From Paraconexibacter algicola (GTDB taxonomy: Bacteria > Actinomycetota > Thermoleophilia > Solirubrobacterales > Solirubrobacteraceae): DNA of 64,000 nucleotides. Positions 1 to 64,000 of this stretch are shown here, one piece after another. The stretch lies in NCBI RefSeq assembly GCF_003044185.1, contig NZ_PYYB01000004.1, forward strand, positions 62,001 to 126,000, written 5' to 3'. Each line of letters opens with the position of its first letter. The first letter of the stretch is position 1. The translations under genes and the position numbers were made by a program. The notes beneath the pieces are model-generated. The model made no database searches. It was not told where the DNA came from and saw only the letters and a list, made by a program, of their open reading frames with translations.

Positions 1-1023
1 TGGCTGCTGCCGTGGGCCGCCCGCTGGGTCGCCCCCGGCGCGCTGCGGGTGCTCGCGGTCCGGCGCGGGGAGGAGCTCGTCGCCGTCGCGCCGCTGCACG
101 AGGACCGCGGCCTGCGCGGCACCCGCGTCCTGCGGGCACTCGGCACCGGGCCGGAGTCCGCGCTCGTCGAGCTGCCGCAGATCGTCACCGGCCCAGACCC
201 GCGGCGGGCGGTGCGGGCGGTCGTCGCGTGGGCGTGGGAGCGCGCGGACGCGCTCAGCTGGATCGAGCTGCCGCTCGCCCCCGACCAGGGCTGGGTCGAG
301 CCCGCCTGGCTCGCGGGCGGACCGGACGGGCCGGGCACCGTGGTGCACAAGGCGGTGCGGGCGTGCGTCGTGGAGCCGCTCCCGGACACCGTGGAGGCGT
401 GGCACGCGACGCGTAAGCGCAACCTGCGCGAGAGCCTGCGCCGGGCCCGCAACCGCCTCGGGCGCACCGGCCTGCCGTGGAGCGTGGAGGTCCACGAGGG
501 CCCGGACGCGGTCGCGGCGCTCCCGACGCTGCTCGCGCTGCACGCCGCGCGCGCCGCGCTCCCCGGCAAGGTCCACCATCCCGGCCGCTTCGACGACCCG
601 GCCGCCGCCGCGTTCCTGCGCGACGCGGTCGCCGGGCTCGCCGCCGCGGGCGCGGTGGAGCTGCACGTCCTGCGCGTCGGGGACGAGCCGGCGGCCGCCC
701 GGCTCGTGCTGCGGGCCCCGGGCGCGATCTACCTCGCCTGGTCCGGGGTGGCGCCGCAGTGGTGGGAGCTCTCGGGCGTGACGCTGCTGACCGCGACGGC
801 GATCGAGCGCGCGATCGCCCGCGGCGACCGGGTCGCGAACGTCGGGGCGGGCCCCGACACCGCGAAGCTGCGCTTCAGCGAGCGGCTCGAGGTCCACCAC
901 GAGTTCCTCATCGGCGGCACCGGCCGGGCGGCCCGCATGACCTTCGGCGCCTACCTCGGGGCGCGCGCGCTCGCCGACCTGCGGCGGGCCCGCGCCGCCG
1001 TGCGGACGGTGCCCGCAGCATGA
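1..1023 (+). CDS. CelD/FemAB-like GNAT acyltransferase (5' truncated)
   Basis: The reading frame is open from base 1, so the gene starts before the window; the GTG at 49 is internal. About 340 residues are visible. The fold is inferred as a double-GNAT 'CelD/BcsL' acetyltransferase, a family common in exopolysaccharide loci and thought to transfer acyl or aminoacyl groups. Supporting features are a basic stretch RKRNLRESLRRARNRLG before the C-terminal half and the late YLAWSGVAPQWWELS and NVGAGPDTAKLRF segments. Those segments match the conserved end of the family, where the substrate loop precedes a K-x-R/K-F motif. It overlaps the next gene by ATGA, and that gene is a related protein, so the two are probably co-translated. 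The exact acceptor cannot be read from the sequence. Confidence 0.75.
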   Translation, partial: WLLPWAARWVAPGALRVLAVRRGEELVAVAPLHEDRGLRGTRVLRALGTGPESALVELPQIVTGPDPRRAVRAVVAWAWERADALSWIELPLAPDQGWVEPAWLAGGPDGPGTVVHKAVRACVVEPLPDTVEAWHATRKRNLRESLRRARNRLGRTGLPWSVEVHEGPDAVAALPTLLALHAARAALPGKVHHPGRFDDPAAAAFLRDAVAGLAAAGAVELHVLRVGDEPAAARLVLRAPGAIYLAWSGVAPQWWELSGVTLLTATAIERAIARGDRVANVGAGPDTAKLRFSERLEVHHEFLIGGTGRAARMTFGAYLGARALADLRRARAAVRTVPAA

Positions 1024-2000
1024 GCGCCGTCGAGGTCGACCGGGCGACCTGGGACGCCGCGCTCGCCGCCCATCCCGCCGCCACCGCGTTCCACCGCCAC
1101 GACGTCCTCGAGCTCGCCGCCGCCGCGCTCGGCGGGCGCTTCGCGGCGCTCGCGCTCCCCGACACCGACCCGCCGGTGCTGCTGCCGGTGCTGGAGCGCC
1201 GCCGCGGCCCCGTCAGCACCGTCGGCTGGGTGCCGTTCCCGTACCTCGGCCCGCTCGCCGCCGACGGGGACCTCCCGCGCGCGCTGCGCGCGCTCCTGAC
1301 CGCCGCGCGCCGCCGCCGCGCCGTGCTCGTCCAGTGCGCCGTGCGCGACCCGGGCGCCGCCACGGCGCCCGCCCTGCGCGCCGCGGGGTTCACGCTCCAC
1401 GACGACCGCACGCTCGAGGTGCCGGTCGCGGGCCGGGACGCGGCCGCGTGCTGGGGCGCGCTGCGCGGCAACGGCCGGCGTGACGTCCGCGCCGCGCGCG
1501 ACGCCGGGCTGACGGTGCGCGCCGCGACCCGCGAGGACGTCTGCACGCACCTGCCCGCGATGCTCGACGCGCTGCACGCCCGCGGCGGGGAGACCGGCTG
1601 GCCGGCGCGGCGGACCACCGCCCTGGCGTGGGAGCGGCTGGCCGCGAGCCCGCTCGCGCGGCTGACGACGGCGGTCGCCGCGGACGGCACCCCGGTCGCC
1701 GTGACGATCGCGCTGCACCACGGCACCCGGACCCACCTGTGGCTCGGGGCGGCGCACCGTCGCGACGGGATCGACCCGCACGCGCTGCTCTACTGGGACG
1801 CCATCGAGGACGCGGCGGCGCGCGGGCTCGACGCGGTCGACCTCGTCGGCGCGCCGACCCCGGGGATCGTCGCGTACAAGCGCAAGTTCGGGGCGGTGGA
1901 GCGGCCGGTGCTCGTCGGCCGGCGCCAGCGGCTCCCCGGCTACGGGCGGCTGCAGCGCGGGCACGCCCGGCTCACGGCCCGCCGGGCGGCGGTGGCCTGA
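1020..2000 (+). CDS. CelD/FemAB-like GNAT acyltransferase
   Basis: A 326-residue cytoplasmic protein that starts at the ATG overlapping the previous stop (ATGA). The C-terminal half has the GNAT-like run LWLGAAHRR...HALLYWDAIEDAA followed by DLVGAPTPGIVAYKRKFG. This is the hallmark end of FemAB/CelD-type acyltransferases, in which a K-x-K-F-G motif closes the fold. The basic patch GNGRRDVRAARDAG corresponds to the R-K-x-R region of its upstream neighbour, so the two look like diverged tandem paralogues that might act as a pair. Family members N- or O-acylate cell-wall or polysaccharide precursors. The substrate here is unknown. Confidence 0.75.
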   Translation: MSAVEVDRATWDAALAAHPAATAFHRHDVLELAAAALGGRFAALALPDTDPPVLLPVLERRRGPVSTVGWVPFPYLGPLAADGDLPRALRALLTAARRRRAVLVQCAVRDPGAATAPALRAAGFTLHDDRTLEVPVAGRDAAACWGALRGNGRRDVRAARDAGLTVRAATREDVCTHLPAMLDALHARGGETGWPARRTTALAWERLAASPLARLTTAVAADGTPVAVTIALHHGTRTHLWLGAAHRRDGIDPHALLYWDAIEDAAARGLDAVDLVGAPTPGIVAYKRKFGAVERPVLVGRRQRLPGYGRLQRGHARLTARRAAVA

Positions 2001-2002
2001 TC

Positions 2003-2515
2003 GTGCGCGCGCTGAGCATGGTCCTGCGGGTCGGGCTCGTCGTCGGCGCGTGGGTGGGCCTGCGCTCCGCCGACCCCGCGGCCGCGGTGCTGCTGCTGTC
2101 CGGGCTGCTCGCGAGCCTGCTCGCCCGACTGGCGCCGCCGCGGGAGGAGCTCCTCTTCACCGGCGGCCTCTGCGGGCTGCTCGCGCTCGCCGCTCTCGGG
2201 GTGCTGCCGGACCACCTCGGCGGCGACCTCGTCGTCCACGGCGTCGCCAGCGCGCTGCTCGCGCTCGTGCTGCTGCGCGGGCTGCTCCCGCGGACCCCGG
2301 CGCCGGCCGCCCGGCACGGCCTGCTCGCGCTGCTGCTCGTCGGCCTCGTGGGGGTCGCCTGGGAGGGCGCGGAGGCGCTGGCGGACGCGTGGCTGGGCAC
2401 GCAGATGTCGCTCGGCGCGACGGACACGGCGTCCGATCTCGTCGCGGACCTGGTCGGGGCGGCCACCGTGATCCGGCTGCTGGCCGCGTCGCCCGCGCTC
2501 GGGGTGGCGGCGTGA
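2003..2515 (+). CDS. small polytopic membrane protein, YjdF/DUF2238-like
   Basis: 170 residues from a GTG two bases after the previous stop. It has about five hydrophobic segments separated by short loops, and the last third reads WEGAEALADAWLGTQ...TDTASDLVADLVGA. A W-E-x-x-E-...-D-x-x-x-D-x-x-x-N/D-x-x-G pattern in the last two helices is typical of the YjdF (DUF2238) inner-membrane family, whose function is unknown. I recognise the pattern but cannot confirm the family. Its place inside an overlapping operon (it overlaps the next gene by GTGA) implies a role at the membrane in the same glycan pathway. Confidence 0.6.
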   Translation: MRALSMVLRVGLVVGAWVGLRSADPAAAVLLLSGLLASLLARLAPPREELLFTGGLCGLLALAALGVLPDHLGGDLVVHGVASALLALVLLRGLLPRTPAPAARHGLLALLLVGLVGVAWEGAEALADAWLGTQMSLGATDTASDLVADLVGAATVIRLLAASPALGVAA

Positions 2516-3051
2516 GGACGGCCAACACGCTGCGCGACCGCTTCGAGCCGACCCACTCGTTCGTGCTCGGGCCGGTCCGGCTCGCCGCCTGGCTCGCGCG
2601 GCGACGGGTGCCGCTGGTCCCGACGCTGCTGCAGATCCTCACCCGGGTCGTGTTCGGCGCGGACCTGCCCGCGGGGACCCGCTGGCCCCGCCAGCTCGTG
2701 CTGCTCCACAACGGCCTCGGGATGGCGATCCACGCCGACTGCCGCTTCGAGGGCCCGATCGTCATCGCGCCCGCCGCGATGCTCGGGCACCGCCTCGTCG
2801 AGCCGGACGGTCCACCGACGTTCGGTCCCGGCGTGCTCGTCGGCAACGGGGCGGCGGTCCTGGGACCGGTGCGGGTCGGGCGCCTGTGCGCGATCGGCGC
2901 CAAGGCGCTCGTCATCGACGACGTCCCCGACTTCCACATCGCCAGCGGCGTGCCCGCGACCGTCCGGCCGATGCGGCCCGACCAGGTCCGCAGCCTCGCC
3001 GCGCTCATGGGCCTCGACGCCCCCGACCTCCCGGAGGATCCCGATGCCTGA
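2512..3051 (+). CDS. serine-acetyltransferase-like (CysE-type) LbH acyltransferase
   Basis: 179 residues, GTG start overlapping the previous TGA. The C-terminal two thirds are imperfect hexapeptide repeats (CRFEGPIVIAPAAMLGH, then VLVGNGAAVLGPVRVGRLCAIGAKALVIDDVP). These form a left-handed parallel beta helix and end in the usual GVPATV loop. The N-terminal helical part with LLHNGLGMAIH aligns with the CysE segment carrying the catalytic His. CysE relatives in polysaccharide loci usually O-acetylate a sugar using acetyl-CoA rather than make cysteine, and that is the likely role here. It is the first of five such proteins in the window. Confidence 0.8.
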   Translation: MRTANTLRDRFEPTHSFVLGPVRLAAWLARRRVPLVPTLLQILTRVVFGADLPAGTRWPRQLVLLHNGLGMAIHADCRFEGPIVIAPAAMLGHRLVEPDGPPTFGPGVLVGNGAAVLGPVRVGRLCAIGAKALVIDDVPDFHIASGVPATVRPMRPDQVRSLAALMGLDAPDLPEDPDA

Positions 3052-4024
3052 CCCCGCCGCCGTGCTCACCGCGGACCCGGTGCCCGCCTACCGGGATCCC
3101 CGCTTCTCCGTCGTCATCGCCGCCTACACCCTCGACCGCTGGGACGACCTGCAGCGGGCCGTCGCGTCGCTGCGCGCGCAGGAGCCGGCGCCGCACGAGA
3201 TCATCGTCGCGGTGGACGGCAACCCCGAGCTCCTCGAGCGCGTGCGCGCGACCCTCCCCGACGTCATCGCCGTCGAGAACGACCGCCACGCCGGGGCGGG
3301 CGGGGCGCGCAACGCCGGATCGGCCGTCGCGACCGGCGAGGTCCTCGCGTTCATCGACGACGACGTCCACGTCGCGCCCGGCTGGCTCGCCGCCCTGCAC
3401 GAGCTCTTCGCCGACCCGACCGTGCTCGGCGCGGGCGGGCCGATCCGCCCGGACTGGGCGACCGCGCGGCCCGCCTGGTTCCCGCCCGAGTTCGACTGGG
3501 TCGTCGGCTGCACGTTCCGCGGCTCGCCGCAGGAGGCGGCGACCGTCCGCAACCTCATCGCCGCGAACATGACGATGCGCCGCGACCGCTTCGAGCAGCT
3601 CGGGGGCTTCCGCACCGGCTTCGGCAAGGTCGGGACGCGCTCCGCCCCGGAGGAGACCGACCTGTGCATCCGCGCGGGACAGCGGTGGCCCGACGCGCAG
3701 TGGCGCTTCGAGCCGACCGCGGCCGTCTGGCACGCGGTGCCCGCCGGGCGCACCGAGCCCCGCTACTTCCTGCGCCGCTGCTGGCTGGAGGGGACCGGCA
3801 AGGCGGCGCTGGCCGCCCACGTCGGCAGTGACGCGGGCACGAGCACCGAGCGCGACTACGTCGCGCGCACGCTGCCATCCGGGGTGCTCGGCGGCGTCGG
3901 CGAGGCGCTGCGGACCCGCACCGTCGCCCCGCTCGGCCGGGCGGCGATGATCGTGCTCGGGCTCGCCTTCACCGTCGCCGGCTACGTGATCGGCACCGCG
4001 CAGGAGCGATGGGCCGCGCGTTGA
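3044..4024 (+). CDS. glycosyltransferase family 2 with C-terminal membrane anchor
   Basis: 326 residues, overlapping the previous gene by 8 bases. It has a GT-A fold: FSVVIAAYTLDRW nucleotide-binding strand near residue 21, the metal-binding acidic motif AFIDDDV near residue 104, and a late ETDLCIRAG (the ED/ET-D catalytic-base region). There is a single hydrophobic C-terminal helix (MIVLGLAFTVAGYVIG), so it is probably tethered to the inner face of the membrane. It transfers a sugar from an NDP donor to a lipid-linked acceptor; donor and linkage are not readable. The following hydrolase gene starts inside its last codons. Confidence 0.88.
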   Translation: MPDPAAVLTADPVPAYRDPRFSVVIAAYTLDRWDDLQRAVASLRAQEPAPHEIIVAVDGNPELLERVRATLPDVIAVENDRHAGAGGARNAGSAVATGEVLAFIDDDVHVAPGWLAALHELFADPTVLGAGGPIRPDWATARPAWFPPEFDWVVGCTFRGSPQEAATVRNLIAANMTMRRDRFEQLGGFRTGFGKVGTRSAPEETDLCIRAGQRWPDAQWRFEPTAAVWHAVPAGRTEPRYFLRRCWLEGTGKAALAAHVGSDAGTSTERDYVARTLPSGVLGGVGEALRTRTVAPLGRAAMIVLGLAFTVAGYVIGTAQERWAAR

Positions 4025-5433
4025 TCCGTCGCAGTACGGTGGCGGTCGCCGGGACCGTCGCGCTCGCGCTCGCCGCCCCCGCCGCGGCGCCGGCCACGGT
4101 CGCCGGGGTGCTCGTGGAGCCGGCGCCCGAGCGGCTGCTGGCCCGGGACGCGGTCCGCGTCGCGCTGGTCGGTCTCTCCACGGGGCGGGTCCGCGTCGCC
4201 CTGCAGCTGACCGGTGCCGCGGGCGGCGCGACGCTGCGCTCGCGCGGGCGCATCGTCGCCCGCCCGACGGGCAGCGTGGTGCGGCTGCCGCTGGACGGGG
4301 CGGCCCGCGCGCTGCTGGCGGGCTGCGACCCGCTCGTGGCGACCCTGCGGCTGCGCACCACCCGGACCGTCCGCGAGACGGCCACGACGCTGCAGCGCGC
4401 CGGTGCCCCGTGCGCGACCCCGACCGTCGTGCGGTCCGCGCCGCCAGCCGCCGTCACGGCGGGCACCCCGGGGGTCGCCACCTCCGGCGGTCTCGTCGAC
4501 CTGCCCGCCGAGGTCGTCGACCGCGATCTCGCGCTCCTCTCGGCGACCGGGGTGCGGTGGCTGCGGATCGCGCTGGACTGGGAACGGGTCGAGCCGACGC
4601 CGGGCGCGGTCGACTTCTCGCGCTTCGACCGCGTCGTCGACCTCGCCGCCGCGCGCGGCATCCGCACGCTGCTCGTGCCGACCTACGCGCCCGCCTGGGC
4701 GCGGCGTGTCCCGTCCGGCCCGGAGCCGCGCAGCGCGGCGGAGTTCGCGACGTTCGTCGGCCGGGCGGTCGCGCACTTCCGCACGCGCGGGGTGCGCGAC
4801 TGGGAGATCTGGAACGAGCCGAACCTGCCGCGCTTCTGGGGGCCCCGGGTCTCGCCGCGCCGCTACGGCAGCCTGCTGCGGCCCTCGGCCGCGATCGCCC
4901 GCGCGGTCGATCCCGGTGCGCGGATCCTCAGCGGCGGACTGGCCCGGACGGTCGACTCGAGCGGCGGCCTGACCGCCCTGCGGTTCCTGCGCGGCGTGCT
5001 GCGCAGCGGCGGGCTCGGGGACGTCGACGCGGTCGCGGTCCACCCGTACACCTACCCGCTGCGCGCGAGCGTCCCGACGACCGACCGCCGCAACGCCTGG
5101 CCCGACCTCGGGCTGCGCCCCGACAGCGTGCGCGCCCAGCTGCGGGCAACGGGCCGCGGGCGGCTGCCGATCTGGGTGACCGAGTTCGGCGCGCCGACGG
5201 GCGGGGTCGACGGCGTGACCGAGCAGGAGCAGGCCGCGATCCTCGCCGACGGGTACGCGCTCGCCCGCCGCTCGCGCCGGCTCGGCCCGGTGTTCTGGTA
5301 CGCCAACCGCGACCTGTCCCCGATCCCGGGGGACCGCGAGCGGTCGTTCGGCCTCTTCCGCTTCGACTTCACGGCCAAGCCCGCGGTGGCGGCGTTCGCC
5401 GCCGCGGTGCGGCGCGAGACGCCCGCGCCCTGA
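4009..5433 (+). CDS. secreted PslG-like glycoside hydrolase (GH39-type), copy 1
   Basis: 474 residues with a signal peptide (RRS, hydrophobic core, APAAAPA). An N-terminal ~120-residue beta-rich domain contains two cysteines. A TIM barrel follows, with WEIWNEPN (acid/base Glu270) and WVTEFGAP (nucleophile Glu392), the two catalytic glutamates of clan GH-A. The WNEPN + TE-x-G combination with the HPYTYP segment matches PslG/GH39-like enzymes that cut exopolysaccharide in the periplasm or cell wall. It overlaps the GT2 gene by 16 bases and ends the first operon, converging on the next one. The role is probably trimming or release of polymer. GH5-like assignment is the main alternative. Confidence 0.83.
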   Translation: MGRALIRRSTVAVAGTVALALAAPAAAPATVAGVLVEPAPERLLARDAVRVALVGLSTGRVRVALQLTGAAGGATLRSRGRIVARPTGSVVRLPLDGAARALLAGCDPLVATLRLRTTRTVRETATTLQRAGAPCATPTVVRSAPPAAVTAGTPGVATSGGLVDLPAEVVDRDLALLSATGVRWLRIALDWERVEPTPGAVDFSRFDRVVDLAAARGIRTLLVPTYAPAWARRVPSGPEPRSAAEFATFVGRAVAHFRTRGVRDWEIWNEPNLPRFWGPRVSPRRYGSLLRPSAAIARAVDPGARILSGGLARTVDSSGGLTALRFLRGVLRSGGLGDVDAVAVHPYTYPLRASVPTTDRRNAWPDLGLRPDSVRAQLRATGRGRLPIWVTEFGAPTGGVDGVTEQEQAAILADGYALARRSRRLGPVFWYANRDLSPIPGDRERSFGLFRFDFTAKPAVAAFAAAVRRETPAP

Positions 5434-5442
5434 GCTCGCCGC

Positions 5443-6708
5443 TCAGCGCGCGAGCGCGACCGGACGGGAGTTCCCGGCGGCCGGTGCGGCGACCGCGTCC
5501 GCGTAGATCTCCTCGAGCCGGTCGACGAACCGGGCGACGTGGTATCGCCGCGCCCGCACCGGGCCCGCCGCCGCGAGCCGGGCGCGCAGCGCGTCGTCGG
5601 CCAGCAGCCGCGCGAGCGCCGCGGCCAGCTCGACCGGGTCGCCGGGCGGGACGAGCAGGCCGGTGTGCTCGTCCACGACGATGTCGCGCAGGCCCCCGGT
5701 GTCCGAGGCGACGAGCGGCACGCCGCTGGCCATCGCCTCGACCGCGACCTGCCCGAACGGCTCCGGCCACCGGCTCGGGATCACCCCGACCTGCGCGTGC
5801 CGCCACGCGGCCATCACCTCCGGGTGCGGGCGGGGACCCACCGCGTGCACCCGCGGCCCGAGCCGGTCGGGGCGGCCCGAGCCCAGCAGGACGAGCGGCG
5901 GCGCCGCCGCGCCCAGGCGTGCGTGCGCGTCGAGCAGCACGTCGACGCCCTTGAACGGCAGGACCGACCCGACGAACAGGACGTAGGGCCCGTCCAGCGG
6001 CGGGGCGACCGTCGGGTCGAGCGGGTCGAACACCGCGTCCGGGACGGTCGAGCCGACCACCTCGATCGCGCGCAGGCCGCCCGGGACCACGGGAGCGATC
6101 GCCTGCCGGACGGTCTCCGACACCGCGAGCCACCGGTCGATCCCGGCCAGCCGTCGCCGGCCGCCGTGGACGCCGAGCGCCTTCGCGACCCCCACCGGGG
6201 CCGACGAGACCCGTGCGCTGCACGTCACGCACGCCGCCAGGCGCGGGCCGCCGCAGGGCGCCCCGTCGCGCATCAGCGAGCGGTTCGCGCAGACCGGGAA
6301 GTAGTCGTGCACGCTGACGACGACCTTCGGCGGGTGCGCGAGCCCGCGGACGGCGGCCAGCAGCGAGTGGACCATCCAGCTGCGGGCGTGCACGACGTCC
6401 GGGCGGTCCCGGGCGATCAGCCGCCGCAGCGACCGGACCGTCAGCGGGTCGGGCAGTGGCGGGTGCTGCACGAACGGCATGTGGTCGCGGGAGAGGTCGC
6501 TCGGCAGGCGCGCCGCGAGCATCTCCAGCCGCTCGAGCCGCACGGGCCCGTCGGACGCCGCCAGCCCGTCGTGGTGGGTGACCGCGACCGTGACCGCGTG
6601 CCCGCGCGTGGCCAGCTCGTGCGAGACCGTCCGCGTGTGGCGCTCGAGGCCGCCGACGACCGGCGGATAGGCCTCCTGGACGGCGAGGACGCGCAGCGAA
6701 GCGCTCAC
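5443..6708 (-). CDS. glycosyltransferase family 4
   Basis: 421 residues. The GTG start overlaps the flippase stop (GTGA). The N-terminal domain opens with a Gly-rich acceptor loop (YPPVVGGLERH). The C-terminal domain has LFVGSVLPFKGVDVLL and the family-4 EX7E motif (EPFGQVAVEAMASG). Unusually it carries a Cys-rich insert, DYFPVCANRSLMRDGAPC...CVTC, in the middle of the acceptor domain. This insert is known from a GT4 subset (YD-FPVC...C-x-x-C) and may bind a metal or be structural. It is the last gene of a five-gene minus-strand operon with a flippase and a GT-C-like protein. Confidence 0.9.
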   Translation of the reverse strand: MSASLRVLAVQEAYPPVVGGLERHTRTVSHELATRGHAVTVAVTHHDGLAASDGPVRLERLEMLAARLPSDLSRDHMPFVQHPPLPDPLTVRSLRRLIARDRPDVVHARSWMVHSLLAAVRGLAHPPKVVVSVHDYFPVCANRSLMRDGAPCGGPRLAACVTCSARVSSAPVGVAKALGVHGGRRRLAGIDRWLAVSETVRQAIAPVVPGGLRAIEVVGSTVPDAVFDPLDPTVAPPLDGPYVLFVGSVLPFKGVDVLLDAHARLGAAAPPLVLLGSGRPDRLGPRVHAVGPRPHPEVMAAWRHAQVGVIPSRWPEPFGQVAVEAMASGVPLVASDTGGLRDIVVDEHTGLLVPPGDPVELAAALARLLADDALRARLAAAGPVRARRYHVARFVDRLEEIYADAVAAPAAGNSRPVALAR

Positions 6709-8036
6709 GTCTCGACCGCCGCCCGGGCCGGGACGAGCGCGGGCGCGAGCGCGCCGCGCCGGATCGCGCGGACGCCGAGCACGAGGCCGAGCAGCCGCCC
6801 GATCCCGAGGCCGATCGCCGCGCCGCCGACGCCCAGCGACGGCAGCAGCACCCAGGTCGCACCGACCCCGACGACGACCGAGGTCAGCGTCACGCTCGCC
6901 GCGTCGCGCAGCCGCTCGCGGACCCGCAGGACCGCGACGCTCATCGACTGCCCGGCGTCGGCGGCCGCGGTGAGGACCAGGAGCGCGAGCAGCGCGCGGC
7001 TGTCCTCGCTGTAGGCGTCCCCGAACACCCGCAGCACGAGCGGACCGGCGGCCACCAGCAGCACCGCGGTCGGGATCGCCAGCACGGTGAACTGGCGCAC
7101 GGCGCGGCGCAGGTCGTCCTCGACGCGCTCGGGGTGGTGCGCGCCCTCCGCGAACAGCGCGTTGCTCAGCGACGGGGCGATGAGGAAGATCACCGTCGCG
7201 ACCATCCAGGTCGCGTAGAAGTGCGCGTTCTCCTCGGCGCCGAGCTGCGCGGAGACGACCACCGGCAGCACGAACGGGGCGACCTGGCCGCCGACGTTGA
7301 TCACGTGGTGCCCGGCCAGCAGCCCGCGCATCGCGGCGAGCTCCGGCCGCCAGCCGCGCAGCGTGGGGGAGAAGTCGCGCTCCAGCCGCGGCAGGGTCCG
7401 GGCCAGGCCCAGCACGCTGAAGACCGCGAACGCCCCGACCCAGGCGCCGAGCACCCAGCCGTTGCCGGCCGCCCCGACGAGCGGCACCGCGGCGAGCACC
7501 GCGACGCGCAGCACCGCCATCCCGCCGTTGCGCCAGAACGCGGGGGCGGCGGTCCGCTCCGCGATGCACGCGTAGTCGAACAGGAACGACCACGCCGCCC
7601 CGGTCACGCCGAGCGGCAGCAGCACGAACAGCTCCAGCCCGGTGCCGCGGCGCACGTCCTCGACGATCAGCGGCAGCAGCAGCGCGGCGAGGAGCCCGGC
7701 GGCGAGGCTCGCCGCGGCGGTCGTCGCCAGGCCGACGCACACGGTCAGCGACCACTCGGCGCCCGCTGCGCGCGAGGCGAGCCGGGCGATGAACACGTGC
7801 CCGAAGCCGAGGTTCGTCAGCAGCCCGACGAGCAGCATCGTCGAGACGAGCGCCGCCCCGACCCCGACCTCGTCCGTGGCCATCGTGCGGGCGGCGACGA
7901 TCCAGAAGACGAACCCCGCGAGCGCGGTGACGATGGTCGTGCCCATGATGTAGAGGCCGTTGCGCAGCAGCGGGTCGGCGAGCGCCGCCCGGGCGCGCGC
8001 CACCGCGTCGGCCACCGGTCCCCGCAGGGCGTTCAC
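6705..8036 (-). CDS. Wzx-type polysaccharide flippase, copy 1
   Basis: 443 residues, GTG start overlapping the upstream stop (GTGA). It has about 12-14 hydrophobic helices and the characteristic N-terminal NGLYIMGTTIVTALAGFVFW, a helix 1 seen in the MVF/Wzx superfamily, followed by ARTMATDEVGVGAAL. These proteins move undecaprenyl-pyrophosphate-linked oligosaccharide across the membrane. The small basic loops RRTLP/LERDF are cytoplasmic by the positive-inside rule. It is one of three flippases in the window, each next to its own set of glycosyltransferases. Confidence 0.88.
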   Translation of the reverse strand: MNALRGPVADAVARARAALADPLLRNGLYIMGTTIVTALAGFVFWIVAARTMATDEVGVGAALVSTMLLVGLLTNLGFGHVFIARLASRAAGAEWSLTVCVGLATTAAASLAAGLLAALLLPLIVEDVRRGTGLELFVLLPLGVTGAAWSFLFDYACIAERTAAPAFWRNGGMAVLRVAVLAAVPLVGAAGNGWVLGAWVGAFAVFSVLGLARTLPRLERDFSPTLRGWRPELAAMRGLLAGHHVINVGGQVAPFVLPVVVSAQLGAEENAHFYATWMVATVIFLIAPSLSNALFAEGAHHPERVEDDLRRAVRQFTVLAIPTAVLLVAAGPLVLRVFGDAYSEDSRALLALLVLTAAADAGQSMSVAVLRVRERLRDAASVTLTSVVVGVGATWVLLPSLGVGGAAIGLGIGRLLGLVLGVRAIRRGALAPALVPARAAVET

Positions 8037-8887
8037 CGGCGGCTCACCGGCAGCGACGGGCAGATCGACCGCGTGCCGCGCACGTAGAACGTCAGGACCG
8101 CGACGTGGTCGGTCCGGGCGCCGCGGCGCAGCGCGATCGCCATGCGGTTGAAGCACTCCCGGGACGTCGGCACCGGTCCGCTGACCGTGCCGCGCCACGT
8201 CTCGCCCGCGGGCACGGTGACCGTGCGCCGCTCCCACCGCTGCGCCCCGCGCAGCGTCGGGACGATCGTGTAGGACTGCGCGCGCGGCCCGTCGTTCTTC
8301 AGCTGCAGGTCGACGCGCAGCTGGTCCCCGACCGGCTCGACCGTGCGGTCCAGCTGCGCCCACGGCCCCGCGAGCCCGAAGCGGAAGTACGGGATCGGGT
8401 CGGGCTTGGGCAGCACCTGCAGGCACAGGGCGATCACCGCGATCGCGGCGGCGACGACGGCGGCGAACGTGCCGACCGAGCCGCGGTCCAGCGGGTCGCG
8501 CAGCACGTCGGGCCCGGGGGAGCGCAGGGAGCCGATCAGCGCGAGCACGATCACGACGCCGCCGATCGAGCGGCCGAAGACCCCGGGGTCGAGCCGGTCG
8601 ACGAGCGGGTCGACGACGATGACCGTCAGCGCGATGACCGCGAACGAGAGCATCGCGGCGAGGACCGCGCGCACGATCGGGTCGGGCCGCTGGTCGGCGC
8701 GCAGCGCGACGGTCAGCAGCGCGAGGCCGGGGGCGAACACGGCGACGGGTGCGGCCAGCGCCCGCAGCGGCTGCGGCAGGTCGGCCGCGATGGCGAGGAA
8801 CAGGCCGGCCGCGATCAGCAGCACGGACGTCAGCCGCAGCGCGGGCGCGGGGGCGGGCGTGGGCCGGGGCTCGGTCGCGACGCTCAT
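8033..8887 (-). CDS. membrane protein with C-terminal extracytoplasmic domain, unknown function
   Basis: 284 residues, ATG start overlapping the upstream stop. It begins with a Pro-rich cytoplasmic tail, then four or five transmembrane helices, then about 130 hydrophilic residues after the segment AIAVIALCLQVLP. That region looks like a beta-sandwich (LQLKNDGPRAQSYTIVPTL...RRTVTVPAGETWRGTVSG), with one Cys pair (CFNRM...SICPS). The architecture resembles DUF1616-like membrane proteins that accompany membrane glycosyltransferases. It sits directly after the GT-C-like gene with a 4-base overlap, so the two probably work together. I do not recognise a defined function. Confidence 0.65.
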   Translation of the reverse strand: MSVATEPRPTPAPAPALRLTSVLLIAAGLFLAIAADLPQPLRALAAPVAVFAPGLALLTVALRADQRPDPIVRAVLAAMLSFAVIALTVIVVDPLVDRLDPGVFGRSIGGVVIVLALIGSLRSPGPDVLRDPLDRGSVGTFAAVVAAAIAVIALCLQVLPKPDPIPYFRFGLAGPWAQLDRTVEPVGDQLRVDLQLKNDGPRAQSYTIVPTLRGAQRWERRTVTVPAGETWRGTVSGPVPTSRECFNRMAIALRRGARTDHVAVLTFYVRGTRSICPSLPVSRR

Positions 8888-10842
8888 CGCAGACCCGCCC
8901 GCTGCGCGTCGAGCGCCCCGAAGTCGAAGCGGTAGAGGTTCAGGTTGTCCGACTGGCTCACCTTCAGCGTGAACGGCAGCCGCTCGTACTTGTCCAGGAA
9001 CTCCGGGGACGGCGGCTCGGTCCGGATCTGCGCGAGCGGCTCGTCCGGCTCGAAGTACACGCCGATCCGCGGGGTGAACAGTCCCATCTGCCGGTCGACG
9101 ACGAGGAACTTCCACTCCGAGCCCTTCAGCTGGTTGAGCAGCGCGTCGGTCGGGAACGGGTCGAAGTACATCTGCCAGACCGGGAAGCCCGCGGACGGCC
9201 GCGAGGTGGACTGGCGGCCGATCGTGCCGGTCAGCAGCGTCGTGTACCGGTCGCCGACGACCCGGTTCCCCGGCCCGTAGGTGTCGTCGAGGTTGCGGGA
9301 GAAGTCGACGAGCTCGGGCGTGACCGAGCGCGTGTCCGACCCGTACACGTACGGTCCCGGGAAGCGGTAGGTCTCGTTGAGCCCGATGGCGGTGTTGCCG
9401 ATCACGCTGGCGGTGAACGCGGCGCCGAGCGCGGCGCCGACGACCAGCGGCCGTGGCCGTCGCCGTCGGCCCGGCGGGCCCGGGGGGCGGCCGGGGCGGC
9501 GACGGTGACGGTCCCACAGGTGCACGACCGCCGGGGACACGAGCACGACCAGCCCGATGTAGCTCGTGGCCCAGCTGCGCCGCGCGCCCTCGTTGCCCGC
9601 CACCGACAGCAGCAGCGGGAACGACGGCAGGTACAGCAGCCCGAGGCCGACGAACGTCAGGTGCATGTCGTCGAGCCGCTCGCGCCGGCGACGGATCGCC
9701 TGCCAGACGAGCCACAGCCCGCCGAGGGTGGCGACGAGCGCGATCGGCGCGACGAGGAAGCCGAGCACGCGCTCGTAGGTCGGCAGCGTGCTCTGCGCGA
9801 ACAGCTCCCGGCCCTCCTTGTTGCGGCTGGCGATGTCGAACAGCTGGCTGAAGCCCTGCGTGATCCGCGGCTCGAGGTACTGCTTGACCAGCGGGGCGCG
9901 GACGACACCCCAGAAGACGCACGCGCTGGTGGCCACGACGAACAGGGCGAAGGTCAGCCGCACGGGCGGCCATGCCGCGCGGCCCCGCAGCGCGCGGACC
10001 GCGCCGACCACGGTGACGCCGAGCAGCAGCATGCAGAGCACGTACGCGGTCAGGTGGTGGGTGACGACGAGCCCGCCGCCGATCGTGATCGCCAGGCCGC
10101 ACCAGCCCAGGCACGCGCCCCGGTCCCCGATCGAGCGGCGGGCGCGGTCCACGCACACCAGCGTCCAGAACAGCAGCGGCAGCGACAGGCTCTCGTAGGA
10201 GAACTGGGCGTCGAAGTACAGGTAGCTGGCGTTGACGGTGTAGAGGAACCCGGCGAGCGCCCCGATCCGCGAGGACCCGCTCACGCTCTCGGCCAGGAGG
10301 AACAGGCCGACGAGCCCGAACGCGTGCAGCAGCCCGATGAGCAGCGCGATCGTCGCGGGCTGCCCGATCCCGGAGACCTCCTGGAGCGTCGCGGTGATGC
10401 TGTGCAGGCCGGGGAAGGACTGGACGATCTGGATCAGCGGGTTGAGGTCGCCGAGGCGGCCGTTGTCGGTGATCAGCTGCACCTGCCGGGCGTGCGCGAA
10501 CTCGTCGTGGAAGACGATCCCGCTGGTCTCCCGCAGGAACTTCGGGACGTAGAGGACGAGCCCCGTGGCGATGACGAGCAGGAGCCGCTCGTCGCGGCCG
10601 GGGGCGGGGGAGAGCAGCCGCGCGCCGACCGGCAGCAGGACCGACAGCATGCCGAGCCAGAAGACCGAGTAGTGCAGCTGGTCGTCCGCAGGGCTCGTCG
10701 CCGCGATCGAGTACGACCAGGCCATGAGCGCGGGGGCGACCACGAAGCTCGCCCAGGTCAGGCGGCGCGGCCAGCGGCGCGCCTCGCCGCCGTCCTGCTC
10801 GGGGATCGGGGGGATCGTCGGCTGGTCGACGGTCAGGGCCAT
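8884..10842 (-). CDS. large polytopic membrane protein, probable GT-C glycosyltransferase
   Basis: 652 residues with about 12 hydrophobic helices and a C-terminal extracytoplasmic domain of ~180 residues. The first large loop after helix 2 or 3 contains SGIVFHDEFAHARQVQL. An acidic pair in that position is the catalytic signature of GT-C enzymes that use polyprenyl-phosphate sugars outside the membrane. LHSITATLQEVSG and THHLTAYVL are further loop motifs. The ATG directly follows the stop of the lipoprotein gene (TGAATG), giving tight coupling. The assignment rests on topology and the DE loop only; an oligosaccharide ligase or unknown transporter is possible. Confidence 0.6.
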   Translation of the reverse strand: MALTVDQPTIPPIPEQDGGEARRWPRRLTWASFVVAPALMAWSYSIAATSPADDQLHYSVFWLGMLSVLLPVGARLLSPAPGRDERLLLVIATGLVLYVPKFLRETSGIVFHDEFAHARQVQLITDNGRLGDLNPLIQIVQSFPGLHSITATLQEVSGIGQPATIALLIGLLHAFGLVGLFLLAESVSGSSRIGALAGFLYTVNASYLYFDAQFSYESLSLPLLFWTLVCVDRARRSIGDRGACLGWCGLAITIGGGLVVTHHLTAYVLCMLLLGVTVVGAVRALRGRAAWPPVRLTFALFVVATSACVFWGVVRAPLVKQYLEPRITQGFSQLFDIASRNKEGRELFAQSTLPTYERVLGFLVAPIALVATLGGLWLVWQAIRRRRERLDDMHLTFVGLGLLYLPSFPLLLSVAGNEGARRSWATSYIGLVVLVSPAVVHLWDRHRRRPGRPPGPPGRRRRPRPLVVGAALGAAFTASVIGNTAIGLNETYRFPGPYVYGSDTRSVTPELVDFSRNLDDTYGPGNRVVGDRYTTLLTGTIGRQSTSRPSAGFPVWQMYFDPFPTDALLNQLKGSEWKFLVVDRQMGLFTPRIGVYFEPDEPLAQIRTEPPSPEFLDKYERLPFTLKVSQSDNLNLYRFDFGALDAQRAGLR

Positions 10843-11721
10843 TCAGGCGTCGTCCTCGGAGTCGATGAGTCGGTCGACCGTCGCCCAGAAGGTGCGCCGG
10901 GCGACGGGGTCGGTCTGGATCGGGCCGGTGTGCTCGGAGATCCGCGGATCGGTGATCACGCGCAGCCGGCCGGTCGGCCCGGCGGCGCGCACGAGCGTCC
11001 GCGCGACGGTCCGCGTCTCGGGGCTGTCGTCGGCGCCGGCGAGCGCCAGCAGCGGCGTGCCGGGCGCGAGCCGCCGGCCGGCGGGGGCGGGCAGCCGCAC
11101 GGCGCCCTCGTCGGTGAGCAGCGGCCGCACGGTGCGGCTGGGGTAGGCGGCGACGACCCCGGCGGCCCGTGGCAGGGTGAGCGGGCCGGCGCTCGCGGCG
11201 ATGTCCGCGGCGAGCGCGCCGCCCGCGCCGTAGCCGAGGTAGAAGGCGCGGCGCGGGCTGACCCCGAGGAGCTCGAGCGCGTTGCGGATGCCGGTGGCGG
11301 CCTGCGGCAGCGCCCGCGACGGCCGGTCGCCCTGACCGGTCTGGTAGAGCGGGAACACGACGGTCCGGCCGGCGGCGACGAGGTGCGCGATCCACGGGCC
11401 GTGGGTCGTCGGGTCGGTCGCGCCCCAGTCGTGCACGAACACGACGGGCGGACCGGTCGGACGCCCCGCCCCGGGACGGGTGAAGACCCAGGCGTTGCCG
11501 TCGAGCGGACCGACGAGCCGCGCGCGCAGCGGCACGACCGGCCCGTAGCCGAGGGCGACGTCGATCGTGCGGTCGTCGGACACGGTCGGGCCCGACGGGC
11601 CGTCGTCGCCACCGCACGCGGCGAGCGTCAGCGCGGCCAGCACGGCGCAGAGCGCGGCTTGACCGGTCCGCTTGAATCCGTGCCCATGCGCCGGATCCTG
11701 CAGATGGTGACCCTCCGCCAC
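10843..11721 (-). CDS. lipoprotein of the alpha/beta-hydrolase fold
   Basis: The start is uncertain. The sequence FKRTGQAALCAVLAALTLAAC looks like a lipoprotein signal ending in the lipobox LAAC. The only in-frame start before its KR charge is the GTG at 11721 (292 residues), which overlaps the divergent gene. An internal GTG at 11643 gives 266 residues but deletes most of the signal. The body has VVFVHDWGATDP (oxyanion loop), YLGYGAGGALAADIA in the nucleophile-elbow position, and LLALAGADDSPETR (acid region). The elbow reads G-Y-G-A-G, so the usual Ser is replaced by Gly and catalysis may be lost or different. It leads the five-gene operon with the GT-C-like protein. Confidence 0.62.
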   Translation of the reverse strand: MAEGHHLQDPAHGHGFKRTGQAALCAVLAALTLAACGGDDGPSGPTVSDDRTIDVALGYGPVVPLRARLVGPLDGNAWVFTRPGAGRPTGPPVVFVHDWGATDPTTHGPWIAHLVAAGRTVVFPLYQTGQGDRPSRALPQAATGIRNALELLGVSPRRAFYLGYGAGGALAADIAASAGPLTLPRAAGVVAAYPSRTVRPLLTDEGAVRLPAPAGRRLAPGTPLLALAGADDSPETRTVARTLVRAAGPTGRLRVITDPRISEHTGPIQTDPVARRTFWATVDRLIDSEDDA

Positions 11722-12297
11722 GTGGCCGGCCTGCTGCGCTGGGCGGGCTGGTGGGTGCGCAACCCGCGTCAGCGCTGGCCGCTGTTCTGGATCGACCACG
11801 GGGCGCTCATCCAGATCGGCCCGCACGGCCGGCTGGAGATCGGTCGCGGCGTCGTCATCCACCCCGACGTGACGCTGCACGTCCACGGGCACCTGCGCCT
11901 GGCGGACAACGTGATCCTCGGCCGCGGCGTCTACCTCGACGCCAGCGAGCGCATCGAGGTCGGGGAGGCGTCGGGCCTGGCCGAGTGGGCGTCCGTGCAC
12001 GACGGTCAGCACCGGGCGGGCCTGGACGACACCCCGTTCCTGCAGCGGCCGTGGGACAGCGCGCCCGTGGTCATCGGACGCAACGTGTGGGTCGGCGCGA
12101 AGGCGACGATCCAGGCGGGCGTGACCATCGGCGACCACAGCGTCGTCGGCTCCAACGCGGTCGTGACCCGGGACGTCCCGGCGGCCACGATCGTCGCCGG
12201 CGTGCCCGCCAAGCCGATCGGCGAGGTCACGGCCGAGACCCAGCTGGGCCGCGCGACCCGGGCGCGCGGGGACGGTCACGGCGCGAGCGCCCGGTAG
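11686..12297 (+). CDS. LbH O-acyltransferase (WbbJ/maltose-acetyltransferase-like)
   Basis: 203 residues. ATG 11686 is chosen; GTG 11680 and ATG 11704 are alternatives in frame. Hexapeptide repeats run from IGPHGRLEIGRGVVIHPDVTLH to the end, with the loop SVHDGQHR carrying the catalytic-type His. The closing run APVVIGRNVWVGAKATIQAGVTIGDHSVVGSNAVVTRDVP is typical of sugar O-acetyltransferases. The N-terminal amphipathic helix (LLRWAGWWVRNPRQRWPLFW) suggests contact with the membrane. It is a single plus-strand gene between two minus operons, and its last 22 bases overlap the end of the convergent PslG-like gene. Confidence 0.82.
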   Translation: MRRILQMVTLRHVAGLLRWAGWWVRNPRQRWPLFWIDHGALIQIGPHGRLEIGRGVVIHPDVTLHVHGHLRLADNVILGRGVYLDASERIEVGEASGLAEWASVHDGQHRAGLDDTPFLQRPWDSAPVVIGRNVWVGAKATIQAGVTIGDHSVVGSNAVVTRDVPAATIVAGVPAKPIGEVTAETQLGRATRARGDGHGASAR

Positions 12298-13730
12298 GCG
12301 GTCCCGGCGGGCTTCAGGCGCCCGTCGGCGTGCAGCAGGCCGAACGCGGACTCCACCGACGAGGCCGCGATGTCGGTGCGGTCCCGCAGCGCGTACCAGA
12401 ACGCCGGACCGGCCCAGGCGCGACCGCGCAGGGCCGCGTACAGGTCGGTGACGAGCTGCGCCTGCCGGGCCTCGCCGACGCCGTCGGGTGATCCGGTGGC
12501 CGCGCCCGACCCGCGGTCCGGCGCCCCGTACTCGGTGATCCACAGCGGCTTGGACTCCTGGTCGGCGAGCCGCAGCAGCGCGAGGATCCCGTCGAGCGGC
12601 CGCTCGATCAGCCGCCAGGCGTTGCGGGTGCTGTCGTCGGGGTCCAGCGGCGAGACCGGGAACGTGTACGGGTGCAGGCCGATCGCGTCGGTCTGCGGCA
12701 CCACGCCGCTGACGAGCATCTGCTCGAGGAACACGTTCGCGGGCAGGCTCGTCGAGTCGAAGTCGACGCGGGCCAGGCCGCCGCTGATCACGACCGCGCG
12801 CGGCTGGACCGCGTGGATCGTGATCGAGGTCAGGCGCAGCAGCCGCGCGTAGGAGGCCGGGTCGACCGCGGGGGCCCAGAACAGCGCGAAGTTGGGCTCG
12901 TTCCAGACCTCCCAGTGGCGCACGCCGTAGGGGGCGTAGCGGGCGACCGTGCGCGCGGCGAACGCGGCGAACCGCACCGGATCGCGCGGGTAGCTCGTGC
13001 CCTCGGGGGAGGCCCAGCGCGGGGCGGCGGTGAGGAGGCCCAGCGTGCCGATCCGGCGGGCGGTGGTCCCGCGGACGGCGGCGTCGAGCGCCGTCCAGCG
13101 GCGCACGCCGGGGCGCGCCTCGACCTTCGGCCAGTCCATCGGCACGCGCAGGAACCCGGCGCCGAGCGACCGCACCGCGTTGAGGTCGGCGGCCATCCGG
13201 GCCGGGGACTCCTGCAGGAAGGTCGCCGGGACGGCGATGCCCTTCGTCGTCGCGGACGGCCGGGCCGGGACCGTGAGCCGGGGCGGGCGGTCCGGGCAGC
13301 GTGCCGCGTCGCGCAGCAGCGTGACGCGGTCCACGGCCACCGGCGTGCGGCGGGTGGTGAACGCGGCGACCGTGACCGTGGTGGGACGACAGGTCGCCAC
13401 GGCGCGGACCGCGGCGGGCGGCAGTGCGACGCCGGACGGGTGGCCGCCGGCCGCGGCGGGGATGGCGGTCCGCGTCGCGACCCAGCTGCGGGTCCCCTGG
13501 CGGACGGTGACGCGCACGCCGACGAGCGCGCCGCGCTCGGCGATGTAGACGAACCGGACCGCGCGGCCGGCCACGAGGTCGCGCATGCTCGTCGTCGCGA
13601 CGACGATCTCGGCGTGCGCGGACGGGAACGCGACCATGCGCGTGGGGACGGCGGCCGTCACGGGCGCGGGAACGCAGAGCGGCGCCAGCGCCACCGCGCA
13701 GGCGGCGAGGAGGGACCGGCGGGCGATCAC
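12276..13730 (-). CDS. secreted PslG-like glycoside hydrolase (GH39-type), copy 2
   Basis: 484 residues, GTG start overlapping the upstream GT4 stop. It has a signal peptide (MIARRSLLAACAVALAPLC) and a ~120-residue N-terminal beta-rich domain with two Cys (CRP...ARCPDRP), like that of copy 1. The barrel carries HWEVWNEPN (acid/base Glu278), LHPYTFP and LWITEYGAP (nucleophile Glu400). Copies 1 and 2 share domain order and motif context, so they are paralogues. It is the last gene of an operon with a GT2 and a GT4, so its natural substrate is probably the glycan those enzymes build. Confidence 0.83.
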   Translation of the reverse strand: MIARRSLLAACAVALAPLCVPAPVTAAVPTRMVAFPSAHAEIVVATTSMRDLVAGRAVRFVYIAERGALVGVRVTVRQGTRSWVATRTAIPAAAGGHPSGVALPPAAVRAVATCRPTTVTVAAFTTRRTPVAVDRVTLLRDAARCPDRPPRLTVPARPSATTKGIAVPATFLQESPARMAADLNAVRSLGAGFLRVPMDWPKVEARPGVRRWTALDAAVRGTTARRIGTLGLLTAAPRWASPEGTSYPRDPVRFAAFAARTVARYAPYGVRHWEVWNEPNFALFWAPAVDPASYARLLRLTSITIHAVQPRAVVISGGLARVDFDSTSLPANVFLEQMLVSGVVPQTDAIGLHPYTFPVSPLDPDDSTRNAWRLIERPLDGILALLRLADQESKPLWITEYGAPDRGSGAATGSPDGVGEARQAQLVTDLYAALRGRAWAGPAFWYALRDRTDIAASSVESAFGLLHADGRLKPAGTAYRALAP

Positions 13731-14896
13731 GAGGCGCGCACGCGGGACGGGGATGCGAGCTCCTCGCGATAGATCGACACGACGCGCTGCACCGCGTCGG
13801 TCCAGGTCGGGACGGGCTGCGGTGCGGTCACCCGCTCCAGTCCGGCGCTCGCCTCGATGACGCGCGCCAGCGCGGGGACGTCGGGGCGGGCGGGGACGAG
13901 CACGACGGTCCCGGGCAGCAGGCGGTCGAGCATCTCGCGGTGCGCGGGGATGTCGGAGGCGACGATCCGCGCCCCGGCACCGGCGGCCTCGTAGGCGGCG
14001 ATGTTGAACGCCTCGTTGGTGGACAGCGTCACGTACACCGCCGCCGCCCGCTGCCAGCGCTGCAGCTCCTCGACCGGCAGGATCCCGGTGAGCAGGACGC
14101 GCTCCTGGACCCCGAGCCGGGCGGCGAGCTCGCGCAGCGTCGCGAGGTGCGGGCCGTCCCCGGTGACGACGACGCGGTAGTCGTCCCCGAGCTCCGCGGC
14201 GGCGGCGACGAGGTGGTCGACGCCCTTGTAGGCCTCGAGCCGGCCGCTACACAGCACGACGGTCTCGCGGCTGGTCATCGGCGGGGTGAACGCGGACGGC
14301 GGATCGACGCCGTTGGGGACGACGTGGATCTTCGAGCCGGTGCTCGGGAAGTGCCGGCGCACGCGCGCGGCCTCCGCCTCGGAGACGCAGAGGATCGCGT
14401 CGGCGCGCCGCATGATCCCGTGCCCCGCCGGCCGGTACACGCGATGCAGGTAGCGGCGCACGAGCGAGTGCCCGGTGCCGTGGTAGTGCGGCGTGAAGAC
14501 CGTGACCGGGCCGCGGATCCGCGACGCGGCGAGCGCCGGGAGGGCGTGGTACCCGTGGCTGTGGACGATCCCGAAGTCGCGGCCGTGCGCGCGCAGCCAG
14601 GCGTGCAGGTCGCGCGAGTACCGGTAGGCCGGGCGGGCGACGGTCAGCGGGAAGCGGTGGACGGTCACCCCGTCGAGGTGCTCCACGCGCGGCTCCTCGT
14701 CCCCGGGGTCCCCGAACGTCGCGACGACGACCTCGCAGCCGGTGCCGGTGACGATCCCGCGGGCGAGCTGGGCGACGTGGTGCTCGATGCCGCCGAGGTC
14801 CGGCGGGTAGCCGGGGGTGACCAGCAGGATCCGCTCGGACAGGTCGGTGGCGACCGTCCGGTCGAGCTCGACGGTGGCGTCCAGGGCCGGCCTCAC
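13727..14896 (-). CDS. glycosyltransferase family 4
   Basis: 389 residues, GTG start overlapping the GT2 stop (GTGA). It has the Gly-rich loop LLVTPGYPPDLGGIEHHV at the start and VVLCSGRLEAYKGVDHLV at the beginning of the donor domain. The EX7E position reads NEAFNIAAYEAAGAG, the normal acidic pair. ILCVSEAEAARVRRHFP is the inter-domain 'S-x-x' segment. This profile fits a retaining mannosyl- or glucosyl-type transferase acting on a lipid-linked acceptor in the cytoplasm. It is the middle gene of the three-gene minus operon. Confidence 0.9.
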   Translation of the reverse strand: MRPALDATVELDRTVATDLSERILLVTPGYPPDLGGIEHHVAQLARGIVTGTGCEVVVATFGDPGDEEPRVEHLDGVTVHRFPLTVARPAYRYSRDLHAWLRAHGRDFGIVHSHGYHALPALAASRIRGPVTVFTPHYHGTGHSLVRRYLHRVYRPAGHGIMRRADAILCVSEAEAARVRRHFPSTGSKIHVVPNGVDPPSAFTPPMTSRETVVLCSGRLEAYKGVDHLVAAAAELGDDYRVVVTGDGPHLATLRELAARLGVQERVLLTGILPVEELQRWQRAAAVYVTLSTNEAFNIAAYEAAGAGARIVASDIPAHREMLDRLLPGTVVLVPARPDVPALARVIEASAGLERVTAPQPVPTWTDAVQRVVSIYREELASPSRVRAS

Positions 14897-15666
14897 GCGG
14901 CAGCGGCCTCGGCCGGGACCCGCTGCCGTTCGCGGAAGATCGTGCCGAGCACCCGGAACCCGTCGCGGACCGCGCGCAGGTTGCTCGACCCGTGCAGGCG
15001 CCCGAACTCGAAGCTCGGCACCTCGACGACGTTCAGGCCTGCGCGTTGGATGCGGATGTTGATGAGCGTCTCGACCTCGAAGCCGTCGCAGTCGACGTCG
15101 AGCGCGGGCAGGCATCGCGTCCAGAACGCGTTGTAGCCGTAGCAGAGGTCCGTGTACCGGGTGCCGTGCACGCGGTTGGTGAGTCCGGAGAGCGCGAGGT
15201 TCCCCGCCCGACGGATCGGGGTGATGTCGATCGAGCCGCCCCCGTGCGCGAACCGCGTGCCCTTCGCGAAGTCCGCGCCGTACAGCAGCGCCTCGACGAA
15301 CCGGGGGATCTCCGCCCCGTCGGCGGAGCCGTCGGCGTCGAGCATCACGATGATGTCCCCGGTGGCCGCCGCGAACCCGGCGGCGAGCGCGGCCCCCTTG
15401 CCACGGCGCTGCTCGTCGACCACGACGACGTCGGGACGCAGGCGGCGCGCGACCTCGACGGTGTCGTCGGTGGAGTGCCCGTCGACGACGATCACCTCGT
15501 GCACCTTCGGCAGGCGCGACAGGACGTGCGGCAGGTTCTCCGCCTCGTTGAGGGTCGGGATGATCACGCTGACGCGGACGGGGTCCTCGATCGTCGTCCG
15601 GCCGGTGATGGATGGACGCAGGCGCGGCTGACCGCCCACGTCCGTGGTGCGTGTGCTGCTGATCAT
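14893..15666 (-). CDS. glycosyltransferase family 2, polyprenol-phosphate-sugar synthase-like
   Basis: 257 residues from the ATG at 15666. This start is preceded at 7 bases by GGAGGG, one of the few good Shine-Dalgarno sites in the window, which argues against longer upstream starts. Motifs are VSVIIPTLNEAENL, IIVVDGHSTDDT-type VIVVDGHSTDDTVEV, and the DxD-like MLDADGSADG. No C-terminal membrane helices are present, unlike DpgS/Dpm with GtrA fusions. It resembles the short DPM1-like GT2s that make polyprenyl-phosphate sugars, donors for GT-C enzymes such as the one at 8884. Its start codon overlaps the stop of a 29-codon leader ORF. Confidence 0.87.
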   Translation of the reverse strand: MISSTRTTDVGGQPRLRPSITGRTTIEDPVRVSVIIPTLNEAENLPHVLSRLPKVHEVIVVDGHSTDDTVEVARRLRPDVVVVDEQRRGKGAALAAGFAAATGDIIVMLDADGSADGAEIPRFVEALLYGADFAKGTRFAHGGGSIDITPIRRAGNLALSGLTNRVHGTRYTDLCYGYNAFWTRCLPALDVDCDGFEVETLINIRIQRAGLNVVEVPSFEFGRLHGSSNLRAVRDGFRVLGTIFRERQRVPAEAAAA

Positions 15667-15752
15667 GGAGTGCCCTCCGGGCAGATCTCGGTCGCTGATG
15701 CCCCGGCTGGAACGGTCTGGACACGCCGGGCACGACGATTGAAGCGCGCCAT
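15663..15752 (-). CDS. possible leader peptide upstream of the GT2 operon
   Basis: A 29-codon ORF (starts MARFNRRARRV, ends ICPEGTP). Its TGA overlaps the ATG of the GT2 gene by ATGA, and it has its own GGGAGA about 9 bases upstream of its ATG. The operon's Shine-Dalgarno lies inside this ORF. Translation of the leader would therefore cross and unfold the region that controls the GT2. It may be a translational-coupling or attenuation leader. No known leader family is recognised; chance occurrence in GC-rich DNA is possible. Confidence 0.35.
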   Translation of the reverse strand: MARFNRRARRVQTVPAGASATEICPEGTP

Positions 15753-15884
15753 GACGGGGATCTCCCGGCCTGCCTGCACAGACCCGGGTGGCCCCGCGGT
15801 CGAACATCCGTCCGCGTCCCGTCCGACGTGCGGTCCACCGGGGACGGACGGGGCGGCCGGGCGGGCCGGTACCGTGCTGCCCGC

Positions 15885-15957
15885 GGGCCGGTAGCTCAAT
15901 GGTCAGAGCAGCGGACTCATAATCCGTCAGATCCTGGTTCGAGTCCAGGCCGGCCTA
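15885..15957 (+). tRNA. tRNA with CAT anticodon (tRNA-Met, or tRNA-Ile2)
   Basis: A complete cloverleaf can be drawn by hand. The acceptor stem is GGGCCGG/CCGGCCT (first pair G-U), the D stem GCTC/GAGC, and the anticodon stem GCGGA/TCCGT with loop CTCATAA (anticodon CAT at 15918-15920). The variable loop has 5 bases, and the T stem CCTGG/CCAGG has the loop TTCGAGT. The 3' CCA is not encoded. The first base pair is not the mismatch typical of initiator tRNA, so it is elongator Met or the lysidine-modified Ile2 species, which cannot be told apart with certainty here. Confidence 0.93.
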
Positions 15958-15983
15958 CTGGTGAAGGACCGCTGACTCGTAGG

Positions 15984-15996
15984 CGGAACGTTTCCG
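15984..15996 (+). terminator. weak hairpin after the tRNA
   Basis: CGGAA-CGT-TTCCG is a perfect 5-bp hairpin 27 bases after the tRNA, followed 10 bases later by a short pyrimidine run (CCTTTCT). It could mark the end of the tRNA transcript. The stem is short, so this is tentative. Confidence 0.3.
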
Positions 15997-16092
15997 GGCC
16001 GGATGCCTTTCTGATCGATGCGACGCGCGCTCCCCGAGATGCTCTAGCCCTCACCGCCGTGGTGGGGGCGGGGCCCACCCAAGGAGCGCCTC

Positions 16093-16362
16093 TTGCGCCG
16101 CACGCGCCCCCGCCGCCGGTTCCACACCGACCGCATCGTCCTGGCACGTCGTGCCCGGTATCTGCGCGTCGTGGGCTGCGGCCCCGACCGCCTCGACCCC
16201 GCGATTCGTCGCCGCCTGAGCCACGGGGCGCTGGCGAACACGACCCCGTGGGACTGCGGGACCGCCGCATGCGGGATCTGCCGCGACCCCACGACCGCCG
16301 GCCAGCGCCGTCGGCGCGCCGAGCGCAGCTGGCGCGACGACTGGGGCATGGAGCGCTGGTGA
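16093..16362 (+). CDS. small Arg/Cys-rich protein, possible zinc-binding, unknown function
   Basis: 89 residues from a TTG start, supported by AAGGAG 6 bases upstream, a strong SD for this genome. The first half is highly basic ([26 protein letters not shown]). The second half has WDCGTAACGIC, a C-x4-C-x2-C knot that could bind zinc with the upstream His. Small proteins of this layout (basic helix, then a Cys knot near the C-terminus) are frequent and unannotated in bacteria and phages. A 6-bp hairpin GGTGGG/CCCACC (16061-16079) lies just before the SD. The gene sits next to a tRNA, a common integration target, but no integrase is visible. Confidence 0.6.
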   Translation: MRRTRPRRRFHTDRIVLARRARYLRVVGCGPDRLDPAIRRRLSHGALANTTPWDCGTAACGICRDPTTAGQRRRRAERSWRDDWGMERW

Positions 16363-16448
16363 TCGACCCGGCTTCTCCTCGAGGCCGCATGCTGCGCCAC
16401 GACATCGTCGGGTTCGTGCGCACTCGAGCGTCAGGGGCGAGCGGCGCG

Positions 16449-16470
16449 GCGCGGTCCGGCTGAACCGCGC
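16449..16470. terminator. 7-bp hairpin after the small ORF
   Basis: GCGCGGT and ACCGCGC form a 7-bp stem with an 8-base loop, 86 bases after the small Cys-rich gene and 12 bases before an operator-like palindrome. There is no T run, which is usual for terminator candidates in very GC-rich genomes. Confidence 0.35.
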
Positions 16471-16481
16471 CACACTATCCA

Positions 16482-16497
16482 CGAACAGGCATGTTCG
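16482..16497. promoter_or_regulatory. operator-like palindrome upstream of the CocE/X-Pro hydrolase
   Basis: CGAACAGGCATGTTCG is a perfect inverted repeat (6-base arms CGAACA/TGTTCG, 4-base spacer) 9 bases upstream of the TAGGCT -10 hexamer. A dimeric repressor or activator bound here would cover the -35 region. It resembles the actinobacterial LexA box, but the GAAC-GTTC spacing is 6 rather than 4, so another regulator is more likely. Confidence 0.45.
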
Positions 16498-16505
16498 CCA
16501 TCGGG

Positions 16506-16511
16506 TAGGCT
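16506..16511 (+). promoter_or_regulatory. -10 element TAGGCT of a leaderless promoter
   Basis: TAGGCT lies 6 bases before the ATG at 16518. That distance puts the transcription start at or within a base or two of the start codon. Confidence 0.55.
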
Positions 16512-16517
16512 CGCCGC

Positions 16518-18479
16518 ATGGGACGACGCCGCACCGTGCTCGCCACCCTGGCCGTGCTGCTGGCGACGGCCACCGCGCCACCAGCCGGGGCCGCGACGGA
16601 GCGGCGCAGCGAGCGGTTCGTCGCGTCGGACGGCGTGGCGCTGCAGACGACGCTCACCGGCCAGGCCCCGCTCGTCGCGCGACCGACGATCGTCGAGTTC
16701 AGTCCCTACGGTCGTGACAGCGGCACGTTCGACGCCGGCCCCGCGTACAACCACCTGCTCGTGCAGCTCCGTGGCACCGGCGACAGCCACGGGCGCTTCG
16801 ACGTCCTCGGCCCTCGCACGCAGGCCGACCTCGCCGAGACGCTCGGCTGGGCCTGCAAGCAGCCGTGGAGCGACGGGCGCCTCGGGCTCGCTGGCTTCTC
16901 CGCCAGCGCGATCGCGGTCTACAACGCGCTGCACCTCGAGCTGCCGTGCGTGCGCGCCGCGGTCCTGAAGTCCGGGACGCACGAGCTGTACCGGGACCTG
17001 CTCGTGCCCGGAGGCGTGCAGAACATCGTCCCCGGCGCGGTCGTGCTCACCGGCATCGGCGGCATCGCGCTCGCGCAGGGCCTGCAGCGCGACCCGGCGA
17101 CCGCCGCGGACGCGCTGCTCGGCCTGCTGCGCTCCGGGACCGAGGTCCTGCAGCACCCGACGCTCGACGGCTGGTGGCGCGAGCGCGGCTACCGCGGCAA
17201 CGGGAACCCGGGCCTCCCGGTCCTCGCGGTCGCCGGCTTCTCCGACGTCGAGTCGCGTGGAGCGTTCGAGGGCTACCGCGCGCTGCGCGACGACGGCGCC
17301 CACCTGCTCGTGATCGGCGCCCACGACGCACGGCCCGCAGGCACCGACGGCGGACTGGGGGAGATGCGCGCCTGGATGGACCGCAACGTGCGCGGCATCG
17401 ACAACGGCGTCGACGACCACCCGCGCGTGCAGCTGTGGCTGTCCGACGGGGACCGCGCGAGCTACGCCAAGGGCCGGTTCGTGCGGCGCGACGCGACCGA
17501 CTGGCCCGTGCCCGGCACGCGCTGGCGCTCCCTCTACCTCGACGCGGCACGCAGCGGCAGCGCCACCTCGCTGAACGACGGGACGCTCGCCGACCGTCCT
17601 GCGCAGCGGCCGGTCCGCCAGCGCTACCCGGGCCTCGTCAGCGTGCCGACGATGACCGACGTCCCGAACGCCGCGATCCTCGACGCAGCCGGGGCGAGCG
17701 CGCTGACCGACGCGCTGCCCGCCCTCGGGGACATGCGCCTGGCCGAGCCGCTCGGGCTCTCCTACACGACCCCGCCGCTCGCGCGCGACCTCGTCGCGGC
17801 GGGGCCGGCGGCGCTGGAGCTCGACCTCGCGACGACCGCGCCGCGCGCCGCGATCTGGGCGGTGGTGTCCGACGTCGGTCCATCCGGGATCCCGAAGCCG
17901 CTCGGGGTCGGGCGGCTCTCGACCGACTTCCCGGACACCGACCCCGCCCGCGACCGCACCGACGCTGACGGCGCGGTCGTGCAGCCCTACGGCCGCTACG
18001 ACCGGCCTCGGCCTGCGACCCCGGGCACGAGTCGCCGCTACCGCGTCGAGCTGTGGCCGCTGGGCAACCGCTTCCGCGCCGGCCACCGGCTCCGCCTGCA
18101 CCTCGTCGGCACCTCGCTCGCCTCGGTCCCCGACCTGCCCGGCCTGAACACGGTGACGATCGGCGGGGCGGGCGGCTCGCGGCTGCTCGTGCCCGAGCTG
18201 CCCGACCCGGCGCCCGCGAGCCCCGCGCCGGCCTGCCGGTCGCGCCGGACGGTCACCGTCACCGTCCCGCGCGGCGACCGGCGACGGCTGCGCTCCGCGA
18301 CCGTGACCGTCGGCGATCGCGTCGTGGCGCGGCTCACCCGGACCCGTCCGCGCGCCCGCGTGGACCTGCGCGGTCGCCCGCGCGGCACCGTCCGCGTGCG
18401 CCTGCACCTGCGGTTGGCGGACGGCCGCCGCGTGGTGCGCACGCAGCGCTACCGGCTCTGCGCGCCCCGCCGCGGCTGA
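16518..18479 (+). CDS. secreted CocE/NonD-family (X-Pro dipeptidyl-peptidase-like) hydrolase
   Basis: 653 residues with a signal peptide (MGRRR, hydrophobic core, APPAGAA). The N-terminal alpha/beta-hydrolase domain has the oxyanion/early motif VEFSPYGRDS and VQLRGTGDSHGRFD (the R-G-x-G-x-S signature of CocE/X-Pro enzymes). The nucleophile elbow is GFSAS (Ser128), and VAGFSDVES carries the likely acid. A jelly-roll X-Pro C-terminal domain follows (RRYRVELWPLGNRFRAGHRLRLHL). After residue ~570 comes a Cys-bracketed Arg/Thr/Val-rich beta module (CRSRRTVTVTV...YRLC). It acts outside the membrane on an ester or amide bond; substrate unknown. It is monocistronic with its own promoter and palindrome. 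Confidence 0.8.
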   Translation: MGRRRTVLATLAVLLATATAPPAGAATERRSERFVASDGVALQTTLTGQAPLVARPTIVEFSPYGRDSGTFDAGPAYNHLLVQLRGTGDSHGRFDVLGPRTQADLAETLGWACKQPWSDGRLGLAGFSASAIAVYNALHLELPCVRAAVLKSGTHELYRDLLVPGGVQNIVPGAVVLTGIGGIALAQGLQRDPATAADALLGLLRSGTEVLQHPTLDGWWRERGYRGNGNPGLPVLAVAGFSDVESRGAFEGYRALRDDGAHLLVIGAHDARPAGTDGGLGEMRAWMDRNVRGIDNGVDDHPRVQLWLSDGDRASYAKGRFVRRDATDWPVPGTRWRSLYLDAARSGSATSLNDGTLADRPAQRPVRQRYPGLVSVPTMTDVPNAAILDAAGASALTDALPALGDMRLAEPLGLSYTTPPLARDLVAAGPAALELDLATTAPRAAIWAVVSDVGPSGIPKPLGVGRLSTDFPDTDPARDRTDADGAVVQPYGRYDRPRPATPGTSRRYRVELWPLGNRFRAGHRLRLHLVGTSLASVPDLPGLNTVTIGGAGGSRLLVPELPDPAPASPAPACRSRRTVTVTVPRGDRRRLRSATVTVGDRVVARLTRTRPRARVDLRGRPRGTVRVRLHLRLADGRRVVRTQRYRLCAPRRG

Positions 18480-18494
18480 CGGGCCCGGAGCCCG
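18480..18494 (+). terminator. short GC hairpin after the hydrolase gene
   Basis: CGGGC-CCGGA-GCCCG begins at the base after the stop codon of the hydrolase. The stem is 5 bp with a 5-base loop and no T tail. It is a possible weak terminator before the next promoter. Confidence 0.3.
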
Positions 18495-18514
18495 GGAACG
18501 CCGGGGGTCGGGGG

Positions 18515-18520
18515 TAGGAT
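18515..18520 (+). promoter_or_regulatory. -10 element TAGGAT of a leaderless promoter
   Basis: TAGGAT lies 8 bases before the ATG at 18529, the same layout as at 16506. Confidence 0.55.
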
Positions 18521-18528
18521 GCCGCGCG

Positions 18529-19650
18529 ATGCAGTCCGGATCCCCGCCCGCGGTCGGCCTCGCGCACGACTACCTCCTCGTGATGCGCGGCGCCGAGCGC
18601 ACGTTCGCGGAGATCGCGGCCTGCTGGCCGACCGCGCCGATCCACACGGCCCTCTACGACCCCGAGGCGATGCCGCGCTTCGCCGGTCGCGACGTGCACA
18701 CGTCGGTCCTGCAGCGCACGGGCGTGCGGCAGAACGGCTTCCGCCGGCTGCTGCCGCTGTTCCCGGCCGCCGTGTCGCGGATGCGGATCGACGCCACCGA
18801 GCTCGTCGTCTCGTCCTCGTCGGCGTTCGCGCACGGCATGCGCGTGCCCGAGGGCGTGCCGCACGTCTGCTACTGCTACACGCCGTTCCGCTACGCCTGG
18901 CACGAGCGGGCGACCGCGCTGCGCGAGGTGCCCGCCCCCGCCCGGCCCGCCCTGCGCCTCGTCCTCGACCAGATCCGCCGCTGGGACGTCCGTGTCGCCG
19001 CGCGGGTCGACCACTACGTCGCGATCTCCGAGATCTCGCGCGAGCGGATCGCCGCCGCGTTCGGGCGTGACGCCCCGATCGTGCACCCGCCCGTCGAGGT
19101 CGAGCGGTTCACGCCGACCGCGGGCGGCGAGCATCTCCTCGTCGTCTGCGAGCTCGTCTCGCACAAGCGCGTCGAGCTCGCGCTCGAGGCGGCGCAGCGC
19201 GCAGGCTGGCCCGCGGTCGTCGTCGGCACCGGTCCCGAGCAGGCGCGGCTGGCCCGCGACTTCCCGACCGCGCGGTTCGCCGGACGCGTCTCCGACCCCG
19301 AGCTCGCCGTCCTCTACGCGCAGGCCCGCGCGGTCGTCGTCCCCTCCTACGAGGAGTTCGGGATCGTCGCCGTCGAGGCCCAGGCGTCCGGCACCCCGGT
19401 CGTCGCGCCGCGGCGCGGTGGCGCGGCCGAGACCGTCCTGGACGAAGTCACCGGCGTGCTCCTGGACGAGGTCAGCGCCGCGTCGATCGCGGCCGCGCTC
19501 GCCCACGAGGTCGTCGCCCAGCCCGACGCCGCGGCCCTGCGCGCGCAGGCGGACCGGTTCTCCGCGGCCACCTTCCGGCGCCGGCTGGTGGAGACCGTCG
19601 AGGAGCTCACCGGCCGCCCGGCACCCGCGGGGACCGTCACGGACGCCTGA
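18529..19650 (+). CDS. glycosyltransferase family 4 (WbaZ-like)
   Basis: 373 residues. The start is fixed by the -10 hexamer 8 bases upstream. The N-terminal segment VGLAHDYLLVMRGAERTFAEIA and HVCYCYTPFRYAWH are strongly characteristic of the WbaZ-type GT4 subgroup that transfers mannose in O-antigen and EPS synthesis. The donor domain has LLVVCELVSHKRVELAL and the EX7E motif EEFGIVAVEAQASG. It is a soluble cytoplasmic enzyme. It is followed by a strong hairpin, so it is probably a single-gene unit. Confidence 0.9.
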   Translation: MQSGSPPAVGLAHDYLLVMRGAERTFAEIAACWPTAPIHTALYDPEAMPRFAGRDVHTSVLQRTGVRQNGFRRLLPLFPAAVSRMRIDATELVVSSSSAFAHGMRVPEGVPHVCYCYTPFRYAWHERATALREVPAPARPALRLVLDQIRRWDVRVAARVDHYVAISEISRERIAAAFGRDAPIVHPPVEVERFTPTAGGEHLLVVCELVSHKRVELALEAAQRAGWPAVVVGTGPEQARLARDFPTARFAGRVSDPELAVLYAQARAVVVPSYEEFGIVAVEAQASGTPVVAPRRGGAAETVLDEVTGVLLDEVSAASIAAALAHEVVAQPDAAALRAQADRFSAATFRRRLVETVEELTGRPAPAGTVTDA

Positions 19651-19651
19651 C

Positions 19652-19678
19652 CGGGCCGCCGCGAGCCGGGGCGGCCCG
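19652..19678 (+). terminator. strong 9-bp hairpin terminator candidate
   Basis: CGGGCCGCC/GGCGGCCCG, a perfect 9-bp stem with a 9-base loop, starts 2 bases after the GT4 stop. There is no U tract, as is common in GC-rich Actinomycetota. Confidence 0.5.
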
Positions 19679-19680
19679 CG

Positions 19681-19692
19681 GTCGTGCACGAC
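19681..19692. promoter_or_regulatory. perfect 12-bp palindrome upstream of the RpiR-like gene
   Basis: GTCGTGCACGAC is perfectly self-complementary and lies 42 bases before the ATG of the RpiR-like regulator. It is a candidate autoregulatory operator. Confidence 0.35.
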
Positions 19693-19734
19693 GCGGAAGG
19701 GGACGCCGGACGGGCGTCGAATCCCGTGTCGCCC

Positions 19735-20613
19735 ATGAAGAGGACGTCGACCCAGACCATCGCCCCGCCGCACGAGGCGCACGGGCATCAATCGCTCTCG
19801 GACTACGTGCAGTCGCGGTTCGACGAGTTCTCGCGCTCGCAGAAGGACGTCGCGCAGTACATCGTCGACCACCTCGACGAGGTCGCGTTCCAGACCGCCG
19901 AGGAGCTCGCCCGCCGCGCGAACACGTCGAGCTCGACCGTCGTGCGGTTCTCGCAGGCGCTCGGCTTCGAGGGCTTCCCGGAGCTGCAGCACGCCGCCCG
20001 CGAGGAGTACCGCCGCCGCCACGAGAACGGTGGGGGACGGGGCACGACCGTCGAGCCGCTGTTCTCGCTGGACCGCTCCGCGTTCGAGACCGCGGTCGCC
20101 GCCGACCACGCGAACGTCGAGGAGACGGCCCGCAAGGCGTCCCGCAGCGAGATCGACGCCACGATCGACGCGATCGCCGGCGCCGACCGCGTCCTGATCG
20201 CCGGGACCGACCAGATGGCGTTCTTCGCCAGCTACATGCGGCACCTGCTGATGCTGCTCGACCTCCGCGCCGAGATCGTCGCGAGCCCCTCCCAGGAGGC
20301 GCTCAGCCGCCTCGGGCGCATCGACGACCGCACGCTCGTCGTCGGCCTCAGCGCCGGCCGGCCGCACCCGCTCGTCGTCCGCGCCCTGAAGCTCGCCCGC
20401 CACCGCAAGGCGCGGACCGTGGCGATCACCGACGCGACGCTGTCCGAGGTCGCCAAGCTCGCCCAGATCCGGCTCTACTACTCCAGCGACAGCCCCGCCT
20501 ACGTGCGCTCGCACACCGCGCTGCTGAGCGTCATCCAGGGACTCGCCTACGGCGTGTACGCCCGCGACGCCGAGCAGTACGCCGATCGCATCAAGGCGTT
20601 CCGCCTGAAGTAG
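19735..20613 (+). CDS. RpiR/MurR-family transcriptional regulator (HTH + SIS)
   Basis: 292 residues from the ATG. GTG starts at 19684 and 19726 are in frame but less likely, because the family begins close to the [23 protein letters not shown] helix. The HTH_6 segment [31 protein letters not shown] is textbook RpiR. The SIS domain at ~130-290 is altered: [20 protein letters not shown] replaces the usual G-x-G-x-S phosphosugar loop, and the second loop reads GLSAGRPHP. It may sense a different ligand or none. It lies directly upstream of pdxS in the same direction, although the pdxS promoter is separate. Confidence 0.85.
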
Positions 20614-20679
20614 CCGGACCGGCCTGCCGCCGGGCGCCAGCTTCGACGACGCGGCGCGGGGCCGTCGCCCCCGTGGCTC

Positions 20680-20685
20680 TACACT
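20680..20685 (+). promoter_or_regulatory. -10 element TACACT for pdxS
   Basis: TACACT lies 7 bases before the pdxS ATG. No ribosome-binding site lies between them, so the mRNA is probably leaderless. Confidence 0.6.
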
Positions 20686-20692
20686 GCGGTGC

Positions 20693-21577
20693 ATGCGCGA
20701 CGAAGCGACGTTCGGGGTCAAGGTCGGACTGGCGGAGATGCTCTCCGGCGGCGTCATCATGGACGTCGTCGATGCGGAGCAGGCCCGCATCGCCGAGGAG
20801 GCGGGAGCGTGCGCGGTCATGGCGCTCGAGCGCGTCCCGTCCGACATCCGCCGCGACGGGGGCGTCGCGCGCATGTCCGACCCGGAGATGATCCGCGGCA
20901 TCCAGCAGGCCGTCACCATCCCGGTGATGGCGAAGGCCCGCATCGGGCACTTCGTCGAGGCCCAGGTGCTCGAGTCCCTCGAGGTCGACTTCATCGACGA
21001 GTCCGAGGTCCTGACGCCCGCCGACGAGGCGCACCACATCGACAAGTGGGCGTTCAAGATCCCGTTCGTCTGCGGTGCGACGAACCTCGGCGAGGCGCTG
21101 CGGCGCATCGGCGAGGGCGCCGTGATGATCCGCTCCAAGGGCGAGGCCGGCACGGGCGACATCGTCGAGGCGGTCCGCCACATGCGCAGCATCCGCGGCG
21201 AGATCAAGCGCCTGACCCGGCTGGACGACGCCGAGCTCGCGACGGCCGCCAAGGAGCTGCAGTCGCCGCTGGACCTCGTCCGCGAGGTCGCGTCGACCGG
21301 CAAGCTGCCCGTCCCGCTGTTCTCCGCGGGCGGCATCGCCACCCCGGCCGACGCGGCGCTGATGATGCAGCTCGGCGCCGAGGCCGTGTTCGTCGGCTCC
21401 GGCATCTTCAAGAGCTCCGACCCGGAGCGGCGTGCCCGCGCCGTCGTCGAGGCGACCACCCACTTCCAGGACCCGGACCGGATCGCCAAGGCGTCCGAGG
21501 GCCTCGGCCCGGCGATGATGAGCCTCGAGACCTCGAAGCTCCCCGCCGACCAGGTCTTCGCGACCCGCGGCTGGTGA
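20693..21577 (+). CDS. pdxS: pyridoxal 5'-phosphate synthase subunit PdxS
   Basis: 294 residues, full length for the family. This is the synthase subunit that makes PLP from ribose 5-phosphate, glyceraldehyde 3-phosphate and ammonia. Asp24 (VIMDVV), Lys81 (VMAKARIGH) and Lys149 ([11 protein letters not shown]) are all in the canonical positions, and [27 protein letters not shown] forms the phosphate-binding end. It overlaps pdxT by GTGA, so the two subunits of the dodecameric complex are co-translated. The ATG lies 7 bases after a -10 hexamer. Confidence 0.98.
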
Positions 21578-22158
21578 GCGACCCCGCCGGCGCCGGCCCG
21601 CGGGTCGGCGTCCTGGCGCTGCAGGGCGCGTTCGCCGCGCACGCCCGGGCACTGCACCGCTGCGGTGCCCGGACCTCGGAGGTCCGCACGCCCGCGGGCC
21701 TGCAGGGGCTCGACGCGCTCGTCCTGCCGGGCGGCGAGTCCACGACGATGATGCTCGGCATCGCGCGGGAGGGACTCGCGGAGCCGCTGCGCGCGTTCGC
21801 GGCGTCCGGCCGCCCGGTGCTGGCGACGTGCGCGGGCCTCATCGTCCTGGACCGCGAGCGGCTCGGCGTGCTCGACCTGCGGTGCGCCCGCAACGCGTTC
21901 GGGCGGCAGCTGCACAGCTTTGAGGAGGACCTGGAGCTGGCGGGCCTCGACGGCGGGCCCCTGCACGCGGTCTTCATCCGCGCGCCCTGGGTCGCCGAGC
22001 ACGGGCCGGCCGTGGAGGTGCTCGCCACGGTCGACGGCCATCCCGTCGCGGTCCGCCAGGGTGCGGTCACCGGCGTGTCGTTCCACCCGGAGCTGACCGG
22101 CGACGACCGGCTGCACGCCGCGCTCGTCGCCCGCGCGGCCGCCGGCACGCCGGGATAG
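21574..22158 (+). CDS. pdxT: pyridoxal 5'-phosphate synthase glutaminase subunit PdxT
   Basis: 194 residues, GTG start overlapping the pdxS stop. It is a class-I glutamine amidotransferase that passes ammonia to Pdx[13 protein letters not shown] and LPGGEST are family motifs. The catalytic triad is Cys86 (LATCAGLI), His171 and Glu173 (SFHPELTGD). A variant stretch, [24 protein letters not shown], is normal for the family. The TAG stop doubles as the first half of the -10 hexamer of the next gene. Confidence 0.97.
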
Positions 22159-22161
22159 GCT
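22156..22161 (+). promoter_or_regulatory. -10 element TAGGCT overlapping the pdxT stop codon
   Basis: TAGGCT begins exactly at the TAG stop of pdxT and ends 7 bases before the GTG start of the acyltransferase gene. One trinucleotide serves both as stop codon and as promoter element. Confidence 0.5.
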
Positions 22162-22168
22162 GGCGCGC

Positions 22169-22750
22169 GTGGACCTGCGCCGACGGATCGTCGCCCGGCG
22201 GTTCCGCTCGTCGATCGAGCGGCACGTCCGCCCGGCCGCGTTCGGCGCCTACGGCTCGGGGACGGTCGTCCACCCGCCGCTGCACGCCCCGCGCCGAGAG
22301 GACGTCCAGGTCGGCGACTCCACCTACGTGCTCAGCGGGGCCCAGCTGCTGACCGGCGGATCGGGCGGCGGTTCGACCGGCCGCATCACGGTCGGCTCCG
22401 GCACCTACCTGGGGCGGGACCTGACGATCGTCGCGCACGAGCTCGTCGAGATCGGTGACGACGTGATGGGCTCCGACCGGCTGTACCTCGCCGACACGGA
22501 GCTGATCCCCGGGCCGGACGGGCCGGTGCCCTCCACGCCGCGGCCGGTGCGGATCGGGGCCGGGGTCTTTCTGGGCACCGGCGCGATGGTGCTGCCGGGC
22601 GTGACGGTCGGGGCGCGCAGTCTCGTCGCGGCGGGTGCGGTCGTCGACCGCGACGTCCCGCCCAACGCGGTCGTGGCGGGGAACCCGGCGCGTGTCGTGC
22701 GCCGGTTCGACCCGGGCGCCGGCGGCTGGGTGCAACCGGCGCGGGACTGA
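22169..22750 (+). CDS. LbH acyltransferase (hexapeptide repeat)
   Basis: 193 residues from a GTG 7 bases after the hexamer. A basic N-terminal segment (MDLRRRIVARRFRSSIERHVRP) precedes a beta helix: GRITVGSGTYLGRDLTIVAHELVEIGDD, then RIGAGVFLGTGAMVLPGVTVGARSLVAAGAVVDRDVPPNAV. It closes with GNPARVVRRFDP. It is a probable O-acetyltransferase acting on a sugar, though no clear catalytic His loop stands out. A Gly/Ser-rich loop (GGSGGGSTG) interrupts the coils. It converges with the downstream gene with only 6 bases between stops. Confidence 0.78.
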   Translation: MDLRRRIVARRFRSSIERHVRPAAFGAYGSGTVVHPPLHAPRREDVQVGDSTYVLSGAQLLTGGSGGGSTGRITVGSGTYLGRDLTIVAHELVEIGDDVMGSDRLYLADTELIPGPDGPVPSTPRPVRIGAGVFLGTGAMVLPGVTVGARSLVAAGAVVDRDVPPNAVVAGNPARVVRRFDPGAGGWVQPARD

Positions 22751-22756
22751 GGTCGT

Positions 22757-24184
22757 TCAGGGCGCGGGCGTCGGCGTGGCGGCGGGCTCGAAGCCCGGGG
22801 CGCCGCCGTCGCCGCTGCCCGAGCTCGAGTCCTGCGGCTCGGTGAGCGCCTCGTCCTGCTGGCCGCTGTCGCTCTGCGGGCGTGCGCTGCTGCCGCTGTC
22901 GCCCTGCCCGCGGGTGCTGCCGGACGACGGGGACTCGTCGGCGGGAGCCGCGGGAGCGGCGGTCGTCGGCGTCGCCGCGCCGTCCTGCTCGTCCTCGGCC
23001 TCCTCCTGCGCCTTCTCACGGCGCTCGGCGGCCCGCTGCGCCGCGGCCTCGCGCGTCGTGCGGCGGTCGGACGCCTCGATCCGCGCGAGGGCCGCGCGCG
23101 CGGCCTCGGCGGCGCGGCGCTGGATCGCCTCGTCGGCCGGTGGGCGGCGGGCGGGCGGGGCCGGGTTCGGCGGCCCGGGGACGCCGCCGGGCGGCTCGGG
23201 CGCGGTGCCGCCGAAGACGCCGGCGATCGCGGAGGCCGTGACGACCGCGGCGGTGACGATGACGGCCGGGACCACGACGCGCGGCACGAGCGAACCGGAG
23301 CGCGCAGACCCCTGGGTGGGCGCGGGCCTGTCGGCGGCCCGCTCGCCGTCCGCGTCGTGCGGCGGCAGGACGGTGAGCACCGCGGTCTCGTCCTCGGGCG
23401 CGAACGGGTCGTCCTGCGGCTCCTCGGCGTCGCGGTGCAGGTCGATGACCACGACCTCCGCCGCCTCGGGCTCCTCGAACGCGGCCGGGTCGTCCTCGAA
23501 CGGCTCGGGCTCGGGCTCGGGCGCCGCCTCCGGGACGACCGGGGCGGGCGCGACCGGAGCGTCGGCGACGGTCTCGACCGCGGCCACGGCCTCCGGGGCG
23601 GGCGGCGCGGGGGCCTCGTCGACGACCGGCTCGGGCGCCACGGGGACCGGCTCGTCGATCGCGGGACGGTGCAGGACCGGGGCGGCGGACGTCAGCGCGG
23701 CCACGACGCGCGCGACGACGACCGCGTCGGCGGCTTCCGTCTGCGGCCGGCGGAACGCCGCCTCCGCAGCGTCGATGGACTCGGCGAGCTCCGCGCAGAC
23801 CGCGCAGGTGACGAGGTGCTTCGTCAGCCGCGCCTCCTCGGAGACCGCGTTCATCCCCTCCAGCCGCGACACCGCCAGGAACGGGGTGGCCGGGCACTCG
23901 GGCCGCGTGCCGCGCACCGGGCAGAGCGCCGCGACCGAGTGCCGCGTGCAGGACAGCAGCAGCGCGTCGGGCGCGAGGTCCGCCGGGTCGTCCGCCGCCG
24001 CGACCGCGCCGCGGAACCGCGCGAACGCCTCCGCGGTCGCGTCGAGCGCCGCCGCCTCGTCGCAGACGAGCCGCGCGTACGCGTAGACGGCGCCGCTGCG
24101 GCGCTCGGCCAGGCCGACGAGCGCCTCGGGGTCGCCGTCCCGCACCCCCTGCGGTGTCACGCGGGATGTCGAGGACGTCGTCAC
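22757..24184 (-). CDS. membrane protein with sigma-region-2-like and zinc-anti-sigma-like cytoplasmic domains
   Basis: 475 residues from GTG 24184; GTG 24190 is also in frame but sits only 3 bases from the -10. Residues ~18-65 (LVGLAERRSGAVYAYARLVCDEAAALDATAEAFARFRGA) read like region 2 of an ECF sigma factor. Residues ~120-135 contain H123-x3-C127-x2-C130, the ZAS zinc motif of anti-sigma factors, preceded by four more Cys/His. An acidic Pro-rich linker (170-270), one transmembrane helix (about 302-324), a charged coiled coil (350-400) and a low-complexity tail follow. A membrane-bound self-contained sigma/anti-sigma fusion or a decoy regulator is possible. No region 4 is visible, so it is unlikely to be an active sigma factor. 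Confidence 0.62.
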   Translation of the reverse strand: MTTSSTSRVTPQGVRDGDPEALVGLAERRSGAVYAYARLVCDEAAALDATAEAFARFRGAVAAADDPADLAPDALLLSCTRHSVAALCPVRGTRPECPATPFLAVSRLEGMNAVSEEARLTKHLVTCAVCAELAESIDAAEAAFRRPQTEAADAVVVARVVAALTSAAPVLHRPAIDEPVPVAPEPVVDEAPAPPAPEAVAAVETVADAPVAPAPVVPEAAPEPEPEPFEDDPAAFEEPEAAEVVVIDLHRDAEEPQDDPFAPEDETAVLTVLPPHDADGERAADRPAPTQGSARSGSLVPRVVVPAVIVTAAVVTASAIAGVFGGTAPEPPGGVPGPPNPAPPARRPPADEAIQRRAAEAARAALARIEASDRRTTREAAAQRAAERREKAQEEAEDEQDGAATPTTAAPAAPADESPSSGSTRGQGDSGSSARPQSDSGQQDEALTEPQDSSSGSGDGGAPGFEPAATPTPAP

Positions 24185-24193
24185 GTGCACCAG

Positions 24194-24199
24194 AGAGTA
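24194..24199 (-). promoter_or_regulatory. -10 element TACTCT (minus strand)
   Basis: On the minus strand TACTCT lies 9 bases before the GTG at 24184. This spacing favours that start over the GTG at 24190. Confidence 0.4.
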
Positions 24200-24254
24200 G
24201 TGGGTGGACCCGGACGGGACGCCCGCCCTCGACGGCCCGTGGAAGCGGTCCGCG

Positions 24255-26171
24255 TCAGGGCAGGATCGTGATCTTCGAGGACACGCGACTGACGTTCCCG
24301 GAGCCGTCCACGGCCCGGGCGGCGACGAGCAGCAACGCCGGCGGGAGCCGCGGCCCGATCTTGAACCGCCACGACCGCTTGCCGACCGCGACGTTGCGGA
24401 ACGCGCGCAGCTGGCAGTTGAACGTCGGGCGGAAGCGGTCGCCGTCGAGGAAGAAGCAGCGACCGACGCTGTTGACGTACGTCACGGCGATCTCGACCTT
24501 GAGGATCCCGGAGCCGCCGCGGTCGGTCGTGACGCCGCGGATCGTGCGGCGCGTCCGCGAGGTCGAGACGCTCGTGATCCGCGCGCGGGGCCGGATCCGG
24601 TCGAGCGTGAGACGGAAGGTGCGACCGATCGGATCGGGGAGGATGCCCGGCCCGGTGGCCCGGATCGTGATCGAGCGGCCGGGCCGGCGCAGCGACACGG
24701 TCGGCCCGCACGTGAACGGCACCCCGAGGTCGACGCGGCACAGGTACCGCGTCGCGCCGGGGTCGTCCGCGCCGACCGTCACGGAGCGGGACGTGCGGTC
24801 GACGCTCGAGGTGCGCGCGGGGACGAGTCGGCGGACGAACACGTCCGCCAGCGCGTCCGGGACCCCCGGGACGAGGTTCGTGGCGGTGCTGACGAAGCCG
24901 ACGGTCTCCCCGTCGTTGGTGATCGTCGGGCGCTGCAGCAGCTGACCGGTCAGCTCGGGCTGGCGGCGGCCGCCGTCGTTGGCGACCGAGGCGATCGTCG
25001 TGGTGAAGGTGCGCAGGTCGCGCACGAAGATGTCGGCGCCCACGCCGTCGCCGTCCCGCGCGAGGTTCGTGGCGAACGACTGGAACGCGACATGCCGCCC
25101 GGACGGCGTGATCACGGGGGAGACCGAGTCGTTGTTCCCCTGGACGCTCGAGCTGCTCGAGCTGACCAGCCGGGTCGTCTCCTCGCGGCGGTCGCGGACG
25201 AAGACGTCCGAGCGGCGGTTGATGTCGTTGGGGACGAGGTTCGACGCCTCGGAGTCGAACACGACGAGCCGACCGGTCGCGTCGAGGTCGCTGACCATGC
25301 GGAACGGCGCGGTCACCGCCCGGTTCTGCTGGCGGCCGTTGGTGCTGACGCTCACGCGCGAGGTCTCGCGGCGGACGAGGTCGCGCACGAACACGTCGGC
25401 TTGGCGGTTGGTGTCCTCGTCGACGAGCGTGTTCGCGGCCGACTCGAACGACACCACGCGGCCGTTGGCGCTGATCGCGGGCGTCGAGGACCGGAACCGG
25501 GCCTGCTCGCCGTCGGTGCTGACGCTGACCCGCTCGGTCTGCCCGGTGAGGAGGTCACGGACGAACACGTCGGTCTGGCCGTTGGAGTCGCCGTTGACGA
25601 GGTCCGAGGCGTCGGACTCGAACACGACGTAGCGGCCGTCGGCGGAGATGTCCGCGTTGCGCGACGCGCGGTTGCCGAGCGTGCCCGACGGCGTGACGCT
25701 GACCGGGAGGACCCGGCCGATCCCGTCGCGGACGAACACGTCGGAGGCGCCGTTGCCGTCCCCGGGGACGAGGTTCGTCGCGTCGGAGGTGAACACGACG
25801 CGCTGTCCGTCACGGGACATCGCCGGGTCGGTCGAGGCCCCGTCGGCGCCCGTGCCGTCCGGGGTGGCGGAGACGAGGCGCCGCTCACCGGAGACGCCGT
25901 CGAGGACGACGACGTCCGCGATCGGGCCGTTGAGCTCGTCGCCCGGGACGATCCCGGTGGAGGTCGTCGTGAACGCGATGACCCGCCCCGTGGTGCTGAG
26001 GAACGGCTCGGCGCTCGACCCGTTGGCCGGCACGCCGCCGGACTGGGTCGAGATCTGCAGCGTCCGCGGCTGCACGACCGCGCCGTGGGCGACGCCGACC
26101 AGCGGGACCCCGAGGGCGACGGTGACGGTGAGGAGGGTGCGGCGCGGATGCCGGCGCAGGACAGCGATCAC
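24255..26171 (-). CDS. secreted 7-bladed TolB/PD40-like beta-propeller with calcium-type loops
   Basis: 638 residues, GTG start overlapping the previous stop. It has a signal peptide (RRTLLTVTVALGVPLVGVAHG). Seven repeats each end in D-V/I-F/V-V-R/L-D/R (for example DVFVRDLLTG, DVFVRDLVRR, DIFVRDLRTF). Each carries an Asp/Asn-rich turn of the type GDSNGQTD, GDGNGASD, EDTNRQAD, NDINRRSD. Blades also share S-x-D-G-R-x-V-x-F, the PD40/TolB signature. These turns resemble calcium-binding D-x-N/D-x-D/G loops. The C-terminal ~200 residues are two Ig-like beta domains (CRVDLGVPFTC... and RARITSVSTSRTRRTIRG). It is a probable envelope scaffold or adhesion protein; no enzymatic motif seen. Confidence 0.78.
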   Translation of the reverse strand: MIAVLRRHPRRTLLTVTVALGVPLVGVAHGAVVQPRTLQISTQSGGVPANGSSAEPFLSTTGRVIAFTTTSTGIVPGDELNGPIADVVVLDGVSGERRLVSATPDGTGADGASTDPAMSRDGQRVVFTSDATNLVPGDGNGASDVFVRDGIGRVLPVSVTPSGTLGNRASRNADISADGRYVVFESDASDLVNGDSNGQTDVFVRDLLTGQTERVSVSTDGEQARFRSSTPAISANGRVVSFESAANTLVDEDTNRQADVFVRDLVRRETSRVSVSTNGRQQNRAVTAPFRMVSDLDATGRLVVFDSEASNLVPNDINRRSDVFVRDRREETTRLVSSSSSSVQGNNDSVSPVITPSGRHVAFQSFATNLARDGDGVGADIFVRDLRTFTTTIASVANDGGRRQPELTGQLLQRPTITNDGETVGFVSTATNLVPGVPDALADVFVRRLVPARTSSVDRTSRSVTVGADDPGATRYLCRVDLGVPFTCGPTVSLRRPGRSITIRATGPGILPDPIGRTFRLTLDRIRPRARITSVSTSRTRRTIRGVTTDRGGSGILKVEIAVTYVNSVGRCFFLDGDRFRPTFNCQLRAFRNVAVGKRSWRFKIGPRLPPALLLVAARAVDGSGNVSRVSSKITILP

Positions 26172-27136
26172 GAGCCCGGCGCCTCACGTCCGGGCTGGGC
26201 CGACGGCTCGGCGCCCTGCGGGACGTCCGGCGAGGCGGGCGCCTCGGCGACCGGGGTCGACGGTGCGGCGGGGGCCGACGGCGCGGGCCGCGACGGGCGC
26301 GACGGCTGCTGCGGGGTCCGGACAGGCTGCCGCACCGGGGCGCTCGGCGCGGCGGCCGCGGGCGCGGACACGACCGGGGCGGCGGCGACGGCGGCCCCGC
26401 CGCCCCCGGTGGCCGGGGCGGCGGCCGCGGCGGCGCGACGCGCCGCGCGGCGCGAGCGGCTGACGGCCCGGGCGGCGCTGCGGCGGGCCGCGCGGTTCTC
26501 GGCGGCGGCGCCGCGCTCCTGCTGGCTGATCGTCTGCTCGGTGAACCCGGTCGTGCCCGCGACGTCCGCGGGGGCGGCGACGGTGACGGCCGGCTCGTCG
26601 GAGGAGAACGTCCCGGCCGCGGCGGCAACGCCCAGTGCGGCGACCGCGACCACGGCCACGCCGCCCGCGTAGAGGGTCGAGCGGTTGCGGGTCGCGCGGA
26701 TCGGGGCGAATCGCGGGACGGTCGACGCAGGGACGACGGCGACCGGTGCGCCCTCGGCAGGTGCCCACGCGTCGGATGCGTCGGCCGCGGCGACGGAAGC
26801 GGGAGCCGCGGTCGCCCACGGGTTCGCGGACGTGGCGGGAGCGGCCGCGGCGGCGACCGCCCACGGGTTCCCGGACCGGGCGGGCTCGCCACCGTCGGCC
26901 GCGACGGCGGGGGCCGGGGCGTCGACGGCCGCGGCCGGCACCGCGTCGGCGACGACCCAGCTGCTGGCGTCGTGCGCGGACGCCGGCCGCGCCGCGTCGG
27001 CGGGCAGCCACGGGGTCGACGTGGCCTGCGGGCCGGAGGGCGTCGCGGCCGCAGCCGTCGCCGTCGCCCCGTCCGGCTCGTCGGCGCGCGGGACCCAGGG
27101 GGACGCCGCGCGCGGAGTGTGCTCTGCCCCGCTCAT
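26168..27136 (-). CDS. single-pass Ala/Pro-rich membrane protein with repeated Trp motifs
   Basis: 322 residues. The ATG at 27136 is chosen because the longer start adds an unrelated Arg-rich leader. The cytoplasmic part (1-150) is disordered, Ala/Pro-rich, and carries six spaced Trp motifs: SPWVPR, TPWLPAD, SSWVVAD, NPWAVAA, NPWATAA, DAWAPAE. One transmembrane helix (about 155-176) is followed by an Arg-rich helix (RAARRSAARAVSRSRRAARR) and a long Pro/Ser/Ala tail outside. It overlaps the propeller gene by GTGA, so the two are co-made. The layout matches the protein at 22757. The Trp motifs may be docking sites for a cytoplasmic partner. Confidence 0.65.
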   Translation of the reverse strand: MSGAEHTPRAASPWVPRADEPDGATATAAAATPSGPQATSTPWLPADAARPASAHDASSWVVADAVPAAAVDAPAPAVAADGGEPARSGNPWAVAAAAAPATSANPWATAAPASVAAADASDAWAPAEGAPVAVVPASTVPRFAPIRATRNRSTLYAGGVAVVAVAALGVAAAAGTFSSDEPAVTVAAPADVAGTTGFTEQTISQQERGAAAENRAARRSAARAVSRSRRAARRAAAAAAPATGGGGAAVAAAPVVSAPAAAAPSAPVRQPVRTPQQPSRPSRPAPSAPAAPSTPVAEAPASPDVPQGAEPSAQPGREAPGS

Positions 27137-27188
27137 CCCGTGAATGCAACCACGTCGGGCGGCTGTCTGCATCGGTCCGGCTCGTGGA

Positions 27189-28658
27189 TCAGTCGCGGCG
27201 CAGATACCCGCGCGCCTCGCGGACGAGGTCGCGTTCCAGCGCGACCGTGGCGACCGCGGTGGCCGCGACGAAGGTCGCGAGCTCGGCGATCGTCACCAGA
27301 CCCCGCGCGGAGGCCCCGTCCAGCAGCCGCAGCCCGAGGGTGACGGCCGTCGCGACGAGGGCCGGGGCGAACGCGCGGACGCAGTGCGCCAGGGTCCGGA
27401 ACGCCGGGAAGATGCGCCGTAGGAACCAGAACCGGGCGAGCACGACGACCACGGTCTGCACGAGAAATCCCACGGCGAGCCCCTCGAGTCCCTCGAGCAG
27501 GATCAGCGGGAGCGTCACGACGAGGAACGCGACGAGCGTCAGCCCGGCCGCGACGGCCATCGGCCGCGTGTCGTCCCGGGCCCGCAGGATGCTGTCCCAG
27601 TTGAACCCCAGGTGGTTGACCGCGGCGGCGACCCCGAACGCCTCGAGGACCGGGATCGCGTCGCCCCAGCGGTCCTGGCCGAGCACGAAGTGCACGAGGT
27701 CCCCGGCGAACACCGCGAGCCCGAGCCCGAACGGCGCCGCCCACAGCAGCGCGATGCGGTTCGCCTTGGTGAACACCTCCTGCAGCACCTCGGTCCGGTC
27801 GGCGACCGCGCAGATCGCCGGGTAGAGGGTGCCGGAGACGATCTGGTCGACGCGGTCGGCGAACTGCGAGATCGAGGCCGCGAGCGTCACGACGCCGGCC
27901 GCGGCGATCCCGAGGTGCGCGGTCGTCGCGGTGATCGTCCCCTGCGCGATGACGATCGCGCTGCCGGACGCGAGCAGCAGCGGGATCGAGAACGACGCGT
28001 AGCTGCGCAGCGTCCCGCGGTCGTAGCGCAGGCGCAGCGGGTACGGGCACGAGCGGACGCTCACGATCGCCGACGCCCACCCGCCCGCCACGACGGCGAG
28101 CACGAGCGCCCAGTAGCCGGCCCCGGCGATCGCCAGCGCGATCGCCACGACGAACGAGACGAGCGGGTCGACCGCCTGCAGCAGCCGCTGCTTGAGGAAC
28201 TCCAGCCGCCGGTAGTAGATCCACAGCGGCGCCTGCAGCACCAGCGCGGGCATCACGCAGAGCAGCACGTAGCCGGGCAGCACGATCTCCGACGGGGCGA
28301 ACGTGACCGCGATCACCGGGATCGCGCCGGCGAGCACGAGCGTGAACAGGGCCGTGAACGCGAGCTCAAGCGTGAACGCCTTCTGGAAGGCGAGCTGCTG
28401 GTCGGGGTCGTCCTGCTGGATGTACTTGTCGCCGATCCCGACCTGCTTGAGCCACAGCAGCGTGCCGAGCGAGATGATCAGGACACCCCAGATCCCGTAG
28501 TCGTCGGGCTCCAGGAAGCGGGCGAGGATGACGCCGCGCAGCAGGCCCAGCGCGGCGAGCGCGACGAGGAAGACGCTGTTGACGAGCGTGCCGCGTGCCG
28601 CGACGACCCGCAGGCTGCGGCCGCGCAGGTCGAAGCGCTGGGAGCCGGGGCTGCTCAC
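27189..28658 (-). CDS. Wzx-type polysaccharide flippase, copy 2
   Basis: 489 residues from a GTG preceded by GGAGGG, a good SD; it overlaps the upstream GT2 stop. Its N-terminus has LVNSVFLVALAALGLLRGVILARFLEPDDYGIWGV, the classic flippase helix 1 with R-F-L-x-P-x-D-Y-G. It has about 12-14 helices and YYRRLEFLKQRLLQAVDP in a cytoplasmic loop. The RDDTRPMAVAAGLT loop is also typical of the Wzx/PST group. It is expected to export undecaprenyl-linked repeat units made by its neighbours. Confidence 0.9.
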   Translation of the reverse strand: MSSPGSQRFDLRGRSLRVVAARGTLVNSVFLVALAALGLLRGVILARFLEPDDYGIWGVLIISLGTLLWLKQVGIGDKYIQQDDPDQQLAFQKAFTLELAFTALFTLVLAGAIPVIAVTFAPSEIVLPGYVLLCVMPALVLQAPLWIYYRRLEFLKQRLLQAVDPLVSFVVAIALAIAGAGYWALVLAVVAGGWASAIVSVRSCPYPLRLRYDRGTLRSYASFSIPLLLASGSAIVIAQGTITATTAHLGIAAAGVVTLAASISQFADRVDQIVSGTLYPAICAVADRTEVLQEVFTKANRIALLWAAPFGLGLAVFAGDLVHFVLGQDRWGDAIPVLEAFGVAAAVNHLGFNWDSILRARDDTRPMAVAAGLTLVAFLVVTLPLILLEGLEGLAVGFLVQTVVVVLARFWFLRRIFPAFRTLAHCVRAFAPALVATAVTLGLRLLDGASARGLVTIAELATFVAATAVATVALERDLVREARGYLRRD

Positions 28659-29611
28659 GAGCCCTCCCGACGGGCCGCGAGACGGGCGGCCAGGAGCGCG
28701 TGGGCGCGGTCGCGCCGCCAGCCGTACCCGGCCGGGGCCAGGCGCGCCGCGACGGTGAGCGCGGCGGACCGCACGCCGCCCGCGCCGACCGCCAGCGCCC
28801 ACCACGCGGCGGTGCGCGCCGGCCCGAGACGGCGGCGCGACCAGGCGTGCGCCGCGCGCTGGCTGCGCTGCAGACGCCCGGCGCCCCACGCCTGCGTGGT
28901 CGACGCGGCGACGTGGTGCTCGACCACCGCGTCGGGCACGTAGCGGGTCGGGGCCCCGGCCCGGGCGGCGCGCCAGCAGAGGTCGAGGTCCTCCGCGTAC
29001 ATCCACATCGACGGGTCGAAGCCGCCCAGCCGCTCCCACAGCGCGCGCGGCAGCAGCAGGAACGCGCCGTGCGCCCAGTCGACGGTGCGCCCCGCGCCCG
29101 GATCCCAGGCGCCCTCCAATGCGAGCCGCCGCGCCTCGCCCGGAAGGACCCGCGCGAGGCCGAGGTCGACCGCCGCGACCTGCCGCAGCGACGGGAACGG
29201 GTGCACGCTGTGCTGGATCCCGCCGCCCGGGGTGCGCAGGCATGGCGCGAGCACCGCGTCCCCGTGCCGGGCGGCCGCGGCCAGCAACGCGTCGAGCGCG
29301 CCCGGGGTCACCGCGGTGTCCGCGTTCGCGACGGCCACGTACGGCGTCCGGGCCCCGGCCAGCGCGACGTTCGCGGCCGTGCCGAACCCGGGGTTGTCGG
29401 GTCGCTCCACGAGCGCCGCCCACGGATGGGCGTCGCGCACCAGGGCGGGGGAGCCGTCACCCGAGCCGTTGTCCACGACGACGACCGCGGCGCGCCCCGC
29501 GACGTGCTCGGGCTCGAGCGCGCGCAGGCACGCGTCGAGGAGGTCCCGCGTGTTCCACGAGACGACGGCGACGGTCACGGCGGGTGCGGCGTGCGCGGAC
29601 AACGGGCCCAT
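28655..29611 (-). CDS. glycosyltransferase family 2 (WbbL-like rhamnosyltransferase type)
   Basis: 318 residues from ATG 29611. ATG 29635 is also in frame but sits on the divergent promoter. Motifs are VTVAVVSWNTRDLLDACL, VVVVDNGSGDGS, the DxD-equivalent VANADTAVTP, FLLLPRALWERLGGFD and the catalytic-base segment MYAEDLDLCWRA. This profile is that of dTDP-rhamnosyltransferases such as WbbL, although the donor cannot be proved from sequence. The C-terminal ~60 residues are basic with a possible amphipathic helix. It is the first gene of a two-gene operon with the flippase. Confidence 0.88.
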   Translation of the reverse strand: MGPLSAHAAPAVTVAVVSWNTRDLLDACLRALEPEHVAGRAAVVVVDNGSGDGSPALVRDAHPWAALVERPDNPGFGTAANVALAGARTPYVAVANADTAVTPGALDALLAAAARHGDAVLAPCLRTPGGGIQHSVHPFPSLRQVAAVDLGLARVLPGEARRLALEGAWDPGAGRTVDWAHGAFLLLPRALWERLGGFDPSMWMYAEDLDLCWRAARAGAPTRYVPDAVVEHHVAASTTQAWGAGRLQRSQRAAHAWSRRRLGPARTAAWWALAVGAGGVRSAALTVAARLAPAGYGWRRDRAHALLAARLAARREGS

Positions 29612-29632
29612 CCTCGCAGGCGCGCCCTCGGG

Positions 29633-29638
29633 CATACT
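29633..29638 (+). promoter_or_regulatory. -10 element CATACT for the GT4 at 29645
   Basis: CATACT lies 6 bases before the GTG at 29645. It is a TANNNT variant with the first T replaced by C. Confidence 0.4.
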
Positions 29639-29644
29639 CGCCGC

Positions 29645-30655
29645 GTGATCGCGATCGACGCGCGCGCCGCGGTGCGCCCCGAGCTCGGCGGGGTCGAGCG
29701 CTGGGCCCGCGAGCTGGTCGCGCGGCTGCCCGCGCACGCCCCCGGCCGCTACCGGGTGCTGGCGCCGCCCGCCGCGCTGGCGCACCGCGCCGGCCACGTC
29801 TGGGAGCAGGCGTGGCTGCCGCTGCGGGCCGCCCGCCACGAGGCGCTGCTGTGCCCGGCGAACCTCGCGCCGCTGGGGTCTCCGCGCACGACCGTGATCG
29901 TCCACGACGCGGCGGCGCTGCGGGACCCGTCCTGGTACAGCCCCGCCTACGTCCGCCTCCAGCGGTTGCTGCTGCCGCGGATCGTCGCGGGAGCGGCACG
30001 CGTGCTGACCGTCTCCGCCTTCTCGGCGCGCGAGCTGCGCGAGCTGCTCGGGGTCGACGCGACCGTCGTGCCCGGCGGGGTGGGGGAGGCGTTCCGGCCC
30101 GTCGACGACGCGGCGGTCGCCGCCGCGACCACGGCGGTCGGCCTCGAGCCCGGCGCGCCCTACGTGCTGACCGTCGCGAGCCGCACCGCGCGCAAGAACC
30201 TCGCCGCCCTCGGGCCCGCCGCCCGGCGCCTGGCCGGGGAGGGGGTGACGGTCGTCGCGGTCGGCGGCGACCGGCCGCAGTTCCGGGCCGAGCCCGCGGT
30301 CGCCGGGATCCGCGAGCTCGGCCCGGTCGCGGACGGCCACCTTCCCGGGCTCTACGCGGGGGCGGGCGCGTTCGTGCTGCCGTCCCGCTACGAGGGCCTC
30401 GGCCTGCCGTGCCTGGAGGCGATGGCGTGCGGGACACCGGTCGTCGCCGCGCGCGCCGCCGCGTTGCCGGAGACCTGCGGCGGCGCGGCCCGGCTCGTCG
30501 ACCCCGACGACCACGAGGGCTTCACGGCCGCGCTGCTGGACGTCCTGGCCGATCCGGCGCCGTGGCGCCGCCGGGGGCTCGCGCACGTCGCGGGTCGCGG
30601 CTGGGATGCCACCGCCGCGGCGGTCCACGCCGCGATCGCGCTCAGGCCGCGCTGA
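29645..30655 (+). CDS. glycosyltransferase family 4 (mannosyltransferase type)
   Basis: 336 residues. It begins with IAIDARAAVRPELGGVERWARELV (Gly-rich acceptor loop) and has TVIVHDAAALRDPSWYSP and RVLTVSAFSARELRELLG. The donor domain contains VLTVASRTARKNLAAL and the EX7E motif EGLGLPCLEAMACG. This is the GT4 subtype common in mannan and capsule loci. It is a single-gene unit on the plus strand, divergent from the WbbL-like gene. Its 3' end overlaps the MBL hydrolase gene tail-to-tail by 14 bases. Confidence 0.9.
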   Translation: MIAIDARAAVRPELGGVERWARELVARLPAHAPGRYRVLAPPAALAHRAGHVWEQAWLPLRAARHEALLCPANLAPLGSPRTTVIVHDAAALRDPSWYSPAYVRLQRLLLPRIVAGAARVLTVSAFSARELRELLGVDATVVPGGVGEAFRPVDDAAVAAATTAVGLEPGAPYVLTVASRTARKNLAALGPAARRLAGEGVTVVAVGGDRPQFRAEPAVAGIRELGPVADGHLPGLYAGAGAFVLPSRYEGLGLPCLEAMACGTPVVAARAAALPETCGGAARLVDPDDHEGFTAALLDVLADPAPWRRRGLAHVAGRGWDATAAAVHAAIALRPR

Positions 30656-31643
30656 ACCGCACGACGCCGTCGTCGCCGACGTCCTCGCGGACGCGGCCGT
30701 CGGCGAGCAGCAGGTCGGTGTGGCCGAGCACCTCGCTGAGGGTCAGCAGCGCCTGGCTCTCGGCCGCGTCGCCCCACATCCGGCGCGCGACCTCGTGCGC
30801 GCTCAGCGGCTCGTCCTCCACGAGCCGCGCGATCTTCGCGGCGCGGCGCTCGTGCAGCCGCTCGCGGTCCGCGACGAGCGCGCGATGGTCGGCGAACGGC
30901 TCGCCGTGACCGGGCAGCACGAGCTCCAGGTCGGTGGCCGCCGTGGTCCGCATCGACGCGATGTAGGTCGCCAGCGCGTGCGGGCGCGGCGCGTCGGCGG
31001 GCCGGCCGAGCGGCCGCTGGATCAGCGGGTTGGAGCTGATGTGGGCGAGCAGGTGGTCGCCGCCGAGCAGCACCCCGCGCGCCTCGTCCAGCAGCACGGT
31101 GTCCGAGGGGCTGTGCCCGGGCCGGTGCAGCACCCGCAGCGTGCGCCCCGCGAACTCGAGCGTGCCGCCGTCCGGCAGCGGGCGGTCCACCGGGCAGGCG
31201 CCGCCCCAGCCCCGGAACGCGTGGGAGACCGCGGCCAGTGCGTTGGCGACCGGTCGGGGCACCCCGTGGGCCGCGAGCAGCAGCTGCGTGAACTCCTCGT
31301 CGAGCACGGTCTCCTGCGCGTACCCGGCCAGCCACGGGGCCAGGGCGTCGAGCGCGCAGACCTCCGCGCCCGAGCGGCGGGCGAGGATGCCCGCGAGCCC
31401 CTGGTGGTCGGCGTGCTGGTGGGTGATGACGATCCGCTCGAGGTCCTCGACGCGCCGGCCGTGCGCCGCGAGCGCGCGCTCGAGCTCGTCGAGCGCGCGG
31501 CCGGAGTTCGGCCCGCAGTCGACGAGCGTCAGCGGCTCGTCCTCGATCAGGTAGCAGTTGACCCGTCCGACGAGGAACGGGGTCGGGATGGGGAGGGCGT
31601 GGATGCCGACGGCGCGGGCGCCCGCCCACGGGTCGCCGCTCAC
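30642..31643 (-). CDS. MBL-fold metallo-hydrolase
   Basis: 333 residues, GTG start overlapping the phosphomutase stop (GTGA). The metal site is complete: VITHQHADHQGL (H-x-H-x-D-H), then HRPGHSPSDTVLL and VLLGGDHLLAH for the later His/Asp ligands, and LVLPGHGEPF near the end. A winged-helix-like C-terminal region (RLHERRAAKIARLVEDEP...TLSEVLGHTDLLLADGRV) is typical of the subgroup related to lactamase-B2 proteins that hydrolyse thioesters or lactones. Coupling to a sugar phosphomutase is unexplained. The substrate is unknown. Confidence 0.85.
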   Translation of the reverse strand: MSGDPWAGARAVGIHALPIPTPFLVGRVNCYLIEDEPLTLVDCGPNSGRALDELERALAAHGRRVEDLERIVITHQHADHQGLAGILARRSGAEVCALDALAPWLAGYAQETVLDEEFTQLLLAAHGVPRPVANALAAVSHAFRGWGGACPVDRPLPDGGTLEFAGRTLRVLHRPGHSPSDTVLLDEARGVLLGGDHLLAHISSNPLIQRPLGRPADAPRPHALATYIASMRTTAATDLELVLPGHGEPFADHRALVADRERLHERRAAKIARLVEDEPLSAHEVARRMWGDAAESQALLTLSEVLGHTDLLLADGRVREDVGDDGVVRFSAA

Positions 31644-33019
31644 GCGCGGATCACGCCGAGCACCTCGTCGCGCTTGGCCTCCATGTCCGCCTGCGAGACG
31701 AGCGACTCCAGGCACAGGCGCAGCAGCGGCTCGGTGTTCGACATCCGCACGTTGAAGTGCCAGTCGTCGAAGTCGACCGACACGCCGTCGACGTGCGTGA
31801 CGGTCGCGCCGGGCCGGGAGCCGTAGAGCTCCTCGATCTCCTTCGCCTTGGCGGGCCCGTCCGCGACGGTCGAGTTGACCTCGCCGGAGATGAAGTACTT
31901 CGCGCGGTAGGGGGCGAGCAGCTCGCTGAGCGCCTTCCCCTCGACGGAGAGCTTCTCGAGGATCAGCAGCGCCGGGATCGTGCCGGAGTCCGCGCAGTAG
32001 AAGTCCCGGAAGTAGTAGTGGCCGGAGACCTCGCCGCCGAACAGCGAGCCCTCGCGCTTCATCCGGCCCTTGAAGAAGGCGTGGCCGACGCGGTTGATGT
32101 GCGCCGTGCCGCCCGCGGCCGTCACGGTGTCGGCGACCGCGTAGGAGGCGCGCGCGTCGTAGAGGATCGCCTCGCCCGGGGACTTCGCGAGCAGGTGCTC
32201 GGCGAGGATCGCGGTGAGGAAGTCGCCGTCGACGAACTCGCCGGTGTCGTCGATGAAGAAGCAGCGGTCCGCGTCGCCGTCCCAGGCGATCCCGAGGTCG
32301 GCGCCGGTCTCCTTGACCTTGGCGATGATGAACTCGCGGTTCTCGGGGAGCAGCGGGTTGGGCTCGTGGTCGGGGAAGTTCCCGTCCGGCGTCCAGTAGG
32401 TCTCGATCAGCTCGATCGGCAGGCGATCGAGGACGGGGCCGACCATCGGCCCGGCCATGCCGTTGCCGCCGTCGACGACGACCTTCAGCGGCCGCACGTT
32501 CGCGGGGTCGATGAACGAGAGCGCCTTGTCGAAGAACTCGGCGTACAGGTCGACGTCCTGCACCGTGCCCGGCTGGGCGGCGGGCTCGCCGAGGCCCTCC
32601 TCGATGAGCCGGCGGATGTCCTGGATGCCCTCGTCGCCGCTGAGGGCGATCGCGCCGCGCTTGACGAGCTTCGCGCCCGTGTACGCCTTCGGGTTGTGCG
32701 AGGCGGTGCACATCAGGCCGCCGTCGAGCTCGCGCGAGCCGACGAGGTGGTAGAGCATCTCGGTGCCGACCTGGCCGGCGTCGAGCACCGACGCCCCCTC
32801 CGCCACCATGCCGGCGCGGTATCGGCCCGCGAGCTCCGGCGCCGTGAGACGCATGTCGCGCCCGAGGCCGAGACGGACGTCGGAGACCGGCTTGCCCTCG
32901 AGTCCGGCGATGACCCGGGCGAACGCCCGGCCGATGGCCTCGGCGACGTCACCGGTGATCTGCTCGCCGTAGAGGCCGCGGACGTCGTAGGCCTTGAAGA
33001 TCTCGGGAGGCACGCTCAT
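31640..33019 (-). CDS. manB: phosphomannomutase/phosphoglucomutase
   Basis: 459 residues, full length. It interconverts mannose or glucose 6-phosphate and 1-phosphate to feed GDP-mannose, UDP- or CDP-glucose. The phosphoserine loop is CTASHNPK (Ser107), the Mg site DGDADRCF, the sugar-binding loop GEVSGHYYF, and the phosphate-binding loop near the end VRMSNTEPLLRL. The N-terminal YDVRGLYGEQ is family-typical. Whether mannose or glucose is preferred cannot be read. The ATG follows a TAGGAT hexamer by 6 bases. It heads a two-gene unit with the MBL hydrolase. Confidence 0.93.
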   Translation of the reverse strand: MSVPPEIFKAYDVRGLYGEQITGDVAEAIGRAFARVIAGLEGKPVSDVRLGLGRDMRLTAPELAGRYRAGMVAEGASVLDAGQVGTEMLYHLVGSRELDGGLMCTASHNPKAYTGAKLVKRGAIALSGDEGIQDIRRLIEEGLGEPAAQPGTVQDVDLYAEFFDKALSFIDPANVRPLKVVVDGGNGMAGPMVGPVLDRLPIELIETYWTPDGNFPDHEPNPLLPENREFIIAKVKETGADLGIAWDGDADRCFFIDDTGEFVDGDFLTAILAEHLLAKSPGEAILYDARASYAVADTVTAAGGTAHINRVGHAFFKGRMKREGSLFGGEVSGHYYFRDFYCADSGTIPALLILEKLSVEGKALSELLAPYRAKYFISGEVNSTVADGPAKAKEIEELYGSRPGATVTHVDGVSVDFDDWHFNVRMSNTEPLLRLCLESLVSQADMEAKRDEVLGVIRA

Positions 33020-33025
33020 GCGCGC

Positions 33026-33031
33026 ATCCTA
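33026..33031 (-). promoter_or_regulatory. -10 element TAGGAT (minus strand) for the phosphomutase gene
   Basis: Minus-strand TAGGAT lies 6 bases before the ATG at 33019 and has no SD between. Confidence 0.55.
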
Positions 33032-33099
33032 TGTCCGCGGGCGGCGTGCCGGAACTGCGGCGCTCCGGTCACCGTGCGGCGACCGAAGCGACGGACGCG

Positions 33100-34134
33100 T
33101 CAGCGACGGGCGCGACGCGCCTGGTTCATGAAGAACAGCGCGACGCAGCCGAGCAGCGCGAGCACGAGCGCGATCGACCCGGTCGGCGCGCCGTCGTCGG
33201 TCTGGGGCGCCGCGCCGAGCGCGGAGGCGCTGTCCGGCGTGACGGACTCGGTCGTCGAGCCCTCGCCGAGCATGATCGCGCCGAGCTTCTGCTTGCCCTC
33301 GGTGGTGTCGACGTTGTCGACGACCGGGATCTTCAGGTCCTCGTAGTCCTCGACGAACGAGGGCTTCGTGTCGCTGATCTCGACGTAGGCGACCGGGATG
33401 CCGGTGGAGCGCAGGCCCTCGGCGACGCCCTCGAGGAGCTCGGCCGCGTCCTTGCTGATCCCGGCGCGGCGGGTGAGCACGGCGCGGATGACCGGCGCGA
33501 ACAGCGGGTCGTTCTTGAAGATGACGGGCAGCGCGTCGGTGAGCGCGGGCGTCGGGTTGACGAGCTGCGCGCCGAACGCGCGACCGATCGCGCGGGGGCC
33601 CTCGGAGGAGAGCGCCTTCGCCTCGTCGGACTCCAGGAACTCCTTCAGCGTCTTGCTCGAGGCGTCGCCCTCGAAGAGCACCTGCAGGCCGGCGCCCTCG
33701 AGCGCCTGGCGGATGTCCTCGAGCAGGTCGTCGGACGCGAGACCCCAGGTGAGGACCGTGACCCGGTTGGTCGGGAAGCCGGTCGGCGCGGCGGACGTGT
33801 CGCCGGAGCCGGTCGTGGTGGCGGCGTCGCCACCGGACGCCGTGTCGCCCTCGGAGGCGCCGTCGTCCTCGGCCGCGTTCTCGCCGGCCTGGTTCTCGTT
33901 CTCGGTGCCACCGGAGTCGGTGGGCTGCTCCTCGGCGGGCGTGCCGGGGTCCTCGGTGGTCGGCGCCGGGGTCGGCGTCGCCGTGGGCGTCGTGCCCTGG
34001 CCGCCGACCGGCGTCGTGTTGACGCCGTTGCCCGGCGTGTACTGGTCGCCGCCGGCGCCCTGGCCGTACGCGACACCCCCAAAGCAGAGCCCCGCGACGA
34101 CCGCCGCCACAACGCCTGCAATCAGCTTCCGCAC
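33100..34134 (-). CDS. secreted acidic protein with C-terminal membrane anchor, unknown function
   Basis: 344 residues, GTG start after GGGGAA (a real SD). It has a signal peptide (MRKLIAGVVAAVVAGLCFGGVAYG). A ~85-residue Thr/Pro/Glu/Gly low-complexity stalk follows, then a folded alpha/beta domain from RVTVLTWGLASDDLLEDIRQALE to about residue 290. The end is a hydrophobic helix (GSIALVLALLGCVALFF) and the basic tail MNQARRARR. This end looks like a cell-envelope sorting or stop-transfer signal, but there is no LPxTG. The folded part has no motif I can name. It has a conventional promoter and SD, unlike most genes here. Confidence 0.65.
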   Translation of the reverse strand: MRKLIAGVVAAVVAGLCFGGVAYGQGAGGDQYTPGNGVNTTPVGGQGTTPTATPTPAPTTEDPGTPAEEQPTDSGGTENENQAGENAAEDDGASEGDTASGGDAATTTGSGDTSAAPTGFPTNRVTVLTWGLASDDLLEDIRQALEGAGLQVLFEGDASSKTLKEFLESDEAKALSSEGPRAIGRAFGAQLVNPTPALTDALPVIFKNDPLFAPVIRAVLTRRAGISKDAAELLEGVAEGLRSTGIPVAYVEISDTKPSFVEDYEDLKIPVVDNVDTTEGKQKLGAIMLGEGSTTESVTPDSASALGAAPQTDDGAPTGSIALVLALLGCVALFFMNQARRARR

Positions 34135-34153
34135 CGTCTTCCCCGATCTGGAT

Positions 34154-34181
34154 GCACTACACGTTGGTGTGATTCCGGCAA
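34154..34181 (-). promoter_or_regulatory. sigma70-like promoter for the secreted acidic protein
   Basis: On the minus strand TTGCCG (34181-34176) and TAGTGC (34159-34154) are spaced by 16 bases, followed by a short leader with GGGGAA before GTG 34134. The -35 is good and the -10 weak. Confidence 0.4.
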
Positions 34182-34219
34182 CACCCCTGCGCCGGACCGT
34201 GCTAAGGCTAGCCGGAATC
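34171..34219. repeat. 9-bp inverted repeat flanking a 31-base loop
   Basis: GATTCCGGC (34171-34179) and GCCGGAATC (34211-34219) are perfect inverted copies, and the first overlaps the -35 of the minus-strand promoter. It could be a pair of half-sites or an RNA hairpin ending the TPR gene's transcript. Confidence 0.35.
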
Positions 34220-34266
34220 CGGACGTAACGCGAGCGAGCGGCGCAGAATCCCCTGCACGAGGGGGT

Positions 34267-34698
34267 TCAGCGTCTCGTGCGGGACACGAACCCGGGCGGC
34301 AGCGCCGCGAGCGGGTTGAGCTGCAGCACGCGACCCATCTCGGCGGCCGCGGCGTCCTCGCGACCGAGCTGCCGCAGGACGATCGCGTGGTCGTAGCGCA
34401 GGGTCCAATCCTCCGGAGAGCGGTCGATCGCCGCGCGGAACGCGCGCTCGGCGGGGACGAGCTCGCCCAGGCGCAGGGCCGCGAGCGCCTCGATGCGCAG
34501 CGCGCGAGGGCGCACCGTCGGTCCGTCCGAGCGGCGGGCCAGTGCGACCGCCTGCTCGCCGTTGCCGCGCTCCAGCGCCGACTCGGCCCGGTCGACCCGA
34601 CGCTCCTGCTGCAGCGACAGCGCGAGCACGAACGCGGCCGCCAGGAACGCGCACGCGAGCGCTCCTCGGATCGGTCGGGAGAGCGCGACGGCGTCCAC
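34267..34698 (-). CDS. small TPR-repeat membrane-anchored protein
   Basis: 143 residues from GTG 34698, which lies 8 bases after TAGGAT. One N-terminal membrane segment (RGALACAFLAAAFVLALSL) is followed by about three TPR-like helical pairs: RRVDRAESALERGNGEQAVALAR, then LAALRLGELVPAERAFRAAIDRSP and WTLRYDHAIVLRQLGREDAAAAEMGRVLQLNP. It is a probable periplasmic-side adaptor in the polysaccharide assembly machine. It is divergent from the polymerase gene; start codons are 53 bases apart. Confidence 0.78.
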   Translation of the reverse strand: MDAVALSRPIRGALACAFLAAAFVLALSLQQERRVDRAESALERGNGEQAVALARRSDGPTVRPRALRIEALAALRLGELVPAERAFRAAIDRSPEDWTLRYDHAIVLRQLGREDAAAAEMGRVLQLNPLAALPPGFVSRTRR

Positions 34699-34706
34699 GG
34701 CCCGCG

Positions 34707-34712
34707 ATCCTA
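34707..34712 (-). promoter_or_regulatory. -10 element TAGGAT (minus strand) for the TPR gene
   Basis: Minus-strand TAGGAT lies 8 bases before GTG 34698, which supports that short start. Confidence 0.5.
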
Positions 34713-34739
34713 GCGCGACGTTCCGCCGACATCGTGCAC

Positions 34740-34745
34740 TACGCT
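34740..34745 (+). promoter_or_regulatory. -10 element TACGCT for the polymerase gene
   Basis: TACGCT lies 6 bases before GTG 34752. Confidence 0.5.
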
Positions 34746-34751
34746 GCCGCG

Positions 34752-36416
34752 GTGCACGGAGGACGGGGCGAGGGGCGGACGCGGACGCGTCGGGGTGGCG
34801 GACGGGTGCCGCTGGAGCCCCTCCACGTCCTGGCCTGCGTCCTCGTGGCCGGGCTGCTCGTGCTCGCCGCCTGGACCTCGGGCGGCTACTTCCCCACCGA
34901 CGTCGCGCTGATCGGCGTCGTCGCGCTCGTCGGGCTGGCGCTGCTCGTGCTCGTCCTCCCGCGCGTCGCGGTCCCATCGGGACCGGGGCTGCTGACGCTC
35001 ACCGGGATCGTCGCCCTCGCCGCCTGGAGCGGCCTGTCCGCCGCCTGGTCCCCGGACCCGGTCGCGGCGACCCAGGCGATGATCCGTGCCGGCGCCTACG
35101 CCGCCGTCTTCGCCCTCGCGCTGCTCGCCGCCGGGACGGGCCGCCACGCGGCGCTGCTCGTGCGGCTCGTCGTGCTCGTGCTCGTCGCGATCTGCGTCGC
35201 CGCGGTGCTCTCGCGCCTGCGGCCGTTCCTGATCCCGACCGATCCCGGCCTCGTCTCCTTCGCGGGCGGGCGGCTCTCGTACCCGATCAGCTACTGGAAC
35301 GGCCTCGGGGCGATCGCCGCGATGGCGATCGTCGCCACCGCTGCGCTGGCCTGCGACCCGCAGGGCCGCCGGGTCGAGCGGGCGCTGGCCGCCGCCGGCG
35401 GGACCGTCGCCACGCTCGCGCTGTACCTCACGCTCTCGCGCGCGTCGATCGCCGCCGCGCTCCTGGGCCTCCTCGTGCTCGCCGTGCTCTCGCCGCGCCG
35501 CGTGCGGCTCCTGGGGTCGGCCGCGATCATCGGGGCGGCGGGCGCCGTCGCGGTGCTCGTCGTGCGCGGGTCGCCGGAGCTCGTCGACATGCCCGGTGCC
35601 CTCGACGTGCAGTCCCGGGAGGGCGGGCGCGCCCTCGCGGTCCTCGTGGCGCTCGCCGCCGGCGCCGCCGCCGTGCAGTGGGTCGTCGCGGCCCTCGAGC
35701 CCGGCACCCGCCCGACCGGCTCCCGGTCCCGCGGTCGTCACGTCCCCGTCGGGGCGCAGCGCGTCCCGGTCGTCGGGATCGTCGCGGGCCTCGTCCTCGC
35801 CCTGGTCGGCGCCGCCGGCTACGCGGCCGCCGGCGAGCGGCTCGAGGGACGGGTCGCCGACGGCGTCTTCGGCGCGCGGTCGTTCGTCGACCGCCAGTAC
35901 GACGAGTTCCTCGACTCGAGCGCGGCGCCCGCACGTGGGCAGGAGCGCCTGTCGGAGTCGCGGTCCAGTCGCTCGGAGTCCTTCCGTGTCGCGCGCGAGA
36001 CGTTCGCCGACGCGCCGCTCGTCGGCGTCGGCGCGGGCGGCTACCGCGTGGCGTGGTTCGAGCGCCGCGAGATCACCGAGAGCATCCGCAACGCGCACTC
36101 GCTGCCGCTGGAGACGCTCGCGGAGCTCGGGCTCGTCGGGGGTGCGATCCTGGCGATGATCCTCGCCGGCCTGCTGTCGGGCCTGCGGTCCGTGCGCGTG
36201 CGGACGCGCGGCCTGACGCGCGCGCAGGCCGCGGCGGGCGGGGGCGCCGTGACCGTCTGGGTGGTGCACGCCGCCCTGGACTGGGACTGGCAGCTCGCGG
36301 GCGTGACGCTCCCGGCGCTCGTGCTGGCGGCGGCGCTGCACAGCTCGCTCCCGGGCGGCCGGGGCGGGGGCGAGGGGTCGCGCGGACGCGGTCGCGGGGC
36401 GGCCGCCACGTCGTGA
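34752..36416 (+). CDS. O-antigen ligase/polymerase (Wzy/WaaL family), copy 1
   Basis: 554 residues with about 12 transmembrane helices. The large extracytoplasmic loop (about residues 350-440) contains the family motif RNAHSLPLETLAELGLVGG (H-N/S in the Wzy_C pattern) preceded by FADAPLVGVGAGGYRVAWF. FAGGRLSYPISYWNGLGA and LTLSRASIAAALLGLLVLAVL are typical earlier helices. It polymerises or ligates lipid-linked repeat units outside the membrane. The C-terminus is Gly/Arg-rich and cytoplasmic. The GTG start is fixed by the -10 hexamer 6 bases upstream. It stands just upstream of the Wzc gene. Confidence 0.85.
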   Translation: MHGGRGEGRTRTRRGGGRVPLEPLHVLACVLVAGLLVLAAWTSGGYFPTDVALIGVVALVGLALLVLVLPRVAVPSGPGLLTLTGIVALAAWSGLSAAWSPDPVAATQAMIRAGAYAAVFALALLAAGTGRHAALLVRLVVLVLVAICVAAVLSRLRPFLIPTDPGLVSFAGGRLSYPISYWNGLGAIAAMAIVATAALACDPQGRRVERALAAAGGTVATLALYLTLSRASIAAALLGLLVLAVLSPRRVRLLGSAAIIGAAGAVAVLVVRGSPELVDMPGALDVQSREGGRALAVLVALAAGAAAVQWVVAALEPGTRPTGSRSRGRHVPVGAQRVPVVGIVAGLVLALVGAAGYAAAGERLEGRVADGVFGARSFVDRQYDEFLDSSAAPARGQERLSESRSSRSESFRVARETFADAPLVGVGAGGYRVAWFERREITESIRNAHSLPLETLAELGLVGGAILAMILAGLLSGLRSVRVRTRGLTRAQAAAGGGAVTVWVVHAALDWDWQLAGVTLPALVLAAALHSSLPGGRGGGEGSRGRGRGAAATS

Positions 36417-36451
36417 CCCGCTCCTGGTTGCAGGGGGACCTGCCGATGTAT

Positions 36452-36477
36452 GGAACGCCCCGACCCACTGCTATGTT
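36452..36477 (+). promoter_or_regulatory. candidate ECF-type promoter upstream of the Wzc-like gene
   Basis: GGAAC (36452-36456) is followed after 18 bases by GTT (36475-36477), within TATGTT. GGAAC...GTT is the -35/-10 pair recognised by many ECF (sigma-E-like) sigma factors. TATGTT alone could also be a housekeeping -10. Confidence 0.3.
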
Positions 36478-36482
36478 CGCCC

Positions 36483-36504
36483 GCCGCCACCGGCGCGTGG
36501 CGGC
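36483..36504 (+). promoter_or_regulatory. 8-bp hairpin in the 5' leader of the Wzc-like gene
   Basis: GCCGCCAC/GTGGCGGC with a 6-base loop ends 12 bases before the ATG at 36517. No SD lies between, so the hairpin sits where a ribosome-binding site would be. It may modulate translation or terminate the polymerase transcript. Confidence 0.45.
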
Positions 36505-36516
36505 TCTCTCCATCTC

Positions 36517-38031
36517 ATGAACGACGCCTCGACCTCGATCACCCTCCCGGCGCTGTACGCGGTCGTCCGCCGCAACGCCGCCATCATCCTCTTCACGATC
36601 GGGCTCGCCGTCGGGACCTCCGTGGCCCTCTCGGCCGCGACCGATCCGGTGTACGAGGCACGGTCGGCGGTGGCGTTCAACGACAACTCCGCCGACCTCC
36701 AGGCGCTCGGGATCCCGGCGTCCCCGGACTTCCAGCCCGACAAGGCCGCGGCCGCCCAGGCGGAGCGGATCACGCGCCCCGACGTCATCGCCGAGGTCCG
36801 GCGGACGCTGCGCGTGGACCTCAGCGTCCAGGAGATCCAGGACTCCGTCAGCACCCAGGTCGACCCGGCGAGCAACCTCGTCTCGATCATCGTCGAGGCA
36901 CCGACCGCCGACCTCGCGGCCCGCCTGGCCAACGGCCTGGCCGCCGCGGTCCGCGACGACGCCACCGACCGGGTGAAGGCCCGGTACCGCGAGGGGGGCC
37001 GCGCCGCGCAGCGGCGCGCCAACCGCCTCAAGGGCGACCGCAACCTCGCACGCCGCGCCGTCTTCGAGGACCAGGCCGCCCGGCTGCTGGCGCTCGCGAG
37101 CTTCGCGACCCCGGTCGACGTCGTGCGCACCGCCGAGGTGCCGGAGGGGCCCTCCTCGCCCAAGCCCGTGCGCAACGGCGTGCTCGCCGCGCTGCTCGGG
37201 GCGATCCTCGGGGCCGGCCTGGTCTTCCTGCGGCAGACCTTCGACCGTCGCCTGCGCGAGGTCGACGAGGTCCGCGAGCAGATCGACCTGCCGATCGCCG
37301 GCTTCCTGACCACGCGCGCCCTCGGCCACGTCGCGTTCCCCGGCAGCGGGGACAAGAAGCCCAAGGAGCAGGACACCGAGGCGTTCCGGATCCTGCGCAC
37401 GAACGTCGGGTTCCTCGACCCGGCCGGGCCGCCGAAGGTCGTCCTCGTGACGAGCCCGCTGCCCGAGGAGGGGAAGTCCACCACCGCGTCCGGCCTCGCG
37501 TGGGCCGAGGCGGTCGCCTCGCGGGCGACGCTGCTCGTCGACTGCGACCTGCGCCGCCCCACGGTCGCCAAGCGCCTGGGCCTGCCGGCCAGCCCCGGCC
37601 TCACCGAGTTCCTCGCGGGCGAGGCCGAGCCGGCGGACATCCTCCACACCGTGGACGCCGGGGACGGATCGAAGCTCGTCGTCATCACCGCGGGCGGCCA
37701 CACGAGCAACCACGCCGAGATGCTCGTCTCCGAGCGCTTCCGCGAGTTCCTCGCCCAGGTCTCCGACGTCTACGATCGGATCGTGCTCGACAGCGCGCCG
37801 CTGCTGCCCGTGAGCGACACGATCGGCCTGCTCCCGCAGGTCGACGCGGTGCTGCTGTGCCTGCGCCTGGGGCAGACCACGCGCGACGACGCGACCGCGG
37901 CGCGCAACGCGCTGGACCGCTTCCCCGACGCGACCGTCGGCATGGTCCTCACCGCCGCGGACAAGAGCCAGCGTCCCTACTACGCGGGCTCGTACGCGTA
38001 CACGAGCCTGCCGGCCTCCGAGCGGGCGTGA
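36517..38031 (+). CDS. Wzc/CpsCD-like chain-length determinant with tyrosine autokinase
   Basis: 504 residues. A Wzz domain comes first: transmembrane helix 1 at about 21-42, a short extracytoplasmic part of about 175 residues, and helix 2 at about 221-239. A cytoplasmic BY-kinase domain follows, with Walker A SPLPEEGKST (313-322), Walker A' LLVDCDLRRP (339-348) and Walker B IVLDSAPLL. The C-terminus has a Tyr cluster (PYYAGSYAYTS) for autophosphorylation. This controls polymer length together with Wzy. The coiled-coil part is much shorter than in proteobacterial Wzc. It is followed directly by the second polymerase. Confidence 0.93.
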   Translation: MNDASTSITLPALYAVVRRNAAIILFTIGLAVGTSVALSAATDPVYEARSAVAFNDNSADLQALGIPASPDFQPDKAAAAQAERITRPDVIAEVRRTLRVDLSVQEIQDSVSTQVDPASNLVSIIVEAPTADLAARLANGLAAAVRDDATDRVKARYREGGRAAQRRANRLKGDRNLARRAVFEDQAARLLALASFATPVDVVRTAEVPEGPSSPKPVRNGVLAALLGAILGAGLVFLRQTFDRRLREVDEVREQIDLPIAGFLTTRALGHVAFPGSGDKKPKEQDTEAFRILRTNVGFLDPAGPPKVVLVTSPLPEEGKSTTASGLAWAEAVASRATLLVDCDLRRPTVAKRLGLPASPGLTEFLAGEAEPADILHTVDAGDGSKLVVITAGGHTSNHAEMLVSERFREFLAQVSDVYDRIVLDSAPLLPVSDTIGLLPQVDAVLLCLRLGQTTRDDATAARNALDRFPDATVGMVLTAADKSQRPYYAGSYAYTSLPASERA

Positions 38032-39431
38032 TGCTGCCGACGGCGCACCGGGCGTCGCGGCCGCCGGGCGCCTTCGGCGTAGCGCTCACCGGAGCGCTGG
38101 TCCTGCTGGCGGGCCTCCTCGCCGCCGCGATGGTCAACGCGGCGCCGAGCAGCGCGATCCTGCCGCTGATCGCGGCGGCGGGCGTCGTCGCCCTGTACGT
38201 CGCGATCGCCCACCCGACGCTGATGGTCGCGGGCGCGGCCCTGGCCGTCCCGCTCGAGGCGTTCCGGCCCGGCGCGATCAGCCCCTCGGCCGCGGTCATC
38301 GGCCTCGCGGCGATCGGCGTGCTCATCCGCTGGGTCTGCACCACGCCACTGCGGCTGCCGCGCCATCCGGCCCTGATCGCGTTCTTCGTCCTGGTCCTCG
38401 TCAACGCCGCCGGTCTCGTCTTCGCGGTCTCGCCGGTCGACGTCGGCCGCCAGCTCGTCGTGTGGATGACGCTGCTGGTCGTCGTCGGCGGCTTCGCGCT
38501 GACGGCCACGCGTCGCGACGTCCGCTTCGTGATGCTCGCGCTCGCGGTCTGCGGCGGTCTCGCCGGGGCGGTCGCGATCATCGATCCCAAGCCGCTGACC
38601 GGCTACGTCTTCGGCGGCGGGGACGTCACGCGCGCGACCGGCGGCTTCGGCTCGCCCAACGCGCTCGGCGCGCTGCTCGTCCTGACGATGCCGATCCAGG
38701 TCGTGCTCGCGCTGCGCGGCCATCCGGTCGTGCGCGCGGTCGCCGCCGGCTGCTTCGTCGTCTCGCTCGTCGGCATGGGCCTGTCGGTCTCGCGCGGCGC
38801 GTTCGTCGGGCTCGGCGCGGCGCTGCTGGTGCTTGCGCTGTGGCCGCCCGTGCGGCGCATGGCGGCGGTGCTGCTCCCGGTCGTCCTCGTCGTCTCGCTC
38901 GTCGGCAGCAACCCGGCCTCCCCGATCGCCGGCAAGGTCGTCGAGCGGCTCACCGAGGTCCAGACCGCGGGCTCGAGCAACCCGCGGCTCGTCGTCTGGC
39001 GCAAGGCGCCGCAGATCCTCTCCGACCACCCGATCTTCGGCGTCGGGGCCCTGCACTTCGGCTACTACGCGAGCGTCTACGGGATCCGCTTCCCCGAGGG
39101 CGTGCCCGACCACGCCCACAACCTGATCCTCAACACGGCGATCGAGAACGGGCTGCTCGGCCTCGCCGCGTTCCTCGCGATGTTCGCGACGGCGCTCGCC
39201 GCGATGCGCCGCGTGATCCGGACCGCCTCGGGGGAGGGTGCCGCGCTCGCGTACGCTCTCGCCGCCGCCCTGACCGGCTTCTTCGTCAGCGGCCTCGTCG
39301 ACGACGCCCTGGGCGTCACCCCGATCGGGGTCGCGTTCTTCCTCGCCCTCGGCTGCGTGATCGGCCTGTCGCTCGACGAGCAGCGCCGCGCGTCCGCCGC
39401 ACGACCCACCGGAGAGACCACCCCAACATGA
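38031..39431 (+). CDS. O-antigen ligase/polymerase (Wzy family), copy 2
   Basis: 466 residues from ATG 38031, sharing one base with the Wzc stop; GTG 38028 is also in frame. It has about 11-12 helices. Family motifs in the last large loop are RLVVWRKAPQILSDHPIFGVG, then DHAHNLILNTAIENGLLGLA (the H-x-H-N motif). GGDVTRATGGFGSPNALGALL and LSVSRGAFVGLGAALL are the usual pre-loop helices. With copy 1 this makes two polymerase-type enzymes around one Wzc. One may be a ligase rather than a polymerase. Confidence 0.88.
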   Translation: MLPTAHRASRPPGAFGVALTGALVLLAGLLAAAMVNAAPSSAILPLIAAAGVVALYVAIAHPTLMVAGAALAVPLEAFRPGAISPSAAVIGLAAIGVLIRWVCTTPLRLPRHPALIAFFVLVLVNAAGLVFAVSPVDVGRQLVVWMTLLVVVGGFALTATRRDVRFVMLALAVCGGLAGAVAIIDPKPLTGYVFGGGDVTRATGGFGSPNALGALLVLTMPIQVVLALRGHPVVRAVAAGCFVVSLVGMGLSVSRGAFVGLGAALLVLALWPPVRRMAAVLLPVVLVVSLVGSNPASPIAGKVVERLTEVQTAGSSNPRLVVWRKAPQILSDHPIFGVGALHFGYYASVYGIRFPEGVPDHAHNLILNTAIENGLLGLAAFLAMFATALAAMRRVIRTASGEGAALAYALAAALTGFFVSGLVDDALGVTPIGVAFFLALGCVIGLSLDEQRRASAARPTGETTPT

Positions 39432-40177
39432 CCCTGAAGTCGCTCGCGAAGCGGGTCACGCCCGCCTGGGCGTTCCGCACCCGTGACCGCTACCGCAACG
39501 CGCGTGCCACCCGGCGCTTCGCGGGCATGCCCACCGACCAGGTCTTCGAGACGATCTACCGCGAGGGGCTGTGGGGCGGGGAGGCCGGCGGCGAGCCGAC
39601 CTCCGGCCGCGGCAGCCACGACGCCACCATCGTCGAGCCGTACGTCGCCGCGGTCACCGCGTTCCTGCAGGAGCTTCCCGTCCCGCCCGACGCCGTCGAC
39701 CTGGGCTGCGGCGACTTCAACGTCGGCTCGCGCATCCGGCCCGCGTGCGGGCGCTACGTCGCCTGCGACGTGGCCGCGAGCGTGATCGAGCGCAACCGCG
39801 GCCACTACCCGGCCGAGCTCGACGTCGACTTCCGCGCCCTGGACATGCTCACCGAGCCACTGCCCGAGGGCGACGTCGCCTTCGTGCGGCAGGTCCTGCA
39901 GCACCTCTCCAACGCGCAGATCCAGCAGGTGCTGCCGAAGCTGCGCCGCTACCGGTGGGTGCTCATCACCGAGCACGTCTCCGACGACCCGCGGTTCGTC
40001 CCGAACCTCGACATCGTCGCCGGGCCCGGCATCCGCACCGAGCGCCGCTCCGGCGTGGTCCTCGCCGACCCGCCGTTCTCGTTCGTCGCCGACGAGGCCC
40101 GCGAGATCTGCCGCGTCGACCACGAGGAGGGCACGATCGTGACGACCGCCTACCGCTTCGACGGGACCGGCGCGTGA
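39428..40177 (+). CDS. SAM-dependent methyltransferase, class I
   Basis: 249 residues, ATG start overlapping the polymerase stop (ATGA). Motif I is VDLGCGDFNVGSRI, and ALDMLTEPLPEGDVAFVRQVLQHLSN carries motifs II-III. The C-terminal half has WVLITEHVSDDP. The basic N-terminus (LKSLAKRVTPAWAFRTRDRYRN) is typical of glycan methyltransferases found with GTs. It could methylate a sugar hydroxyl of the repeat unit. It is the first of three consecutive methyltransferase genes. Confidence 0.85.
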   Translation: MTLKSLAKRVTPAWAFRTRDRYRNARATRRFAGMPTDQVFETIYREGLWGGEAGGEPTSGRGSHDATIVEPYVAAVTAFLQELPVPPDAVDLGCGDFNVGSRIRPACGRYVACDVAASVIERNRGHYPAELDVDFRALDMLTEPLPEGDVAFVRQVLQHLSNAQIQQVLPKLRRYRWVLITEHVSDDPRFVPNLDIVAGPGIRTERRSGVVLADPPFSFVADEAREICRVDHEEGTIVTTAYRFDGTGA

Positions 40178-41034
40178 ACGCCGCGCGCGAGGTCGCCCCC
40201 TACGCCGGGCCCGACGGCCGCACGGCCGAGGAGCTCCACGAGCTCGCCGACGGCCTGGGCATCGCGGTCTGGACCCCGGAGCCCGGCCCGCCCGCCGGAC
40301 GCTGGAAGCGGATCGTCCGCGCGGCGCGCGAGTCCCCGCGCGGCAAGCTGCCGCCGCGCTACGCCACCGACACCTGGCACGTGCCGTTCCAGCCGCGGCT
40401 GGAGGCCGCCCTGCGCCCCGGCATGCGGATCCTCGACGTCGGCGCCGGCGCCCGGCCGATGGTCGCGCCCGCCGACCGTCCCGCGGGCGTCACCTACGTG
40501 GGCTTCGACGTCGACGGGGAGGAGCTGCGCAAGGCGCCCCCCGGCAGCTACGACGAGATGGTCGTCGGCGACCTGACGATCCGCGAGCCCGCGCTCGTCG
40601 GCCGCTTCGACCTCGTGCTCAGCTGGCTGACCATGGAGCACGTCAAGCCGGTGCCGGACGCGCTGCGCAACCTGCGCAGCTACCTCGCCGAGGACGGCCG
40701 CTTCCTCGGCTACCTCGCCGGCGGCCGTTCGATGCACGCGGTGCTCAACCGCATCGTCCCGCACCGCCTGGCCAAGCCGATCATGCAGCGGCTGTGGGGC
40801 CGCGTGCCCGACACCGTCTTCCGCGCGCACTACGACCACTGCTGGTACGACGCGCTGCGCGAGGTCACCGACGACGCGTGGAGCACCGCCGAGGTCATCC
40901 CGCTGTTCACCGGCGGCTGGTACCTGCAGTGGTCGCCGCTGCTGCGCGCGCCCTACCTCGCCTACGAGGAGTGGGCGGTCACCGGCGACCGGCGCAACCT
41001 CGCCCCCTACTACCTGATCGACGCGGTCACATGA
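40174..41034 (+). CDS. SAM-dependent methyltransferase, class I
   Basis: 286 residues, GTG overlapping the upstream stop (GTGA). Motif I is RILDVGAGARPMV, followed by YVGFDVDGEEL and DLVLSWLTMEHVKPVPDALRNL. A hydrophobic C-terminal region (GGWYLQWSPLLRAPYLAYEEW) suggests contact with a lipid-linked substrate. The closest familiar group is methyltransferase type 11/12. Acceptor unknown. Confidence 0.85.
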   Translation: MNAAREVAPYAGPDGRTAEELHELADGLGIAVWTPEPGPPAGRWKRIVRAARESPRGKLPPRYATDTWHVPFQPRLEAALRPGMRILDVGAGARPMVAPADRPAGVTYVGFDVDGEELRKAPPGSYDEMVVGDLTIREPALVGRFDLVLSWLTMEHVKPVPDALRNLRSYLAEDGRFLGYLAGGRSMHAVLNRIVPHRLAKPIMQRLWGRVPDTVFRAHYDHCWYDALREVTDDAWSTAEVIPLFTGGWYLQWSPLLRAPYLAYEEWAVTGDRRNLAPYYLIDAVT

Positions 41035-41996
41035 ACAACGCACCCTCCGTCTGGACCCAGCGCCGCACGGCCGTCGCCCGCAACGCCAAGAACGCGGTGA
41101 AGATCGCGATCGACCACCGCGGCCAGCGCGAGCGGCTGCTGCGCGAGTACTTCTTCACGCTGTCGCGCCGGTTCACGCCGATGCTCGCGGTCGACAGCGG
41201 CGACCTGCGGTTCCACGTCTCCACCGCCGAGGAGGAGGGACGGATCATCTTCGGCGAGCGCGGCCTCGACGAGCGCGCGATGGCCGACCTGGTCGCGGCG
41301 CTCGCCGAGCACACCGGGGTCGCCGAGCCGCTGCGCGACAAGGTGCTCCTCGACATCGGCGGCAACATCGGGACCACCAGCCTGTACGCGGTGCGCCGCT
41401 ACGGCGCACGGGCCGCGATCGCCGTCGAACCCGCCCCGAGCAACCTGCGGCTGCTGCGGCTGAACCTGCACGAGAACGGCGCCACCGACGACGTGCGGAT
41501 CCTCGAGCTCGCGCTCAGCGACCGCGACGGCACCGTGCAGCTCGAGCTCTCCCCGGAGAACTCCGGGGACCACCGGGTCCGCACCGGGGCGGCGAGCGCG
41601 GCGCCCGGGCTGATCGGCGAGGAGCGCCGGGACCTCCTGTCGGTGCGTGCCTGCCGGCTCGACACGCTCGCGCAGGAGGGGGAGATCGACGCCGACGCCC
41701 TCGGGCTGATCTGGATGGACGTGCAGGGGCACGAGGGCCACGTCCTCGCGGGGGCCGACGCCGTGCTGGCGCGAGGCATCCCGGTCGTGCTCGAGTACTG
41801 GCGCTACGGCCTGGACCGGGCGGAGGGCCTGGAGCTGCTGCACGACAGCATCCGCCGGCACTTCAGCCGCGTCGTCGACATGGGGCCGCCGTGGTCGGAC
41901 GAGCCGCCGACGGTGATCGCGGCCGCGGACGTCGCGACGCTCGCGACCCGCTACGACCGCCCGGACGTGTTCGCCGACCTGCTGCTGCTCCCCTGA
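41031..41996 (+). CDS. FkbM-family O-methyltransferase
   Basis: 321 residues, ATG overlapping the upstream stop (ATGA). The FkbM pattern is clear: LLDIGGNIGTTSLYAV (motif I), AIAVEPAPSNLRLLRLNLHEN (motif II), ILELALSDRDGTVQLEL, then LIWMDVQGHEGHVLAGAD, where the D-x-Q/E-G-x-E signature reads D-V-Q-G-H-E. FkbM enzymes methylate sugar hydroxyls in many capsule loci. It is the last of three methyltransferase genes before a flippase. Confidence 0.9.
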   Translation: MNNAPSVWTQRRTAVARNAKNAVKIAIDHRGQRERLLREYFFTLSRRFTPMLAVDSGDLRFHVSTAEEEGRIIFGERGLDERAMADLVAALAEHTGVAEPLRDKVLLDIGGNIGTTSLYAVRRYGARAAIAVEPAPSNLRLLRLNLHENGATDDVRILELALSDRDGTVQLELSPENSGDHRVRTGAASAAPGLIGEERRDLLSVRACRLDTLAQEGEIDADALGLIWMDVQGHEGHVLAGADAVLARGIPVVLEYWRYGLDRAEGLELLHDSIRRHFSRVVDMGPPWSDEPPTVIAAADVATLATRYDRPDVFADLLLLP

Positions 41997-42024
41997 GCAG
42001 CGCCGTCCGTCCCGCGCCCGGTCG

Positions 42025-43467
42025 ATGAGCACGCCCGCCGCGGGGAACGCGACCCGCCGCATCGCGGGGAACACCGCGCTGCAGGCGGCCGCCGACGGGC
42101 TCGGGAAGCTCGGCACGATCGTCCTCTACGCCGTCCTGGCCCGCGAGGCCGGGGTCGCGGCGTTCGGCGACTTCACGACCGCCGCGTCCCTGTCGGTGCT
42201 GGTGATGGTGGCCGCGTTCGGCATGGACTTCCGGGTCACCCGGCTGGTCGCCCAGGGCGACCCGGACGTCGGCCCGTCGATCTGGGGGGCGGTCCTCCTG
42301 AAGCTCGCCGGCGGCACGGCGATCCTGCTGGTCGTCTGCGGGATCGCCGCGCTCGGCCCGTACTCCGACCGCGTCGTCGCCACGACCGCCGTGCTCGGCC
42401 TCGCGATGATCGTCGAGCTCACGACGATGACGCCGCACGCGGTCTTCCGCGGCCACGAGGACCTGCGGCCCGTCGCACTGGCCCTGTTGCTGTACCGGGG
42501 GCTCCTCTCGGTGCTCGGCGTCGCCGTCCTGCTGGCCGGCGGGTCGATCCTGCTCGTCGCGGTCGGCTGGCTGCTCGGCGCGCTCGCCGGCCTCGCGTAC
42601 ACGCTGCTGCGCGCGCGCCGCGCCGGGCTGCGGCACCCGTTCGTCGTGACGCGGGCCGGGCTGCGCGCGGTCGCGACCGACTCGCTCGGGCTCGGGCTCG
42701 CCGCGGTGCTCGGCGCCGCGCTCTCGCGGCTGGACATCGTGCTGCTCGGCGCGCTGAAGGACAGCGAGGCGGTCGCGCTCTACGGCGGCGCCTACCGGCT
42801 GATGGAGAGCACCTTCTTCATCACCAGCGCGCTGGCGCTGTCCGCGTTCCCGGCGCTGTCGCGACTCACCCGGACGTCGACGCCGAGCCTCGGCGAGGCG
42901 GTCGCGCTGACGACGAAGGCCGTGCTCGTGACGACCGTGCCGCTGGCCGTCGGGTTCGTCGCGTACGCGGAGCCGGTGCTCGTGGCGATCTACGGCGACG
43001 GGCTGCGCGACGCGACCGGGACGCTGCAGATCCTCGGCGTGCTCGTGATCACCACCGGGATCTACAGCCTGATGGCGTTCGTGCTGACGAGCCAGCAGGC
43101 GCAGCGGCCGATCGTGGTCGCGCTCGTCGTCACGACGGTCCTGAACGTCGGCGCGAACCTCGCGCTGATCCCCTCGATGGGCGCGGAGGGCGCGGCCTGG
43201 TCGTGGGCGGCGACCACGACCGTCCTGGCGGCCATGCTGCTCGTCGCGGTGCTGCGCGACGCGGGCCGCGTGCCGGTCCTGCGGACCGTCGAGGGACCGC
43301 TCCTGGGCGGCCTCGCGATGGTCGCGGTGGCGGTCGCGACCGGCGCCCACGCCTGGGGCATCCCGCTCGCCGGCGCAGCCTTCGCGGTCGTGCTCGTGAC
43401 CGTCGAGCGCCGGCGCCACCCCGACGACGCGGTGCGGCTGCGGCTGGCGCGTCCCCGCGGGGCATGA
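42025..43467 (+). CDS. Wzx-type polysaccharide flippase, copy 3
   Basis: 480 residues. N-terminal ARRIAGNTALQAAADG-type helix 1 reads NTALQAAADGLGKLGTIVLYAVLAREAGVAAFGDF, standard for PST/Wzx. It has about 12-14 helices. LGAALSRLDIVLLGALKDSEAVALYGGAYRLMEST matches the long helix-loop of the Wzx fold. It belongs to the same transcription unit as Wzc, the second polymerase and the three methyltransferases. It therefore probably flips a methylated repeat unit. Confidence 0.9.
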   Translation: MSTPAAGNATRRIAGNTALQAAADGLGKLGTIVLYAVLAREAGVAAFGDFTTAASLSVLVMVAAFGMDFRVTRLVAQGDPDVGPSIWGAVLLKLAGGTAILLVVCGIAALGPYSDRVVATTAVLGLAMIVELTTMTPHAVFRGHEDLRPVALALLLYRGLLSVLGVAVLLAGGSILLVAVGWLLGALAGLAYTLLRARRAGLRHPFVVTRAGLRAVATDSLGLGLAAVLGAALSRLDIVLLGALKDSEAVALYGGAYRLMESTFFITSALALSAFPALSRLTRTSTPSLGEAVALTTKAVLVTTVPLAVGFVAYAEPVLVAIYGDGLRDATGTLQILGVLVITTGIYSLMAFVLTSQQAQRPIVVALVVTTVLNVGANLALIPSMGAEGAAWSWAATTTVLAAMLLVAVLRDAGRVPVLRTVEGPLLGGLAMVAVAVATGAHAWGIPLAGAAFAVVLVTVERRRHPDDAVRLRLARPRGA

Positions 43468-43494
43468 CCGACCGCGGACGTCGGCCCGGCGGGG

Positions 43495-43500
43495 TAGTCT
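43495..43500 (+). promoter_or_regulatory. -10 element TAGTCT for the acyltransferase at 43509
   Basis: TAGTCT lies 8 bases before the GTG at 43509, 28 bases after the flippase stop. Confidence 0.5.
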
Positions 43501-43508
43501 GCGGCCCG

Positions 43509-44141
43509 GTGAGCACCCCCGAGAAGCCCGACGAGGAGGAGCGGCCGGCGGCCGGCGTCACGGAGCGCCGCTACGGCCTGCTGGAGCTGATCCGCTCCGA
43601 CTACGAGTTCTACTGCGACCTCCACGAGGAGCCGCGCGCCGTGCGGCGCCGCAAGGCCCCGGTGCGGTTCGTCATCAACACGTCGCTGCGCGCGGGCGTG
43701 CTGTTCCGCATCACCTGCGCGGCGCCGCGCTGGTCGCACTGGTTCTGGCGCTCGCTGCTGAACGCGCTGCACTCCAGCGAGGTCGTCTACGGCGCCCGGA
43801 TCGGTCCCGGCCTGCACCTCCCGCACCCCTACGGCATCGGGATCGGCGGGCAGGTCCTGATCGGGGAGCGCGTGACGATCTGCCAGAACGTCACGCTCGG
43901 CTCCGACATGGGCGCCACCGGCCAGCCGGTCGTCGGCAACCACGCCGCGCTCCTGGCGGGCGCGGTGGCGGTCGGGCCGATCCGGATCGGCCACGGCGCG
44001 ATCCTCGGGGCCAACGTCGTCCTCGAGGAGGACGTGCCCGACGGGGGGCTCGCCGCCCCCGCCCGCACCCGCGTCGTGAAGCGGCGCATCAACTGGAAGA
44101 ACTACCCGGTCCAGGGCCGGAAATCCGAGGTCCACCCGTGA
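43509..44141 (+). CDS. serine-acetyltransferase-like (CysE-type) O-acyltransferase
   Basis: 210 residues from GTG. The helical N-terminal domain (RYGLLELIRSDYEFYCDLHEE...) is that of CysE. The beta helix follows: ARIGPGLHLPHPYGIGIGGQVLIGERVTICQNVTLGS (catalytic His in LPHPYG), then PIRIGHGAILGANVVLEEDVP. The C-terminus lacks the cysteine-synthase-binding tail ending in Ile. A sugar or lipid acceptor is therefore more likely than serine. It is a paralogue of the protein at 52168. It overlaps the next methyltransferase gene. Confidence 0.85.
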   Translation: MSTPEKPDEEERPAAGVTERRYGLLELIRSDYEFYCDLHEEPRAVRRRKAPVRFVINTSLRAGVLFRITCAAPRWSHWFWRSLLNALHSSEVVYGARIGPGLHLPHPYGIGIGGQVLIGERVTICQNVTLGSDMGATGQPVVGNHAALLAGAVAVGPIRIGHGAILGANVVLEEDVPDGGLAAPARTRVVKRRINWKNYPVQGRKSEVHP

Positions 44142-44968
44142 GCCAGAGCCACGCCCCCGCCGCGCACTACGACCGCGTCACCGCCGCCTGGCGCTACCTC
44201 CTCGGGGAGGAGCTCCACTACGGCGTCTTCGACGAGGGCGTCACCGACCTCGCCGTCGCGACCGGCGAGCTGACCCGTCGCATGATCGAGGGGGGCCGCA
44301 TCGAGCAGGGCGTGTCGATCCTCGACGTCGGCTGCGGCACCGGGGCGCCGGCCTGCCGCCTGGCGCAGGAGTTCGGCGCGCACGTGACCGGCATCACGAC
44401 CAGCGAGGAGGGCATCCGGGCCGCGCAGGAGCGCGCGAAGGCGGCCGGGCTCGCGGCGCAGACCTCCTTCGAGCTGCGTGACGGCACCGACAACGGCCTG
44501 CCGGACGCGTCGTTCGACCGCGTCTGGATCCTCGAGTCCTCGCATCTCATGCGCCGCCGCGAGCGGCTCATCGGGGAGGCCGCGCGCGTCCTGAAGCCCG
44601 GCGGTCGGGTCGTCCTGTGCGACATCACCCGCCAGCGGCCGCTCGACCTCGCCGAGGTCCGCCGGCTGCGGGAGCCGCTGGCGCTGCTGCGCGAGGTGTT
44701 CGGCGACGCGCGCATGGAGGGCCTGGGGGACTACCGCGCCCTGATGGAGGGTGAGGGGCTGACCGTCGACCACGAGGTCGACCTGACCGCGGCGACCCGT
44801 CCCACGTTCGACGCCTGGCAGGCCAACGCCGACCGGTACCGCACCGAGGTCGTCGAGCTGATCGGGGAGCGGGCCTGGACCGCGTTCCGCGACTCGTGCG
44901 ACGTGCTCGCCGGGTTCTGGGACGACGGCACGCTCGGCTACGGGCTGATCGCCGCGTCGCGCCCCTGA
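44138..44968 (+). CDS. SAM-dependent methyltransferase (small-molecule/tocopherol type)
   Basis: 276 residues, GTG overlapping the upstream stop (GTGA). The N-terminal HYDRVTAAWRYLLGEELHYGVFDEG is the pattern of the sterol/tocopherol/rifamycin methyltransferase group. Motif I is ILDVGCGTGAPACRLA, then VTGITTSEEGIRAAQERAKAAGL and VWILESSHLM. PGGRVVLCDITRQ is post-motif III. Its presence in a sugar cluster suggests the target is a lipid or a modified sugar. The exact acceptor is open. Confidence 0.86.
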   Translation: MSQSHAPAAHYDRVTAAWRYLLGEELHYGVFDEGVTDLAVATGELTRRMIEGGRIEQGVSILDVGCGTGAPACRLAQEFGAHVTGITTSEEGIRAAQERAKAAGLAAQTSFELRDGTDNGLPDASFDRVWILESSHLMRRRERLIGEAARVLKPGGRVVLCDITRQRPLDLAEVRRLREPLALLREVFGDARMEGLGDYRALMEGEGLTVDHEVDLTAATRPTFDAWQANADRYRTEVVELIGERAWTAFRDSCDVLAGFWDDGTLGYGLIAASRP

Positions 44969-44979
44969 GCGCGCGCCCC

Positions 44980-46083
44980 GTGCCGTCGCTCGTCTCGATC
45001 CTGCCGTCCGACCTCGCGCGGGCCCGCGGCGGCGCGGAGCGGTACGCGGTGGAGCTGCACGCCGCCCTGCGCGCCGAGCTGCCCGGCTGGGAGCACCGCG
45101 CCCTCGTCGCGGTCAGCGCGGGGGCGGCCGAGCACCTGCCGGACGGCTGGAGCGCCGTGCAGGGCCGGCTCGCCGGCCGCGTCTCCGCCGGGGACGCGAT
45201 CGGCCCGCTCGACGTGGCGCGCGTGCTCGCGCGGCGCCCGACGGTCGTGCTCAGCCACCAGTGGCGCACGCGCTCGGCCACGACGCTGCGCGCCGCCTGC
45301 CGGCTGCTGCGCGGCACGACGCTCGTCTCGATGGACCACGGGGCCGGCACGCGGCTGGGCTACGTCCTGTCGTGGACGCCGCTGCCCGGCGCGGACGTCG
45401 GCGCGCACCAGAGCGTCTTCGAGCAGCGGATCTCCCCGATCGGCGCCCGCCGCCACTGCGTCGTGCGGGGCGGCATCGACGACGCGCGGTTCGCGCCCGC
45501 CGAGGACGTCGAGCCCGACATCGACTTCCTCATGGTCGGCCGCTTCGTCCCGTACAAGGGCCAGCTGCGGTTCCTCGAGCAGCTGCCCGCTGGAGCGCGC
45601 GCGGTGCTCGTCGGACCGTCGGACTCCGTGGACCCCGACTACCTCGCCGCGGTGGCCGCGGCGGCCCGGGAGGCCGGAGTGGAGGTCCGCTACGACGTCA
45701 GCGACGCCGAGCTCGTCGCGACCTACCGTCGCGCGCGGCACACCGTCCAGGTGCCGATCGACGTCCGCCGCTACGGCAGCGGGGCCGGCGCCGCGCCACC
45801 GGAGCTGCTCGGCCTGACGATGCTCGAGGCGATGGCGTGCGGATCGGTGCCGATCTGCCCGGCGGACGGCGCGTCAGCGGAGTTCGTGACCGACGGCGTC
45901 ACGGGCCGCACCTACGACGCGCAGGACGACCGGGCGCTCGCGGCCGTGCTCGCGCGGGCGCTCGCGGACCGCGAGGGCACCGCGACGCTGCGGGCGGGCG
46001 CGATCGCGGAGTCGGCGCGCTGGACGTGGCGGGCCGCGGCCCGCGAGCTCATCGCCGCGGTCCCGGCGCTGGGCGGCCGCTGA
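44980..46083 (+). CDS. glycosyltransferase family 4
   Basis: 367 residues, GTG 11 bases after the upstream stop. ILPSDLARARGGAERYAVELH is the acceptor-side start. FLMVGRFVPYKGQLRFLEQL and the late PELLGLTMLEAMACGSVPICP (EX7E) define the donor domain. It ends the unit that starts at 43509. It converges with the PslG-like gene, with a 12-base gap between stops. Confidence 0.88.
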   Translation: MPSLVSILPSDLARARGGAERYAVELHAALRAELPGWEHRALVAVSAGAAEHLPDGWSAVQGRLAGRVSAGDAIGPLDVARVLARRPTVVLSHQWRTRSATTLRAACRLLRGTTLVSMDHGAGTRLGYVLSWTPLPGADVGAHQSVFEQRISPIGARRHCVVRGGIDDARFAPAEDVEPDIDFLMVGRFVPYKGQLRFLEQLPAGARAVLVGPSDSVDPDYLAAVAAAAREAGVEVRYDVSDAELVATYRRARHTVQVPIDVRRYGSGAGAAPPELLGLTMLEAMACGSVPICPADGASAEFVTDGVTGRTYDAQDDRALAAVLARALADREGTATLRAGAIAESARWTWRAAARELIAAVPALGGR

Positions 46084-46095
46084 CCGCCGGGCGGC

Positions 46096-47592
46096 TCAGC
46101 GCCGCGTGGCGCCCGGCGCGGGACAGCGCGCGAGCCGCAGCGTCGCACGGTCCTGCTCGCGACCGAGCGCGTCCTTCGCGACGACCGTGATCGTCCCGCG
46201 CCGCCGCGGGATCGGCAGCGTCAGCCGGGCGGGGAGCGTCGCCGGCCCGCCGCCGTCGGGATCACCGGTCACCCGCGGCCGTCCGCCGGGCAGCGTGACC
46301 TCCAGGCGGCTGTACGGCTCGCTGGTCGTGCCGAGCCCGAAGCGCAGGACGAAGCGCCCGCGCGAGCAGCGCCGCGAGGCGACGGGGGCGAGCGGGGCGC
46401 GGCGCGCGGCGTCGGGGGTGACGAGCCGGGGGAGGTCGGGGCGGTTGCAGCGGACCGCCGGGGCGACCGGCGTCGTGGTCACCCGCCGGACGGCGTCGAC
46501 GTACGCGCGACCGGACGGCTTGAGCTCCGCCGTGCGGCGGTCCGCGAGACCGAACCAGCCGGCGGCGTCGGCGCTCAGGCTCTCCTGGGTGACCCACGCG
46601 AACGGGGTCACCTTCTGGACGCCGCAGTCGGAGGCGGCGAGCAGGTCCACGAGCTCGGGGAGCATCGCGGTGCGCCGCTCCTCGCTGACCGCGGCGATGT
46701 CGGTGAGCAGCACCGTCCCTCGGGTCGCCCAGCCGGTTTCGTGGATGTCGATCGGGGTGGAGCGCTCACCGAGCCGGTCGAGGATCTCCCGCAGGCCGCG
46801 GACCTGCTCCAGCACCTGCTCGGGGTTCTGGCGGTAGATCGTCACGCCGACCGCGTCGACGTTCCCGGCGAGCGCGGGCCGGGCGGCGAACATGTCCTGG
46901 AGGAAGCCGGCCGCGTTGCCGGTGCCGCTGCGCGCCGAGTGCACGAGCCCGCCGATCGCGACGCGGGCGTGCGGGTCGACCTCCAGCAGCGCACGACGCA
47001 CGGCGAGGTACAGGTCGGCGTAGTGCGTCGGGCGGATCGCCAGCACCGACCCGCTGAGGTTCGGCTCGTTCCAGACCTGGAACTGCGTCATCGGGACGTA
47101 CGGCAGGTCCGGGTTGCGGCGCCAGAACGCGCCGTCGCGCCCGTACCGGCGGGCCACCGCGGTCGCGTAGCTGACGAACGGCCCGATGCGCGGGGCGCCA
47201 CCGGTCGTCCCGGGGACCTCGCCGCCCCACGGGGTGGAGAAGCCCAGCAGGGCGTCCCAGCGCAGCCCGTTGCGCGCGAGGTGCCGGGCGATCGCGTCCG
47301 GGCGGGTCCAGTCGTAGGTGTGCTCCCCGGTCCGCGGGTTCGGGGCCTGCGGCTCGATCTGGTCCCAGTAGGGGATCGCGCGGACGCTCGCGAGGCCCGT
47401 GCGCCCGATCGCGTCGGCGTGGCGGGCGGTCGGCAGCTCGCCGAGGCCGTCGGGCCACAGGACCCCGTTGTTGATCCCGAACGCGTCGGGGCGCACCGGC
47501 GCCTCGCGGCCCGTGGCCGCCGACGGGGCGAGGAGCAGTGCCGCGCAGGAGGACAGGAGGAGCGCGCGCGGCCGGCCCCGCTCGACGGTCAT
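46096..47592 (-). CDS. secreted PslG-like glycoside hydrolase, copy 3
   Basis: 498 residues from ATG 47592, fixed by TAGGAT 7 bases upstream. A signal peptide (RALLLSSCAALLLAPSAATG) is followed directly by the TIM barrel: FQVWNEPNLSGS (acid/base Glu176), then IDIHETGWAT (nucleophile Glu285). There is no N-terminal beta domain as in copies 1 and 2. Instead a C-terminal Cys-bracketed beta domain of ~110 residues (CSRGRFVLRFGLGTT to LRLARCPAPG) is present. It is probably extracellular. It is a single-gene unit on the minus strand. Confidence 0.82.
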   Translation of the reverse strand: MTVERGRPRALLLSSCAALLLAPSAATGREAPVRPDAFGINNGVLWPDGLGELPTARHADAIGRTGLASVRAIPYWDQIEPQAPNPRTGEHTYDWTRPDAIARHLARNGLRWDALLGFSTPWGGEVPGTTGGAPRIGPFVSYATAVARRYGRDGAFWRRNPDLPYVPMTQFQVWNEPNLSGSVLAIRPTHYADLYLAVRRALLEVDPHARVAIGGLVHSARSGTGNAAGFLQDMFAARPALAGNVDAVGVTIYRQNPEQVLEQVRGLREILDRLGERSTPIDIHETGWATRGTVLLTDIAAVSEERRTAMLPELVDLLAASDCGVQKVTPFAWVTQESLSADAAGWFGLADRRTAELKPSGRAYVDAVRRVTTTPVAPAVRCNRPDLPRLVTPDAARRAPLAPVASRRCSRGRFVLRFGLGTTSEPYSRLEVTLPGGRPRVTGDPDGGGPATLPARLTLPIPRRRGTITVVAKDALGREQDRATLRLARCPAPGATRR

Positions 47593-47599
47593 GCCGTCG

Positions 47600-47605
47600 A
47601 TCCTA
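47600..47605 (-). promoter_or_regulatory. -10 element TAGGAT (minus strand) for PslG-like copy 3
   Basis: Minus-strand TAGGAT lies 7 bases before the ATG at 47592. Confidence 0.5.
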
Positions 47606-47666
47606 ACGGCGGTGCATCGACCGCGGAAGGGGTGTCGCACCGCGCGGTCCCCGTCCGGTCCGGCGG

Positions 47667-47672
47667 TAGACT
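47667..47672 (+). promoter_or_regulatory. -10 element TAGACT for the GT4 at 47680
   Basis: TAGACT lies 7 bases before the GTG at 47680. The two divergent starts, 47592 and 47680, are 87 bases apart. Confidence 0.5.
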
Positions 47673-47679
47673 CCCGCCG

Positions 47680-48843
47680 GTGACCGCGAGTGCCGGAGAG
47701 GCCCGGAGCGCCCGCCCGGGGCCCGAGCCCGTGCCCGTCCTGTTCGTCTCCTCGCACGCCCAGCTCGGCGGCGGCGAGGGCTACCTCCGCTCGATCGTCG
47801 AGGGGCTCGGCCCGGCGTGGTGCGCGGGCATCGTCTCGCTGCACGACGGGCCGTTCGTGCAGCGGCTGCGGGACGGCGGCCACGAGGTCACGGTGCTGCC
47901 CGCGGAGGGCCGGACGAGCGTCCTGGGCGCGGCGCGGCGGCTGCGCGGCGAGCTGCGGCGCACCCGGCCGGCGGTCGTGCACGCCAACGGCATCAAGGCG
48001 GCGCTCGTCGCCGTCCTCGCGCGCGGCGTCGGCGGCCCGCCGGTCGTGTGGCTGAAGTACGACTTCGGCTGGGACGGCGCGATGGCCGCGTTCGTGGCGC
48101 TGCGCTCGCGCATGGTCGTGGGCATCAGCGGGGCGGTCAACGAGACGTTCGGTCGCCTGACCCGGCGTCGCGCCCGCGTCGTGTACGCCGGCGTCCCGGA
48201 GTACCCGGACGCCGAGGCCCAGGGGCCACGCGCGCTCGCCGCGGTCATGGACCGGCCCGCGGACGGCCCGGTGATCGCGCTGTCCGGGCGGCTGTGCCCG
48301 GGCAAGGGCCAGACCGACATGGTCGCCGCGATGCCCACCGTGCTGGCCCGCCATCCCGATGCGACGCTGCTGCTGCTCGGCGTCGAGGACTCGTTCTACC
48401 CCGGCTACCGCGCCACGCTCGAGGAGCAGGCGCGCGGGCTCGGCGTCCACGACGCCGTCTGCTTCGCCCGGCTCGCCGGGCACATGCCCGCCGAGGCGGT
48501 CTCGGTCGTCAGCGCCTGCGACGTGCTCGTGCAGCCGAGCCGCCTGCAGGAGCGCGGCGGCTGGCGCGAGGGCTTCGGCCTCGCCGTCGTCGAGGCGATG
48601 CAGGTCGGGACGCCCGTCGTCGCCTACGCCAACGGCGCGCTGCCCGAGGTCGTCGGGGACGTCGGCGTCGTCGTGCCGGAGGGGGACCACGTCGCGCTCG
48701 GGACCGCGGTCGCCGACCTCCTGGACGATCCCGAGCGCGCCCGTGCGCTCGTCGCCGCCGCGCGCGTGCGCGAGCGCGAGCGCTACCGCCTGGACCGGGT
48801 CATCGCGCAGATGGCCGACTGCTACGTGGAGGCCGCCCGATGA
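47680..48843 (+). CDS. glycosyltransferase family 4
   Basis: 387 residues. The start is fixed by the TAGACT hexamer. VLFVSSHAQLGGGEGYLRSIV is the acceptor loop, then RPAVVHANGIKAALVAVL. The donor domain has VIALSGRLCPGKGQTDMVAAM and EGFGLAVVEAMQVG (EX7E). A segment WKDSFY-like, LLGVEDSFYPGYRATLEEQARGLG, follows in the donor domain. It overlaps the next gene by ATGA. It leads a long operon that includes the ACP module. Confidence 0.9.
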   Translation: MTASAGEARSARPGPEPVPVLFVSSHAQLGGGEGYLRSIVEGLGPAWCAGIVSLHDGPFVQRLRDGGHEVTVLPAEGRTSVLGAARRLRGELRRTRPAVVHANGIKAALVAVLARGVGGPPVVWLKYDFGWDGAMAAFVALRSRMVVGISGAVNETFGRLTRRRARVVYAGVPEYPDAEAQGPRALAAVMDRPADGPVIALSGRLCPGKGQTDMVAAMPTVLARHPDATLLLLGVEDSFYPGYRATLEEQARGLGVHDAVCFARLAGHMPAEAVSVVSACDVLVQPSRLQERGGWREGFGLAVVEAMQVGTPVVAYANGALPEVVGDVGVVVPEGDHVALGTAVADLLDDPERARALVAAARVRERERYRLDRVIAQMADCYVEAAR

Positions 48844-49727
48844 GCACGCCCGACGTCTCGCTCGTGATCCCCGCCTGGGGCACGCACGTGACCTACCTGC
48901 CGCCGGCGATCGAGTCGCTGCTGGAGCAGGAGGGGCCGCGGACGGAGATCATCGTCGTCGACAACGCCTCCGACGTGCCGGTCCCGCCGCTGCCGCCGCA
49001 GGTCCGCGTCATCCGCACGCCGCAGCGGCTGCCGGTCGGCGGTGCGCGCAACGCCGGACTCGACGCGGCGATCGCCCCGGCGATCATGTTCTGGGACGCC
49101 GACGACGTCATGCTCCCCGGCACGCTGCGGCGCCTGAGCGAGGTGCTCGACGGCGACCCGCGCGTCGTCGCCGTGACGATGGACAGCGTGCGCTGGACGC
49201 CTGAGACCGGTCCGGGCGAGCGCTGGCCGTGGCCGCGCAGCGTGATGTACGCGCTGTGTCGCCGACCGCGGCTGTTCGCGATCATCGCGCAGGTCTACTG
49301 CCCGTTCACCACGACGGGTCCGGCGCTGATGCGCACCGCGGAGGTCCGCGACGCGGGCGGCTTCGCGAGCGACATCGCGTTCTTCGAGGACTGGGCGCTC
49401 GCGTCGTCGCTGACCGTCCGCGGACGGATCGTGATGCTGCGGGAGATCGCCCGCTGGTACCGGATCCACGACGAGTCGCTGACGCTCGGCCACCTCGGCC
49501 ATCCGGACGAGCATCTCTGGCTCGCCGGGCTGCGCCGCCGGGCGCGCACCGACCACCGCCGTCCGCGCTGGCTGAAGGCGATGCTCCCGCTCTTCCGCGT
49601 GCACCACGAGATGCGCATCCGCCGCGGCCGCAAGAGCACGGCGGGCGTCGGCTACTACGAGTCGGCGCTGGCGGACGTCGACGGCGCCGCGGGCGCCAAG
49701 GAGGCGGCGGGCAGCCCCTCGCCGTGA
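48840..49727 (+). CDS. glycosyltransferase family 2
   Basis: 295 residues, ATG start overlapping the upstream stop. VSLVIPAWGTHVTYLPPAIESLL, IIVVDNASD and MFWDADDVMLPGT (DxD-type D-A-D-D) define the GT-A fold; AFFEDWALAS is the catalytic-base region. The C-terminus is highly basic (RRARTDHRRPRWLK, MRIRRGRKS) and could bind the acidic membrane surface. It is followed after about 100 bases by the ACP gene. Confidence 0.88.
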   Translation: MSTPDVSLVIPAWGTHVTYLPPAIESLLEQEGPRTEIIVVDNASDVPVPPLPPQVRVIRTPQRLPVGGARNAGLDAAIAPAIMFWDADDVMLPGTLRRLSEVLDGDPRVVAVTMDSVRWTPETGPGERWPWPRSVMYALCRRPRLFAIIAQVYCPFTTTGPALMRTAEVRDAGGFASDIAFFEDWALASSLTVRGRIVMLREIARWYRIHDESLTLGHLGHPDEHLWLAGLRRRARTDHRRPRWLKAMLPLFRVHHEMRIRRGRKSTAGVGYYESALADVDGAAGAKEAAGSPSP

Positions 49728-49755
49728 GCCCGGAGGCGCCCACCGGCGCAGCCGC

Positions 49756-49761
49756 TACCAT
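49756..49761 (+). promoter_or_regulatory. possible -10 TACCAT ahead of the ACP gene
   Basis: TACCAT lies 73 bases before the ACP ATG, so any transcript from here would have a normal leader. GGGAC just before the ATG is a weak SD. The ACP module could therefore be transcribed separately from the GT genes. Confidence 0.3.
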
Positions 49762-49834
49762 CCCCGCCGCGAACGGCGACCCGCCACCGCGGACCGCCGT
49801 CCACCACCCCGAGATCCACAACCCAGGGACGTTC

Positions 49835-50065
49835 ATGGCAGAGCCCACGCAGGTCATCGTCGAGCTCATCAAGGGCCTCATCGAGCGCCGCGGCGACGAG
49901 CCGCCGGAGATCACGCCGGAGTCGCGCATCGCCGCCGACCTCGACCTCGACTCGCTCGAGCTCGCCGAGCTCTCCGCCGGCCTCGAGGACGCGTTCGGCC
50001 GCGACCCGTACAGCGAGGGCATCGTCCCCGCGACGGTCGGCGAGCTCGTCGCCTACTTCGGCTAG
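49835..50065 (+). CDS. acyl carrier protein
   Basis: 76 residues, highly acidic. VELIKGLIERRG is the first helix, and the phosphopantetheine site is DLDLDSLELAELSAGLED with the modified Ser40. It is not the primary fatty-acid-synthase ACP, because the sequence around the site differs from the usual GADSLD and no fab genes are adjacent. An AMP-ligase, an SDR and an acyltransferase follow within a few bases. It most likely carries an acyl group for glycan decoration. Confidence 0.88.
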   Translation: MAEPTQVIVELIKGLIERRGDEPPEITPESRIAADLDLDSLELAELSAGLEDAFGRDPYSEGIVPATVGELVAYFG

Positions 50066-50084
50066 CGGGCGGCGCGAGCGGCCC

Positions 50085-51437
50085 GTGCTCATCGACGTCC
50101 TGCGGACGGCCGCCGAGGCGGGGGCCGACACCGCGATCATCGGCCCGGACGGGAGCATCGGCTACGCCGAGCTCGTCGCCCGGGCCGAGCGCCTGGCCGC
50201 GGGCCTGGCCGCCCGCGGCGTGGAGCGGTTCGCGGTCGCGTGCCACGACCCGCTCGCCGTGGTCGCGCTGCTGGCCGCGTCCTCCCGGATCGGTGCGGAG
50301 GCGTGCGTGTACCCGCGCGCGCTCGACGACGCGGGGGTCGCGGAGTCCGCCCAGCGCCTCGGCCACGACCTCGTCGTCGTGGACGCGCCGCGCGACACCG
50401 GGGCCGCGACCGCGCTGGTCCCCGCCGACCTCGAGCAGGACGGTGCGCTGCCGCCCCAGCCGCAGGACGCCCCGGTCCTGATCCTCACGACCGGCACCTC
50501 CGGCACGCCGAAGGGCGTGCGGCACGAGTGGCGGCGGCTGATCGCCGCGGTGCCGCGCGGGGCGGACGCGATCGGTCGCCGCTGGCTGCTGGCCTACAAC
50601 CTCAACCAGTTCGCGGGCTTCCAGGTCCTGCTGCACGCGGTCGTCCACCGGGCGACGCTCGTGGTGCCGCGCAGCAGCCAGGCCCGCGACGCGCTCGACG
50701 CGCTCGTCGCCCACGACGTCTCCCACGTCAGCGCGACGCCGACGTTCTGGCGCCTGCTCGCCGGGCAGGCGGAGGCCGCCGACGGCCCGCCGCCCGCGCT
50801 CGCGCAGATCACGCTCGGCGGCGAGGCGACCCCGGGTCCGCTGATCGAGCGGCTGCGCGCGGTGTTCCCGGACGCGCGGATCACGCACGTCTACGCGGGC
50901 ACCGAGTTCGGGTCCGCGATCGCGATCACCGACGGGGAGCCCGGCCTGCCCGCCTCCGTGCTCGAGCGCGGGGAGGACGCCGACGTGCGCTTCCGCGTCG
51001 TCGACGGCGAGCTGCACGTGCGCTCCCGGCACGCCATGCGCGGCTACCACGGGGCCCCCGAGCACGAGGGCTGGATCGCCACCGGGGACCTCGTCGAGGA
51101 GCGCGACGGGCGCCTGCACTTCGTCGGGCGCACGGTCGAGATCATCAACGTCGGGGGCGCCAAGGTGCACCCCCTCCCGATCGAGGAGCTCGTCTCGACC
51201 GTGCCCGGGATCGCGGTCGCCGCCGTCTACGGCGCGCCGAACGCGATCACCGGCCAGATCGTCGCGATCGACGTCGTCCTCGAGCCGGGCGCCGACGAGG
51301 CCGTCGTCAAGAAGGCCGTGTACGCCGCCTGCTCGGTGCTTCCCGCGCCCGGCCGGCCGCGCCGCCTGCGCTTCGTCGACGCGCTCGAGACCCGCGGCGA
51401 CAAGATCGTCCGCACCACAACCCAGGAGCAGCAATGA
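50085..51437 (+). CDS. AMP-forming acyl(-ACP) ligase
   Basis: 450 residues from GTG, shorter than typical acyl-CoA synthetases (500-600). The ATP loop is [14 protein letters not shown] (132-145). Then come [19 protein letters not shown] (A5 region), [36 protein letters not shown] (A7-A8), and GDKIVRTT at the end with the catalytic Lys440. It activates a carboxylic acid as the adenylate and loads the ACP encoded just upstream, by inference from position. It overlaps the SDR gene by ATGA. The acid is unknown. Confidence 0.9.
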
Positions 51438-52168
51438 GCAGTCGCGTCGTCGTGATCACCGGCGGGAGCCGCGGGCTCGGGGCCGGCATCGTCCAGGCGT
51501 TCCTCGACGCCGGCGATGTCGTCGCCACCTGCAGCCGCTCCGCCACGCCGCGGACCGACGCCTGGGCGGCGGATCCCGCCACCGCGGAGCGGTTCCTGTT
51601 CGCGCCGGTCGACATCGTCGACGTCGCGGCCGCGCAGGCGTTCGTCGCGCAGGTGCTCGAGCGGTTCGGGCGCATCGACGTGCTCGTGAACAACGCGGGC
51701 ATCGCGCGCGACGGCGTCATCGGCCTCGCCTCCGACGAGGACATCGACACGGTCCTCGACCTGAACCTCAAGGCGACGTTCACGATGACCCGCCTCGTCG
51801 CCCGGCGCATGCTCCTGGCGGGCAGCGGCCGGATCGTCAACATCTCCTCGATCGTCGGGCTGTCCGGCTATCGCGGCCTGTCGGTGTACTCGGCGACGAA
51901 GGCCGGCCTCGACGGCTTCTCCCGCTCGCTGGCCCGCGAGCTCGGTGCGCGCGGGATCACGGTCAACTCGGTCGCGCCCGGGTACCTCCGCACCGAGATG
52001 TCGCACGGCCTCGACGAGAGCCAGCTGCAGCAGATCGCCCGGCGGACCCCGGCCGGCCGGCTCGGCGAGCCGGAGGACATCGCTGGCGTCGTGCTGTTCC
52101 TCTGCTCGCCCGCCGCGAGCTTCATGACCGGGCAGACGCTCGTGGTCGACGGGGGGCTGACCGCCTGA
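51434..52168 (+). CDS. FabG-like short-chain dehydrogenase/reductase
   Basis: 244 residues, the standard SDR length. The cofactor loop is [12 protein letters not shown], then NNAGI (about 87-90), the catalytic Ser139 (NISS), Tyr152 and Lys156 (YSATK), and an Asn in DLNLKAT. The end [16 protein letters not shown] is typical FabG. It fits as a 3-oxoacyl-ACP reductase acting on the carrier-bound acyl chain. It overlaps the acyltransferase gene by one base (TGATG). Confidence 0.92.
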
Positions 52169-52749
52169 TGGAGCCCGCGCCCGACGACCGCCGCGCCTCC
52201 TGGCCGAAGGGCGTGCGCGCGCTCTACTGGTCCGACTACGTCGCGCACTGCAGCCACAAGGCGCCCGAGTCCCGCGAGCGCCGCCGGCTGCTCGCGCTGC
52301 CCCGCCTGCTGGTCAACCCGTCGCTGCAGGCGGTCCTCGTGCTGCGGATCGCCAACGCGAGCCCGCGCTGGACGTGGTGGATCTGGCGAAACTTCTTCGT
52401 CCGGCTGCACTCGATGGACTGGAGCGGCAAGCTCGAGATCGGGCCCGGGTTCGAGATCCCGCACCCGATCGGCGTGCTGCTCGCCGCCGACGCGCAGATC
52501 GGCGCCAACGTCGGGCTCGGCCACAACGTGACGCTCGCGGGCGAACGCGGTCCCGGTCGGCCGATCATCGAGGACAACGTCACCGTGTACCCGGGCTCCG
52601 TGCTGATGGGCGGCGTGCGCATCGGCGAGGGCTCGATCGTCGGCGCCAACTGCGTCGTCACCCGGGACGTGCCGCCCGGACGGATGGTCACGCCGCGCGG
52701 CGTCGTCCCGCTCGCCGCCTCCAACCGGCACGGAGAGCCCGGGACGTGA
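52168..52749 (+). CDS. serine-acetyltransferase-like LbH acyltransferase, ACP-module partner
   Basis: 193 residues, ATG sharing a base with the SDR stop. It is CysE-like: LIWRNFF helix-rich start (WTWWIWRNFFVRLHSMDW), then KLEIGPGFEIPHPIGVLLAADAQIGANVGLGHNVTLAG (catalytic His in IPHPIG) and VRIGEGSIVGANCVVTRDVPPG. It is clearly related to the protein at 43509. Its place directly after ACP, ligase and SDR suggests that it passes the ACP-bound acyl group to a sugar. It overlaps the following PslG-like gene by GTGA. Confidence 0.83.
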   Translation: MEPAPDDRRASWPKGVRALYWSDYVAHCSHKAPESRERRRLLALPRLLVNPSLQAVLVLRIANASPRWTWWIWRNFFVRLHSMDWSGKLEIGPGFEIPHPIGVLLAADAQIGANVGLGHNVTLAGERGPGRPIIEDNVTVYPGSVLMGGVRIGEGSIVGANCVVTRDVPPGRMVTPRGVVPLAASNRHGEPGT

Positions 52750-53873
52750 GCGGCCGGCGGGCCCGGCGCCGGCTGGCGGCCGTCGCGGGCGCCGCCGCCC
52801 TCGCCGCGCTCGCCGGTTGCGGCGGCGGGGAGCAGCCCGTCCGCACGCTCGACCCGCCCGCCCACCGGGGCGTCGCGGTCGACATCGTCTTCGGCACGCC
52901 CGCCTCGGCGGAGCTCGCGGAGGTCGACGCCGCCGCCGAGCTCGGCGCCGACGCGATCCGCGTGGCCGTCCAGTGGGCGGGAATGGAGCCGCTGCGCGCC
53001 GGCGAGCTCGCCGACTGGTACGTGCAGCGGCTCGACGGGCTCGTGGCGCGCGCGCGGCGCGCGGGGCTGCAGGTCCTGCTGACCCCGGTGTTCACGCCGT
53101 GCTGGGCGGTCGACGCCGCCGGCGGTGCGCCGTGCGCCTCCCCGGCGGCCGCGCAGCAGGTGCAGACCACGCACCCGCGCGATCCCGCCGACTACGCGCG
53201 CTTCGCGGGACGGCTCGCCCGCCGCTACGGCGACGCGCTGGCCGGACTGGAGGTCTGGAACGAGCCGAACCTCCCGGGCTTCTGGGCTCCGCAGGACGCG
53301 GCGCGCGACTACGTCCGCCTGGTCCGCGCCACGCGGCAGGAGCTGCTGCGCGTCGCGCCCCGGCTGCCGCTCGTCGCGGGCGCGCTGGCGGGCGGCGACG
53401 CCCCGTTCCTGGAGCAGCTGTACGGCGAGGGGCTCGCCGACGAGATCGACGTCCTGTCCGTGCACGCGTACAACGACGGCCGCCCGCCCGAGCGGGGCCT
53501 GCCCGCCCGCTTCGCGCGCGCCGCGTTCCGGCAGGGCCTGCTCGCGGTCAAGGGGGTGGTGGAACGGCGGGACGCCGGGCGCACCGTCTGGGTGACCGAG
53601 ATCGGCTGGAACACGAGCACGCAGCGCGGTGAGCTGTTCAACGACGGGGTCGGGGAGGCCGAGCAGGCCGCCTACCTCGGCCGGGCCCTCGCGCGCCTGC
53701 AGGCCCCGGGGACGGCGCTGGGGTTTCCGGAGTCGGTGTTCGTGTACCGGCTGCGCGATCCACGCCAGGCGCCCGCGGATCCGCAGCAGAACTACGGGCT
53801 GATCGCCGCCGACGGCCGCCGCAAGCCCGCGTTCGCCGCGGTGCGCAGGGCGTTCGCCGCCCGGCGCGGCTAG
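52746..53873 (+). CDS. lipoprotein PslG-like glycoside hydrolase, copy 4
   Basis: 375 residues, GTG overlapping the upstream stop. Lipoprotein signal MSGRRARRRLAAVAGAAALAALAGC (lipobox LAGC, Cys25). The barrel is VWNEPNLPGFW (acid/base Glu173), then VWVTEIGWNT (nucleophile Glu285) and a short C-terminus. There is no extra beta domain. It is the smallest and only lipid-anchored copy of the four. It is tightly coupled to the ACP module, which suggests that it acts on the acylated polymer. The TAG stop forms the first half of the -10 hexamer of the next gene. Confidence 0.82.
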   Translation: MSGRRARRRLAAVAGAAALAALAGCGGGEQPVRTLDPPAHRGVAVDIVFGTPASAELAEVDAAAELGADAIRVAVQWAGMEPLRAGELADWYVQRLDGLVARARRAGLQVLLTPVFTPCWAVDAAGGAPCASPAAAQQVQTTHPRDPADYARFAGRLARRYGDALAGLEVWNEPNLPGFWAPQDAARDYVRLVRATRQELLRVAPRLPLVAGALAGGDAPFLEQLYGEGLADEIDVLSVHAYNDGRPPERGLPARFARAAFRQGLLAVKGVVERRDAGRTVWVTEIGWNTSTQRGELFNDGVGEAEQAAYLGRALARLQAPGTALGFPESVFVYRLRDPRQAPADPQQNYGLIAADGRRKPAFAAVRRAFAARRG

Positions 53874-53876
53874 GGT
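53871..53876 (+). promoter_or_regulatory. -10 element TAGGGT overlapping a stop codon
   Basis: TAGGGT begins at the TAG stop of PslG-like copy 4 and ends 8 bases before the ATG at 53885. It is a second example of a stop codon shared with a -10 element. Confidence 0.45.
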
Positions 53877-53884
53877 CCGGGGCG

Positions 53885-54565
53885 ATGGCCCAGCCGATCA
53901 CCCGTCAGGTCCTCCAGGACGTCATGGCCGTCGTCGACCTGCCCGACCCGGTCGTCGAGTTCGGCTCCCTGCAGGTCGAGGCCGCGCAGGACATCGACCT
54001 GCGCCGCTTCTTCGCCGGACGGCCGTTCACCGGGACCGACTTCCGCGAGGGGCCGGGCGTCGACCGCGTCGAGGACCTGCGGGCGCTGACGTTCGGCGAC
54101 GGCGAGGTCGGCACCGCGATCTGCCTCGACACGCTCGAGCACTGCGCCGATCCGCCGCAGGCGTGCCGCGAGCTGGCCCGGGTGACGCGCCGCGACGGTG
54201 GCGTCTGCCTGATCAGCTCGGTGATGCTGTTCGGCATCCACGGCTACCCCAACGACTACTTCCGCTTCACCCCCGAGGGCTTCCGCGAGCTGCTGAGCGG
54301 CTTCGACGACGTCCGCGTGGTCGGGATCGGCGACCCGGACATCCCGCGCGAGGTGTTCGGGATCGGCGTGCACGGCCGCTCGCTCGGGGACCTCGACCTC
54401 GCCAAGCTGCCGAGCGTCGTCGCGCTGCAGCGCGTCTGGGACGACCCGGCAACCGGCGTCAAGGTCGGACCGCTGCGCGTCCCGCCGGGGCAGCTCGCCC
54501 GCTCGCTCGTGCGCGAGCTCCCGGGCGTCCTGCGCGCCCGCCGCGCCGCGCGCCGCAGCGCCTGA
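53885..54565 (+). CDS. SAM-dependent methyltransferase, class I
   Basis: 226 residues. The conserved core is PVVEFGSLQVEAAQDIDLRRFF rather than a canonical G-x-G-x-G motif I, so the fold is inferred from AICLDTLEHCADPPQACRELARV and GGVCLISSVMLFGIHGYPNDYFRFTPEGFRELL. These match the methyltransferase-11 group found in sugar clusters. The altered motif I may mean weak or different cofactor use. It converges on the next minus-strand gene with a 19-base gap. Confidence 0.75.
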   Translation: MAQPITRQVLQDVMAVVDLPDPVVEFGSLQVEAAQDIDLRRFFAGRPFTGTDFREGPGVDRVEDLRALTFGDGEVGTAICLDTLEHCADPPQACRELARVTRRDGGVCLISSVMLFGIHGYPNDYFRFTPEGFRELLSGFDDVRVVGIGDPDIPREVFGIGVHGRSLGDLDLAKLPSVVALQRVWDDPATGVKVGPLRVPPGQLARSLVRELPGVLRARRAARRSA

Positions 54566-54584
54566 CCGGGACGGTCGCGCGCGC

Positions 54585-55268
54585 TCAGGACGCTGGCGCG
54601 TCGCCGACGCGACGGGCGGCCAGCACGTGCTGGAAGGTCAGGAACGTGCGCCCCGGCCCGCGGGCCAGCAGCCGCACGAGACGCCCGTCGGACGGGCCGG
54701 TCGGCCGCGGGCGCAGCACGCGACGCACCTCCACGACCTCGAGGCCGGCGGCGGCGCACAGGCCGTACGCGTCGGCGAGCGTGAACCAGCGCAGGTGCGT
54801 CCGGTCGAAGATCCCCATGCTGCGCCGCGGGAACGTGCCGCGCACGCCGAGCTGCCAGAACGTCTCCCAGTGGCGGACGTTCGGCAGGCTGACGACGACG
54901 GTGCCCCCGGGCGCCAGGGCGCGCACCAGCCGCGCGAGCACCGCCTCCGGGTCGCGCAGGTGCTCCAGGACGTCGGCGCAGACGATCACGTCGAACGGCT
55001 CCTCGGGCAGCGGCACGTCGGCGTCGAGGTCGACGGCGTGGACCGCGTCGAGGCGCTCGCGCGCGATCGCCACGTAGGCGGGATCGCGCTCCAGCCCGAC
55101 GACCGTCCCGGCCCCGTCGGCCTTCAGCGCGGCGCCCAGCGCCCCCGAGCTGCAGCCGACGTCCAGGACGCGCCGCGGTCGCGGCGGGACGAGCGCGCGG
55201 ACCTCCGGGCGGTCGTTCTCGTAGGCGGCGGCGAGGACGTCGAAGCCGCCACCGGGCCCCGGGACCAT
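54585..55268 (-). CDS. SAM-dependent methyltransferase, class I
   Basis: 227 residues, sharing one base with the upstream stop (TGATG). Motif I is VLDVGCSSGALGAALK, then VVGLERDPAYVAIARERLD and VIVCADVLEHLRDPEAVLARLV (motif III). PGGTVVVSLPNVRHWE is post-motif III. This UbiG/Methyltransf_23-like profile with F-D-R-T-H-L-R-W-F-T near the end is common among O-antigen methyltransferases. It forms a two-gene unit with 55268. Confidence 0.88.
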   Translation of the reverse strand: MVPGPGGGFDVLAAAYENDRPEVRALVPPRPRRVLDVGCSSGALGAALKADGAGTVVGLERDPAYVAIARERLDAVHAVDLDADVPLPEEPFDVIVCADVLEHLRDPEAVLARLVRALAPGGTVVVSLPNVRHWETFWQLGVRGTFPRRSMGIFDRTHLRWFTLADAYGLCAAAGLEVVEVRRVLRPRPTGPSDGRLVRLLARGPGRTFLTFQHVLAARRVGDAPAS

Positions 55269-55984
55269 CAGCCGTTCTTGCGGGCGTGGAAGACGGCGTG
55301 GCGGACGGCCCAGCCGTCGGTCGCCTTCATCGAGAACTTCGCGACCCGCTCGACGTGGTCGAACCCGGCGCCCCAGATCATCGAGCGCCACGCCCGCTGG
55401 TTGGGCATCCAGTACACGACCGCGGCGTCGCGGTCGGCGCGGTAGCGGGACACGGGCCAGGGGAGGAGGTCCAGTCGCGGGTCGTACTCCTCGGCGCTGA
55501 CGAACATGCCGCCGGGCTTCGTCAGGGCGGCGATGCGCTCGAGCGCGAGCACCTGGTCGCGCAGGTGGATGAGCACGGAGCCGCAGAAGACGAGGTCGAA
55601 CTGCCCGAGGTCCTCGGGCAGCGCGTGGTAGACCGAGCACACGACCCGCTCGACCTTGCTGCCCAGCAGCTCCTTGGCGACCGCGAAGCCCTGCCCGCGC
55701 TGCACGTCGGCGAAGGTCTCGGGCCGGCGGCGGGCGGGCCAGTCGAGGTCCTCCTCGCGGTCGAGGTCCAGGGCCACGACCTCGGCGCCGCGGCGCTCGA
55801 GCTCGAAGGCCCAGAACCCGTCCCAGGTCCCGACCTCCAGGACGCGCTTGCCGTCCAGGCGCTCGGGGAGCCGGTAGTGCGGGACCTGATCACGCAGATC
55901 GAAGATGCCGGGGGTCACCAGACCCTCCGGCAGCTCGAGCGTGTGGTACCAGCTCATGGACTTGGCGCGCTCCAGGGTGCTCAC
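55268..55984 (-). CDS. SAM-dependent methyltransferase (DUF1698/CmoB-like fold)
   Basis: 238 residues from GTG 55984. WYHTLELPEGLVTPGIFDLRD at the start, VLEVGTWDGFWAFELERRGAEVVALDLD (motif I) and FDLVFCGSVLIHLRDQVLALERI. It matches the plus-strand gene at 56730 almost word for word in these segments, so the two are paralogues. The first 30 residues bind a charged substrate tail in related enzymes. It starts from a promoter shared with rfbF. Confidence 0.85.
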   Translation of the reverse strand: MSTLERAKSMSWYHTLELPEGLVTPGIFDLRDQVPHYRLPERLDGKRVLEVGTWDGFWAFELERRGAEVVALDLDREEDLDWPARRRPETFADVQRGQGFAVAKELLGSKVERVVCSVYHALPEDLGQFDLVFCGSVLIHLRDQVLALERIAALTKPGGMFVSAEEYDPRLDLLPWPVSRYRADRDAAVVYWMPNQRAWRSMIWGAGFDHVERVAKFSMKATDGWAVRHAVFHARKNG

Positions 55985-55992
55985 AGGACCGG

Positions 55993-56000
55993 CATACTAC
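55993..56000. promoter_or_regulatory. shared bidirectional -10 (CATACTAC)
   Basis: On the plus strand CATACT/TACTAC lies 7-9 bases before the rfbF ATG (56008). On the minus strand TAGTAT (55999-55994) lies 9 bases before the GTG at 55984. The divergent starts are only 23 bases apart, so one 8-bp element seems to serve both genes. Confidence 0.45.
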
Positions 56001-56007
56001 GCGCCGC

Positions 56008-56733
56008 ATGCCACGCCGAGAGCCTGTCGTGATCCTCTGCGGAGGGCGGGGAACCCGTCTGCAGGAGAAGACCGTCGACATCCCCAAGCCCCTGGTGGAG
56101 ATCGGGGGCCGTCCGATCGTGTGGCACGTGATCCAGGTGTACGCCGCCCAGGGCTTCCACCGCTTCGTGCTGCTGACCGGCTACAAGGGCGAGATGATCG
56201 AGGCGTTCGCGCGCGAGACGGCGTGGCCGGAGGGCCTGGAGGTCCGCTGCGTCGACACGGGCCTGGACACCCAGACGGGCGGGCGGATCAAGCGCGCCGC
56301 GGCCACGGGCGCGTTTGGCGACGGCCGCTTCGCCGCCACGTACGCCGACGGCGTCGCGGACGTCGACCTCGCCGGCCTGCTGGCCTTCCACGAGGGACAC
56401 GGCGAGCTCGCGACGATGACCGTCGTGCGCCCCGAGCTGCAGTTCGGCGTCACCGTCATCGAGGGCGACAACCGCGTCTCCGGCTTCCGCGAGAAGCCCC
56501 GCAGCGAGCACTGGATCAACGGCGGCTTCTTCGTCTTCGAGCCCGGCGTCCTGGACTACCTCAGCGAGTCGAGCATCCTCGAGCGGGAGCCGCTGGAGGG
56601 CCTGGCGACCGACGGCGCGCTGCACGCGTTCCGCCACACCGGCTACTGGGACTGCATGGACACCTACAAGGACTCGATCACGCTGAACGACCTGTGGGCC
56701 TCCGGTGCGGCCCCGTGGAAGGTCTGGGCGTGA
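56008..56733 (+). CDS. rfbF: glucose-1-phosphate cytidylyltransferase
   Basis: 241 residues. It makes CDP-glucose from CTP and glucose 1-phosphate. The nucleotide loop is ILCGGRGTRLQEKT, then IPKPLVEIGGRPIVWHV and the RfbF-specific VDTGLDTQTGGRIKRAA and YADGVADVDL. EHWINGGFFVFEPGVLDYL and GYWDCMDTYKD complete the family pattern. The normal partner, CDP-glucose dehydratase, is encoded two genes downstream. It overlaps the next methyltransferase gene. Confidence 0.95.
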   Translation: MPRREPVVILCGGRGTRLQEKTVDIPKPLVEIGGRPIVWHVIQVYAAQGFHRFVLLTGYKGEMIEAFARETAWPEGLEVRCVDTGLDTQTGGRIKRAAATGAFGDGRFAATYADGVADVDLAGLLAFHEGHGELATMTVVRPELQFGVTVIEGDNRVSGFREKPRSEHWINGGFFVFEPGVLDYLSESSILEREPLEGLATDGALHAFRHTGYWDCMDTYKDSITLNDLWASGAAPWKVWA

Positions 56734-57470
56734 GCGACGCGCGCACGGCGGTCGCCGGCGTCCCGTTCTGGTACCACACGATCGAGGTCGCCCCGGGGGT
56801 GCTGACCCCGGGTCAGGTGGACCTGCGCACGAGCGCCGCGAAGCTCCTGCCCGACGACCTGACCGGCCGTCGCGCGCTGGACGTCGGCACGTTCGACGGC
56901 TTCTGGGCGTTCGAGCTGGAGCGGCGCGGCGCGCAGGTCGTGGCGATCGACGTCGACGCGCTCGACAGCGCGCAGTGGCCGCCGCTGAACCGCCCGCGCC
57001 TGGAGCGCCAGGCGGCCGAGTGGGGGATGGAGCTCGGCCGCGGCTTCGCGGTCGCGCACGAGGCGCTCGGCTCGTCGGTGCAGCGGATCGTCTGCGACGT
57101 CTACGACGCCGCGCCCGACCGGCTGGGCGGCCCGTTCGACCTCGTCTTCATGGGCGCGATCACCGAGCACCTGCGGGACCCGGTCCGCGCGCTGGAGGCG
57201 GTGCTGTCGTGCCTGCGCCCGGGCGGCGAGCTGGTCCAGATGGAGCCGTTCTCGATCCGCAACACGCTGCGCGCCCCGCGCACCCCGGTCGCGCACTTCC
57301 AGCCGCTGGTGAGCGACTTCAACTGGTGGTACCCGAACCTGTCGATGCTCAAGGCGATGCCGTGGGCCGCCGGGTTCGTCGACGTGCGGCGGACCTGCTT
57401 CCTGCGGCCGCCGTCCTCCAGGGCGATGACCGGCTGGTACGCCGGGATCGCCTCCCGCCGACCGTCCTGA
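56730..57470 (+). CDS. SAM-dependent methyltransferase, paralogue of 55268
   Basis: 246 residues, GTG overlapping the rfbF stop (GTGA). FWYHTIEVAPGVLTPGQVDLR and ALDVGTFDGFWAFELERRGAQVVAIDVD mirror the divergent gene at 55268, as does FDLVFMGAITEHLRDPVRALE. The C-terminal half has diverged (NWWYPNLSMLKAMPWAAGFVDV). Its position between rfbF and rfbG suggests that it methylates a CDP-sugar or its product. Confidence 0.87.
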   Translation: MSDARTAVAGVPFWYHTIEVAPGVLTPGQVDLRTSAAKLLPDDLTGRRALDVGTFDGFWAFELERRGAQVVAIDVDALDSAQWPPLNRPRLERQAAEWGMELGRGFAVAHEALGSSVQRIVCDVYDAAPDRLGGPFDLVFMGAITEHLRDPVRALEAVLSCLRPGGELVQMEPFSIRNTLRAPRTPVAHFQPLVSDFNWWYPNLSMLKAMPWAAGFVDVRRTCFLRPPSSRAMTGWYAGIASRRPS

Positions 57471-57493
57471 ACGACTGAGAGACTGAGCAGCAC

Positions 57494-58483
57494 ATGACCT
57501 TCGGAGAGCAGCTGTCCGGCAAGACCGCCTTCGTCACCGGCGCCTACGGGATGCTCGGCTCGTGGCTCGTGCGCGGGCTGCTGGACCACGGTGCACGCGT
57601 CGTCGTGCTCAAGCGCGACCAGGTGGCCGCGTCCGCGCTGGCCCTCGACGGGCTGGAGGCCCGCTGCCAGGTGGTGCGCGGCGACCTCGTCGACGCGAAC
57701 CTCATGGACCGGGCGCTCGGCGAGTACGAGGTCGATGCGGTCTTCCACCTCGCCGCGCAGACGATCGTCGGCACCGCCAACCGCTCCCCGGCCTCGACGT
57801 TCGACTCGAACATCCGCGGCACCTGGACGCTGCTGGAGGCCTGCCGCCACCACCAGGTCTCGCAGACGGTCGTCGCCGCGTCCGACAAGGCCTACGGCCC
57901 GCACGACACGCTGCCCTACAAGGAGGACTTCGCGCTGCAGCCGAAGTTCCCCTACGACGTCTCGAAGGCCGCCACGGACCTCATCGCCCGCTCGTACTTC
58001 CACACCTACGGCCTGCCGGTGGCGGTGACCCGGTTCGCGAACATCTACGGCGGCGGGGACCTCAACCCGTCCCGGCTGATCCCCGAGATGGTCTCGGGCA
58101 TCCTCGCGGGCCGCGCCCCGGTGATCCGCTCCGACGGCTCGCCCGAGCGGGACTTCCTCTACGTCGAGGACGCGGTCGCCGCCTACCTGGCGATCGCCGA
58201 CGAGCTGGCGGCCGGCCGCGCGGGCGGCGAGGCGTTCAACGCCGGGGGCGACGCGCCGCACAGCGTCCGCGAGATCGTCGACCTGACGATCGAGGTGGTC
58301 GGCTCCGACGTCGTCGCCGACTACCAGGGCGCCGGCGTCCCCGACGGGGAGATCGACCGCCAGTACGTGGACTCGACGAAGCTGCGCGAGCTGACCGGCT
58401 GGGCCCCGCAGGTCGACCTGCGCGAGGGCCTGCGACGCACCGTCGAGTGGTACCGGGCGCACCCCGAGGCGCTCTCGGCGTGA
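57494..58483 (+). CDS. rfbG: CDP-glucose 4,6-dehydratase-like NAD-dependent dehydratase
   Basis: 329 residues, extended SDR. The cofactor loop is VTGAYGMLGSWLV, and catalytic residues are Ser130-Asp131-Lys132 (VVAASDKAYG) plus Tyr154 and Lys158 (YDVSK). The segment LPYKEDFALQPKFPYDVSKAATDLI and FANIYGGGDLNPSRLIPE are those of CDP-glucose 4,6-dehydratases rather than GDP- or dTDP-type enzymes. The product is a CDP-4-keto-6-deoxyglucose. The usual next enzymes (RfbH, RfbE) are absent from the window. Confidence 0.9.
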   Translation: MTFGEQLSGKTAFVTGAYGMLGSWLVRGLLDHGARVVVLKRDQVAASALALDGLEARCQVVRGDLVDANLMDRALGEYEVDAVFHLAAQTIVGTANRSPASTFDSNIRGTWTLLEACRHHQVSQTVVAASDKAYGPHDTLPYKEDFALQPKFPYDVSKAATDLIARSYFHTYGLPVAVTRFANIYGGGDLNPSRLIPEMVSGILAGRAPVIRSDGSPERDFLYVEDAVAAYLAIADELAAGRAGGEAFNAGGDAPHSVREIVDLTIEVVGSDVVADYQGAGVPDGEIDRQYVDSTKLRELTGWAPQVDLREGLRRTVEWYRAHPEALSA

Positions 58484-59496
58484 GCGACGGCGGCGGCGCC
58501 GTCCCCGCGATCTCGGTCGTCGTCCCCTCGCACGACCGGCCGCTGCGGCTGCGCTGGCTGCTCAACGCGCTCCAGGAGCAGACGCTCGACCCGGCCCAGT
58601 GGGAGGTCGTGGTCGCGCACGACTCCAGCGGCCCGGAGACGGAGGAGCTGCTGCGCACCCATCCGCTCGCGGCCGCCGGCGTGCTGCGCCACCTGACGTT
58701 CGACCCCGGACCGGGACCGGCCGTCAAGCGCAACGCCGGGTGGCGTGCCGCGCGCGCCCCGCGGATCCTGTTCACCGACGACGACTGCCGGCCGCCACGC
58801 GACTGGGTCGCCAACGGGCTGGCCGCGGCGCTCGCGCGCCCGGACGCGATCCTGCAGGGCCGCACGACGATCGACCCGGACGAGCTGGCGGTCCGTCAGC
58901 GCGTGCCGCACGCCCGCAGCCAGGAGGTCGACCCGCCCGTGCCGTGGGCGCAGACCTGCAACATCCTCTACCCGCGCGCGGTGCTCGAGGCGACCGGTGG
59001 CTTCGACGAGTCCCTGCCGCTGGCGGCGGGGGAGGACACGGACCTCGCGCTGCGCGCCCGCGCGCTCGGCGCCCCCTACGAGGCGGCGCCCGACGTGCTG
59101 ACCTACCACTGCGTCGAGCCGGCGAGCCTGCTCGCGCGGATGCGGGAGGTGCAGCGCTGGGAGCACCTGCCGTTCGTCGTGCGCGCGCACCCGGAGGTCC
59201 GCGACGGGCTCCCCGGCTTCGGCACGTGCTGGAAGCCCGCGCACGCGCGCCTACCCGCGGCGGCGGCGGGCGTGACGCTCGCGGCCACCGCCCTGGCGCG
59301 CCGCCGCCCGGGGCTGCTCGGGGCGGGGGTCGCCGCGGTCGTGCCGTGGGCGCTGGCCGCCGCGCCGCGCTACGGCCGCGACCCGCGGGGCGTCGCGCGG
59401 TCGGTGAGCGAGCTGCCCGGACGGTTCGCGCTCGACGTCGCCGAGTTCACCGCGCTGGCCCGCGGCAGCGTCCGCTACCGCACCCTGCTGCTCTAG
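58480..59496 (+). CDS. glycosyltransferase family 2
   Basis: 338 residues, GTG overlapping the rfbG stop (GTGA). ISVVVPSHDRPLRLRWLLNAL, ILFTDDDCRPPRDWV (metal motif D-D-D) and GEDTDLALRARALG (base region) define it. The C-terminal ~80 residues contain two hydrophobic helices (AAGVTLAATALARR and GAGVAAVVPWALAAA), so it is membrane-associated. It is coupled to CDP-sugar synthesis and may use that donor. Confidence 0.88.
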   Translation: MSDGGGAVPAISVVVPSHDRPLRLRWLLNALQEQTLDPAQWEVVVAHDSSGPETEELLRTHPLAAAGVLRHLTFDPGPGPAVKRNAGWRAARAPRILFTDDDCRPPRDWVANGLAAALARPDAILQGRTTIDPDELAVRQRVPHARSQEVDPPVPWAQTCNILYPRAVLEATGGFDESLPLAAGEDTDLALRARALGAPYEAAPDVLTYHCVEPASLLARMREVQRWEHLPFVVRAHPEVRDGLPGFGTCWKPAHARLPAAAAGVTLAATALARRRPGLLGAGVAAVVPWALAAAPRYGRDPRGVARSVSELPGRFALDVAEFTALARGSVRYRTLLL

Positions 59497-59498
59497 CC

Positions 59499-60593
59499 GT
59501 GCGCGTCCGCCTGCTCAACCCCGTCTTCTGGCCGGAGGTCCGGCGCGGCTCGGAGCGGTTCGCGCGCGAGCTCGCCGACGGCCTGCGCGACCGCGGCCAC
59601 GACGTGACCCTGCAGACCTCCCGTCGCGGCCGGCGGACGGTCGCCGTCGAGGACGGGGTGACGGTCGTCCGGGTGCCGCGGCTGCCGGGGGAGGACCGGT
59701 TGCGCCGCCGCCTCTACGAGGACCACCTCCTGCACCTGCCGGCCGCCTACCGCGAGCTCGCCGCCGACCCGCCGGACGTCGCGCACGCGCTCTACCCGAC
59801 CGACGCCCTGGCCGCCCTGCGCGCCCGCGACCGCCGCGGCGGCGCGCCGGTCGTCCTCTCCTACATGGGCATCCCGCACCGGGTCGGCCTCGCCAACCGA
59901 CGCGGCCGCAAGGAGATCGTCCTGCGCGCGGCCCGCGAGTCCGACGCGGTCGTCGCGCTCAGCCGCACCGCCGCGGACGGCTTCGAGCGCTGGCTCGGGG
60001 TACGCGCGCACGTCGTGGCGCCCGGGGTCGACGTCACCGCGTTCGCGCCCGGCGAGGGCCGGGCGCCGGTCCCGACGATCCTCTGTGCCGCCGACCATAC
60101 GCAGCCGCGCAAGCGGGTGGCGCTGCTGGCGGAGGCGTTCGCGCTGGTGCGCCGCGAGCGTCCGGACGCGCGGCTCGTGCTCTCCCGGGTCCCGGGCGCC
60201 CCGCTCGCCGGGCGGCTGCCGGACGGGGTGGAGGAGCGCGACCTCGACGACCGCGCGGTGCTGGCGGCCGCCAACCGCGAGGCGTGGGTGGCCGCGCTCC
60301 CGTCGGTGGGCGAGGCGTTCGGCCTCGTGCTCGCGGAGGCGCTCGCGTGCGGCACCCCGGTCGTCGGCACCGCGGCCGGGGCGATCCCCGAGGTCGTCGA
60401 CCGTGACGGCATCGGCGCGCTGTTCGACGGGGACGACCCGCGGGAGCTCGCCGTCGCGCTGCGCACGGCCCTGGACCTCGCCGCCGACCCGGCGACCGCC
60501 GCGCGCTGCCGCGAGCGGGCGCTCGAGCTCTCGACCGACCGCACGACGGAGGCGTACCTCGCGCTCTACGCCGACCTGACCGCCCGGCGGTGA
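59499..60593 (+). CDS. glycosyltransferase family 4
   Basis: 364 residues, GTG 2 bases after the upstream TAG. LLNPVFWPEVRRGSERFARELA replaces the usual Gly-rich loop with R-R-G-S-E-R. The donor domain has ILCAADHTQPRKRVALLAEAF and GEAFGLVLAEALACG (EX7E). The R-G-S-E-R start is known in a GT4 subgroup. It is one of two consecutive GT4 genes. Confidence 0.88.
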   Translation: MRVRLLNPVFWPEVRRGSERFARELADGLRDRGHDVTLQTSRRGRRTVAVEDGVTVVRVPRLPGEDRLRRRLYEDHLLHLPAAYRELAADPPDVAHALYPTDALAALRARDRRGGAPVVLSYMGIPHRVGLANRRGRKEIVLRAARESDAVVALSRTAADGFERWLGVRAHVVAPGVDVTAFAPGEGRAPVPTILCAADHTQPRKRVALLAEAFALVRRERPDARLVLSRVPGAPLAGRLPDGVEERDLDDRAVLAAANREAWVAALPSVGEAFGLVLAEALACGTPVVGTAAGAIPEVVDRDGIGALFDGDDPRELAVALRTALDLAADPATAARCRERALELSTDRTTEAYLALYADLTARR

Positions 60594-60597
60594 GCGC

Positions 60598-61761
60598 GTG
60601 CGGGTCCTGACGGTCGGGAACATGTACCCGCCGCACCACCAGGGCGGCTACGAGCTGGTCTGGCGGGCGGCGGTCGTGGACCTGCGCGCGCACGGGCACG
60701 AGGTCACGGTCCTCACGACCGACCACCGCGAGCCGGGCGTCCCCGACGGCGACGAGCCGGACGTCCACCGCACGCTGCGCTGGTACTGGCACGATCACGA
60801 CTGGCCGGCGCTCGGCCTGCGCGAGCGCGCCCGGCTGGAGCGCCACAACGCCGCCGCGCTCACCGCGGTCCTCGAGCGCGCGCGGCCCGACGTCGTCGCG
60901 TGGTGGTCGATGGGCGGCATGTCCCTGTCGCTGCTCGACGCGGTGCGCCGGCGCGGGCTGCCGGCGGTGGCGTTCGTGCACGACGACTGGATCCTCTACG
61001 CGCCGCGCCGCGACCTCTGGCTCGCCACCCCCGGGCCGCTGCGGCGGCTCGCCGGGGTGCCGCTCGCCCGCGACCTGGGTCCGGCGGCCGAGTGGGTGTT
61101 CGTCAGCGAGCACACCCGCGACCGGGCGCTGCACCATGGCGCGTGGACCCTCGCGCGCACGGCGATCGCCCACTCGGGGATCGACCCGCGCTTCCTCGAC
61201 CCGGCGCCGGAGCGTCCGTGGGAGGGGCGGCTGCTCGTCGTCGGCCGGCTCGACGAGCGCAAGGGCGCCGACGTCGCCGTCACGGCGCTCGCCGCGCTGC
61301 CGGACGCGACCCTCACCGTCGCGGGCGACGGCGACGCCGACTACGCGCGCCGCCTGCGCGAGACGGCCGCGGCGGCGGGCGTCGCCGACCGCGTGCGGCT
61401 CCTGGGCCCGGTCGCGCGCCGCGACCTCCCGGCCCTCTACGCCGCCCACGACGCGACGGTCTTCCCGGTCCGCTGGGAGGAGCCGTGGGGGCTCGTGCCG
61501 CTCGAGTCGATGGGCGTCGGACGGCCCGTCGTGGCGACCGCCCGCGGCGGTGCCGCCGAGTACCTGCGCGACGGCGTCAACGCGCTGGTCGTGCCGCCCG
61601 ACGACCCGGACGCGGTCGCGGAGGCCGTCGGGCGCCTGGCCGCCGATCCGGCGCTGCGCGGACGGCTGCGCACCGCGGGCGCGGCGACGGCGGCCGCCCA
61701 CACCCACGAGCGCTTCCACGAGCAGGTCCGCGCGGCGATCTCGCGCGCCGGGCGCGGGTAG
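60598..61761 (+). CDS. glycosyltransferase family 4
   Basis: 387 residues, GTG 4 bases after the upstream stop. MYPPHHQGGYELVWRAAV is the acceptor loop. The donor domain has LLVVGRLDERKGADVAVTAL and EEPWGLVPLESMGVG (EX7E). WRLD-type WILYAPRRDLWLATPG lies in the acceptor domain. The TAG stop coincides with the -10 hexamer of the next gene. Confidence 0.9.
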   Translation: MRVLTVGNMYPPHHQGGYELVWRAAVVDLRAHGHEVTVLTTDHREPGVPDGDEPDVHRTLRWYWHDHDWPALGLRERARLERHNAAALTAVLERARPDVVAWWSMGGMSLSLLDAVRRRGLPAVAFVHDDWILYAPRRDLWLATPGPLRRLAGVPLARDLGPAAEWVFVSEHTRDRALHHGAWTLARTAIAHSGIDPRFLDPAPERPWEGRLLVVGRLDERKGADVAVTALAALPDATLTVAGDGDADYARRLRETAAAAGVADRVRLLGPVARRDLPALYAAHDATVFPVRWEEPWGLVPLESMGVGRPVVATARGGAAEYLRDGVNALVVPPDDPDAVAEAVGRLAADPALRGRLRTAGAATAAAHTHERFHEQVRAAISRAGRG

Positions 61762-61764
61762 GCT
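61759..61764 (+). promoter_or_regulatory. -10 element TAGGCT overlapping a stop codon
   Basis: TAGGCT begins at the TAG stop of the GT4 and ends 8 bases before GTG 61773. It is the third stop/-10 overlap in the window. Confidence 0.45.
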
Positions 61765-61772
61765 GCCGGTCC

Positions 61773-62453
61773 GTGCTGGACTCCGCCGCGCAGCGCATCG
61801 CCGAGCTCCCCGACACCGCCCGCGTCCTGGACGTCGGTGGCTGGGCCGCCCCGATGGCCCGCGCCGACGCGGTCATCGACCTGTTCCCGTACGAGACGCG
61901 CGGCCTCTACGGCCCGCCGGTCGACCCGGCGGCCGAGCGGTTCACCGCCGCCACCTGGACGCAGCGCGACATCTGCGCGAGCGGGCCGTGGCCGTACGCC
62001 GACGACGAGTTCGACTTCGTCGTCTGCTCGCACACGCTCGAGGACGTCCGCGACCCGGTCCGCGTCTGCGAGGAGCTCGTCCGGGTCGCGCGCGCCGGGT
62101 ACGTCGAGGTGCCCGCCCCGGTCCACGAGCTCACCTACGGGGTGCACGGTCCCTGGGTCGGCTGGAGCCACCACCACTGGATCAGCGAGCTCGACGGGGA
62201 CGGCCTGCGCTTCACGTTCAAGCCGCACCTGCTCGTCGAGCCGGGACGCCACCTGCCCGCGGGCAGCTGTGCGGGCCTGGCGCCCGAGGACCTCGTGCTG
62301 GAGCTGTGGTGGGAGGGCTCGTTCGCGTTCGGCGAACAGGTCCTCGTCGGCGCGGAGGAGTTCGACGGCTGGCTCGGCGGGCTGCTGGCGCGCGCGGGGG
62401 AGCGGGCGACCCCGGTCGCGTCCCCTCGCCGGGCGCGCTGGCGGCGGCCCTGA
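61773..62453 (+). CDS. SAM-dependent methyltransferase, class I (type 11)
   Basis: 226 residues from GTG. Motif I reads VLDVGGWAAPMARADAVIDL, with G-G-W in place of G-C-G. FDFVVCSHTLEDVRDPVRVCEELVRVA is motif III. GYVEVPAPVHELTYGVHGPWVGWSHHHWISE is a His/Trp-rich segment specific to a subgroup often found with GT4 genes. It is the last gene of the rfbF-led island. Confidence 0.83.
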   Translation: MLDSAAQRIAELPDTARVLDVGGWAAPMARADAVIDLFPYETRGLYGPPVDPAAERFTAATWTQRDICASGPWPYADDEFDFVVCSHTLEDVRDPVRVCEELVRVARAGYVEVPAPVHELTYGVHGPWVGWSHHHWISELDGDGLRFTFKPHLLVEPGRHLPAGSCAGLAPEDLVLELWWEGSFAFGEQVLVGAEEFDGWLGGLLARAGERATPVASPRRARWRRP

Positions 62454-62459
62454 CAGAAT
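62454..62459 (+). promoter_or_regulatory. -10 element CAGAAT ahead of the yebC gene
   Basis: CAGAAT begins at the base after the upstream stop and ends 6 bases before the yebC ATG. Without a SD the yebC transcript would also be leaderless. Confidence 0.4.
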
Positions 62460-62465
62460 CGCGTC

Positions 62466-63215
62466 ATGGCCGGACATTCGAAATGGGCGTCGATCAAGCA
62501 CAAGAAGGCGATCGTCGACTCCCGGAGGGGCAAGGCGTTCACGAAGCTCGCGCGGCACATCACCGTGGCCGCGAAGGCGGGCGGCGGTGACCCGGACGGC
62601 AACCCGGCGCTCGCGCTCGCCATCCAGAAGGCGAAGGCCGCCTCGATGCCGAAGGACAACATCGAGCGGGCGATCCAGCGCGGCACGGGGGAGGGCGCCG
62701 ACGCGGAGAGCTACGAGGAGGTCCTCTACGAGGGCTACGGTCCGGGCGGCGTCGCGCTGCTGATCGAGGCGCTGACCGACAACCGCAACCGCACGGGCGC
62801 GGACGTCCGCCACGCGCTGTCCAAGGCGGGCGGCAGCCTCGGCGAGCCCGGCTCGGTCGCGTACCTGTTCGACAAGCAGGGGATCATCGTCGTCGACGGC
62901 GAGAAGTACTCCGAGGACGACCTGATGGTCGCGGTCGACGCGGGCGCCGAGGACATCGCCCAGGAGGGTGACGTGTTCGAGATCGTCACCGAGCCGTCGA
63001 CGCTCTCGCAGGTGCGCGCGGCGCTGCAGGACGCGGGGATCGAGGTGCAGAGCGCCGACGTGACCCAGCGGCCGAAGACCCGCGTGCAGCTCGACGAGGA
63101 GACCGCCGCGAAGCTGTTCCGGCTCATCGACGTGCTGGACGACAACGACGACGTCGGCGACGTCCACGCGAACTTCGACGTGGATGACGACGTCCTCGAG
63201 CGCCTCGCCGGCTGA
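62466..63215 (+). CDS. yebC: YebC/PmpR-family protein
   Basis: 249 residues, full length. It starts MAGHSKWASIKHKKAI, followed by the conserved AKAGGGDPDGNPALALAIQKAK and MPKDNIERAIQRGTGEG. YEGYGPGGVALLIEALTDNRNRT and DNDDVGDVHANFD complete the signature. YebC proteins were long annotated as DNA-binding regulators and are now linked to ribosomes stalled at proline stretches. This is a housekeeping gene that marks one edge of the island. Confidence 0.97.
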   Translation: MAGHSKWASIKHKKAIVDSRRGKAFTKLARHITVAAKAGGGDPDGNPALALAIQKAKAASMPKDNIERAIQRGTGEGADAESYEEVLYEGYGPGGVALLIEALTDNRNRTGADVRHALSKAGGSLGEPGSVAYLFDKQGIIVVDGEKYSEDDLMVAVDAGAEDIAQEGDVFEIVTEPSTLSQVRAALQDAGIEVQSADVTQRPKTRVQLDEETAAKLFRLIDVLDDNDDVGDVHANFDVDDDVLERLAG

Positions 63216-64000
63216 CCCGCCGGTCCTGGGCGTCCTGCTGGACGTCCACCCGCTGCGCAGCCAGACGTTCGTCACGACCGAGCTGCGCGAGCTCGCCGCG
63301 CTGGGCCACCGCATCCACGTGGAGGCGACCCGGCGCGGCGACCACGAGCCGGAGCCGATCCCGGGGGTGACGGTCCGCTGGCGGCAGGACGACGTCGCGG
63401 TGTCACGTGGCTCGGCGCTGCCGCTGCTGGTCGGGCGCCCGCGCGCCACGGTCGCCGACCGGGTCGCCCGGCAGCGTTGGCGCCGCGGCGAGGCGGTGCC
63501 GCCGCTGCGCGAGCTGCTGGAGCCGCTCGCGCGCCTGCAGGCCGCCGGGGTGGAGCACCTGCACGCGCACTTCGCGGCGGGCGCCGCGCTCGACGCGCTG
63601 CGGCTGGCCCGCCTCCTGCGCGTGCCGTGGTCGGTGACCGCGCACGCCTACGACATCTACCAGCGGCCCGAGAACCTCGCGGAGAAGCTCCGCGACGCGG
63701 CGTTCAGCACGAGCGGCTGCGACTACACGGTCGCCGACCTGCGCCGGATCGCCGGGCCCGGGCACGCCGACCGGGTGCACCGGATCGTCATGGGGGTGGA
63801 CGCGGCGACCTTCCGCCGCACGCGCCCGCTCCCGGGTGGACGCCGGGTCGTCGCGGTCGGCCGCCTCGTGGAGAAGAAGGGCTTCGCGCACCTGCTGGAG
63901 GCGGCGGCGATCCTCGAGCGTCAGGGCCAGGGCCTGGAGCAGCTCGTGATCGTCGGGGACGGGCCGTTGCGTGCCGCGCTCGAGGCGCGCGCCGCGGAGC
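63184..64000 (+). CDS. glycosyltransferase family 4 (3' truncated)
   Basis: The frame is open from ATG 63184 to the end of the window (272 codons visible). The start overlaps the yebC 3' end by 32 bases, with MTTSSSASPADPP before the first strand GVLLDVHPLRSQTFVTTEL. HAHFAAGAALDALRLARLLRVPWSVTAHAYDIYQ is the GT4 acceptor-side signature used by colanic-acid (WcaL-like) and EPS transferases. The donor domain begins at RRVVAVGRLVEKKGFAHLLEA. The EX7E motif lies beyond the window. Confidence 0.85.
   Translation, partial: MTTSSSASPADPPVLGVLLDVHPLRSQTFVTTELRELAALGHRIHVEATRRGDHEPEPIPGVTVRWRQDDVAVSRGSALPLLVGRPRATVADRVARQRWRRGEAVPPLRELLEPLARLQAAGVEHLHAHFAAGAALDALRLARLLRVPWSVTAHAYDIYQRPENLAEKLRDAAFSTSGCDYTVADLRRIAGPGHADRVHRIVMGVDAATFRRTRPLPGGRRVVAVGRLVEKKGFAHLLEAAAILERQGQGLEQLVIVGDGPLRAALEARAAE

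What the first reader, a model, noticed from the sequence alone, without database searches (positions are those of the whole stretch)
22757..24184. One membrane protein with a sigma-region-2-like domain and a zinc anti-sigma motif
Seen: a helical segment resembling ECF sigma region 2, then H-x3-C-x2-C, an acidic linker, one transmembrane helix, a coiled coil and a low-complexity tail. No region 4 is present. Known: ECF sigma factors and ZAS anti-sigma factors are normally two adjacent proteins. Inference: this is a fused regulator, a decoy that binds core RNA polymerase, or a former pair that has become an envelope sensor. Four further Cys/His residues sit between the two parts.
Basis: partly seen in the sequence, partly recalled or inferred. 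Interest (0 to 1): 0.68.

Follow-up and report, generated by a model that had tools for sequence, protein, structure and literature searches.

The report
Sigma-factor relic wired into envelope protein
This soil-actinobacterial membrane protein carries, inside the cell, one half of a gene-switching sigma factor joined to the zinc domain that normally restrains sigma factors; the part needed to find genes is gone and the rest is kept under selection, which suggests that a transcription switch was rebuilt into a cell-envelope signalling or anchoring module.

Summary
ORF 22757-24184 (-) encodes a sigma-2 fold (residues 9-90), joined by a short linker to a zinc anti-sigma domain (ZAS, 91-167; C97-x25-H123-x3-C127-x2-C130), then an acidic Pro-rich linker, one TM helix and a charged/low-complexity outer tail. 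Sigma-4 and the sigma-2/4 linker are absent. AlphaFold2 gives pLDDT 91.7; the eight best VIA-align matches are sigma factors, and Foldseek's best match is the ZAS of RsiW. Full-length copies occur in 29 genomes of one order (Solirubrobacterales), none found outside it. ECF signature residues for -10 recognition and probably core binding are lost (Trp 0/26 against 19/22 ECFs; Asn 0/26 against 19/22; Gln 0/26 against 16/22), yet the domain is under purifying selection (omega mostly 0.15-0.31). Its ZAS is closest to that of a complete ECF-ZAS fusion in the same genome, so sigma-4 was probably lost from an already fused protein. In two genomes the module is joined through the TM helix to a sortase plus peptidoglycan-binding domain, in two others to LytR_C; most copies lie beside glycosyltransferase or flippase genes. 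Best reading: a pseudo-sigma/anti-sigma cytoplasmic head of envelope proteins. Fusion itself is known (ECF48/52/53); sigma-4 loss and the sortase/LytR_C forms appear new.

The parts
22757..24184 (-). whole ORF, 475 aa (start GTG 24184; GTG 24190 also possible)
   Evidence: homologues begin 4-10 residues before the conserved VTPxGVRDGDP
23915..24160 (-). sigma region 2-like domain, residues 9-90, lacking the ECF -10 and core-binding signature residues
   Evidence: HMM 22.2 bits E 1.9e-6 against controls; hhalign P 7e-7; AF2 and VIA-align; residue counts
23684..23914 (-). zinc anti-sigma (ZAS, zf-HC2) domain, residues 91-167, joined to sigma-2 by a short linker without sigma-4
   Evidence: RsiW is Foldseek rank 1 and the best natural PDB sequence match to the profile; zf-HC2 in homologues
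23795..23896 (-). zinc ligands C97, H123, C127, C130; all four present in 22 of 26 homologues, C/H/H/C in one, lost in three
23279..23683 (-). acidic, Pro-rich cytoplasmic linker, residues 168-302
   Evidence: composition
23210..23278 (-). single TM helix, residues 303-325, ending in AGVFG(G), a motif common among homologues
   Evidence: hydropathy maximum 2.34; homologue sequences
22757..23209 (-). outer tail: charged helical stretch, then Ser/Pro/Thr-rich low complexity
   Evidence: sequence; no Pfam family
24255..26171 (-). upstream gene on the same strand, PD40 (TolB-like) beta-propeller; also next to the module gene in G014 and G021
   Evidence: Pfam; clustering
26168..27136 (-). second TM protein with basic tail; the protein in the same position in G014 (L081:9334-11136) still has a ZAS domain
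   Evidence: no Pfam hit
27189..29578 (-). polysaccharide flippase and GT2 glycosyltransferase at the head of the same-strand run
   Evidence: Pfam

Best explanation
The gene encodes a pseudo-sigma/anti-sigma module: the cytoplasmic head of a single-pass envelope protein. SHOWN by computation: a sigma-2 fold fused to a ZAS domain, no linker or sigma-4, ECF promoter- and core-contact signature residues lost, fold kept under purifying selection, ZAS nearest to that of a fused ECF-ZAS protein, related modules joined through the TM helix to sortase/peptidoglycan-binding or LytR_C domains. INFERRED: (1) an already fused, membrane-bound ECF-ZAS protein lost its sigma-2/4 linker and sigma-4; (2) the retained sigma-2 packs in cis on the sigma-2-binding face of its own ZAS, as a built-in ligand and not as a promoter reader; (3) the head, with zinc mainly structural, binds a cytoplasmic partner or reports the state of the envelope and so positions or gates the envelope function on the other side of the membrane, here in a polysaccharide-assembly locus.
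For: Fold; the sortase-fused homologue also models as sigma-2, its 16 best VIA-align matches all sigma factors. Loss of function as a sigma: Trp at the pocket position 0/26 against 19/22 own-genome ECFs; Asn 0/26 against 19/22; Gln 0/26 against 16/22; Asp of 2.2 5/26 against 20/22; sigma-L Trp68 stacks on the -11 base (PMC6372665; that the two Trp correspond rests on position after loop L3). Selection: omega of sigma-2 0.15-0.31 in ten of eleven pairs, 0.42 in one, against 0.52-0.97 for linker, TM and tail in ten pairs. Origin: ZAS profile 33.7 and 28.9 bits to the ECF-ZAS fusions L018 and L037, at most 19.3 to the other ORFs compared; in full fusions the zinc Cys lies 79-96 aa after sigma-2, here about 9. 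Envelope link: Sortase 2.8e-24 with PG_binding_1, LytR_C 2.1e-14; glycosyltransferase or flippase genes within 6 kb in 19 of 27 loci. A cytoplasmic N-terminal extension is needed for sortase E1 function in Streptomyces (PMC5148588).
Against: No experiment and no coordinates were available, so cis packing of sigma-2 on ZAS was not measured; it is suggested only by pTM 0.85. The sigma-2 half does not favour the L018/L037 group over other ECFs. In the window's own lineage the outer tail has no recognisable domain, so the sortase and LytR_C fusions (four incomplete genomes of another family of the order) may not reflect the function here. Conserved neighbourhood can be inherited without functional meaning; pdxT (17 of 27) is the commonest single neighbour.
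Confidence: 0.5

Rival explanations
1. A trans-acting anti-sigma factor: the internal pseudo-sigma-2 fills one face of the ZAS, and the free helix-1 face captures the sigma-4 of another ECF in the cell until a signal or proteolysis of the TM protein releases it.
For: ZAS fold and zinc ligands kept in 22/26; class I anti-sigma domains bind sigma-4 with helix 1 and sigma-2 with helix 4 (PMC7406223); the genome has about 40 sigma-2 proteins; membrane ZAS proteins are normally anti-sigma factors.
Against: No sigma-4 match in the window and no ECF among the conserved neighbours; three homologues lost zinc ligands; it does not explain why sigma-2 is kept in cis in nearly every lineage.
Confidence: 0.22
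2. A sigma mimic or decoy: after proteolytic release the sigma-2-like domain competes for another anti-sigma domain (as PhyR competes for NepR) or for core RNA polymerase.
For: A conserved sigma fold with degenerate DNA and core contacts is the hallmark of PhyR's sigma-like domain (PMC8103513); PhyR appears weakly among the structure matches.
Against: Its own ZAS is attached and would be the nearest competitor; no receiver domain; the usual core-contact residues are lost, which argues against a polymerase decoy; no separate anti-sigma partner identified in the neighbourhood.
Confidence: 0.13
3. Half of a split sigma factor: this protein supplies region 2 and another protein supplies region 4, as RsoA and SigO do in Bacillus subtilis.
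For: Region 2 alone can serve in SigO-RsoA (PMC8103513); the sigma-2 domain is under strong selection.
Against: The -10-pocket Trp, the Asn and much of the basic end of region 2.4 are missing from the family; no sigma-4 match in the window; the ZAS is fused in cis.
Confidence: 0.06
4. A decaying relic of a fused ECF-ZAS protein without function.
For: Signature residues and zinc ligands are being lost in places; the second membrane protein of the cluster has lost a recognisable sigma-2 in G014 and has no recognisable ZAS in the window.
Against: Purifying selection on sigma-2 and ZAS in all pairs tested; conservation across 29 genomes; fusion to different envelope domains.
Confidence: 0.04

Closest known systems
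Fused ECF-ZAS membrane sigma factors, groups ECF48, ECF52 (SCO4117) and ECF53
   Same: One chain with ECF region 2, a ZAS-like zinc finger, TM helix and long outer region, in Actinobacteria (PMC8999054)
   Different: Those keep sigma-4 and are regarded as real sigma factors; here linker and sigma-4 are absent and promoter contacts are lost
Own-genome ECF-ZAS fusion L037 (G000:C3:144048-144731) and L018 of the same order
   Same: Closest ZAS of all compared (28.9 and 33.7 bits); TM and low-complexity tail
   Different: Complete sigma-2 plus sigma-4 (L018: Sigma70_r2 7e-15, Sigma70_r4_2 8e-16)
Class I anti-sigma factors such as RsiW, ChrR and RskA
   Same: ZAS/ASD fold; HxxxCxxC motif and TM helix in many
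   Different: No sigma-2 domain in cis, and normally a cognate ECF encoded next door
RsoA of the SigO-RsoA pair
   Same: Sigma region 2 without region 4 in one protein
   Different: RsoA works with SigO and has no ZAS or TM (the latter from general knowledge); here signature residues are lost and no partner is nearby
PhyR sigma-like domain
   Same: Sigma fold with degenerate core and promoter surfaces, kept for protein-protein binding
   Different: PhyR has sigma-2 and sigma-4-like parts plus a receiver domain, is soluble, and acts on NepR
Class E sortases (SrtE1)
   Same: Homologues in G227/G228 carry an outer sortase domain behind the module; class E sortases have a functionally needed cytoplasmic extension (PMC5148588)
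   Different: The cytoplasmic extension of SrtE1 is not described as sigma-2/ZAS; the window protein has no sortase

Membership tests
ECF sigma factor | sigma region 2 fold | tested here: met
   HMM, hhalign, AF2 and VIA-align
ECF sigma factor | ECF signature residues for -10 recognition and (by assignment from region 2.2) core binding: pocket Trp, Asn, 2.2 Asp and Gln | tested here: not met
   0/26, 0/26, 5/26 and 0/26 in the family against 19, 19, 20 and 16 of 22 ECFs; the window protein itself keeps the 2.2 Asp (D48)
ECF sigma factor | sigma region 4 and the sigma-2/4 linker | tested here: not met
   no Pfam hit in the protein, no PF08281 match in the window; about 9 aa between sigma-2 and the zinc Cys
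Zinc anti-sigma (ZAS, class I ASD) protein | C-xn-H-x3-C-x2-C zinc motif | tested here: met
   C97, H123, C127, C130; zf-HC2 above cut-off in homologues, not in the window protein itself
Zinc anti-sigma (ZAS, class I ASD) protein | anti-sigma domain fold | tested here: met
   Foldseek rank 1 is RsiW, prob 0.94 but E 1.4; four helices within 97-167
Zinc anti-sigma (ZAS, class I ASD) protein | cognate ECF encoded in the neighbourhood | tested here: not met
   no sigma-4 match in the window; no ECF among shared neighbours
Zinc anti-sigma (ZAS, class I ASD) protein | binds and inhibits a sigma factor | not testable with these tools
   needs binding and transcription assays
Fused ECF-ZAS sigma factors (ECF48/52/53 type) | complete ECF followed by ZAS and TM | tested here: not met
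   ZAS and TM present, ECF incomplete
SigO-RsoA two-subunit sigma | partner gene with sigma-4 next to it | tested here: not met
   distant orphan sigma-4 partners not tested
PhyR-type sigma mimic | receiver domain plus sigma-2/sigma-4-like domain | tested here: not met
   no Pfam receiver or PhyR match in the protein

The most novel reading that the evidence does not exclude
A sigma-2/anti-sigma pair has been turned into a transcription-independent cytoplasmic regulatory module of cell-envelope proteins, including sortases: a locked pseudo-sigma head that links the inside of the cell to wall anchoring and glycopolymer assembly outside it.
Probability: 0.35. Interest if true: 0.82.

Novelty: new variant of a known kind. 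Interest (0 to 1): 0.62.

Why it matters
Complete ECF-ZAS fusions are known, and their activation is thought to be proteolytic. A conserved descendant without sigma-4, with lost promoter contacts but selected fold, would show how transcription-factor parts become envelope signalling or anchoring modules, much as PhyR became a sigma mimic. It also gives a concrete, testable candidate for how the cytoplasm could control class E sortases and polysaccharide assembly in a little-studied soil lineage, and it warns against annotating such proteins simply as sigma or anti-sigma factors. One carrier, Paraconexibacter antarcticus 02-257, is a named strain with a complete genome.

Tried and rejected
Pfam and NCBIfam scans of the window protein alone found nothing useful; homologue profiles were needed. 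A pattern scan of genome contigs with the single protein found no relative; with the consensus-like subset A4 it did. A first hit to L018 aligned the family with the later part of that protein; separate domain profiles resolved it. I tested whether the sigma-2 half also points to the L037/L018 group: it does not discriminate (16.5 and 12.3 bits against up to 26 for other ECFs), and part of the comparison set had been chosen by the family profile, so it cannot rank groups. A promoter or RNA signal was not pursued. PRODH/P5CDH genes beside about a third of the loci were judged neighbours only. The idea that the extra Cys and His form a second metal site was rejected: C79 and C88 are not conserved. 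Foldseek E-values are all above 1 for this helical model, so VIA-align ranking and sequence statistics carry the fold claim.

Full report
WHAT IS THERE. The minus-strand ORF 22757-24184 encodes 475 residues. The window has 75.6% G+C; relatives with names are Conexibacter, Paraconexibacter antarcticus and other Solirubrobacteraceae/Solirubrobacterales. Alone, the protein hits no Pfam model even at E 10, but it has homologues: 17 of 61 relatives, and 70 of 146 genomes of the bacterial family match the profile at E 1e-3, though most weak matches cover only one half. Alignments of 15 and then 26 homologues (A1, A2) show two conserved domains: VTPxGVRDGDPxAL...RRGxAVLAYC...AEAFARFR...LDPExLLLxATRHAAA, then C...P.LLAARA..xL...D..RL.RHL..C..CRA....AE.AY.

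REGION 2. An HMM of 22 ECF sigma-2 domains from the same genome scores the window protein 22.2 bits (E 1.9e-6, about 330 sequences searched); 12 of 15 homologues score above every shuffled or reversed control (best control 6.6), in the same register. hhalign between the two profiles is collinear over 80 columns with P = 7.2e-7. The A1 profile also picks M. tuberculosis SigC sigma-2 from the PDB, weakly (E 0.21), and RsiW (E 0.015). AlphaFold2 gives eight helices, pLDDT 91.7, pTM 0.85. VIA-align's first eight matches are all sigma factors or built on them (CnrH Z 7.7, rmsd 2.0, 82 residues; region 2 of E. coli sigma-E Z 7.7; SigW 7.3; R. sphaeroides SigE 6.5; sigma-32 5.1; one, 9a50_A, is a modelled entry whose title does not say which chain it is), then unrelated chains from Z 4.3. 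Z below 8 for a helical model would be weak alone; the agreement of related entries with the sequence statistics is what counts.

ZAS. Foldseek's first match is RsiW (prob 0.94, 26% identity, E 1.4). zf-HC2 reaches its cut-off in L003, L008, L012 and L019 and in L147, L148 and L103. Ligands C97, H123, C127 and C130 are complete in 22 of 26, C/H/H/C in one, and lost in three; zinc-free class I anti-sigma domains are known (PMC7406223).

NO REGION 4. No PF08281 match falls in the window, out of 95 in the genome at E 0.1. In the genome's complete ECF-ZAS fusions the zinc Cys follows the end of sigma-2 by 79-96 residues; here by about 9. Nine such fusions were found by inspection and pattern in the loci read (L031, L032, L034, L037, L038, L040, L046, L130, L132). 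So ECF-ZAS fusion is routine in this genome, and loss of sigma-4 is the unusual step. The family ZAS profile scores 33.7 and 28.9 bits on the fusions L018 and L037, at most 19.3 on all other ORFs compared, which points to that group as source or sister of the ZAS half. The sigma-2 half does not discriminate.

NOT A SIGMA FACTOR, BUT SELECTED. In a joint alignment the Trp after loop L3 (19 of 22 ECFs) is absent from all 26 family members; the Asn of the ARN motif (19/22) is absent; the region-2.2 Gln (16/22) is Ala or Gly in all; the 2.2 Asp (20/22) is kept in five, including the window protein. In the sigma-L complex Trp68 stacks on the -11 base and the sigma-2/4 linker enters the active-centre cleft (PMC6372665). 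That the Trp column equals Trp68, and that the Asp and Gln contact core polymerase, is my assignment from position and general knowledge. Nei-Gojobori dN/dS for eleven pairs is 0.15-0.31 for sigma-2 in ten pairs (0.42 in one), 0.10-0.54 for ZAS, and 0.52-0.97 for linker, TM and tail in ten pairs; the eleventh has too few sites for that part. The domain is maintained for something other than reading promoters.

ENVELOPE CONNECTION. Full-length modules occur in 25 genomes of the window's family and four of a second family of the order; none of 396 genomes drawn from the phylum, or of 299 and 399 drawn from the class, added a full-length copy outside the order. In G227 and G228 the module continues through a TM helix into a sortase domain (2.8e-24, 3.6e-21) and PG_binding_1; in G229 and G230 into LytR_C (8.1e-11, 2.1e-14). 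The sortase-fused head also models as sigma-2 (pLDDT about 86-95 over most of the core; its 16 best VIA-align matches are sigma factors, best Z 8.7). Directly upstream of the G228 gene lies a 96-aa protein ending LASTG, hydrophobic stretch, RRR (L148:1974-2264), which looks like a class E sorting signal (LAXTG; PMC5148588). The cytoplasmic extension of Streptomyces SrtE1 is needed for its function (same paper). LytR_C domains accompany glycopolymer ligases in Streptomyces, function unknown (PMC11481543). In the window the gene ends a same-strand run: GT2, flippase, a second TM protein, a TolB-like propeller, then this gene. Among 27 loci, GT or flippase genes lie within 6 kb in 19, pdxT in 17, the PD40 propeller in 3 (several contigs are short, so these are lower bounds).

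MECHANISM. The most economical reading is a former membrane-bound ECF-ZAS protein that lost linker and sigma-4 and became a locked pseudo-sigma/anti-sigma head serving envelope proteins. Which partner it binds, whether signal flows inward or outward, and whether sigma-2 really sits on its own ZAS are inferences. A trans-acting anti-sigma role through the free sigma-4-binding face is the strongest rival.

NOVELTY. I found no paper describing a sigma-2/ZAS protein without sigma-4, or such a head on a sortase, in eight searches of the open-access library; subscription papers were not searchable, so novelty is provisional. ECF-ZAS fusion as such is known (ECF48, ECF52, ECF53; PMC8999054).

Noticed in passing
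L147:6640-8559 and L148:2302-4215 (G227, G228): Sigma-2/ZAS head fused through a TM helix to a sortase and a peptidoglycan-binding domain; next to one of them a small LASTG protein (L148:1974-2264) that may be its substrate.
   Followed up: partly
L145:7898-9310 and L146:1641-3140 (G229, G230): The same head fused to an outer LytR_C domain.
   Followed up: partly
L101:3719-5182 and L103:1-1202 (G103, G102): Two copies of the sigma-2/ZAS module in tandem in one ORF, without sigma-4.
   Followed up: partly
window 26168-27136 and L081:9334-11136 (G014): Neighbouring TM protein: the G014 counterpart begins with a ZAS domain, the window copy has no recognisable ZAS, suggesting stepwise domain loss in the same cluster.
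   Followed up: partly
window 23207-23230 and homologues: The TM helix ends in a conserved AGVFGG-like motif whose role is unknown.
   Followed up: no
L152:1435-3237 (G526): ECF-ZAS protein whose C-terminal region carries an NPCBM carbohydrate-binding domain, another envelope-facing fusion; its sigma-4 scores below the Pfam cut-off.
   Followed up: no
G007 = Paraconexibacter antarcticus NZ_CP098502.1 (L011); also L009, L013: Homologues that lost most or all zinc ligands yet keep the ZAS helices (G006/G007 pair omega 0.16), so zinc is dispensable in some lineages.
   Followed up: partly
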